A stretch of DNA of 33,889 bases. Source: Granulosicoccus sp. GTDB lineage: Bacteria; Pseudomonadota; Gammaproteobacteria; Granulosicoccales; Granulosicoccaceae. The position numbers and the translations under genes are program-made. Below the pieces are notes generated by a model that did not search any database, was not told the DNA's origin, and was given only the letters and a program-made list of their open reading frames with translations. This document shows, one piece after another, positions 1 to 33,889 of this stretch (position 1 is its first letter; each line of letters begins with the position of its first letter). Where the stretch lies: assembly GCA_023300375.1 (NCBI GenBank), contig JALZWO010000124.1, positions 1 to 33,889 of the forward strand, given 5' to 3'.

Positions 1-1503
1 CTCGACGGGCAGCTAGATATGCTGTACGTCGCCCCCGAGCGATTGCTGATGTCCACCATGATGTCGTTGCTCGATCGTGCGCAGATTGCTTTGTTTGCTA
101 TCGATGAGGCCCATTGCGTTTCACAGTGGGGCCACGACTTTCGCAAGGAATACATGGGCCTTGACGTGCTCTCGCAGCGTTTTCCAACAGTACCACGCAT
201 TGCCTTAACAGCGACAGCTGATGAGAGAACTCGTCAAGAAATCGCTAATAATTTAAATTTGAACGCCGCGCAGCAGTTTGTCAGTAGTTTTGACCGTCCT
301 AATATCCACTATGCCATTGGTGAGCCTGCAAATCCAAAAGAGGCATTGCTGTCTTTTTTGGACGAACATCACGTGGGTGATGCTGGCATTGTCTACTGCC
401 TTTCGCGTAAAAAAGTCGAGCAAACAGCTGAATGGCTTAATAAGAATGGTCGTCGCGCTGTGGCATACCATGCCGGCTTGCCGGCCATCGAGCGAGCACA
501 TAATCAGAAACGTTTTTTACACGAAGACGGTTTAATTGTCGTTGCGACTATTGCTTTTGGTATGGGAATAGACAAACCCGATGTGCGTTTCGTCGCACAT
601 CTTAATTTGCCAAAAAGCGTAGAAGCTTATTATCAGGAAACAGGCAGAGCGGGTCGTGATGGTCTTGCCTCCAATGCCTGGATGGCGTACGGACTTCAAG
701 ACGTCATTAATCTGCGTTCGATGATGTCGCAATCTGATGCCGACGAGAAGCACAAGCGCGTTGAGAACAATAAGCTTGAAACCATGCTGGGTTTGGCTGA
801 ACTCACCGGATGTAGGCGCACAGCATTGCTTAGTTACTTTGGCGATACGCTAGAAGCGCCGTGTGGTAATTGTGACAATTGCGTGAGCCCGCCCGAGACA
901 TGGGATGCCACAAACGATGCGCGAAAAGCACTTTCTTGTGTATACCGAACTGGGCAACGTTTTGGTGTCACTTATCTGGTAGACGTGCTGTTAGGGAAGC
1001 TCTCAGAGCGCATTCAGCGATTCGAACACGATAAACAGTCCACTTTTGGCATTGGCACTGATCTAACAGTGAGTGAATGGCGCAATCTTTTCCGACAATT
1101 AATTGCGCGTGGTTTGCTCGCGGTGGATGTTGATGGTCACGGGTCTGTGGTACTTACGGAGAGTTCCAGACCCGTGCTGCGCGGTGAGCAGAGCCTGCAC
1201 TTTCGCAAAGTGAAAGGCAACGCTGGGGGCTCAGGACGCGCACGTTCTGCTAAGCGTAAAAGTAAAATTGCTATCAGTGATCAAGACCAGCCGTTGTGGG
1301 AAGCCTTGCGAACATTGCGTAAACAGCTCAGCGATTTGGCGGGCGTTCCAGCGTACGTGGTTTTCAGCGATAATACCTTGGCAGACATGATCGCTATTAA
1401 GCCACGCGACGACAATGAGATGTCTAGTGTCAATGGCGTGGGTAGTCACAAGCTTGAACAGTACGGTGATGAATTCCTTGCCGTAATTCGTGACTATGGC
1501 TAA
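1..1503 (+). CDS. recQ: ATP-dependent DNA helicase RecQ (5' end outside window)
   Basis: A 3'-5' DNA helicase that unwinds recombination and stalled-fork intermediates. The reading frame is open from base 1, so the N-terminus, including the Walker A motif (roughly the first 110 residues of the family), lies outside the window. Visible in order are LYVAPERLL, motif II with DEAH ([15 protein letters not shown]), motif III (ALTATAD), motif IV ([12 protein letters not shown]), and motifs V and VI ([28 protein letters not shown]). The RQC zinc-binding cysteines follow in [13 protein letters not shown] and CGNCDNC. A winged-helix region comes next, then a C-terminal HRDC domain beginning near [14 protein letters not shown], in the last 80 or so residues. 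The order is that of complete bacterial RecQ. The stop codon overlaps by a few bases the stop of the convergent hypothetical gene. The call is secure; only the 5' end is missing. Confidence 0.97.
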
Positions 1504-1799
1504 TGCACAAAATCCATTGTGTCTCGCTTTGAGTAACGAATTTCGCGAGTCAGTAGATCGCCTGCTAAAGAATACTGCTCCCAACCCACTTGCCGTCTGT
1601 ACGGGGGTTGGAGAGAGCGATTGGTCCACGTGCGAAAACGGGCAATCAGATTGTGATTGTTATCGTGTTCGTCTAGCCAACGGGTCTCGTAAACCATTCG
1701 ATTTTTTTCTACCCGGTTGACATCACTCATAGTGAGTGAATGATCGCTGGGCAGGTCGAATAGACGCGCGAAATCTTGTGTATTGTTGTCGTTACTCAT
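1500..1799 (-). CDS. Conserved-looking hypothetical protein, 99 aa
   Basis: A short soluble protein of unknown function. The ATG at 1799 is preferred. An in-frame TTG six codons upstream is possible but adds only MCTLTQ. The protein is acidic at the start and then has a tryptophan- and arginine-rich core ([22 protein letters not shown], then [20 protein letters not shown]), which looks like a small beta-sheet fold. That patterning makes it more credible than the opposing 76-residue plus-strand ORF in the same place. There is no signal peptide or membrane helix. It ends tail-to-tail with recQ, the two stops overlapping by about 4 bases, so no terminator can lie between them. No family is recognised. 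Confidence 0.7.
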
Positions 1800-1844
1800 T
1801 TGCGTTAGCGTACACAAAGATTGCGATGAAGCCTGTGAGCAATA

Positions 1845-2861
1845 TCAAGCTTCGCTAGAGGCGTGCGTTCTGCCCTTGATAAAATTGAGACGCTCGTGCC
1901 TCAGCAGCCAGTTATCGACCAAATAGTGAATCGGTATGCTTACTAGTGTGCAGACAACTAACGATATAACAACGAACAGATAAGCTGCCAGTCCGCCATC
2001 ACCCAATAGAGGCGGCAGTACTTTGCGCAGGATTCCTAAGGTAAATATATGGCTGAGATAGAGCGCATAAGAGGCATCTCCTAGCAATACAGCCCAATCG
2101 TAGTGCTTTACGCGAATAAAAAGACAAGCCAAAACAATGAAGAAAGAGGCCATGCCGTATTTTAATATTCTGACAACGGGCATATCCAAGAGCAGTAGGC
2201 ATAAGGCGAATACCAGTAAATACCAGCTGGTGGATGGCGGCAATCTAAACCCTCGTTTCCACGCCACTGCTAGTAGCATCCCCAATATAAATTCGAAAAC
2301 AATACTTAAAGAGAAAAACTTGGCCAGGGCGGACTCACCATCATTGAAATAGCTGGCAAGCACGAAAACTATGCTGATAAAAGCGCTGATGAATGCAATG
2401 CGAAAGCGGGCCGCTAAGAACAGAGATAGTGCAAACACCGAGTAGAAGTACATTTCGAAAACCAGTGACCAACCCGGTGCTACCAAAGGCCATACATGGT
2501 CGCTGTGTGCCACGCTCCAGTGCGGAATGAACGCAAGGCTCATAAGCAGGGAGTCTAGACTAAACGTTGTGGCTTTGAATGTTGATGGCAGGAACAACAG
2601 TATTGCGGCCATCAGACCAGTAAAGAACCAGTACAGCGGAATGACACGTCTAACGCGATTGGCGAAGAACGCATGCGGCGTGTCGTCCGGCTTGGCGATG
2701 TAGATCATGATGAAGCCTGAGAGGACAAAAAATATGTCAACCCCAAAGCTGCCTGTTTCTCTCAGGAATATTTCGTACTCGGGCACCTGCATCGCCGAGT
2801 GGCTATAAACCACTGCAAGCGCAGCGAAGGCTCGCAGGTATTGCAGTGCATGCAGTCTCAT
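1845..2861 (-). CDS. Acyltransferase family 3 (OafA/NodX-type) membrane protein
   Basis: An integral membrane acyltransferase of the type that O-acetylates surface sugars such as O-antigen, exopolysaccharide or periplasmic glycans. At 338 residues it is of usual length for a single-domain member. The N-terminus has the family signature: LQYLRAFAALAVVYSHS (Arg in helix 1, His near its end), then FGVDIFFVLSGFIM and ANRVRRVIPLYW. About ten hydrophobic segments follow, including ASYALYLSHIFTLGIL, which corresponds to the family's conserved YLxH motif. No periplasmic SGNH domain is fused at the C-terminus. The gene is transcribed in the same direction as the two esterase-like lipoprotein genes upstream of it. 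The start codon has no visible Shine-Dalgarno sequence and lies 4 bases behind a perfect TATAAT. The donor and target sugar cannot be told from sequence. Confidence 0.9.
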   Translation of the reverse strand: MRLHALQYLRAFAALAVVYSHSAMQVPEYEIFLRETGSFGVDIFFVLSGFIMIYIAKPDDTPHAFFANRVRRVIPLYWFFTGLMAAILLFLPSTFKATTFSLDSLLMSLAFIPHWSVAHSDHVWPLVAPGWSLVFEMYFYSVFALSLFLAARFRIAFISAFISIVFVLASYFNDGESALAKFFSLSIVFEFILGMLLAVAWKRGFRLPPSTSWYLLVFALCLLLLDMPVVRILKYGMASFFIVLACLFIRVKHYDWAVLLGDASYALYLSHIFTLGILRKVLPPLLGDGGLAAYLFVVISLVVCTLVSIPIHYLVDNWLLRHERLNFIKGRTHASSEA

Positions 2862-2865
2862 TTAT

Positions 2866-2871
2866 ATTATA
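2866..2871 (-). promoter_or_regulatory. -10 box (TATAAT) abutting the acyltransferase start
   Basis: On the minus strand a perfect TATAAT is followed by only 4 bases and then the ATG at 2861. No convincing -35 hexamer is seen at 16-18 bp. If used, the transcript would begin at or within the start codon, giving a leaderless message. Confidence 0.35.
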
Positions 2872-3028
2872 TCGGCGCAGGCGATAGGAATCTTGAGTTG
2901 ATTATAGTTGCTAGATGCGTGCAAATCTGTTTAGACTTTGTTCTGGTGTGGATTCTAGCTAAATAGCCTACGTTAAACATTGTCACGAGGGCAAGCAGCA
3001 TTGCAAACCCTGGTTGACAGCAAAGCTG

Positions 3029-4447
3029 TTACTGTTGTGCGGCAGCGTCCAGCAGAGCTTGATAATAACGATTCCCGGATTCTCTTAAGGCCGCAGGGCC
3101 AAAATGTATGCAAGACGAATTACCACAAGGGAATCCATTGGCAGGTGTAAGGTCAACGTGATTTGACACTCCACCATATTCTACGGTGTTCGGGAAGTTA
3201 AAGTGCGCATCGTCTATCATTTGCTTGGATGTTGCAAATACAGAGAGATCTTCGCGCTCGTCTGCACCTCGAGACATTGTGCCCACCACAAATGGGATAT
3301 TGGCGTCGCTAATGCGATTCAGCGATTCGTTACCCACATAGTCGAGCTGGACTCTGAATTCCTCAACTAGATTTTTCATGTTGTCTGCGTATAGGGGGGC
3401 GCAGCGCTCATTCGAATCTGACTCACCTTGGTGCCATAAGATGCCGCGAAGTACACCGCCAGCTTCGCGTATCGCTAAGTTGCTGCGCGTTACAGCTCGA
3501 TCAAACAGCAGAGTGTTGCCAAGGTCTGGGTTATCTGTTTGCGATGGCATCCAGTTTCCGTCCGGGCCGGTAGTGTTGTTGCAAAAAGATGATCCTGCCC
3601 AAGCGGCTGGTACGAGTACGATATTCGCTGACGTGTTGTTGAGTGCGCTTTTGGCGAAACTCAGGCCTAGACCGATAAAGGCTTGAGACTTGCCACCTTC
3701 CGTGAATTCGTCGAAGGGGATGTGTAATGGATCAAGTGCTTCAACGAGCGTCGGATCTTCAGCATTTACTGCTTCTGACGTATAGTCAGAATCGATCACA
3801 AATACGTCACTGTCACGATTTTCCGAGACATTGAGCTGCAAAATCCGAGGATTTGGCTCATCGGCACCACCAACGAAGGATTCACGCGTATCGTCGCCGC
3901 TAAATCCAACCATGTTGCTCTGACCCACCAAAAGGTATACGTCGGGCGCTGACGTTGGCTGAACCGACACACTAAACTCGATGCGGTCTGTGCCTGATCC
4001 GTCGCTGGCGATGATGATGAAGTCGCGTTGTTGGGCCAATATGGGTTGGTCACTAATCGCTAGTTTGAGTATTGCCTCACTTTCGTCCTCGCTGGGCGTA
4101 AGTTGCAAGCGTGAAAAGCTGCTGGTGACGAAGGCGACGTCGGCATCGCTCTGTCCTCTGATATCAAGCGTGACAGGGTTACTGTGCCCGTTGCTACGTT
4201 CTAGGCTCAAAGGTATGCGTAGGCCTACCTGGTCGCCTTCTATCAGCACTAGGCCAGGGCCTGCAGAACGTAGGATTCTAAAATCTACCTCAGCTTCAAC
4301 GGGTGGGGTCGTGCCCACGGTGCCGCCCGTAACCACTGCGTCGTCTGCGCCGCCGCCACACGCAGCGAGCGTGGACACTAACAGCGCTAGGCCAAATTTG
4401 GAGGCGAGTGTTCTGGAAATACGAAGTTTGGAAAATAGTCGAGTCAC
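3029..4447 (-). CDS. Lipoprotein with sialate O-acetylesterase/CE6-like domain (copy 1)
   Basis: A probable outer-membrane or surface carbohydrate esterase that removes acetyl groups. The start is GTG, with no upstream alternative. A hydrophobic signal ends in a lipobox LAAC with Cys30 as the lipid-bearing residue. Residues 35-165 form a beta-rich, Calx-beta/cadherin-like region. The SGNH-type esterase domain begins at TSAPDVYLLVGQSNMVG, with Ser177 the likely nucleophile. It continues with LVPAAWAGSSFC, the block RGILWHQGESDSN and a C-terminal SCIHFG that supplies the probable catalytic His. Those blocks match the SASA/carbohydrate esterase family 6 pattern. It is a clear paralogue of the next gene upstream, sharing order and motifs. 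The two plus an acyltransferase form a same-strand group. Substrate unknown. Confidence 0.85.
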   Translation of the reverse strand: MTRLFSKLRISRTLASKFGLALLVSTLAACGGGADDAVVTGGTVGTTPPVEAEVDFRILRSAGPGLVLIEGDQVGLRIPLSLERSNGHSNPVTLDIRGQSDADVAFVTSSFSRLQLTPSEDESEAILKLAISDQPILAQQRDFIIIASDGSGTDRIEFSVSVQPTSAPDVYLLVGQSNMVGFSGDDTRESFVGGADEPNPRILQLNVSENRDSDVFVIDSDYTSEAVNAEDPTLVEALDPLHIPFDEFTEGGKSQAFIGLGLSFAKSALNNTSANIVLVPAAWAGSSFCNNTTGPDGNWMPSQTDNPDLGNTLLFDRAVTRSNLAIREAGGVLRGILWHQGESDSNERCAPLYADNMKNLVEEFRVQLDYVGNESLNRISDANIPFVVGTMSRGADEREDLSVFATSKQMIDDAHFNFPNTVEYGGVSNHVDLTPANGFPCGNSSCIHFGPAALRESGNRYYQALLDAAAQQ

Positions 4448-4602
4448 TTAATTTATTCGTCCAATTAACAGTGCCGAAATATTAACGGCCATGCCGATTG
4501 CTTTGAGTGAAGCGGTTGGCGAGTTGAAATACCGAGATGTGAAGTAGTCTGATTTATAGTGCATAAACAATCTAAAATCTCTTCAAATCCTGTGAAGTCG
4601 CG

Positions 4603-6057
4603 TCACGGTAATGTTGAAATAAGTGCCTCGTAGTACCTGACACCCATTTCACGCAACGCTTCTGAACCAAAGTGAATGCAAGAACCGACCCCACAAGGAT
4701 AGACGCGTGGAATAAGATCGTCAGAATTTACGTGGTTTGCATGATTTATTTGCTCACCAACGGTGCGATGTGCCGCATCGACCAACAGTTTTGTAGGTGA
4801 AAACGGAAGTTGTCCGTCGCCCATTGACATGGTGCCGACGATAAAAGGGATATCGGCATCTGGGCCTCGAGCTACAGCCCCTCTGGCGTCTTCCTCTATA
4901 TTACTGCGCATAGAGCGAACCATGTCTTGTAGGTTTTGCGCGTAGGCTGAGGCACATACCTCGCTATTGTTGGAGTCGGCTTCGCCTTGATGCCAGAGAA
5001 TGCCACGCAGAATTCCACCAGTTTGCTCCAGTGCCAGATTGGTTCTAGCAATAGCGCGATCATGCAATAAAGTACCGCTAAATGCGACATTCGTTTGTGG
5101 GGTCGCGCTCCAGCCCACGCCTGGTAGTAGGTTGGTTTCGCGGCTGCAAAAGCCGGTGTCTGACCAAGCAGCGGGTACCAGAAGTATTTCAGCTGTCGTG
5201 TCAGCTAATGCGCGTTTTGCAAATGACAAGCCTAGCCCAATGCGAGTTCCTGTCTTGGTTCCAGCGCTTTCCAGTCCAGTGTGAAGAGGATCTAACGCGA
5301 GTGTCACAGGGTTGTTGGTGTCGACTAGGCTGTCAGGGTTGGTAAACGAGGCAATGTTGGGGAAATTGTCGCCGTCGTTGCCAGTTACGTTAAGTTGTTT
5401 GATGCGTTCAACGGGCTCGTCAAGGCCACCTCGGCCTGATTGCCTTGCATCATCTTCACTATTGCCAACCATATTGCTCTGCCCGATGAGCAGGTAAACA
5501 TCAGGGGCGCTGGTGGGTGTTACACGCAAAGTCAGAACCTGTGCGAATATCTCTCCGTCAGCGTCAATAGCACTCACTTGAATACTGCGTTCGTGAGTCT
5601 GGATGGGTCTGGGGCCGAGATCTATAGAAAGTTGTAACTGTGTTTGTTGTTCATCTACGCTGATGACGCTGTCGTTGTATCGCCGACCGAGTCCTTCGTT
5701 GTCTACTGCAGTTACACCAGATACAAACAGATTGATGTCGCTCTGGTGTTCTTCAGATCTAGTTATTGTGATGGGGAACTGTGCGAAACCTGCACCTTCC
5801 ACTACTGTAAACTCAGTAGTGTCGAAAATTAACTCAAACTGACTAGAAGGGATGGTGCCTGCGGACGGCACCTCGGTTACTCTATCGTCAGGGGCGTTTT
5901 GATTTGCACCATCGTCCTGGCCTTGACTGCCATCTTGGCTTGGCACTTGTGAGCCTGTTTGAGGAGTCTGTTGAAGATCACTTGAGCAACCAGCAACAAG
6001 TGCACCTACAAGAAAAAGGACGCTGATGGTTCGGATTTTTAGAAAGACAAGTTTCAT
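4603..6057 (-). CDS. Lipoprotein with sialate O-acetylesterase/CE6-like domain (copy 2)
   Basis: A paralogue of the gene at 3029-4447 and the first gene of this minus-strand group. The signal sequence ends in a lipobox LVAGC, with Cys24 lipidated. It is followed by a low-complexity linker rich in Gln, Ser, Gly and Asp to about residue 60, of the kind that holds a domain away from the membrane. A beta-rich region covers residues 73-180. The esterase domain begins at TSAPDVYLLIGQSNMVG, with Ser194 the probable nucleophile. It includes LVPAAWSDTGFC, RGILWHQGEADSN, IPFIVGTMSMGDG and SCIHFGSEALREMGVRYYEA with the probable catalytic His. The linker is longer than in copy 1, and the beta-rich regions have diverged more than the catalytic blocks, which fits an old tandem duplication. 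Substrate is not determinable. Confidence 0.85.
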   Translation of the reverse strand: MKLVFLKIRTISVLFLVGALVAGCSSDLQQTPQTGSQVPSQDGSQGQDDGANQNAPDDRVTEVPSAGTIPSSQFELIFDTTEFTVVEGAGFAQFPITITRSEEHQSDINLFVSGVTAVDNEGLGRRYNDSVISVDEQQTQLQLSIDLGPRPIQTHERSIQVSAIDADGEIFAQVLTLRVTPTSAPDVYLLIGQSNMVGNSEDDARQSGRGGLDEPVERIKQLNVTGNDGDNFPNIASFTNPDSLVDTNNPVTLALDPLHTGLESAGTKTGTRIGLGLSFAKRALADTTAEILLVPAAWSDTGFCSRETNLLPGVGWSATPQTNVAFSGTLLHDRAIARTNLALEQTGGILRGILWHQGEADSNNSEVCASAYAQNLQDMVRSMRSNIEEDARGAVARGPDADIPFIVGTMSMGDGQLPFSPTKLLVDAAHRTVGEQINHANHVNSDDLIPRVYPCGVGSCIHFGSEALREMGVRYYEALISTLP

Positions 6058-6063
6058 GGTTGT

Positions 6064-6069
6064 TATATA
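6064..6069 (-). promoter_or_regulatory. -10-like box (TATATA) six bases before the esterase-2 ATG
   Basis: On the minus strand TATATA is followed by exactly six bases (ACAACC) and then the ATG at 6057. A start site at the usual distance from a -10 box would therefore be the A of the ATG. No Shine-Dalgarno sequence is present. No clear -35 is seen. Confidence 0.3.
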
Positions 6070-6239
6070 AGAGCGCCGGATTCATATTCAGTTCGTCGCG
6101 AGTCTAGCAGAGCACCGCCCTGCGTTCTGTAACAAGTTATCGAACTTACCTAAGTGCAATTGAGTTTTGTGAGGCAATAGTCCCTAGTTTTCATACCTGT
6201 GAAAGCTATTGATGTGTAGCGTTTGGATCAGTTTTTCCA

Positions 6240-6278
6240 CAGTGTCATGTTAATATCTTCCAAAAACAGTGACATGTT
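6240..6278. repeat. Two 12-bp direct repeats upstream of mrpE
   Basis: CAGTGTCATGTT (6240-6251) and CAGTGACATGTT (6267-6278) differ at one base and are spaced 27 bp apart. They lie about 40-75 bp before the chosen mrpE start, in the 259-bp gap at 6058-6316. They could be a pair of regulator binding sites for the antiporter operon. No matching known operator is recognised. Confidence 0.3.
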
Positions 6279-6316
6279 TCGCGATTCTTCGCGCTTCTCG
6301 GACAATCCATATACGT

Positions 6317-6820
6317 ATGCCGCAATTTTTTCGCCTGATATTGACTCTGGCTTGCCTTTGGTTTTTGCTGTCAGGATACTTCAAGGCACAGTTTTTAATT
6401 CTCGGTGTCATCTGTGTTGTGCTCGTGGTTGTTTTAGCCTACCGAATGCGATTAGTAGAACATCGCGGACAGTTGATTTACTTTAGCTTCTCGCAGATTC
6501 TGGCTTATTGGACATGGCTGTTGTGGCAGATCGTCCTAAGTAATATAGATGTGACTCGCCGTGTTTGGGGCCGTGAGCTGAATATCAAACCAGCGTTGCA
6601 AGTGGTCAGTGTCTCGCCTGACACGGAGATGGGTCGAGTAATCTACGCAAATTCGATAACTCTCACGCCTGGCACAACGGCTATTAACTTCACGCCTGAG
6701 GATCATATTCTTGTGCATGCGTTGCATGAGGATAGCTTGGCTGAGTTGGAGGCTGGTGAAATGGCAAGCCGTATTCGAGCTTTCGAATCCCACTTACGCA
6801 AAAAATCTGGGAGTTACTAG
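6317..6820 (+). CDS. mrpE: Mrp-type Na+/H+ antiporter subunit E
   Basis: A small membrane subunit of the multi-subunit cation/proton antiporter (Mrp/Mnh/Pha). It is needed for assembly or full activity and is not itself a transporter. The start at MPQFFRLILTLACLWFLLSG was chosen because it begins the first membrane helix, as in the family; a GTG 16 codons upstream adds a non-homologous-looking leader. It gives 167 residues, within the family range. Two to three hydrophobic segments at the N-terminus are followed by a cytoplasmic part with the MrpE-like stretch VIYANSITLTPGTTAINF and then ILVHALHEDSL. It is the first gene of the operon. The next start follows its stop after one base. No strong Shine-Dalgarno sequence is seen. 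Confidence 0.9.
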   Translation: MPQFFRLILTLACLWFLLSGYFKAQFLILGVICVVLVVVLAYRMRLVEHRGQLIYFSFSQILAYWTWLLWQIVLSNIDVTRRVWGRELNIKPALQVVSVSPDTEMGRVIYANSITLTPGTTAINFTPEDHILVHALHEDSLAELEAGEMASRIRAFESHLRKKSGSY

Positions 6821-6821
6821 G

Positions 6822-7103
6822 ATGTTTGTTGCTGCAACTATTGCGTTGTTGATTACGATGGCGCTGACGCTCTGGCGTGCCCTTGTTGGCCCTACGCAAT
6901 TCGATCGCTTGTTAGCGGTCAATTCGTTTGGTACAAAAACCGTTTTGCTGATAGCCGTTTATGGGTTTTTAACAGGCAGGCCTGACTTTCTGGATATTGC
7001 GCTCGTCTACGCACTGATTAATTTCTTGGGCACTATCGCCGTATTGAAGTTTTTCGAGCAGGACGATTTGGGTAGTGGACAATATCAGGAGGATGATTAC
7101 TGA
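6822..7103 (+). CDS. mrpF: Mrp-type Na+/H+ antiporter subunit F
   Basis: A 93-residue three-helix membrane subunit. The start at 6822 gives MFVAATIALLITMALTLWRA and avoids a long non-homologous upstream extension in the same frame. The family motif GPTQFDRLLAVNSFGTKTV is clear, followed by RPDFLDIALVYALINFLGTIAVLKF, which is typical of MrpF/PhaF. A short acidic tail ends in DDY. The gene begins one base after mrpE stops and its stop overlaps the mrpG ATG by one base (TGATG). The AGGAGGA near its end is the ribosome binding site for mrpG. Subunit F is a structural part of the Mrp complex. Confidence 0.93.
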   Translation: MFVAATIALLITMALTLWRALVGPTQFDRLLAVNSFGTKTVLLIAVYGFLTGRPDFLDIALVYALINFLGTIAVLKFFEQDDLGSGQYQEDDY

Positions 7104-7561
7104 TGATTGATCTACTGATATTGCTCGTTAGCTGGGCGTTAATGATTGTGGGTTGCGTCTTTGTTGTCTCAGGCGCTGTGGCGTTGGTACGCATGCCAGA
7201 TCTTTACACGCGGTTGCACGGCGCTAGCTTAACGGATACTGGAGGCACTCTGGTTATAGGGCTCGCGCTGATCATTCAAGCTTTGTTTGTGTTTGATAAC
7301 TCAATGGCCGCCGTAAAGATGGGGTTGATTCTGTTATTTACGCTTTTTACCTCTCCTACGGCCTCTCACGCTTTAGCAAAAACGGCGTTGTTATGTGGGC
7401 AAGTACCCCTTGACGCAAAAGGCAATCCTTTGCTTGATGGGCCAGAGCAGGCAAGTTTGCTAGCTCGTTCGCGTCCTGCGGATTATCGTCACGGTCAAGA
7501 TAAAGAGCGTATTGCTCAGCAGATACAAGCCTTGGACAATCGTGGTGGAGATGAATCCTGA
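7103..7561 (+). CDS. mrpG: Mrp-type Na+/H+ antiporter subunit G
   Basis: A membrane subunit of the antiporter complex, 152 residues. The family core is clear: helix 1, then VRMPDLYTRLHGASLTDTGGTLVIGLAL, then a helix and LLFTLFTSPTASHALAKTAL, which is diagnostic for MrpG/PhaG. The protein carries a hydrophilic C-terminal tail of about 50 residues (RSRPADYRHGQDKERIAQQI and on), longer than in many MrpG proteins. It is translationally coupled at both ends, with one-base TGATG overlaps with mrpF and the next gene, and has a strong AGGAGG-type ribosome binding site. Confidence 0.93.
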   Translation: MIDLLILLVSWALMIVGCVFVVSGAVALVRMPDLYTRLHGASLTDTGGTLVIGLALIIQALFVFDNSMAAVKMGLILLFTLFTSPTASHALAKTALLCGQVPLDAKGNPLLDGPEQASLLARSRPADYRHGQDKERIAQQIQALDNRGGDES

Positions 7562-8625
7562 TGGAAGCTACCGTAGCTAATGTTTTATTGACATTTCTAG
7601 CTGTAACAGCCGTTGGCATCATCATGTTGCGTGATCTGTTGGCTGCAGTCATTTTACTGGGAGCGTATAGCCTCATCGCTGCGGGTGCATTCGTTGTTAT
7701 GGATGCAGTGGATGTAGCCTTTACTGAAGCCGCAGTAGGTTCTGGAATTTCGACTATCTTGTTTTTGGGCGCGCTATCGTTTACACGACACGATCAAAAG
7801 CCGCGCCCTAACCATAGTTGGATGGCGCTGTTTTTAGCTGTGGCTGCAGGTGGACTACTGATCTATGGCACTCTTGATATGCCTTACTATGGCAGCGCAA
7901 CCTCTGCTGCTCAGACAAACCCTGGATTGGCAGTTCGCTTTCTGGAGGAATCAGGCAGCGAAGTAGGCCCGCCCAATATCGTCACATCGGTGTTAGCCAG
8001 TTACCGAGGCTACGACACCTTAGGCGAAACGATGGTTGTATTCGCAGCGGGCATCGCGGTGTTGAGTATATTGGGGTTAAAACGACGTCGTCCTGGTGAG
8101 AACGCACCGCTTGACGCACCCGGTGACAAGACTACAACTTTAGTAGTGAATTCATCTGCCGATGACGGTTCAATAGCCTCTCCTAATGAGATGAAGCGCT
8201 ATCCAAGGCAACGCCATCGTGTCTTGCAAGTGGTGACAAAACTTGTCATACCCTTTGTATTGATGTTTGGACTTTATGTCCAGTTTCACGGTGACTATGG
8301 TCCGGGTGGTGGCTTTCAGGCTGGGGTGATCTTTGCCTCGGGTTTTATCTTATACGGGCTTATCTTCGGACTGCAGAAAACCCGCGCGATCATGCCACCT
8401 TCGGCATTGCGCATTTTAATGTGCCTTGGGCTCTTGTTGTACTGCGGCACAGGTCTCCTAACGATGGTGCTTGGCGGTAACTTACTCGATTACAACGTGC
8501 TTGCACACGATGCTCTGCACGGTCAACACTGGGGAATCTTTACGGTTGAACTGGGAGTGGGTATCACAGTTACGGGCGTGATGATCAGCTTGTTCTATAA
8601 CTTTGCCAGCAAGCGGTCTTTGTAA
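7561..8625 (+). CDS. Fusion of MrpA C-terminal (DUF4040-like) domain and MrpB
   Basis: A 354-residue membrane protein with two modules. Residues 1-80 (TVANVLLTFLAVTAVGIIML, then AVILLGAYSLIAAGAFVVMDAVDVAFTEAAVG) match the domain that sits near the C-terminus of full-length MrpA and is the MbhD-like subunit in archaeal complexes. After further helices and a hydrophilic linker, residues 215-350 are MrpB: VIPFVLMFGLYVQFHGDYGP, GGGFQAGVIFASGFILYGL, and DYNVLAHDALHGQHWGIFTVELGVGITVTGVMI. The full-length MrpA of Bacillus-type operons is therefore broken up here: its antiporter part is the separate gene at 12351 and its tail is fused to B. Overlaps of one base join it to mrpG and mrpC. In Mrp structures this region helps form the cation path. 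Confidence 0.9.
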   Translation: MEATVANVLLTFLAVTAVGIIMLRDLLAAVILLGAYSLIAAGAFVVMDAVDVAFTEAAVGSGISTILFLGALSFTRHDQKPRPNHSWMALFLAVAAGGLLIYGTLDMPYYGSATSAAQTNPGLAVRFLEESGSEVGPPNIVTSVLASYRGYDTLGETMVVFAAGIAVLSILGLKRRRPGENAPLDAPGDKTTTLVVNSSADDGSIASPNEMKRYPRQRHRVLQVVTKLVIPFVLMFGLYVQFHGDYGPGGGFQAGVIFASGFILYGLIFGLQKTRAIMPPSALRILMCLGLLLYCGTGLLTMVLGGNLLDYNVLAHDALHGQHWGIFTVELGVGITVTGVMISLFYNFASKRSL

Positions 8626-8993
8626 TGGAAAAAATTGCCGGTTTATACAGCTACTGGATTGTAGTTGTGCTCATGATGGCAGGTCTGTACATCATGATTG
8701 CTCGCTACAATCTGACAAAGAAAATCATCGGGCTGGGTTTGTTCCAAACATCTATTTTTTATCTCTATATCACTATGGGTAAGGTTGCAGGTGGTACTGC
8801 ACCCATTTTGATTGATGGCGAACAACCTGTGTACTCTAATCCCGTACCACACGTGTTAATTCTTACAGCTATTGTTGTTGGTGTGGCGACTAGCGCTGTA
8901 GCGCTTGCGCTGATCGTGCGCATATACGAAGAATATGGCACCGTGGAAGAAGATGAAATCAAAGCTATTGAAGCTGCGGAGCCTGAAGCGTAG
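8625..8993 (+). CDS. mrpC: Mrp-type Na+/H+ antiporter subunit C (NuoK-like)
   Basis: A 122-residue three-helix membrane subunit homologous to NuoK of complex I. Visible are helix 1 (YWIVVVLMMAGLYIMIARYN), then LTKKIIGLGLFQTSIFYLYI typical of MrpC/MnhC, then the loop GGTAPILIDGEQPVYSNPVPHVLILTAIVVGVATSAVALALIVRIY, abbreviated here by its ends: GGTAPIL and NPVPHVLILTAIVVGVA. The segment after the loop is the most conserved in the family. An acidic tail follows. The ATG overlaps the preceding stop by one base, and mrpD starts directly after its stop. Confidence 0.95.
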   Translation: MEKIAGLYSYWIVVVLMMAGLYIMIARYNLTKKIIGLGLFQTSIFYLYITMGKVAGGTAPILIDGEQPVYSNPVPHVLILTAIVVGVATSAVALALIVRIYEEYGTVEEDEIKAIEAAEPEA

Positions 8994-10499
8994 ATGAATG
9001 TACAAATCCCAGCTCTGCTAATACTGGTTCCCTTTACGGCGGCTCCACTTTGTGTTTTGTTCAGGCATGCTGTAGCCAGTTGGGTAATTGCTTTTTGTGC
9101 CAATTTCTTTAGTTTTTTTGCAGCCTGTGTTGTGCTTTCACATGTTCGTAGCGAAGGCGTTATTCGTTACAAAGTAGGTGGTTGGATGGCTCCCGCCGGT
9201 ATTGAATATTACATCGATACGCTCAATGCCGCTGTACTTGTGTTGGTTTCGGGCATTAGTTTAATCGTGCTTGTTTACTCTTATCACACAACCAAAAAAG
9301 AAGTCTCTCTGTCGAAGCACCACTTGTTCTATGCAGCTTGGCTGATGTGTCTGACTGGTTTGATGGGAATCGCCATTACAGGTGATGCGTTTAACGTGTT
9401 TGTATTTCTTGAAGTATCATCTCTTGCCACATATATGCTGATTTCGTTTGGTAAAGATAGGAGGGCACTAACAGCAACTTTCAGATACCTGATCATGGGC
9501 AGTGTAGGTGCATCATTCATCTTGATAGGCATTGGATTCTTGTACGCTGCAACCGGCACACTCAACATGATTGACTTGGCCGAGCGCATTCCTGATAGCG
9601 AATCGCAACGTGCCGTGCTGGTAGCTTTCAGCTTTATCTGTATAGGTGTGATGATAAAGGCTGCTATTTTTCCATTGCATGCTTGGTTACCCAATGCTTA
9701 TACCTATGCTCCTACAGCGGTTACCGCTTTTCTGTCGGGAACTGCCACCAAGGTTTCGTTGTATGTGTTGTTGCGATTTTTCTTCAGCATATTCGGATTT
9801 GAATTCAGCTTTGGCCAAATGCTACTCACTGGCGTTCTGTTGCCGGCGGCTATAGTTGGCTTTTTATTGATGTCGCTGGTTGCTGTGTTTCAAACAGATC
9901 TACGTCGTATGTTGGCATATTCCAGTGTTGCGCAGCTGGGTTATATCGTTGCAGGTATTGCATTGGCGAGTCAGGCTGGTCTTACCGCGGGCATCGTACA
10001 TATCGTTAACCACGCCTTAGTGAAATCTGCCTTATTCATGTCAGTGGGCTGCATCATCTATCAAATTGGCCACGCCCATCGCCCATCGTTTGATAATCTG
10101 TTCAAGCGTATGCCATTCACCTGTATCGCTTTCATCATTTCAGGTTTTGGACTGATTGGAGTTCCGCTAACAGTGGGGTTCATCAGTAAATTTGCCTTAA
10201 TTGAGGCATCCTTAGAGCAAAATTACTGGTGGCTTGCTGTGCTTATTCTTGTGAGTTCGTTGATGGCATTGGTCTATGTTGCACGCGTAGCAGAGGTGAT
10301 GCTCTTCAGAAAATCCCGTCAGGAAACACCAGAGTCTTCAGGAATGTCAGAGGCACCGATGAGCATGCTTGTGCCGATGTACCTGTTAATTGCCATCGGA
10401 CTGTATTTCGGCATAAATGGGAGTGCAACCTTGTCATTGGCAGGAGAAGCTGCCAGCCAATTACTCAGTGGATTTACCATGGAGCTGAGTCAACAATGA
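8994..10499 (+). CDS. mrpD: Mrp-type Na+/H+ antiporter subunit D
   Basis: One of the antiporter-like, proton-translocating membrane subunits homologous to NuoL/M/N. It has 501 residues and many transmembrane helices, matching the family. Key charged residues expected in this fold are visible: the helix-5 glutamate in FVFLEVSSLATYMLISFG, the helix-7 lysine in IGVMIKAAIFPLHAWLPNAY, a lysine in HIVNHALVKSALFMSVG, and GFISKFALIEAS. The motif DLRRMLAYSSVAQLGYI is typical of proton-conducting subunits. It starts directly after mrpC and its stop overlaps the next ATG by 4 bases (ATGA). Confidence 0.95.
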   Translation: MNVQIPALLILVPFTAAPLCVLFRHAVASWVIAFCANFFSFFAACVVLSHVRSEGVIRYKVGGWMAPAGIEYYIDTLNAAVLVLVSGISLIVLVYSYHTTKKEVSLSKHHLFYAAWLMCLTGLMGIAITGDAFNVFVFLEVSSLATYMLISFGKDRRALTATFRYLIMGSVGASFILIGIGFLYAATGTLNMIDLAERIPDSESQRAVLVAFSFICIGVMIKAAIFPLHAWLPNAYTYAPTAVTAFLSGTATKVSLYVLLRFFFSIFGFEFSFGQMLLTGVLLPAAIVGFLLMSLVAVFQTDLRRMLAYSSVAQLGYIVAGIALASQAGLTAGIVHIVNHALVKSALFMSVGCIIYQIGHAHRPSFDNLFKRMPFTCIAFIISGFGLIGVPLTVGFISKFALIEASLEQNYWWLAVLILVSSLMALVYVARVAEVMLFRKSRQETPESSGMSEAPMSMLVPMYLLIAIGLYFGINGSATLSLAGEAASQLLSGFTMELSQQ

Positions 10500-11959
10500 A
10501 TCCTCTCTGGACATTAGTACCGCCACTTGCGGTTATTCCTTTCATTCTGTTTTTTGGCGAAAAGCGAAGAAACTTAAGAGAGGGTTCTATTATTTTGGCA
10601 GGCTTAGCTCTGCTGCTAATCAATAATCTGATCTACAACGATCTGATGGCTGGAGGCATGCCACAAAGCGGTGAATTTGCGCTAATGGCTGACTACTCTC
10701 TCAAACTATCCGCTGAGCCCATGGGCGTGATCTTCGGATTGCTGGCCAGTTTTCTCTGGGTGGTTACCACCGTGTACAGCATCGGCTATATGCGTGGTCA
10801 TAGCGAAATTAATCAAACACGTTTTTACACGTGCTTTGCGCTAGCGCTGGCAGCAGTTATGGGAGCAGCTTATGCTGATAACTTACTGACACTTTTTGTA
10901 GCGTACGAAGTCATCACCATTAGTACCTTTCCTCTGGTGACGCATGTTGGGGGTGAGGCTGCAAGAAAAGCGGGTAGGGTCTACCTGGGTATTTTGATGA
11001 CTACCTCTATAGCCTTCTTGTTACCTGCAATTATCTGGACAGCTAGCGTGTCGGGCACGATGGATTTTGTTCCAGGTGGTGTGCTCAAAGATGCTGGGTT
11101 GAGCAACGGTGCATTGGCATTTATGCTGGCGCTGTTTGTTTTTGGCATTGCCAAGTCAGGTCTCATGCCATTTCATCGCTGGCTGCCAGCGGCAATGGTT
11201 GCGCCCACCCCAGTCAGTGCTTTGCTGCACGCGGTTGCGGTTGTGAAGACAGGCGTTTTCAGTTTACTGAAAATCGTCACGTACACCTTTGGAATCGATG
11301 TGATCAGTATCAGCGGTGCTGCCTACTGGTTGTTACCTGTCGCAGGCTTTACTATCGTCGTGGCGAGTTTTGTAGCATTTACTAAAGACAACCTAAAAGC
11401 GCGTTTAGCGTATTCCACTATCGGACAGCTTGCCTACATTGTTCTGGCAGCTTTGCTCGCCACGGTTATGTCGGTCAGTGGTGGGGTGTTGCATATCGTT
11501 ATGCACGCATTCGGTAAAATCACCTTATTCTTCTGTGCTGGGGCGATTCTGGTTGCGCTTCATAAAAGCGAAATTTCAAAGCTCGATGGCATCGGTCGTC
11601 GCATGCCTATCACGATGGGCGCATTTTTTATAGGATCGTTGTCCATCATTGGGCTACCTCCAGCAGGGGGGGCATGGAGTAAATTACTCATTGCCGGCGG
11701 CTCGTTCGATTCTGGAACCATCATCTGGGCAATGATTTTGATGTTTAGTACTTTATTGAACATCGCGTATTTGCTGCCGATTTCAGTACGAGCTTTCCTT
11801 AAGCCCGACCCAACCTTGGCAGCAGGTGAACGCGCTACGATGACTGAAGCTCCGTTTGCCTGTTTATGGGCCATTGTTCTGACAGCTACGGCCAGTATTT
11901 GCTTGTTTCTCTATCCTGCACCGTTAATGACACTGATTGGGATGATCCAATGGCGATGA
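10496..11959 (+). CDS. Second MrpD/NuoM-like antiporter subunit
   Basis: A second antiporter-like subunit, 487 residues. The start at 10496 (MNPLWTLVPPLAV) uses an ATGA overlap with mrpD; a much longer in-frame ORF upstream is only read-through of mrpD in another frame. The fold's residues are present: the glutamate in LLTLFVAYEVITISTF, the lysine in GIAKSGLMPFHRWLPAAM, the strongly complex-I-like APTPVSALLHAVAVVKTGVF, RLAYSTIGQLAYIVLA, and a lysine in HIVMHAFGKITLFFCAG. It is not a copy of mrpD: the helix-7/8 region is closer to NuoL/M-type proteins. With mrpD and the gene at 12351 it makes three antiporter-like subunits in one operon, against two (MrpA and MrpD) in the classical Mrp complex. 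Confidence 0.9.
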   Translation: MNPLWTLVPPLAVIPFILFFGEKRRNLREGSIILAGLALLLINNLIYNDLMAGGMPQSGEFALMADYSLKLSAEPMGVIFGLLASFLWVVTTVYSIGYMRGHSEINQTRFYTCFALALAAVMGAAYADNLLTLFVAYEVITISTFPLVTHVGGEAARKAGRVYLGILMTTSIAFLLPAIIWTASVSGTMDFVPGGVLKDAGLSNGALAFMLALFVFGIAKSGLMPFHRWLPAAMVAPTPVSALLHAVAVVKTGVFSLLKIVTYTFGIDVISISGAAYWLLPVAGFTIVVASFVAFTKDNLKARLAYSTIGQLAYIVLAALLATVMSVSGGVLHIVMHAFGKITLFFCAGAILVALHKSEISKLDGIGRRMPITMGAFFIGSLSIIGLPPAGGAWSKLLIAGGSFDSGTIIWAMILMFSTLLNIAYLLPISVRAFLKPDPTLAAGERATMTEAPFACLWAIVLTATASICLFLYPAPLMTLIGMIQWR

Positions 11960-12354
11960 ATGATTCCAAAGACGACGTTGCGCCACTGGCTAAGCATTTC
12001 CTTTGGGTTGATACTCGCTCGGGTCTTAATCGACTAATCATGGGTTTGATTGTTTTGTGCATCATTTTGTTTGCCATAGACTTCGTCCATCATCGGCATA
12101 CCAAAGTGCCGGGTGAAGAATTTTACGGTTTCCATGCCATTGCGGGCTTTTTGTCGTTCACGGTTATCGTGCTAGGTGCACGAGCGCTTCGATTGCTAAT
12201 CCGCCGTGATGAAAGTTACTACGGCTCTGGCAGTGTGGATTCGGAAGACTATCCTGAAGCAGGTACCTCACGTGTACAACACAAAGACTGGTCGGGTGAT
12301 TCGGTTCAAGATCTTAAAGCACAAATGCTAGGCAAGAGCGGTGAATCATCATGA
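11950..12354 (+). CDS. Unrecognised two-helix membrane protein inside the Mrp-type operon
   Basis: A small protein of unknown family, 134 residues from the ATG at 11950. That start has a GGGA at 11939-11942 at good spacing. The ATG at 11956, which overlaps the preceding stop as ATGA, is an alternative and removes only two residues. It has a hydrophilic N-terminus, a first helix (NRLIMGLIVLCIILFAIDFV), a His-rich loop HHRHTKVPGEEFYGF, a second helix (AIAGFLSFTVIVLGARALRL), a basic LIRRDE and an acidic, Gly/Ser-rich tail. It lies between two antiporter subunits with 4-base overlaps on both sides, so it is almost surely co-translated and probably an accessory subunit of the complex. No match to MrpA-G is seen. 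Confidence 0.8.
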   Translation: MAMNDSKDDVAPLAKHFLWVDTRSGLNRLIMGLIVLCIILFAIDFVHHRHTKVPGEEFYGFHAIAGFLSFTVIVLGARALRLLIRRDESYYGSGSVDSEDYPEAGTSRVQHKDWSGDSVQDLKAQMLGKSGESS

Positions 12355-14042
12355 GTACCTTGATAGCACCCCCGTTCATCTATTTGTTTGCCGCACTTTT
12401 GTGCCCATTGCTTGGGCCAAGATGGAGAGCTCTGCTACTTCTGGGCACCCCTATTGTGGGCTTGGCCGTGATTCTGAGCTTTGGGATGGGGAACCATGCT
12501 GTAGTGTCGGTGTTAGGTTTCGATCTGACATTCTTACGAATCGACAAGCTGTCGTTTATCTTCAGCATCATATTCTCCATAGCAGCATTCCTATCTGGTT
12601 TGTACGCGTGGCATGTTCGTGACACCGTCCAACAAATAGCCACGCTGGCCTATGCCGGTTCTGCCATCGGTGGCGTCTTTGCCGGCGACCTGATCACCTT
12701 ATTTCTTTGGTGGGAAGGAACAGCAGTTGCATCAGTATTTCTAATCTGGGCAAGACGCACTCCCGCAGCCTACAGCACTGGAATGCGTTACTTGATCGTT
12801 CAGGTGTTGTCAGGTGTTCTGTTATTAGCCGGTCTCTTGGTTCATTATCACGACACAGGATCAATAGCCTTTGAACACTTGGGCTTGGTGAGTACGGGTA
12901 CTTTCCTTATCTTTTTGTCGTTTGGCATCAAGTGCGCCTTCCCATTAATGCATAACTGGCTTCAAGACGCCTATCCAGCCGCCACTATTACAGGCACAGT
13001 GGTGCTATCAGCATTCACTACGAAAATGGCGGTTTACGCTTTAGCTCGTGGCTATGCCGGAACCGAGGTTCTTATTTATATCGGTGCGATCATGACGCTG
13101 TTTCCGATCTTCTTCGCAGAGATTGAAAATGACTTGCGCCGCGTGCTAGCGTACAGTCTGAATAATCAACTGGGTTTTATGGTGGTGGGTGTTGGGATAG
13201 GCACAGAGCTATCACTTAACGGAACCGCTGCACATGCGTTCTGCCACATCCTATACAAATCCTTATTGTTCATGAGTGTGGGGGCTGTGCTCTACCGTAC
13301 GGGTACGTCCAAAGCATCCGAGTTGGGAGGGCTATACAAAAGTATGCCCGTCACCATGGTGTGTTGCCTGATAGGGGCAGCGTCCATCTCTGCTTTCCCA
13401 CTATTCAGTGGCTTTGTTTCAAAGTCGTTAATACTCGATGCTTCAGCCAGCAATGGCTACTATCTGGTCTGGTTAGCGTTGTTGATAGCGTCGGCTGGCG
13501 TGTTGAGCCACTCAGGAATAAAAATTCCTTACTTCACATTCTTTGCGCACGATAGTGGAAAACGTCCAGCTGAGGCGCCAATACACATGCGTATCGCCAT
13601 GATCATTACGGCTACTGCGTGCGTAGTGATCGGTGTGTTTCCAGGTTTGTTGTATTCGCTTCTACCTTTTGAGACAGACTACCAACCGTATACCTTTGAC
13701 CATGTATTGGTGCAAATGCAATTGCTGATATTCGCATTGCTCGCGTTCCTCTTCCTGATGAAAACGGGTGTGCACCCTCCGGAAGTCAGAGCCACTAATA
13801 TCGACAGTGATGTCATCTACCGAAAAGCAATACCTTCTATACTGCCAGTATTAGTGTCAGGCATCGTCGCCTTAAATGCATCATCACGACGGCTAGCAAT
13901 GTCTGCGGTGTCAGCTATGGGTGATTCTTTAGAAAAAGTCGCTAAACCAAGTTCGCCGCTTGCGCGTGGTTGGAGTGTTGCCAGTATGATGTTTGTTGTG
14001 GTTCTGCTGATGGTTGCCGTGTTTGTGGCGAATTTGTTGTGA
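12351..14042 (+). CDS. NuoL/MrpA N-terminal-like antiporter subunit
   Basis: The third antiporter-like subunit, 563 residues, translated from an ATGA overlap with the preceding gene. It resembles the N-terminal antiporter part of MrpA/NuoL but lacks the MrpA C-terminal domains, which are in the gene at 7561. Visible are the glutamate in LITLFLWWEGTAVASVFLIW, the lysine in SFGIKCAFPLMHNWLQDAYP, EIENDLRRVLAYSLNNQLGF, the lysine in AHAFCHILYKSLLFMSVGAV, and SAFPLFSGFVSKSLILDASA. Near the C-terminus there is a hydrophilic stretch and a last helix (VASMMFVVVLLMVAVFVANL) that could be the lateral-helix anchor seen in NuoL-type proteins; that last point is inference. It ends the antiporter operon. 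Confidence 0.9.
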   Translation: MSTLIAPPFIYLFAALLCPLLGPRWRALLLLGTPIVGLAVILSFGMGNHAVVSVLGFDLTFLRIDKLSFIFSIIFSIAAFLSGLYAWHVRDTVQQIATLAYAGSAIGGVFAGDLITLFLWWEGTAVASVFLIWARRTPAAYSTGMRYLIVQVLSGVLLLAGLLVHYHDTGSIAFEHLGLVSTGTFLIFLSFGIKCAFPLMHNWLQDAYPAATITGTVVLSAFTTKMAVYALARGYAGTEVLIYIGAIMTLFPIFFAEIENDLRRVLAYSLNNQLGFMVVGVGIGTELSLNGTAAHAFCHILYKSLLFMSVGAVLYRTGTSKASELGGLYKSMPVTMVCCLIGAASISAFPLFSGFVSKSLILDASASNGYYLVWLALLIASAGVLSHSGIKIPYFTFFAHDSGKRPAEAPIHMRIAMIITATACVVIGVFPGLLYSLLPFETDYQPYTFDHVLVQMQLLIFALLAFLFLMKTGVHPPEVRATNIDSDVIYRKAIPSILPVLVSGIVALNASSRRLAMSAVSAMGDSLEKVAKPSSPLARGWSVASMMFVVVLLMVAVFVANLL

Positions 14043-14069
14043 TGTTTGCCAAACTGGAAGCGCCATAAA

Positions 14070-14579
14070 GTGAATATCAACGTTCGAGCTGCAAAAGAGT
14101 CAGATGCTGCTGCCTTTCTCGACCTATGGGATGCCTTGGATTCTGAAACTGAATTCATGCTCTATGAGCCTGACGAGCGGCAAGCGAGTCTGGAAACTCA
14201 ACAGTCAAACCTAGCTAACGCAGAAAGTTCTGATAACGTACAAATCTTCGTTCTCGAAGATGTTGATACAGACCTGCTGGCGGGATTTTGTGCAGGTAGA
14301 AGATCCAGTAACTTACGCGACAAGCATTCGCTTCATATGGTTGCTGGGATTCGGCAAGCTTACACGGGTAAAACCTGGGGCTACACGCTCCTGAAAGAGC
14401 TGGAAAGTTGGGCTCGTGAAAATGACGTGAGTCGCCTTGAACTTAGCGTGATGGTCAACAACACGAAAGCGATAGCGCTTTACGAAAAGCTTGGGTATAA
14501 GTTTGAAGGTACAAAAATTAATGCCGTTAAGCTCAAATCGGGATTCGTCGATGAGCACATTATGGCTAAATTGATTTAG
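14070..14579 (+). CDS. GNAT-family N-acetyltransferase
   Basis: An acetyl-CoA-dependent N-acetyltransferase, 169 residues, substrate unknown. The GTG start at 14070 has GGAAG at 14056-14060 with 9-base spacing and begins at INVRAAKESDAAAFLDLWDA, as GNAT proteins do. A TTG at 14046 is possible but lacks a ribosome binding site. The core motif A is MVAGIRQAYTGKTWGYTLLKELESWA, given by its ends: beta-4 ending HMVAGI, then the acetyl-CoA loop QAYTGKTWGYTLLKEL. It is followed by RLELSVMVNNTKAIALYEKLGYKFEGT, in which NTKAIALYEKLGYK is the motif B signature. It lies just downstream of the antiporter operon on the same strand, about 27 bases after the last stop, and may be co-transcribed. There is no reason to link it functionally. 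Confidence 0.9.
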   Translation: MNINVRAAKESDAAAFLDLWDALDSETEFMLYEPDERQASLETQQSNLANAESSDNVQIFVLEDVDTDLLAGFCAGRRSSNLRDKHSLHMVAGIRQAYTGKTWGYTLLKELESWARENDVSRLELSVMVNNTKAIALYEKLGYKFEGTKINAVKLKSGFVDEHIMAKLI

Positions 14580-15145
14580 CGCTGTAAAAGTGTCCCACAA
14601 TTGCTTTCAGAGGATGCATGTGTATTCTGAAGCTGAGCGATTACTACTTACCTGCCTGCACTCAAAGTGGGTTGCATGAATAAAGCCTGTAGTCAATAAC
14701 ATCACGGCTATATGGCGGTTTAGAGATCTACTTCTCGATAGATGACAGCGCCTACGTTATGCCCTACGTGCTTTTGAGAAAACTTTCACAAAAAGCCAAG
14801 TTCGCACATTGACATGGGATTAATACCCGCGTTTTCAGCTTTGTAATTTATCTATCGTTGGTAGGGTAGGCACATACAAACTAATGAAGCGGATTAAGTC
14901 TATGAGATCTTACATAACCTTGTTAGCCATTGCTTTCCTTCAAGTCGGATCTAGTGATTCGAATGATGGAGTGTCTATTTTATTTTCAGATGTCACCATG
15001 ACTGGAGAATGAGTTTTTGGAAGCGTATTTTACGAGATCATGTGACGAGAACATTGGGTTCATGAGCAGTGAGAATTGCGATGCTTTGTCTAGGTAGCCG
15101 TTTATGACTACTTGCCGCCGCACCGCCCTCCAACTTGTTGAGGCT
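14580..15145. other. 566-bp intergenic region between the GNAT gene and eda
   Basis: No gene of ordinary size fits on either strand. It holds one short ORF with a signal-peptide-like N-terminus at 14884-15012 (listed separately). A TTGACA at 14809-14814 resembles a -35 box but has no good -10 at 16-18 bp. No clear terminator hairpin with a T-run was found after the GNAT gene or after eda. No tRNA-like fold or repeat array was seen. Confidence 0.6.
14884..15012 (+). CDS. Possible 42-aa secreted peptide
   Basis: A short ORF starting ATG at 14884, with an in-frame ATG at 14902. The N-terminus looks like a signal peptide: basic MKRIKSMR, hydrophobic YITLLAIAFLQV, then polar GSSDSNDG. The remaining 20 or so residues are acidic, with nothing recognisable. 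A GGG-containing stretch lies too far upstream to be a clear ribosome binding site. It could be a genuine small exported peptide, the remnant of a larger lipoprotein or secreted gene (the frame stops soon after the signal), or chance. Confidence 0.25.
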   Translation: MKRIKSMRSYITLLAIAFLQVGSSDSNDGVSILFSDVTMTGE

Positions 15146-15766
15146 CTAGCTTCTCAACGACTCACAAGCAGCTGCAAGCTTTGTTATACCCGCCCAGTCT
15201 GCAGCGTCTACCATCGCCTTTGGAGCAACCCAACTGCCGCCTACGCACAGTACTGGGTCTAGCGATAAATAGTCTTTCGCGTTGTTAGCATTGATGCCGC
15301 CAGTAGGGCAGAACACAGTGTCGACAAATGGACCGGCAAAGCCTTTTAATAGAGATGGGCCACCGGCTTGAGCTGCTGGGAAGAATTTAAGTTCTGTAAA
15401 TCCTTCGTCACGAGCACGCATGATATCGGCTGGTGTCATGATGCCGGGCAGTAATGGCATGTTAATGGAGTTGGCCGCTCTACCCAGTTCTGGAGTAAAT
15501 CCTGGGCTGACTGCAAATGTGGCTCCTTGGTCTTGAGCGCGTTTGAGATCGTCGCCGTCCAATGCAGTACCTACACCGACAATAGCGCCTTCCACATCGC
15601 TCATAGCGCGCATAGCGTCTAGTGCTTGTGGCGTACGAAGTGTAACTTCAAGAACGCGTAAGCCACCCGCTACTAGCGCTTCAGCCAATGGCTTTGCCTT
15701 GGCAACGTCGTCTATTACAAGCACCGGGATTACGGGTGCCACTAGCATTAGCTCTCTTACATTCAT
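15146..15766 (-). CDS. eda: 2-keto-3-deoxy-6-phosphogluconate (KDPG) aldolase
   Basis: The last step of the Entner-Doudoroff pathway in the cytoplasm: KDPG is split to pyruvate and glyceraldehyde-3-phosphate. At 206 residues it is of normal length. The catalytic glutamate is Glu40 in [15 protein letters not shown], and the Schiff-base lysine is Lys128 in [15 protein letters not shown]. The phosphate-binding end has [16 protein letters not shown]. The ATG at 15766 has an AGGA at about 9 bases upstream on the minus strand. It lies 54 bases downstream of edd on the same strand, so edd-eda is probably one transcript controlled from the divergent region with zwf. Confidence 0.97.
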
Positions 15767-15820
15767 GGGAATGTCCTGATAATGGGTTAGTAAACTCTAG
15801 AAAAAAAGGCTAGGGTTAAG

Positions 15821-17647
15821 TTAGTCTTCGAACATGCTCACTGCACCGAGCTCAGCACTACTGACGTTCTTACGGAATGAGCTGAATAGCTCGCGTCCCA
15901 TATTGATTGTCTTTCGGCTGAGGTCAGGGTGAGCAGGTTGGCGTGCTTGCCATTCTGCTTCATCAACCAAAGCATCGAGTTTGCCGGTGTTTGAATCAAG
16001 ACGAATCATGTCGCCGTCCAGAACTTTATGTAGTGGACCATCGAGTAAGCACTCTGGAGATACATGAATAGCGGCTGGTACTTTACCTGACGCACCTGAC
16101 ATTCGGCCATCAGTGACAAGGGCGACCTTGAAGCCTCTATCGAGCAATACGCCGAGAACTGGCGTCATTTTATGGAGCTCTGGCATGCCGTTTGCGCGAG
16201 GCCCTTGGTAGGCAACAACAGCGATAAAATCTTCATTGATTTCATCATTCTCAAAGGCAATACGCAGCGCATCTTGAGAATAGAAGACCTTAGCCGGTGC
16301 TTCGACCACTCGATGCTCTGGCTTGATGGCTGACGTTTTTATAACAGCACGTCCTAAATTGCCAGCCATTAAGCGTAAGCCGCCATCTTCATGAAACGGC
16401 TTGGAAACTTTACTCACTATAGAATCATCTAGTGACACAGTGGGCCCCTCACGCCACTTTAATGCTTCGTTGTCTAACCAAGGCTCTTGCGTGTACTGGT
16501 ACAGGCCTGTGTTGCCGCCAACCGTTCTTACATCTTCATGCATGAGTCCGGCATCGAGTAGTTCGCGGATAACAAGTGCCATACCGCCAGCGGCATGGAA
16601 CTGGTTTACGTCTGCTTGGCCACTAGGATAAACATGCGTTAGCAATGGTATGACTTTATTAAGCTCATCGAAGTCGTCCCAGTTAATGTTAATACCCGCC
16701 GTGCGTGCAATAGCAACTAGGTGCATCGTGTGATTAGTTGACCCGCCGGTAGCGAGGAGCCCGATAATGGCATTAACGATAGACTTTTCATCTATTAGCT
16801 TACCAATGGGTGTGTATTCGTTGCCACGTTTAGTAATAGCCAGTGCGCGCTGTGCGGCTGCGGTTGTTAGTGCGGTGCGAAGCTCTGTTCCCGGATTAAT
16901 AAATGCAGCTCCGGGCATGTGCAAACCCATCACTTCCATCATCATCTGATTGCTGTTCGCGGTGCCGTAGAAGGTGCAGGTGCCTGGCCCGTGGTACGAA
17001 GCACTTTCTGATGCCAGTAAGTCTGCACGAGTAGCTTTGCCTTCAGCGAACAGTTGTCGTGTGCGGGCTTTTTCTTTGTTGGGAATGCCAGTGGTCATTG
17101 GCCCAGCGGGTATGAATACTGAGGGAAGGTGGCCAAAGGACAGAGCGCCCATCAGTAGGCCTGGAACAATTTTATCGCAAACCCCAAGGTAGACGGCTGC
17201 GTCGAACACATCGTGCGATAGCGCGATAGCTGTTGACATGGCAATGACGTCTCGGCTGAACAGAGATAGCTCCATGCCGAGTTGTCCCTGCGTGACCCCG
17301 TCGCACATGGCCGGCGTGCCGCCTGCGACTTGGGCCGTAGCGCCTACAGCTCGAGCTGCATCGCGCAGAATTTCAGGTGCGCGCTCATAAGGTTGATGGG
17401 CAGACAGCATGTCGTTATAGGAGGTAACAATGCCTAGATTCGGTGTTTTTTCCGCATGCAGGGTGAGTTTGTCATTAGCTGGGGCAGCCGCATAGGCGTG
17501 TGCCAGATTGGTGCAGCCCATGATGGAACGACTGGATGGTGCTGCAGCTAACGCATCAATGCGTTTTACGTAGTCCGAACGTGTTGTACTACTGCGTTCG
17601 ATGATGCGGTTGGTAACGTCTTCAACTGTAGTATTAAGTTGTGCCAT
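15821..17647 (-). CDS. edd: 6-phosphogluconate dehydratase
   Basis: A cytoplasmic dehydratase that turns 6-phosphogluconate into KDPG, the first step specific to the Entner-Doudoroff pathway. It is an IlvD/Edd-family protein with an oxygen-sensitive Fe-S cluster. The ATG at 17647 is chosen (608 residues, the family length); a TTG one codon earlier is less likely. Conserved blocks include [60 protein letters not shown], and [20 protein letters not shown], with the cluster-binding cysteines in the CDGVTQG and GTCTFYG blocks. Towards the C-terminus are [20 protein letters not shown] and SPECLLDGP. It is divergent from zwf across a 146-bp regulatory region, with a HexR-like site 18 bases before its start. 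Confidence 0.97.
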
Positions 17648-17664
17648 CAAGATGAATAACTCTT

Positions 17665-17679
17665 TGTAATCTGACTACC
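17665..17679 (-). promoter_or_regulatory. Probable HexR operator upstream of edd
   Basis: TGTAATCTGACTACC on the plus strand matches the inverted-repeat pattern TGTARTnnnAYTACA reported for proteobacterial HexR, with one mismatch at the last base. It lies 18 bases upstream of the edd start. A TTTACA-like -35 (minus strand, 17704-17699) and TAATAA- or TAAGGT-like -10 candidates lie upstream of it, so a bound repressor would sit near the start site of transcription. Confidence 0.65.
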
Positions 17680-17752
17680 TTATTATGCCATAACGGCATG
17701 TAAATCGTCGCACGAGTGCTGCCACTTTGCGATAAAACAGTTAAGCTGCGTC

Positions 17753-17782
17753 TTGATTTAGTCCTTCCATTTATTTTGTAAT
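17753..17782 (+). promoter_or_regulatory. Candidate zwf promoter
   Basis: TTGATT at 17753-17758 and TGTAAT at 17777-17782 are spaced by 18 bp and resemble a sigma-70 promoter with one or two mismatches in each box. The -10 is the left arm of the HexR operator. The expected transcription start is about 5 bases before the zwf ATG, which would leave almost no leader. Confidence 0.4.
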
Positions 17783-17791
17783 AAAACTACA
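17777..17791 (+). promoter_or_regulatory. Probable HexR operator upstream of zwf
   Basis: TGTAATAAAACTACA fits TGTARTnnnAYTACA at every fixed position: arms TGTAAT and ACTACA around AAA. It ends 2 bases before the zwf ATG at 17794 and covers the probable -10 box. The gene for a HexR-like protein is the third gene of the same operon, so autoregulation of zwf-pgl-hexR is the natural reading. Confidence 0.8.
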
Positions 17792-17793
17792 CA

Positions 17794-19269
17794 ATGAATT
17801 TGATTTCAAACGAAACCCTTCAGCCCTTTGATTTTGTGCTGTTCGGTGGCACGGGTGATCTGGCAATCCGTAAACTCATACCCGCTTTGTATTTCCGGCA
17901 CTGTGAGGGCCAATTGCCCGACGATGGCCAGATAATCAGCATCGGGCGTACTGGCTATGGCACGAGTGAGTACCGGCAAATGCTCGATGACAAGGTTCGC
18001 GAGCACATTGAAGATAAAGAATTCGACGCGCAAAGCTGGCAGGAATTCCTTGAGCGCGTGCATTACTGTTCCATCGATGTCACCAGTGTGGCAAGCTACG
18101 CCCCTCTAGCGGAGCTTCTTAAAGGACGTGATGATCATGTGCGCGTTTTCTATCTGTCAGTGGCTCCTGATCTGTTTAACGCTGTCACTCATGGTGTGCA
18201 CGCTTCAGGGTTGATTACAGAGAACAGTCGGGTCACGTTAGAGAAGCCGCTGGGTCGAGATCAGGCCACTGCTGAACAGATAAACGACAACCTAGCGGCT
18301 GTTTTTAAAGAGAGTCAAATTTACCGTATTGATCATTACCTTGGAAAGGAGACTGTGCAGAATCTGTTGGCGCTGCGCTTTGGCAATGCCCTTTTTGAAC
18401 CTTTATGGCGTAACGATCGCATCAACGACGTGCAGATAACTATTGCCGAGTCACTGGGTGTAGAAGGTCGTGGCGCATTCTACGACGAGACGGGCGCACT
18501 GCGTGACATGGTGCAGAATCATTTGTTGCAGCTACTCGTTATCATTGCAATGGAGCCCCCCGCGAGTATCGATCCAGATGCTGTGCGAGATGAAAAAATC
18601 AAAGTGCTCAGAGCACTTAAACCACTTGTAGGTATTGACGCTATTGAGAACTCGGTGCGTGGCCAATACAAGGCTGGTGCCTACAGTAGTGGTCCGGTTC
18701 CAGGTTACCTAGATGACAAAGATGTTGCCGATGAGAGCAACACCGAAACCTTCGTTGCACTGAAGGCTGAGATCGGCTCGTGGCGCTGGGAAGGTGTCCC
18801 ATTTTATTTGCGCACCGGTAAACGGATGGAGAGTAAGACAACAGAGATTGTCATCAATTTTAAAAAGGTACCGCATTCAATTTTCGATACAGCGGATGGC
18901 TTCAATACGCCCAACCAACTTATCATCAGGCTGCAGCCGCAAGAAAGCATCCGTATGAGAATTTACGTGAAGGCGTGGGGTGATGACATACAACTTCAAC
19001 CCGTATACCTGAATCTTGACTTCAACGATGTCTTTCAAAAGCGCAAGCTGATTGCCTACGAGCGCTTGTTGCTCGACGTGATTCGTGGCAACCCAACGTT
19101 GTTTATGAGGCGCGATGAAGTCGCCGCGGCGTGGGCTTGGATAGATCCTATACGTGCAGCTTGGGAGCAATACCAATATCCAACCAGAGGATATACGGCG
19201 GGTACATGGGGCCCTAGCGCTGCTAATGCACTGATCAGTAAAGATGGCTTACGTTGGAATGAGGACTGA
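17794..19269 (+). CDS. zwf: Glucose-6-phosphate 1-dehydrogenase
   Basis: Oxidises glucose-6-phosphate to 6-phosphogluconolactone with NADP+ (or NAD+). It is the cytoplasmic entry to the Entner-Doudoroff and oxidative pentose phosphate routes. At 491 residues it is of normal length. The nucleotide-binding loop is FDFVLFGGTGDLAIRKLIPA at residues 12-31. The substrate and catalytic motif RIDHYLGKETVQNLLALRFG is near residue 178. Further blocks are GRGAFYDETGALRDMVQNHL and PFYLRTGKRMESKTTEIVI. The ATG is 2 bases after the HexR operator, and there is no Shine-Dalgarno sequence. The pgl start follows its stop by 4 bases, so the two are co-translated. Confidence 0.97.
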   Translation: MNLISNETLQPFDFVLFGGTGDLAIRKLIPALYFRHCEGQLPDDGQIISIGRTGYGTSEYRQMLDDKVREHIEDKEFDAQSWQEFLERVHYCSIDVTSVASYAPLAELLKGRDDHVRVFYLSVAPDLFNAVTHGVHASGLITENSRVTLEKPLGRDQATAEQINDNLAAVFKESQIYRIDHYLGKETVQNLLALRFGNALFEPLWRNDRINDVQITIAESLGVEGRGAFYDETGALRDMVQNHLLQLLVIIAMEPPASIDPDAVRDEKIKVLRALKPLVGIDAIENSVRGQYKAGAYSSGPVPGYLDDKDVADESNTETFVALKAEIGSWRWEGVPFYLRTGKRMESKTTEIVINFKKVPHSIFDTADGFNTPNQLIIRLQPQESIRMRIYVKAWGDDIQLQPVYLNLDFNDVFQKRKLIAYERLLLDVIRGNPTLFMRRDEVAAAWAWIDPIRAAWEQYQYPTRGYTAGTWGPSAANALISKDGLRWNED

Positions 19270-19273
19270 AAAC

Positions 19274-20062
19274 ATGGATACAAGTAAAGCAAAGCAATTC
19301 TGTGAAGCTTCAGGCATCGCTTGGTTTGAAGCCTCAGATGCTCAACAGTTAGCTAGCCAATTGGCAGTTAGCATCATTTCAGCACTTCAACACGATTTGG
19401 AAACCAAAGGCGTTGCATCTTTGGTTGTCTCCGGTGGCAGTACGCCAGCTCCCGTGTTCAAGTGTTTATCGGTTGTCGATATCGACTGGTCAAAAGTGAC
19501 GGTGACTTTAGCCGACGAGCGCTGGGTGCCGCCAGGCCATGCAGATAGTAACGAGTCGCTAGTAAAAGACACATTGCTGGTAAACAAGGCGGCTACAGCT
19601 AAGTTTGTGTCCTTGTATAGAGCCGACATGACGCCAGAGCAAGCGATAAGCCACGTGGCTGCTGATGTACTGGCTATGGCTCAACCCTTTAGTGCAACCA
19701 TATTAGGTATGGGTGGTGATGGACACACAGCCTCTCTGTTTCCCGATGCGCCAGCCGCTCAATTGGCGAATGCTATGGCGTTAGATAATACGACCACTAT
19801 CGCTGTATTGGCGCCGCCGAGTGTGAATCAACTACGCATCAGTCTCACGCGTGCTGCACTGCTGAATTCTAAGAAGCGCTTTTTACACATTACTGGCGAG
19901 GGCAAGCGTGATGTGCTTGCGAATGCATTGCTCGAGTGCACTACCAACAATAGCGCGGCTAATGATGACACCACGTTACAGCCATATGCCGCGGGTATGA
20001 AACCCATCGTGGGTTTGCTAACAAGTGAGCCGAAAACGGCAAGTGTTTTCTGGAGCCCTTAG
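19274..20062 (+). CDS. pgl: 6-phosphogluconolactonase
   Basis: Hydrolyses 6-phosphogluconolactone to 6-phosphogluconate, between Zwf and Edd. The ATG at 19274 is preferred over one at 19244 inside zwf: GAGGA at 19261-19265 is 8 bases upstream, and the family N-terminus fits. It has 262 residues, slightly longer than many family members. The DevB/Pgl motifs are present: SLVVSGGSTPAPVFKCLS, TVTLADERWVPPGHADSNE and ATILGMGGDGHTASLFPDAP. The C-terminal part contains RISLTRAALLNSKKRFLHIT. The arrangement zwf-pgl-hexR on one strand opposite edd-eda keeps the whole route from glucose-6-phosphate to pyruvate under one regulatory region. Confidence 0.95.
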   Translation: MDTSKAKQFCEASGIAWFEASDAQQLASQLAVSIISALQHDLETKGVASLVVSGGSTPAPVFKCLSVVDIDWSKVTVTLADERWVPPGHADSNESLVKDTLLVNKAATAKFVSLYRADMTPEQAISHVAADVLAMAQPFSATILGMGGDGHTASLFPDAPAAQLANAMALDNTTTIAVLAPPSVNQLRISLTRAALLNSKKRFLHITGEGKRDVLANALLECTTNNSAANDDTTLQPYAAGMKPIVGLLTSEPKTASVFWSP

Positions 20063-20075
20063 GGCTGTTGCCCTT
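20054..20075 (+). other. Overlapping alternative hairpins at the pgl stop codon
   Basis: AGCCCTTAGGGCT (20054-20066) and AGGGCTGTTGCCCT (20061-20074) share the middle arm and cannot both form. They span the pgl stop codon and lie about 30 bases before hexR. There is no T-run, so they are not a normal terminator. They might tune read-through or stability between pgl and hexR, or be chance. Confidence 0.2.
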
Positions 20076-20101
20076 AGCGCCGTGGATAGAGATAGTTCAG
20101 C

Positions 20102-20932
20102 ATGCTTTCTAAAATAAAAGCCGCACGAAGTGGTTTGCGCAAATCAGAACAGAAGGTCGCTGATGCGGTGATCGATGATCCCGATGAAGCGGTGCAGTCT
20201 TCTATCCATGCCATAGCTACTCGGGCGAAGGTTAGTGAGCCGACAGTTATTCGATTTTGTCGTGCGCTCGATTGTGTTGGTTTTCAACAATTTAAGCTTA
20301 AGCTGGCTCAAGATCTTGCTAGGCGTGGTACGTTTTTCTACCAAGACGTCACTGCTCAAGATACCAGCAAGCAATTAGCGTCGAAGTTGCTTGATGGCGC
20401 TATTGCTTCGCTGGTGCAAATCCGTGATCAGATAAATGAAGAGTCTCTGGATAGGGCGATTGCTTTGTACGAGGCCTGCAGTCGTGTCGAGCTTTACGGT
20501 TCTGGTGGCTCTGCTGTTGTGGCCGAAGACGCCCAGTTAAAGTTTTTCAGGTTGGGCAAGCCTGCTATTGCTTATTCAGATCCACATATTCAACATGCGG
20601 CTGCCGCCTTGCTTGATCGCGATGCCTTAGTAATCGCAGTGTCTCATTCTGGCCGAAGTAGCGACATTCTCAAGACAGTGGAGATAGCGCGCGCCGCCAG
20701 AGCCAAAGTTATTTCGGTAACAGCCACTCGCTCACCATTGGCTCAATGCAGTGATGTCGCGCTGACTGTGGACGTTAACGAGGACAGCGATATTTTCTCA
20801 CCTGTCAAATCGCGATTAGGTCAAATGGTGGTACTGGATGTACTGGCAGTAGGTGTAGCTGTTCGCGGCGGGGATCATATGCTCGAGCAGCTAGCGAGGG
20901 CGCGCCGCGCTATCGACTTTAAATTCGTTTAG
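20102..20932 (+). CDS. hexR: HexR-type transcriptional regulator (RpiR family)
   Basis: A DNA-binding regulator of glucose catabolism whose known ligand in proteobacteria is KDPG, the substrate of Eda. It has 276 residues. The RpiR helix-turn-helix domain is in residues 1-77: GLRKSEQKVADAVIDDPDEA, then AIATRAKVSEPTVIRFCRAL and GFQQFKLKLAQDLA, all close to HexR of Pseudomonas and enterics. The sugar-binding SIS domain covers about 115-250: RVELYGSGGSAVVAEDAQLK, ALVIAVSHSGRSSDILKTVE and DSDIFSPVKSRLGQMVVLDV. It is the third gene after zwf and pgl, 39 bases from pgl. Two matching operators lie in the zwf/edd divergent region. RpiR paralogues with other ligands exist, but context and operator make HexR the best call. 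Confidence 0.92.
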   Translation: MLSKIKAARSGLRKSEQKVADAVIDDPDEAVQSSIHAIATRAKVSEPTVIRFCRALDCVGFQQFKLKLAQDLARRGTFFYQDVTAQDTSKQLASKLLDGAIASLVQIRDQINEESLDRAIALYEACSRVELYGSGGSAVVAEDAQLKFFRLGKPAIAYSDPHIQHAAAALLDRDALVIAVSHSGRSSDILKTVEIARAARAKVISVTATRSPLAQCSDVALTVDVNEDSDIFSPVKSRLGQMVVLDVLAVGVAVRGGDHMLEQLARARRAIDFKFV

Positions 20933-20939
20933 AGGTGTT

Positions 20940-22352
20940 CTAGTTAGCAGTAATTTCGCCAAACGCCGAAACAGTCGTCGGATTTACCAGGACGCGAGCT
21001 CGTGTGTAGACCTGATCCTGATCGACTCGGAATATGGCGGCACCATCCTCATTGACGTCCACGCTTAATGGATCGCTAAATGCTGAATCAGCAGAAATCT
21101 GGATTTCATATCCGGCTGCGTCTTCTGGTGGATCCACTACAGTGACAACAAAGCCACCGCCGTCTCGTGCAATGTCTGTCTTGACAGGCTCAACTGAGGG
21201 GTCAATGTCTGCCAATGTGATTCTCGTTTTGGAACGAAAGCCCAACAAGCCAATAGCGTCGATTGCGCGCACACTTAGAAAATAATCACCTGACTCAAGC
21301 GATTGGTTTAAGGATTGTTGAAGATCGAATGCGGGCTCATTCCCAGAGATGCTGAACGTGGTGAGCGTCTGTTGACCAGCTTCGTCGTTGGATACAGTGG
21401 CTTCATAAGCTGATGAGCCTGTAATTTCCCACCAGGCAAGCGTGTCACCGATAGCGAGTCTAGCTGGGATACGCTTGAACACCGGAGGCGGGCTAAGTTC
21501 CACGGGGTCACCAGCAGCTGAGCCCGTGGCCACAGCGACGCCGAATCCGGTATCAAGATCGGTATTCTCGCCTTGCGCCTCAACAGCAACACCGCCCTCG
21601 GTTACGCCGATTAACAGCTTATCGTTTGCCGAAATATCGAAGATGGTGCCTCGAACTGCCGCCGATGCGTACGGCGTGTTGATTTTAAATTCCAACGGCT
21701 GTTGATCGCGAGCGTTGATGTCAGCAGTGACTCTGCCAGATTGTGTGTCTATTTCGATGCGGCATCGATCATCTGCATCTTGGCAGGCTAATTTTGTGAG
21801 CATTGCACGCGTATTGGGTTGCAGATTGATTACAGCACCAGAGAAAAAAGCAATACTGACGTACCCGTCTGCTTGTGTGGTGATTAGATCACCAGCAACA
21901 ATTTTGGAATCTCTTGTGAGTTCTTGGGACTCTAGATTCGTATCGGCATTTCCAGACTGTGCACTGAACACTGATTGACGAGACAGTGAGGCTTCACCTT
22001 TGACGAAAACGACTTCTGCAAATTCATCGCTTGCTGGCATTGGTATTGGAATGCGGATAACACTTCCCACAGCCAAATCTTGACCGATTGAGAGGTTGTT
22101 TAATTCAGCTAGACCTGGGGCATAGGCTGCTTTGCCCAGTTCTGTTCGCGCGATACTGGCCAGAGTATCTCCCGCTTTAACCAGAACGCCACGTGTGACC
22201 ATAGAAGACTGCTGAGGGATGTTTGATCCATCGACAGAGGCTGTCTCTGGAACGGCGGTCTCTGTTTGAGCAGAGACGATACCTGTAAGCAGGGCGCACA
22301 CTGCTAACAGAGTGCACCTTTTGTAACGTACTGATTTAGTGATGATGTCCAT
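20940..22352 (-). CDS. Periplasmic LysM- and FecR-domain protein
   Basis: A 470-residue exported protein. It has a signal peptide (basic VRYKR, then CTLLAVCALLTGIVSAQ, cleavage after SAQ). A LysM module lies around residues 55-103: VLVKAGDTLASIARTELG, then NNLSIGQDLAVGSVIRIPIP, which binds peptidoglycan-like glycans. A FecR domain spans about 157-260: DLITTQADGYVSIAFFSGAV, INLQPNTRAMLTKL, and NTPYASAAVRGTIFDISAN. The C-terminal 180 residues look like one or two fibronectin-like beta domains. It is not a FecI/FecR signalling pair: no sigma factor or TonB receptor is nearby and the N-terminal anti-sigma part is absent. It lies 73 bases downstream of pyk on the same strand and ends 7 bases from hexR, tail to tail. 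Function unknown, probably cell-envelope. Confidence 0.85.
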   Translation of the reverse strand: MDIITKSVRYKRCTLLAVCALLTGIVSAQTETAVPETASVDGSNIPQQSSMVTRGVLVKAGDTLASIARTELGKAAYAPGLAELNNLSIGQDLAVGSVIRIPIPMPASDEFAEVVFVKGEASLSRQSVFSAQSGNADTNLESQELTRDSKIVAGDLITTQADGYVSIAFFSGAVINLQPNTRAMLTKLACQDADDRCRIEIDTQSGRVTADINARDQQPLEFKINTPYASAAVRGTIFDISANDKLLIGVTEGGVAVEAQGENTDLDTGFGVAVATGSAAGDPVELSPPPVFKRIPARLAIGDTLAWWEITGSSAYEATVSNDEAGQQTLTTFSISGNEPAFDLQQSLNQSLESGDYFLSVRAIDAIGLLGFRSKTRITLADIDPSVEPVKTDIARDGGGFVVTVVDPPEDAAGYEIQISADSAFSDPLSVDVNEDGAAIFRVDQDQVYTRARVLVNPTTVSAFGEITAN

Positions 22353-22403
22353 AGACTCAAAAGTGTTGAAGTCGTGCTATCTACAGCTTTCAAGCATAAC
22401 GTG

Positions 22404-22424
22404 AAAAAAAGTATTGCAACTTTT
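22404..22424 (-). terminator. Weak intrinsic terminator after pyk
   Basis: On the minus strand, AAAAGT then loop TGCAAT then ACTTTT is followed by TTT, so the T-run is partly in the stem. It begins 2 bases after the pyk stop. The six-pair stem is A/T-rich and weak, so read-through into the LysM-FecR gene is likely. Confidence 0.35.
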
Positions 22425-22425
22425 A

Positions 22426-23853
22426 CTAGGTTGGTAATTCTTTCAATCGAGTAAGTCGCATCATGTTGGTAGTGCCTGTTCGGCCAAATGGCATGCCTGC
22501 AGTGATAGCAATGATTTCGCCCATTTCGCCAAATCCTTCTTCTAAGGTGACAGAGATTGCGCTCGGCACCATATCGTCGATACTGTGAACTGCCTCATGT
22601 ACTACGGCATGAACTCCCCAGACTAACGCAAGACGTCGAGCGGTTTCACGGTTTGGGGTACAGCCGATGACAGGAGCCTCTGGACGCTCACGAGCAGCAC
22701 GAAAACTGGAAAATCCAGATTCTGTCCAGGTGAAGGTCGCCGCTAAAGCGATAACCGAGGAGACATGACGTAAAGAAGAGCTTATAGCGTCAGCAGCGGT
22801 GTCGCCTGGAGTGGGTAAGTTGGCATCGATTGATTTTCTGTAATAAGGGTCTCGTTCTACCTCAACAATGATTCTGCTCATTGCCGTGGCAGCTTCGATA
22901 GGAAAACTTCCTGCAGCTGTCTCTGCTGACAGCATAACGGCGTCTGCTCCGTCATAGATAGCAGTGGCTACGTCTGAACTTTCGGCACGTGTAGGCACCG
23001 GCGAAAGAATCATTGACTCAAGCATCTGTGTCGCAACGACTACCGGTTTACCTTCTTGTCGTGCACTTCGCAAAATTCGCTTTTGTACAACTGGCACCGT
23101 TTCTTGAGGCATTTCAACGCCCAGATCGCCACGGGCTACCATCACACCGTCGCTTTCCTGAACGATTTCGTCGAGGTGTTCAATGGCGCTTGGTTTTTCC
23201 AGCTTTGCCATGATTAAGGCCTTGTTACCGACCAGGCCACGCAGCTCTCGCATGTCATCTGGTTTTTGAACGAAAGACATTGCAACCCAATCGACACCCA
23301 AAGACAAACCGTAGGTGAGATCCTTGCGATCTTTTTCAGTTAACGGTGAGATAGGCAGAATTAGGTCGGGCACATTGACGCCTTTATTGCTGCTGATTTC
23401 GCCGCCCACCATGACCTCGGTTAGCGCTGTGCTATCGGTAAACTCGAGCACTTTGAGGCGAATCTTGCCATCGTTTACCAGCAGGCTAGCGCCTTCGCTA
23501 AGCGCTGCGAATATCTCTGGGTGCAGAAGAGGCGCCCTGTTGGCATCTCCAGGTGTGGGGTCTTGGTCTAGCGTAAATTTCTCGCCAACTACCAGCATCT
23601 CTTTTCCGTTGGCGAAAGTGCCAACACGTAATTTTGGACCCTGCAAATCCATGAGAATGCCTATTGGCCGCCCACGTTCCATTTCTATGTCACGGATGAT
23701 GCTGTGCGTTTTGGCGTGGTCATCGTGCGTGCCGTGGCTAAAATTGAGTCTGAAAACGTCAATTCCTGCGTCGAACAGCTTGAGAATAGTTTCTCGGTCG
23801 TTGCTTGAGGGACCTAGGGTGCCTATTATTTTGGCGTTGCGTCTTCGTCTCAT
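22426..23853 (-). CDS. pyk: Pyruvate kinase
   Basis: Transfers phosphate from phosphoenolpyruvate to ADP, giving pyruvate and ATP, in the cytoplasm. The ATG at 23853 gives MRRRRNAKIIGTLGPSS, the usual start of the family, and 475 residues. A TTG five codons earlier is possible; neither has a clear Shine-Dalgarno sequence. Motifs visible are DVFRLNFSHGTHDDH, GILMDLQGPKLRVG, LTEKDRKDLTYGLSLGVDWV, AMSFVQKPDD, LIMAKLEKPSAIEHLDEIV, the active-site block GVMVARGDLGVEMPQETVP, KPVVVATQMLESM and DGADAVMLSAETAAG. It is not in the zwf or edd operon but belongs to the HexR regulon in many proteobacteria, and a weak HexR-like site lies about 72 bases upstream. Confidence 0.96.
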   Translation of the reverse strand: MRRRRNAKIIGTLGPSSNDRETILKLFDAGIDVFRLNFSHGTHDDHAKTHSIIRDIEMERGRPIGILMDLQGPKLRVGTFANGKEMLVVGEKFTLDQDPTPGDANRAPLLHPEIFAALSEGASLLVNDGKIRLKVLEFTDSTALTEVMVGGEISSNKGVNVPDLILPISPLTEKDRKDLTYGLSLGVDWVAMSFVQKPDDMRELRGLVGNKALIMAKLEKPSAIEHLDEIVQESDGVMVARGDLGVEMPQETVPVVQKRILRSARQEGKPVVVATQMLESMILSPVPTRAESSDVATAIYDGADAVMLSAETAAGSFPIEAATAMSRIIVEVERDPYYRKSIDANLPTPGDTAADAISSSLRHVSSVIALAATFTWTESGFSSFRAARERPEAPVIGCTPNRETARRLALVWGVHAVVHEAVHSIDDMVPSAISVTLEEGFGEMGEIIAITAGMPFGRTGTTNMMRLTRLKELPT

Positions 23854-23924
23854 CTTTGGTTTAGTCAAAACTCACATTACAGATAGTGGTGGATACCGAT
23901 ACAGACGAACACCTACTGACAAAG

Positions 23925-23939
23925 TGTAGTCCGACTCCC
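23925..23939 (-). promoter_or_regulatory. Possible degenerate HexR operator upstream of pyk
   Basis: TGTAGTCCGACTCCC on the plus strand fits TGTARTnnnAYTACA with two mismatches, both in the right arm. It lies about 72 bases before the chosen pyk start, a reasonable operator position, and pyk is a known HexR target elsewhere. It is weaker than the zwf and edd sites, so the call is tentative. Confidence 0.35.
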
Positions 23940-23953
23940 ATCATACTTCGTGT

Positions 23954-23977
23954 AGTTTACCGTAAACGTGGCACGTT
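23954..23977. promoter_or_regulatory. Two adjacent 13-bp palindromes in the pyk/glcD divergent region
   Basis: GTTTACCGTAAAC (23954-23966) and AACGTGGCACGTT (23965-23977) are each perfect inverted repeats around one central base, overlapping by two bases. They lie between divergent pyk and glcD, with the nearest start 101 bases away, and look like operators for one or two dimeric regulators. No known consensus was recognised. Confidence 0.4.
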
Positions 23978-24043
23978 AACTCGCAAGCTATGTAAACAGC
24001 TGTATCGCTCCTAATTTGGCAACTTTTGTTCACTGAATTCCTG

Positions 24044-24077
24044 ATAATGGTTAAAACGAGATAATGGTTAAAACGAG
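24044..24077 (+). repeat. Perfect 17-bp tandem duplication upstream of glcD
   Basis: ATAATGGTTAAAACGAG occurs twice head to tail (24044-24060 and 24061-24077) with no mismatch. It lies about 60-95 bases before the glcD ATG, a usual place for activator binding. A TATATT at 24101-24106 might be a -10 box but has no good -35. The repeat may be a doubled operator or a recent slippage event. Confidence 0.6.
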
Positions 24078-24137
24078 GCTTTTACCCGTATCAGCTAAGG
24101 TATATTCACAGAGTCAACTAACTACGGAGCAAGGTGC

Positions 24138-25688
24138 ATGTCTGCAGATCCAGCCGATATGGGTTTAGCCGCTGAGCCGGCGGCCTCAACGATAAGCGCG
24201 TCAACAGATGTGCACAATGCACCTGAACGGCAGGGGCGTAGAGAAAAAGCGGCCTCTGAATTGTCTCGGCTTGTGCCTGCCGGTAGTGTTCTGTGGAGCG
24301 AGGAAGAGCTGAGGCCGTATGAGTCTGATGGATTAACGGCAATGAAACAGACACCGTTGTTGGTTGTTTTGCCTGAGAGCGTTGAGCAAGTACAGGCGAT
24401 TATGCGCTGGGCTAAGCACACGCAAACACCGGTCGTAGCAAGAGGTGCTGGAACGGGTTTGTCAGGCGGAGCGCTGCCACATATTGACGGCATTTTGCTG
24501 GGACTTGCGAAATTCAATGCCATCCTTGAGTTAAATGAAAAACAGGGCTTTGCCCGAGTGCAGCCTGGGGTTCGCAATCTGGCCATCTCTGATGCCGCCA
24601 GACCCCACGGTCTATATTACGCCCCCGATCCCTCGTCACAAATTGCCTGCACTATTGGCGGTAATGTGGCAGAGAATTCGGGCGGAGTTCATTGCCTAAA
24701 ATATGGGCTAACAGTTCACAACGTGCTTTCGGCGACGGTTATCACGATGGACGGTGATTTGCTCACCTTGGGCGCCAGTGGGTACGATAACGCTGGGTAT
24801 GACCTGCTAGCGCTACTTAATGGTTCCGAGGGCATGTTAGCGGTAGTGGTGGAGGTACGAGTCAAGCTCTTGCCAGTGCCGCCGGTCGCCAAGCTGGTTA
24901 TGGCCGCTTTCGACAGTGTAGAAGCGGCGGGCAATGCGGTGGGTGATGTCATAGCTGCTGGTATTATTCCAGCGGGACTCGAACTGATGGACAATCCTGC
25001 CATCGTAGCGGCGGAGGCGTTTGCAAAATGTGGTTATCCCACAGATGCCGCAGCGTTGTTGCTGTGCGAACTTGATGGCATTGAAGAGGAAGTGAACACG
25101 CAGGTTGAGGGTGTGTCGCAAGTATTCAAGGCGGCCAACGTGTCTAGTTTGCACATTGCGGCAACAGAGGCCGAGCGGCTATTGCTGTGGAAAGGACGTA
25201 AATCGGCGTTTCCTGCGGTTGGTCGATTGGCCCCTGACTACTATTGTATTGATGGCACCATTCCGCGCAAACAGTTATCTCACGTGCTGCAACGAATGGA
25301 GCAAATGTCCGCCGAATACAGCCTGCCTATTGCTAACGTATTTCATGCAGGTGATGGCAATTTGCACCCTCTCATCATGTTTGATGCTGGAAAACCCGGT
25401 GAGCTGCATCGCACCGAAGAGCTGGGTAGCCGCATCTTGCAATTGTGTGTGGAAGTGGGTGGTACGGTCACCGGAGAACACGGTGTGGGTATGGAGAAGA
25501 TCAATGAGATGTGCGTTCAGTTCGATGCAAATACATTGACACAGTTTCACAGCGTCAAGAATGCTTTTGACCCTGATGGTTTGCTTAATCCTGGTAAGGC
25601 TGTGCCCACCTTGCAGCGCTGTGCAGAGTTCGGCGCTATGCATGTACACCACGGGGAAGTGAAATTCCCTGAACTGGAACGCTTCTGA
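24138..25688 (+). CDS. glcD: Glycolate oxidase, FAD-binding subunit GlcD
   Basis: The flavin subunit of the membrane-associated glycolate dehydrogenase, which oxidises glycolate (and often D-lactate) to glyoxylate. It has 516 residues, with an extra 30 or so polar residues at the N-terminus relative to the E. coli protein. The ATG at 24138 has GGAG at 24126-24129. The FAD-binding domain (about 70-245) shows PVVARGAGTGLSGGALPHID, PGVRNLAISDAARPHGLYYA, PDPSSQIACTIGGNVAENSG and GVHCLKYGLTVHNVL. The C-terminal FAD-oxidase domain has VFHAGDGNLHPLIMFDAG and GTVTGEHGVGMEKINEMC, with the conserved histidines. The stop overlaps the glcE ATG by one base. Confidence 0.95.
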   Translation: MSADPADMGLAAEPAASTISASTDVHNAPERQGRREKAASELSRLVPAGSVLWSEEELRPYESDGLTAMKQTPLLVVLPESVEQVQAIMRWAKHTQTPVVARGAGTGLSGGALPHIDGILLGLAKFNAILELNEKQGFARVQPGVRNLAISDAARPHGLYYAPDPSSQIACTIGGNVAENSGGVHCLKYGLTVHNVLSATVITMDGDLLTLGASGYDNAGYDLLALLNGSEGMLAVVVEVRVKLLPVPPVAKLVMAAFDSVEAAGNAVGDVIAAGIIPAGLELMDNPAIVAAEAFAKCGYPTDAAALLLCELDGIEEEVNTQVEGVSQVFKAANVSSLHIAATEAERLLLWKGRKSAFPAVGRLAPDYYCIDGTIPRKQLSHVLQRMEQMSAEYSLPIANVFHAGDGNLHPLIMFDAGKPGELHRTEELGSRILQLCVEVGGTVTGEHGVGMEKINEMCVQFDANTLTQFHSVKNAFDPDGLLNPGKAVPTLQRCAEFGAMHVHHGEVKFPELERF

Positions 25689-26809
25689 TGGAGGGTACCG
25701 ACAGTAGTGCTGATCTGATAGATCAGGTTCGACAGGCCATTGATGCCAAAACCCCGGTACGCATTGTTGGGGGTGACAGTAAGGCTGTACTTGGCGAGTC
25801 GTGTAGTGATGAAAATGCAGTAGATCTGAACACTCTCAAACATTCGGGAATAATCAGCTATGACGCCACCGAATTGGTAGTGACAGTCAGGGCGGGTACT
25901 CGGCTTAGTGAGCTCAATAAAGCATTGAACGATGCAGGGCAGATGATGCCATTTGAGCCGCCAGAGCAGGCCGGTGCGACCATTGGTGGAGTACTTGCGT
26001 GTGGCCTGTCCGGACCACGCCGTCCATTTAGTGGATCAGCGCGTGACTATGTTTTGGGCACACGTATTATTAACGGCCAAGCTCAGGATTTATCGTTTGG
26101 CGGTGAGGTCATGAAAAACGTTGCAGGTTATGACGTCTCTCGCGTTCAGGTGGGCGCTTGGGGAACGTTGGGTGTGCTACTTGATGTTTCCATGAAAGTG
26201 CTACCTGTACCTGAGATGGACCTTACGTTGCGACAACAAACCAAGCAGCATGATCTCAGTGCTTTTTCGTCAATAATGAGGCAACCTGTGCCACTCTCTG
26301 GTGCGATGCTCATCGATGATTCTCGCTATCTACGTCTTAGTGGTAGCGAGGCTGCGGTTCGTGCGGCGGCTGCAAGTCTTGGTGGTGACACGTTGGACGG
26401 CAATGCAATCTGGAATGAAGTACGGGATCATACGCATTCGTTTTACACCAACGCCTATGCGGCTTGTGCCAACGGGAATAAAACACTGTGGCGCATCTCA
26501 GTTGCTGATTGCCAACCACCGTTGGAGCTGAACGGAGATTGGCTGTATGAATGGGCTGGTGGGCAACGCTGGTTATTGACGGAATTACCGGCACATACTG
26601 TGTTCAGTGTTGTCGATGCTGCGCAAGGTCATGCCACGCGATACAGCGCTTCTAATGCTAAAGAGCCTTCGTTTCAGCCGATTGAAGGCGGCTTGCAAAA
26701 ATTGCAGTCACGCCTTCGAGACAGTTTCGATCCGCTGCGCTTGTTCAATCGCGGACGCTATCATCCAGAATTGGACGTCCCTTCATCACCAGCTGTTACA
26801 GGCGCCTGA
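25688..26809 (+). CDS. glcE: Glycolate oxidase, FAD-binding subunit GlcE
   Basis: The second flavin-fold subunit of glycolate dehydrogenase, 373 residues, normal for the family. It has one FAD-binding PCMH-type domain: PVRIVGGDSKAVLGESC, LVVTVRAGTRLSELNKALND, MMPFEPPEQAGATIGGVLAC, GLSGPRRPFSGSARDYVLGT and GEVMKNVAGYDVSRVQVGAW. The C-terminal part is shorter than in GlcD and ends with SFDPLRLFNRGRYHPEL. It is coupled to glcD by a TGATG overlap and to glcF by a 3-base gap, so the three subunits are made together. Confidence 0.95.
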   Translation: MEGTDSSADLIDQVRQAIDAKTPVRIVGGDSKAVLGESCSDENAVDLNTLKHSGIISYDATELVVTVRAGTRLSELNKALNDAGQMMPFEPPEQAGATIGGVLACGLSGPRRPFSGSARDYVLGTRIINGQAQDLSFGGEVMKNVAGYDVSRVQVGAWGTLGVLLDVSMKVLPVPEMDLTLRQQTKQHDLSAFSSIMRQPVPLSGAMLIDDSRYLRLSGSEAAVRAAAASLGGDTLDGNAIWNEVRDHTHSFYTNAYAACANGNKTLWRISVADCQPPLELNGDWLYEWAGGQRWLLTELPAHTVFSVVDAAQGHATRYSASNAKEPSFQPIEGGLQKLQSRLRDSFDPLRLFNRGRYHPELDVPSSPAVTGA

Positions 26810-26812
26810 CTC

Positions 26813-28054
26813 ATGCAAACAACTATAGCTCCTGAGTTGATCGATGATCCACGAGCCATTGCTGCAGAAGAGGTGCTGCGTAAATGTGTTCACTGTGGAT
26901 TCTGCTTGGCCACGTGTCCAACATACAACTTGTTGGGTGATGAATTAGACAGCCCGCGCGGCCGTATTTATTTGATGAAACAGGTGGTTGAAGGGCACCA
27001 ACCAACGCAGGCCACACGTACGCATCTTGATCGTTGCTTGTCGTGTAGGAACTGTGAAACCACCTGTCCATCAGGTGTTGAATATGGACATTTGCTTGAT
27101 CTGGGGCGTTCTCTGGTTGAAGAGCAGGTACCGCGCACAGGTGTTGACAAGTGGCTGCGTATGGGCATTCTGAGTGTGTTGCCCTATTCAAAACGCGTTA
27201 CACCTTTAGTCAAGCTAGGGCAGGCTGTGCGCCCTTTATTGCCAAAAGCGCTTGCTGCTAGCGTACCGTTTAAACAGTCTCCCGGGGTTCTGCCAACAAC
27301 GAAGCACGACAGGCATATGTTAGTGCTTGATGGGTGTGTTCAGCCCTCGATGGCTCCAGCTACTAATGCGAGTGCAGCCAGGGTATTGGATGCGTTGGGT
27401 ATTCGTCTGCACGGCGCCCCACAATCTGGGTGTTGTGGGGCCGTTCACTACCACTTAAATGAGCAAGAAAAAGCGAAGGATTTTATTCGGCGAAATATTG
27501 ATGCATGGTGGCCATCCATCGAAGCAGGTACTGAGGCTATTATTGTGACCGCAAGCGGCTGTGGCGTGATGGTCAAGGACTACGCGCATGTGTTGGCTGA
27601 TGACCCTAAGTACGCAAAAAAGGCGACAAGAGTTAGCGAGCTGGCGCGCGACATTATAGAAGTGTTGGTTGATGTCTTGGGTAAGGAGGACCTGTCTCGA
27701 TATCATCAGGCGTCTGCGGCGGTGGGTCGAGTTGCCTTTCATGCACCTTGTACCTTGCAACATGGTCAAAAATTACCGCAGGTCACTGAAGGGCTGTTAG
27801 TGCGATTTGGTTTTGAATTAACACCGGTGGCTGATGGTCACATTTGTTGTGGTTCGGCCGGTACTTATTCAATTTTCCAACCGACGATAAGTCAGCAGCT
27901 CAAAGACAACAAGGTACAAAATCTTCTTGCCGGACAACCGGACATTATCGCCACTGCCAACATTGGCTGTCAGTTACAGATTTCCTCTGGAAGCGGGCAA
28001 CCCGTTGTCCATTGGATTGAACTGGTAGATAGGGTAGTAACAGCTCAGGTATGA
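26813..28054 (+). CDS. glcF: Glycolate oxidase iron-sulfur subunit GlcF
   Basis: The electron-transfer subunit that passes electrons from the flavin subunits to the respiratory chain at the membrane. It has 413 residues. There are two [4Fe-4S] motifs: CVHCGFCLATCP (Cys25, 28, 31, 35) and CLSCRNCETTCP (Cys75, 78, 81, 85). Two CCG domains follow, seen as SGCCGAVHYHLNEQ and HICCGSAGTYSIFQP. The middle segment LLPKALAASVPFKQSPGVLP is typical of GlcF. It starts 3 bases after glcE. No glcG, glcB or GlcC-type regulator is in the window. Confidence 0.95.
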   Translation: MQTTIAPELIDDPRAIAAEEVLRKCVHCGFCLATCPTYNLLGDELDSPRGRIYLMKQVVEGHQPTQATRTHLDRCLSCRNCETTCPSGVEYGHLLDLGRSLVEEQVPRTGVDKWLRMGILSVLPYSKRVTPLVKLGQAVRPLLPKALAASVPFKQSPGVLPTTKHDRHMLVLDGCVQPSMAPATNASAARVLDALGIRLHGAPQSGCCGAVHYHLNEQEKAKDFIRRNIDAWWPSIEAGTEAIIVTASGCGVMVKDYAHVLADDPKYAKKATRVSELARDIIEVLVDVLGKEDLSRYHQASAAVGRVAFHAPCTLQHGQKLPQVTEGLLVRFGFELTPVADGHICCGSAGTYSIFQPTISQQLKDNKVQNLLAGQPDIIATANIGCQLQISSGSGQPVVHWIELVDRVVTAQV

Positions 28055-28087
28055 TGTCTTAACACTTTCGACAATACGTTTATAACG

Positions 28088-29797
28088 ATGCGCCATTATC
28101 ATCACATTGATCTAACAACCCAGCAAGTCCGTTCAGAGGAACTCGAGGGGGAGGATATCGTTCGAGCAGGCCGCTATCTCATTGCGAAAACATTCACTGA
28201 GCGTAATCTGGGCAAAGTAGATCCGCTCTCGCCTGAAAATCCTCTGATTTTTTCTGCAGGACCTTTTGCCGGTACAAATTTTTCAAATGCAAATCGGGTC
28301 AGTGTTGGCTGTAAAAGCCCTCTAACCCTCGGCATCAAGGAGGCAAACGGCGGAGGTACTTTCGCCTTTGCATTGGGGCAATTACAGATTGCTGGGCTGA
28401 CGTTGGAAGGTGCTTGTGAAAGCTGGACGATGATTCACTTTGCGAAGGGTGGAGAGATTTCTTTTCTTGATGCGAGCGAGTATCTAGGATTAGGAAACTT
28501 CGAAGCTGCGGCAAAAATGCATGAGCGCTTCGGCAAAAAGGTTAGTCTGGCGATTTGTGGGCCGGTGGGTGAGTACCAGGGTTTGCTTTCTGGTATCGCT
28601 TTTAGTGATGTAGATTTACGTCCGTCGCGTTTAGCTGCCCGCGGTGGTGTGGGCGCCGTCATGGGGTCCAAGAAAGTCAAGGCTATTATTGTTGATCTAG
28701 ACCGTATGCCGCCCTTGCATGAACGTAAAAAAGTGATGGGTGCTGTGAAGGAATACCGAAAATTGCTCGATGCTGAGCCAGCTATCCAAGCATTTCAGCA
28801 AACGGGCACTGCTATGGTCGCCGACTACACGAATCACGTTGGTGGTATTCCCGTAAAGAATTTTTCTGGCGGACAGGCTCAGGATACAGAGCTTGGAAAA
28901 TTCAAACTCGGTGGCGATTTTCTGCGTGAACAAAACATAGAACGTGGCGGTATTCAAACCCATGCGTGTATGCCGGGTTGCATTATCCAATGTAGTAACG
29001 TTTACGCCGATGCTGATGGCAATGAGGTCGTCTCTCCCATTGAGTATGAAACTATTGGCTTGCTGGGCACCAATTGTGGTCTGGATGATCCCGACGATCT
29101 GGCGGCGCTAAATTATCAGGCAAATGATCTGGGTATCGATACTATTGAGCTTGGAGGCACCATTGGTGTGCTTATGGACGCTGGCAAGGGTCAGTTTGGT
29201 GACGTGCAGTTTATGCACGATGTGGTCAACGACATCCGCGCCGGAAACGATGTAGGCCAGTTTTACGCGCAAGGTACGGCGCGTGTAGGTGAAGCACTCA
29301 AGGTTGCTCGTGTGCCAGTGATTAAGCGTCAGGCTATCAGCGCCTATGATCCGCGCGTTATCGAAGTCACAGGGCTTACCATGATGATGACTGCGCAGGG
29401 AGCTGATCATACCGCTGGAAATTTGCCGTCTTATGATTGCAAAGGTAAGAGTGTCGAGGAATTAGTAGCAGTCAGCTTAGACATTCAAGTCATGTGTGCG
29501 GCTGTGGATTCGCTTGGGCTTTGCGTGTTTGGACGATCTGTTACCAACGAGCAATTAGATTTTATTGTGCAGGCAATAAATGATGCACACGGTGTTCAGT
29601 TGCCCACCAGTTTTTTTGCTGAACTGGGAAAGCAGACCCTGCAGTTGGAAAATGAATTCAATCGCTCAGCTGGCTTTGGTGAGACAGATGACGAATTACC
29701 CGAGTTTTTCTATATGGAAGAACTTCCGCCAAGTGACAAGGCCGCCAGATTTCATACCGAGGATGTCAACAAAGCTGCAAGTTCTTGGTGGGCTTGA
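28088..29797 (+). CDS. Aldehyde ferredoxin oxidoreductase-family protein
   Basis: A tungsten- or molybdenum-bis-pterin enzyme family that oxidises aldehydes to acids. It has 569 residues, near the family length. The N-terminal pterin domain shows NPLIFSAGPFAGT, NRVSVGCKSPLTLGIKEANG and RGGVGAVMGSKKVKAI. The Fe-S ligands are probably Cys294, Cys298, Cys302 (ACMPGCIIQCSN) and Cys479 (DSLGLCVF). The first spacing is C-x3-C rather than the C-x2-C of the Pyrococcus enzyme. Other family features are DLGIDTIELGGTIG and MTAQGADHTAG. It follows glcF by 33 bases on the same strand and is probably co-transcribed, which is unusual. The substrate is unknown; glyoxylate, glycolaldehyde or a related aldehyde are candidates from context only. 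No ferredoxin partner or pterin-synthesis gene is in the window. Confidence 0.85.
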   Translation: MRHYHHIDLTTQQVRSEELEGEDIVRAGRYLIAKTFTERNLGKVDPLSPENPLIFSAGPFAGTNFSNANRVSVGCKSPLTLGIKEANGGGTFAFALGQLQIAGLTLEGACESWTMIHFAKGGEISFLDASEYLGLGNFEAAAKMHERFGKKVSLAICGPVGEYQGLLSGIAFSDVDLRPSRLAARGGVGAVMGSKKVKAIIVDLDRMPPLHERKKVMGAVKEYRKLLDAEPAIQAFQQTGTAMVADYTNHVGGIPVKNFSGGQAQDTELGKFKLGGDFLREQNIERGGIQTHACMPGCIIQCSNVYADADGNEVVSPIEYETIGLLGTNCGLDDPDDLAALNYQANDLGIDTIELGGTIGVLMDAGKGQFGDVQFMHDVVNDIRAGNDVGQFYAQGTARVGEALKVARVPVIKRQAISAYDPRVIEVTGLTMMMTAQGADHTAGNLPSYDCKGKSVEELVAVSLDIQVMCAAVDSLGLCVFGRSVTNEQLDFIVQAINDAHGVQLPTSFFAELGKQTLQLENEFNRSAGFGETDDELPEFFYMEELPPSDKAARFHTEDVNKAASSWWA

Positions 29798-29824
29798 TTT
29801 TTAAATATTTGCTTGGGTGATTTC

Positions 29825-31903
29825 TTAGGCTGCGTGGTCTTGGTCGTTGGCAGCGGGTTGGTTGTCAGCGGCTATCAGACTTGTTCCGCACAAATAACGA
29901 GTGATTTCGCGCACGGGCTTGGGCTTACTGAAATAGAAGCCTTGCATCTGATCACAACCTTGTTTGAGGAGCCAGTCGACCTGAGCGGCGGTTTCAACAC
30001 CCTCCGCAACTATGTCAAGTCCTAGCGTTTTCCCCATGTTCAAAATTGTGCGTAAAAGAATGGAGTGTTTGCTGTCACTTAAAAACAGGCGATCAATCTT
30101 CATGCTATCCAGAGGGTAGTTTTGAAGATAGGCCAAGTTAGAATATCCAGTACCAAAGTCATCCAGCGTCAGGCGCATACCCAGTGCACTGATTCGCTGT
30201 AGCAGTTCGTACGCGCCATCTGGATCGTCAGCGAGCAACGATTCTGTGACTTCTAGTTCAATCATTTTCGGGTCACAATCATGCAACTTCAACGCATCGA
30301 TAATATCGATATCCAGTTGATTGGATTCGAACTGTTTCGCAGAGATATTAATAGAAACCTGTATTTCTAAGCCTTCGTCTTGCCACAGACGTTGCTGTCT
30401 CATCGCTTCGTTCAATACCCAGTGCCCCAATTGGACTATCTGGCCACAGTCTTCGGCAATGCTAATGAATCTGTCAGGGGCCAATGTGCCCAATTCTGGG
30501 TGATTCCAACGAACAAGAGCTTCCACCCCACAAACTGTCATGGTGTTGCAGGCGATCTTTGGCTGATAGTAGAGTTCAAATTCATTATTATCGACAGCTT
30601 TCAGAAGATCGTTTTCAATACCCATTCGCTGCTTGATATTACTTGCAGAGGTCATTGACATTCTTGAGTTGAAAAAGCAATAACCGCACTGACTGGCCTT
30701 AGCCGCGTACATTGCGGCATCCGCTTGTTCAAGAAGTTCATTGGCAGAATCTGCATTTTCTGGGTAAAGCGAAATGCCGATACTGGTTCTGATGAGCAGC
30801 TGGTGTTCTGCGATGAACATGTGTTTTGCCATGCTTTCGAGAATTCTGTTTGCGACATTGCTACTGACTGCAGAGGCCTTGGTTTCGGAGAGTATTATGA
30901 TAAATTCGTCTCCAGCAAGCCTGAATACACTGCCTTCACCTCGAACAGATTCTGACAACCTTTCTGCAACTTGTATCAGAAGCAGATCACCGACAGCATG
31001 GCCCAGTGAATCATTGATACTCTTGAACCGATCCAGATCCAGAAACATCACTGCAAAGGGTTGTGGCTCGCTGGCGTCGAGTAGGGCGGCCAACTGATTC
31101 ATTAACGCCACCCTGTTGGGCAGTTTGGTTAGTGAGTCTACAAAGGCTAGTTTATAAGCTTGTTCTTTGGCCGAGCGCTGCTCTGTGATGTCCGTTTCAG
31201 TGGCAAGGTACATTTGTTTGCCGGTGGTGGGGTTTGTGCACCGTTCGATGTGTACAGAGTGCCAACGAATGCCGTTCTTGGTGTACATCTGAGCTTCAAT
31301 GTCGCAAAAATGCTGCCTGGACAGGGTGGCTATGATGCGTGTAGCGTCTTCACTTTTTACCAAGCGTTTGGTCCCTACTGACAGATCAGCTGGCATTGTG
31401 TCTCGAGCAGCACCGTTACAATAAACTAGGTTGTTGGCACTGTCGTAGGCACTAATCATTGTTGTGGTGTGCATGAGCGCTGTTGTTCGGTAAAGCGTCT
31501 CATCGTCAAGAGCCTCGCTAAGAACATGAATCTGCATCAACAGGAGCATGCGATTATCCAAGGTCTTAAACGGCGTCATTAAAAAATTTGCAGTTTTAGG
31601 CGTTTGATTGGGGTACACGGTCCAGCGTTCGAGTGCTGTGGTGTCTTTTTCGAAACACTCTTTCTTGATTTGCTGAAGAGTTTGCTTTACCGAGGCGGAC
31701 GCATCGGCGTTCATGTTGCGCGAACAGAGCTCGCTTGCCGATTTGGCTTCCCAAAATTCAACAGCGTTCTTGTTAGCCCACACAAACGCGTAAGCCTCTG
31801 CGTCAAACAGATACAAAGGTGTTTGGAGTCTAGCCAATGTTACGAGGCGAGGATCGCTCCCGGTGTTGATAGCCAAGCTTTGAGTGCTGTCGCTATCGTT
31901 CAT
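29825..31903 (-). CDS. PAS-GGDEF-EAL cyclic-di-GMP signalling protein
   Basis: A cytoplasmic two-headed c-di-GMP enzyme, 692 residues from the ATG at 31903; a GTG two codons earlier is possible. An N-terminal PAS-like sensor region covers residues 20-125 (TPLYLFDAEAYAFVWANKNA). A second PAS spans about 140-245 and ends in ATETDITEQRSAKEQAYKLA, the usual PAS-to-GGDEF linker. The GGDEF domain runs about 255-415, with DSLTKLPNR, MFLDLDRFKSINDSLGHAVG and signature AGDEF (a G-to-A variant often still active). No RxxD inhibitory site precedes it. The EAL domain runs about 430-680, with EALVRWNHPELG, QVSINISAKQFESN and LTLDDFGTGYSNLAYLQNYP, so its catalytic residues look complete. There are no membrane helices. 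It converges with the AOR gene across 27 bases. Confidence 0.95.
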   Translation of the reverse strand: MNDSDSTQSLAINTGSDPRLVTLARLQTPLYLFDAEAYAFVWANKNAVEFWEAKSASELCSRNMNADASASVKQTLQQIKKECFEKDTTALERWTVYPNQTPKTANFLMTPFKTLDNRMLLLMQIHVLSEALDDETLYRTTALMHTTTMISAYDSANNLVYCNGAARDTMPADLSVGTKRLVKSEDATRIIATLSRQHFCDIEAQMYTKNGIRWHSVHIERCTNPTTGKQMYLATETDITEQRSAKEQAYKLAFVDSLTKLPNRVALMNQLAALLDASEPQPFAVMFLDLDRFKSINDSLGHAVGDLLLIQVAERLSESVRGEGSVFRLAGDEFIIILSETKASAVSSNVANRILESMAKHMFIAEHQLLIRTSIGISLYPENADSANELLEQADAAMYAAKASQCGYCFFNSRMSMTSASNIKQRMGIENDLLKAVDNNEFELYYQPKIACNTMTVCGVEALVRWNHPELGTLAPDRFISIAEDCGQIVQLGHWVLNEAMRQQRLWQDEGLEIQVSINISAKQFESNQLDIDIIDALKLHDCDPKMIELEVTESLLADDPDGAYELLQRISALGMRLTLDDFGTGYSNLAYLQNYPLDSMKIDRLFLSDSKHSILLRTILNMGKTLGLDIVAEGVETAAQVDWLLKQGCDQMQGFYFSKPKPVREITRYLCGTSLIAADNQPAANDQDHAA

Positions 31904-31935
31904 GCTCACTTTTCATTTGATAAACGTCTGAGGTG

Positions 31936-31955
31936 TTTGCATATTCGTATGCAAA
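31936..31955. promoter_or_regulatory. Perfect 20-bp palindrome before the GGDEF-EAL gene
   Basis: TTTGCATATTCGTATGCAAA has 8-bp perfect arms around TTCG and lies 33 bases upstream of the GGDEF-EAL ATG. The size and symmetry fit a dimeric repressor or activator site. In RNA it would form an 8-pair hairpin with a four-base loop. No known consensus is assigned. Confidence 0.5.
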
Positions 31956-32209
31956 GCTAGCGCTAAAACTCATTGCAAGTAACCTGTTGAGGTTTAGAAT
32001 ATCCGGTCTCACGCGAAAAGTGAGCACTGTTTCACACGATCGATCGCAGCTTGTAGGTAGGATTGGCGGTTCAGAACAAGCATTAGTTCTCATTGATTTT
32101 GCGTCAAGCATCTGACTTTCGCTTAAGTTTGATGATATGCGCTGGGCTTTAAGCCTTTATGAGACTTGGTTTACGATGAAATCACGGTGGTAGTGATAAC
32201 TTCGCTGCA

Positions 32210-32226
32210 ACTCGGATGTACCGAGT
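32210..32226 (+). other. Hairpin in the leader of the Rmf-like gene
   Basis: ACTCGG, loop ATGTA, CCGAGT form six perfect pairs, 30 bases before the Rmf-like ATG. There is no T-run after it. Just downstream CTAAATTTAG (32231-32240) is a 10-bp palindrome. Either could affect the mRNA's stability or translation. Confidence 0.35.
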
Positions 32227-32255
32227 ATCCCTAAATTTAGTTTGGAGTCTCCTTG

Positions 32256-32480
32256 ATGAAGCGCACGTTTGATTTTGTTGGTTTGAATACTGTCATTTCC
32301 GAAGCATCCAAGCCATTGCACCAGGTGACATCGTCACTAGCACGCAAGGCAGGAATGGATGCTGGCATGACGGGAACAACTCCCAAAAATTGTCATTTTT
32401 CTTATTTTGCAGAGGATGAATTAGAGGCCGAGTGGTATCGCGGGTACCGACTAGGCAAACAGAGTTTCGAAGAAGCATGA
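32256..32480 (+). CDS. Rmf/CrpP-like small protein
   Basis: A 74-residue protein resembling ribosome modulation factor. In E. coli Rmf pairs 70S ribosomes into inactive dimers in stationary phase. The Rmf-like pattern is in residues 30-69: ARKAGMDAGMTG, then KNCHF, then LEAEWYRGYRLGKQ. This keeps the spaced Gly-x2-Ala-Gly-x2-Gly (33-40), Lys-x-Cys (44-46) and Trp-x2-Gly (60-63) of the family. It differs by a longer N-terminal segment of about 28 residues and by His in place of the Pro that follows Cys in Rmf. The ATG at 32256 has GGAG at 32244-32247; the TTG just before it is less likely. It might instead belong to the CrpP branch of the same fold. A strong hairpin follows the stop. Confidence 0.65.
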   Translation: MKRTFDFVGLNTVISEASKPLHQVTSSLARKAGMDAGMTGTTPKNCHFSYFAEDELEAEWYRGYRLGKQSFEEA

Positions 32481-32485
32481 TTTTT

Positions 32486-32503
32486 CGCCCCGTCATAGGG
32501 GCG
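32486..32503 (+). terminator. Strong hairpin after the Rmf-like gene
   Basis: CGCCCC, loop GTCATA, GGGGCG form six G/C pairs, beginning 6 bases after the stop codon. The following AGTGTTATTTG is only moderately T-rich and five Ts precede the stem instead, so it may work as a partly efficient terminator or as a 3' stabilising structure. Confidence 0.55.
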
Positions 32504-32532
32504 AGTGTTATTTGATCGTGTAACATTGGCAC

Positions 32533-32883
32533 ATGAGCTGCCAAGACCTAGAAGACGACGCAATACTGAAAATCGTTGAACCGATGATGGATGACATCAT
32601 GGCCGGCGTGTCCAATCGAGACTACAAGCTGCACAGCGTGCATTTTTCGGTCTCGCTCAAGGGCCTTATTCCGCAGGAAGAGTTTCTAGCAGCCTGCGAC
32701 CAAAGAGAGGCAAATTGGGGCAGACCCATGGCCCGTGAAAAAGTAGCGATCTTTCGACGTGAAAAGTCGTTTACCGTTATTTGGGATCAACATTTTGATG
32801 GTTCTTCAGAGCAGGTGGTAGCAATGACTACCATTGCCCTTAAGGGTGGTCGATATTTTGTCGACTACTTTTTGATTCATTAA
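32533..32883 (+). CDS. Hypothetical cytoplasmic protein, 116 aa
   Basis: Not recognised. From the ATG at 32533 the protein is acidic at the N-terminus (CQDLEDDAILKIVEPMMDDI) and then alternates strands and helices: YKLHSVHFSVSLKGLIPQEE, AREKVAIFRREKSFTVIWDQ, SEQVVAMTTIALKGGRYFVD. This pattern, with a helix followed by a curved sheet, could be an NTF2-like or other small alpha+beta fold, but no signature proves it. There is no signal peptide or membrane helix. No Shine-Dalgarno sequence is seen. It converges with the membrane-protein gene at 32893 after 9 bases. Confidence 0.65.
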   Translation: MSCQDLEDDAILKIVEPMMDDIMAGVSNRDYKLHSVHFSVSLKGLIPQEEFLAACDQREANWGRPMAREKVAIFRREKSFTVIWDQHFDGSSEQVVAMTTIALKGGRYFVDYFLIH

Positions 32884-32892
32884 TGTACTCAA

Positions 32893-33192
32893 CTAGCGGC
32901 AAGCCTCATCCAGTTTGCCGCACCAACGCCGCAAAAGGTTGCTACCAAAGCCTGGCGCTGCATCGCGTGCATCGGTAACGGCATCACGTGCTGTATTGAA
33001 AAAAGTGGAGTCAGATCCTGATAAAATGTACGTCAGTGGTAGTAGTCCAGTGGTAAACAAGGCTAACCACAAGACGAGTGCTAGGCCTTTTCTTACCACT
33101 TGTATAAGGCCAATCAAGCACATAGCGCTGCTAACGACTAAAATGGCGGTCTCGGCCCGGGGGTGATCAAACAATGCTTGGAGCATCTCCAT
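32893..33192 (-). CDS. Small two-helix membrane protein, 99 aa
   Basis: Not recognised. The N-terminus is MEMLQALFDHPRAETA, followed by two hydrophobic segments: ILVVSSAMCLIGLIQVV, and GLALVLWLALFTTGLLPLTY with only a short basic RKG between, i.e. a helical hairpin. The C-terminal 40 residues are polar and end in NLLRRWCGKLDEACR. A second ATG two codons in would serve equally well. The hydrophobic pattern supports a real gene over the opposing plus-strand ORF. It is transcribed away from dsbB; there is no functional clue. Confidence 0.6.
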   Translation of the reverse strand: MEMLQALFDHPRAETAILVVSSAMCLIGLIQVVRKGLALVLWLALFTTGLLPLTYILSGSDSTFFNTARDAVTDARDAAPGFGSNLLRRWCGKLDEACR

Positions 33193-33337
33193 ACGATTTA
33201 TTCGGATATACTGAAAACGATGCTTTTGAGTCTAGCTCAACGACAGCGGCGTCGATACCTCAGCGTTCATTGAATACTCAGCTTTATCATTTGACTGCTG
33301 CTATTACCTTCACTCACTCGAGTTTTAACTAGCCAAT

Positions 33338-33862
33338 ATGAACCTTGCTTCCGTGTATCCAAGACGCTTGATGTGGCTTGGTTGCCTTTGCTCAGTTATA
33401 GGGCTCATGAGTTACGGTATTTATGCCGAAAAAGTCTTGTACCTTGATCCCTGCCCACTGTGCATCACCCAGAGGATGTTTTACGTTGGCATCGGCTTAT
33501 TTGCATTCTTCGGGTTAATAACCTCAAGGGCCCAGTGGGCTCAGCGGCTTTCCGCAGTCTTGCTTGTTCTGTGTGCAGTAGGGGGCATCGTTACGGCTGG
33601 GCGTCAGGTTTGGCTGCAGCATTTGCCACCTGAGCTGGTGCCTGAATGTGGCCCAGGCTTACATTATTGGCTTGAGAATGAGCCTTGGTTGAAAACGCTA
33701 TCTCTGCTGTTTAAAGGAGACGGCAATTGTGCTGAGGTTAACTGGCTGTTTATGGGATTGAGTATTGCCGAGTGGTCCCTGATCTGGTTTGTTGGATTGC
33801 TTCTGGTTGGTGTCGTACTATTGCGTGGCTATCGAGCTGGGATCTCAGACGCTCGGCCCTGA
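33338..33862 (+). CDS. dsbB: Disulfide bond formation protein DsbB
   Basis: An inner-membrane protein that reoxidises periplasmic DsbA and passes the electrons to quinone. It has 174 residues with four membrane helices, as expected. The first redox pair is Cys39-Cys42 in LDPCPLCITQRMFYVGIG. The second is Cys104 and Cys131 (VPECGPG and GDGNCAEV) in the large periplasmic loop, which also has the usual Pro- and Trp-rich stretch. The quinone-near arginine is probably in CITQRMF. The ATG at 33338 opens the first helix with the basic YPRR before it, as in other DsbB proteins. It is complete within the window, and its stop is followed by 27 bases. No DsbA gene is seen here. Confidence 0.96.
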   Translation: MNLASVYPRRLMWLGCLCSVIGLMSYGIYAEKVLYLDPCPLCITQRMFYVGIGLFAFFGLITSRAQWAQRLSAVLLVLCAVGGIVTAGRQVWLQHLPPELVPECGPGLHYWLENEPWLKTLSLLFKGDGNCAEVNWLFMGLSIAEWSLIWFVGLLLVGVVLLRGYRAGISDARP

Positions 33863-33889
33863 GTCTGATCTGAGTGTCTCTACCCAAGT

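Follow-up and report, generated by a model that had tools for sequence, protein, structure and literature searches.

A predicted stand-alone aldehyde oxidoreductase with a re-spaced cluster motif follows glcDEF in one clade of Granulosicoccaceae

The window analysed here, a stretch of 33,889 nucleotides from Granulosicoccus sp., carries an operon-like unit in which the glycolate dehydrogenase genes glcDEF are followed by a complete gene of the aldehyde ferredoxin oxidoreductase (AOR) family (Table 1). The gene is predicted to encode a stand-alone member of a WOR subfamily that has a re-spaced cluster motif, and its place at the end of glcDEF is conserved in one clade. We tentatively favour the reading that it is a Class I W/Mo-bis-pyranopterin aldehyde oxidoreductase, which would oxidise a short-chain aldehyde within the glcDEF unit and use ferredoxin as acceptor, while holding this with less than even confidence. 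According to the 2026 classification, only five of 92 WOR clades hold an enzyme whose physiological role is defined (PMC13328260). Here gene order links a subfamily to an established C2 pathway of marine bacteria, which offers a route to function for one more WOR group; this subfamily also has a relative in cultured Thermus thermophilus and a substrate guess that is open to test. The case may further show how a WOR operates in hosts that probably respire oxygen.

Table 1. Features of the glcDEF-AOR region, in window positions.
Feature	Positions	Strand	Description
pyk	22426-23868	-	upstream flank of the glc unit, opposite strand
divergent region, pyk/glcD	23869-24137	.	between the two genes
glcD	24138-25688	+	516 aa; FAD-linked glycolate dehydrogenase subunit; FAD_binding_4 and FAD-oxidase_C domains (Pfam)
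glcE	25688-26809	+	373 aa; FAD-binding subunit; Pfam and NCBIfam
glcF	26813-28054	+	413 aa; 4Fe-4S/CCG electron-transfer subunit; Pfam and NCBIfam
promoter-like site	28026-28055	+	just before the AOR gene, overlaps the first base of the gap; chance level
glcF-AOR gap	28055-28087	+	33 bases; no terminator-like site (promoter/terminator scan) and no Shine-Dalgarno-like sequence ahead of the AOR start (read from sequence)
AOR/WOR catalytic subunit	28088-29797	+	569 aa; AFOR_N and AFOR_C
terminator-like stem and T-rich tail	29778-29796	+	at the AOR stop; weak, scan at chance level
GGDEF/EAL protein gene	29825-31909	-	downstream flank of the AOR gene, opposite strand

The earlier note had described glcDEF followed on the same strand by an intact AOR gene, and the exact 33-base gap, the 569 codons and the open reading frame coordinates were all confirmed. 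GlcE and GlcF pass their NCBIfam cut-offs (430.8 bits against 284, and 624.3 against 333). The first protein has GlcD as its best NCBIfam match but scores under both GlcD cut-offs (777.2 against 897; 520.9 against 567.9), so its name leans on the neighbouring genes. The gene order glcD-glcE-glcF is that of E. coli; the window departs from the E. coli system in this low-scoring GlcD and in the AOR gene added after glcF. The promoter and terminator scan returned neither class above chance (7 found against 6.3, and 5 against 6.5).

A tblastn comparison places glcF 25-146 bases upstream of the AOR gene, on the same strand, in 13 of 64 distinct AOR rows; on this ground we discarded the idea that the two genes adjoin by chance or through faulty joining in the assembly. 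The tree was built after 20 duplicate rows and then the fragments L046 and L052 had been removed. Among its 62 rows, the 13 with adjacent glcF and three with glcF nearby (16/62) all fall in one 23-row clade (97/96). The linkage label changes three times on this tree against a shuffled mean of 12.0, with none of 500 shuffles as low; the linkage is clustered on the tree more than by chance. Our best reading is a single gain followed by a single loss, which covers seven rows within the clade. Some Granulosicoccus retain glcDEF without the AOR: six of 24 genomes (the window's own and others of the genus) show no subfamily AOR, five of those six have GlcF, and three of these five are 99-100% complete. 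The expectation that the synteny would be conserved in relatives thus held for the glcF-AOR order in 16 rows and failed beyond a single Granulosicoccaceae clade. A genus-wide or family-wide glcDEF-AOR synteny was rejected, given the one clade and the AOR-less Granulosicoccus.

The assignment of the fourth gene to the AOR family is borne out by its domains, its fold and a complete set of catalytic residues. Pfam finds AFOR_N at residues 5-203 (7.8e-51, 173.1 bits, cut-off 29.8) and AFOR_C at residues 219-553 (6.2e-56, 190.6 bits, cut-off 27). The structural model (pLDDT 79.4) matches the Pyrococcus AOR, 1aor, with a Foldseek value of 1.3e-34, and structural alignment of the two gives Z 42.0 over 548 residues at an rmsd of 2.3 Å and 29% identity. 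Apart from one weak match (Z 2.6), VIA-align listed no folds beyond the AOR family for the model. A dN/dS of 0.030 against relative L004 points to purifying selection, and with this value and an intact reading frame a pseudogene was rejected.

Aligned with its relatives, the window AOR has C294, C298 and C302 spaced Cx3Cx3C, together with C479. All four positions are Cys in 52 of 52 subfamily rows longer than 540 aa, and they are the likely ligands of the one [4Fe-4S] cluster that the enzyme would carry with changed spacing, five solved AORs in the alignment having CxxCxxxC. The motif alignment comprised 58 rows, of which L052 is a fragment without the motif, L087 and L092 carry Cx3Cx3C once correctly framed, and L091 was not recovered. 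The second-shell residues T241, E321, Y420 and H441 correspond to Thr243, Glu313, Tyr427 and His448 of PfAOR, all four being of the aldehyde type, and they are invariant across a 33-row alignment; reviews name these and the cluster-cysteine positions (PMC12096430; PMC13328260). Two other columns vary across the subfamily: A340 stands at the bridging-iron residue Glu332 of PfAOR and H377 at His383, and the window AOR does not have the residue pair of the PfAOR subclade. At the metal-ligand column of YdhV Cys336 the window has V314, and the 54 subfamily rows with a letter there have Val (37), Ile (15) or Leu (2) and in no case cysteine. A YdhV-like or benzoyl-CoA-reductase-like enzyme was rejected for want of this cysteine, the column being defined by YdhV and not by BamB. 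Near Y420 and H441 the model falls below pLDDT 50, at residues 416-419 and 430-444, and it is therefore silent on substrate fit.

Gene calls and Pfam place no WorS or WorN gene next to the AOR in the window, which fits the definition of Class I as WorL without adjacent WorS or WorN, as given in the classification (PMC13328260). With the Class I enzymes PfAOR and BmWOR the window AOR has in common the AFOR_N/AFOR_C domains, the fold, the four second-shell residues, the four cluster cysteines and the lack of adjacent WorS or WorN, the sequence comparison being with PfAOR only and not with BmWOR. PfAOR differs in length (605 against 569 aa), in its CxxCxxxC motif and in having Glu332 where the window has Ala, and the glcDEF neighbourhood also sets the window AOR apart from these known enzymes. 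AorABC of Aromatoleum (Class III, 8c0z) belongs to the same enzyme family but is distantly similar (25% identity by structural alignment), and neither an AorA nor an AorC gene was found beside the window AOR (gene calls, Pfam). The Haloferax WOR83 structure, which carries CxxCxxxC, scores 145.1 bits against the window AOR, and PfAOR 180.7; clade 83 is described as that of aerobic WORs and as including Thermus members. That AORs are commonest in anaerobes, as the earlier note put it, is right as a rule but not throughout, an air-active WOR having been purified from an obligate aerobe (PMC9424855).

We found no characterised member of the Cx3Cx3C subfamily. TT_RS10740, on pTT27 of T. thermophilus HB27, is 54.5% identical to the window AOR over nearly its full length and has both Cx3Cx3C and the second-shell residues, but it lies beside type III-B CRISPR genes, with no glc genes in a 17.7-kb stretch. 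It is probably TTP0122 of a 2005 paper, which offers only general guesses at function. A literature search for work linking AOR or tungsten enzymes to glycolate, glycolaldehyde or Granulosicoccus turned up nothing beyond one paper that mentions each word once.

Under our preferred reading, glcDEF and the AOR gene would be expressed on one mRNA. The AOR would oxidise a short-chain aldehyde. Its likeliest reaction is from glycolaldehyde to glycolate, and GlcDEF would convert this glycolate to glyoxylate that may then serve malate synthase; a soluble ferredoxin would take up the AOR's electrons, in line with the characterised Class I enzymes. Glycolaldehyde is a plausible best guess, whose one basis is gene linkage. 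Several observations speak against this explanation: the linkage apparently arose once and was lost within its clade, with other contexts elsewhere; five Granulosicoccus genomes have GlcF but show no subfamily AOR; and the AOR gene is immediately preceded by the chance-level promoter-like site. Somewhat less probable in our view is a general aldehyde scavenger that oxidises assorted aldehydes, for which the site after glcF would supply a promoter and not a pathway, the linkage being a chance arrangement that one clade has inherited. Several differing neighbourhoods occur within the one subfamily: among 50 loci, 12 have an outer-membrane protein neighbour, nine have glcF adjacent, eight have sarcosine-oxidase genes with BioY and five have FHA and XdhC. 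The Thermus copy sits beside transposases in strain SNM7-6. Precedent for a Class I role is divided, since the classification gives two of the four characterised enzymes as aldehyde detoxifiers and two as glycolytic (PMC13328260). Nevertheless, in three rows the AOR gene still follows a glcF whose product is just 53-59% identical to the window's GlcF, a longer retention than pure accident would suggest.

Other substrates and electron routes appear less likely. An AOR that turns glyoxylate, the product of GlcDEF, into oxalate, or that acts on formaldehyde, seems unlikely to us. The neighbouring GlcDEF reaction does yield an aldehyde, and in an Acidiferrobacteraceae/SUP05 branch the AOR follows sarcosine-oxidase genes, whose reaction can release formaldehyde; the direct neighbour there is bioY, however, and not a C1 gene. 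Malate synthase G would offer glyoxylate another use, and the genome holds it as two complementary contig-end pieces, neither of which alone is above the cut-off; no glyoxylate carboligase in that genome scores above its cut-off. The suggestion in the earlier note that AOR electrons pass through GlcF found nothing in its support, and direct entry into GlcF and on to quinone without ferredoxin strikes us as quite improbable. The AOR does adjoin an Fe-S electron-transfer subunit, and gene calls and Pfam show no ferredoxin gene beside it. Against this, GlcF of three AOR-less Granulosicoccus is 74-77% identical to the window's, inside the 61-91% range of other linked GlcF, and the AOR-less and linked sequences interleave on a quick tree. 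A GlcF signature of AOR linkage was sought and not found: in a 443-column alignment just two positions distinguish the 11 linked GlcF from the 12 unlinked ones. Ferredoxin is the electron acceptor of all four characterised Class I enzymes (PMC13328260). The bolder proposal, that a WOR with the re-spaced cluster motif is a fourth glycolate dehydrogenase subunit that oxidises glycolaldehyde and feeds low-potential electrons straight to GlcF and the quinone pool, is more doubtful still; if true, a tungsten enzyme would be coupled to the respiratory chain with no ferredoxin in between. We give the least credence to the idea that the AOR is another 2-hydroxyacid oxidoreductase, comparable to the molybdenum enzyme that Arndt et al. 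mention from Proteus vulgaris (PMC6365974). The AOR shares its operon-like unit with a hydroxyacid dehydrogenase, but its four aldehyde-type second-shell residues are intact and it lacks the YdhV/BamB metal-ligand cysteine.

A lack of pterin-cofactor genes, which the earlier note held would count against its reading, is not what the genome presents, since it has moaA (contig C186), a TupA-like tungstate binder that matches the tungstate-binding 3lr1 at 2e-65, and two further AORs, one of them truncated where its contig stops. No XdhC-type maturation factor for AOR scored above its cut-off in this genome; weaker matches lie on three contigs. Contig C154 carries an AorA-like/AorB-like pair, in which AorB, a close match to its Aromatoleum counterpart (733 bits), is preceded by a ferredoxin-like gene.

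The earlier note described glcDEF as followed by a complete AOR gene on the same strand, and both the coordinates (see table) and the two AOR-family domains of its product confirm this arrangement. The unit is flanked by pyk and a GGDEF/EAL gene, both on the opposite strand. GlcE and GlcF exceed their NCBIfam cut-offs in a profile search; GlcD is the best match of its protein, yet falls under both GlcD cut-offs. Judged by its sequence, the AOR gene is intact. Against the nearest relative, the Granulosicoccus sp. MAG locus L004, whose AOR is 97% identical, dN/dS is 0.030 for AOR, 0.016 for glcD, 0.104 for glcE and 0.043 for glcF, values that are rough because dS is 0.5-1.2.

Genes of the glcDEF-AOR unit in the window
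Gene	Coordinates	Strand	Basis
glcD	24138-25688	+	gene call
glcE	25688-26809	+	gene call
glcF	26813-28054	+	gene call
AOR	28088-29797	+	gene call

It is possible that all four genes are carried on one mRNA. The promoter and terminator scan of the window, in which both kinds of site occur at chance level, placed no terminator-like site in the glcF-AOR gap (28055-28087) and a promoter-like site at 28026-28055, just ahead of AOR. No Shine-Dalgarno-like sequence was seen in that gap ahead of the AOR start; despite this, Met1 and Arg2 are invariant in a 33-row alignment.

Among solved structures, the top phmmer match of the AOR is the P. furiosus enzyme (PfAOR, 1aor; 180.7 bits), and an AlphaFold model (pLDDT 79.4, pTM 0.87) aligns with 1aor at Z 42.0 across 548 residues. 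T241, E321, Y420 and H441 occupy the alignment columns of PfAOR Thr243, Glu313, Tyr427 and His448, the aldehyde-type second shell according to two reviews (PMC12096430; PMC13328260), and are invariant in 33/33 rows of alignment A1. Read from the alignment, the catalytic residues are present; pLDDT drops below 50 in the model at residues 430-444, which include H441, and at 416-419, just before Y420. Unlike YdhV, the enzyme aligns no cysteine at the metal-ligating position. The bridging-iron Glu332 of PfAOR is replaced by A340, and the His383 column holds His here and varies across the subfamily.

The first three cluster cysteines are spaced Cx3Cx3C (CMPGCIIQC), whereas five solved AORs (1aor, 9g7j, 9mqx, 9q1t, 8c0z) and the other complete AOR of the same genome, on contig C154, have CxxCxxxC; the contrast holds for the enzymes named here. 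Cx3Cx3C recurs in 55/58 aligned rows; one of the three misses is a fragment, and the other two carry the motif once correctly read. Two loci with AORs of 36-37% identity (L093, L094) also keep it and show, by eye, Tyr420 changed to Trp and Tyr320 to Phe; second-shell Tyr-to-Trp is associated with inactive WOR4 in a review (PMC12096430).

Conserved synteny in relatives, which the earlier note had offered as a check, is found, and it is confined to one clade. In a tree of 62 AOR rows and 2 outgroups, glcF is adjacent in 13 rows and near in 3, and all 16 fall within a single clade of 23 (support 97/96), whose unlinked members are five FHA-XdhC loci, L011 and L013. These gene orders establish clade-wide linkage of AOR to glcF. 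The glcF-adjacent label changes 3 times on the tree versus a shuffled mean of 12.0 (0/500 as low), and linked-or-near versus the rest changes twice; the most economical history is a single gain followed by one loss.

Of the 27 genomes (own and same genus) searched with AOR, 24 were also searched for GlcF. The subfamily AOR occurs in 18 of the 24, with glcF adjacent in 9, within ~0.9 kb in 2 and on a different contig in 7. Five of the six genomes lacking it have GlcF, three at 99-100% completeness (G012, G019, G023) and two at 63% and 87%. AOR lies downstream in 11 of 23 fetched same-genus glcF loci, and is absent from the 1.0-1.5 kb examined in the other 12. In one genome, G016, the glcF-AOR pair is present twice; the second copy has exactly the score of the one in G002 and is possibly a stray contig.

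We found no report of the glcDEF-AOR pair in the open-licence literature, and the word glycolate appears in the main text of neither PMC6365974 nor PMC13328260. A precedent exists for an AOR under oxygen respiration, unusual as that is: an air-active WOR from an obligate aerobe has been described (PMC9424855).

The AOR would oxidise a C2 aldehyde. Glycolaldehyde fits as its substrate, because oxidation would yield the compound on which the neighbouring enzyme acts, and the final product is usable by malate synthase G, present as two complementary contig-end pieces, neither alone above cut-off. A role as general aldehyde scavenger is nearly as likely, since the subfamily is found in varied other gene contexts. 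A GTDB contig scan, a pattern search from one sequence that reaches close relatives only, gave 50 loci, by record title in Granulosicoccaceae, Arenicellales, Acidiferrobacteraceae, SUP05 and a few others. Among these, glcF is directly upstream in 9 and 3.3 kb away in L043. With the other neighbour families assigned from one representative each, an outer-membrane beta-barrel protein gene is upstream in 12 of the 50, FHA upstream and XdhC downstream flank AOR in 5, and BioY is upstream in 10, preceded by sarcosine-oxidase genes in 8.

Matches at E <= 1e-60 occur in 9/369 genomes drawn from the class, own genome included, the best being at least 64% identical in eight and 37% in one. Of 83 plasmid records that match, Thermus thermophilus accounts for the whole top 15 (53-55% identity); the remainder of the 60 matches listed reach at most 33%. 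Two Thermus strains may carry a broken copy of this relative, since its alignment is split into 4 pieces on plasmid NC_017588.1 and into 2 on NC_017273.1. A 2005 Thermus genome paper lists AOR paralogues and offers no more than broad ideas of their function (PMC1274311). In the Acidiferrobacteraceae/SUP05-type loci (L030, L033, L039, L041, L048, L049, partly L032 and L037), the genes ahead of AOR are one that by eye is glyA-like, then sox genes, one for a class IV aminotransferase, and bioY; several loci (e.g. L033, L041, L044) have a second AOR, preceded by a ferredoxin-type gene, a few kb off.

Pterin-cofactor and tungstate genes, a further check of the earlier note, are present in the genome: MoaA (contig C186) scores above cut-off, and a TupA-like protein has tungstate-binding 3lr1 as its best solved relative (2e-65). 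The TupA-like gene (L132 3406-4269, C186) lies between GMC-type oxidoreductase and phosphate-acetyltransferase-like genes, as read from translations; no tupBC was seen among ORFs of at least 120 aa in that 8-kb stretch. The only matches to an XdhC-family AOR-maturation factor in the genome are under the AOR-maturation cut-off. The C154 AOR is AorB-like (8c0z, 733 bits) and preceded by a ferredoxin-like gene, and a third AOR piece ends C186 near an FAD-dependent reductase.

Apart from glcDEF, no ferredoxin or flavin-reductase gene lies next to the window AOR, which makes it Class I in the scheme of PMC13328260. The four characterised Class I enzymes described there, two aldehyde detoxifiers and two glycolytic, use ferredoxin as acceptor, and electrons from the AOR may likewise pass to ferredoxin. 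The proposed route through GlcF gains no backing: GlcF proteins with and without a neighbouring AOR gene interleave in a quick tree and only 2/443 alignment columns separate them, so this indirect comparison gives no sign of GlcF adaptation to AOR.

Upstream of glcD, perfect TGTAGT-N3-ACTACA palindromes, which we take to resemble the HexR operator, occur in the pyk-glcD intergenic region of 3/9 loci checked (L007, L020, L045); the same region of the window (23869-24137) has GTTTACCGTAAAC in their place. An RpiR-family gene (HTH_6 and SIS by domain search) lies at 20102-20932. A 17-base unit, GATAATGGTTAAAACGA, stands in two tandem copies at 24043-24076, and L004 has a single copy with one change.
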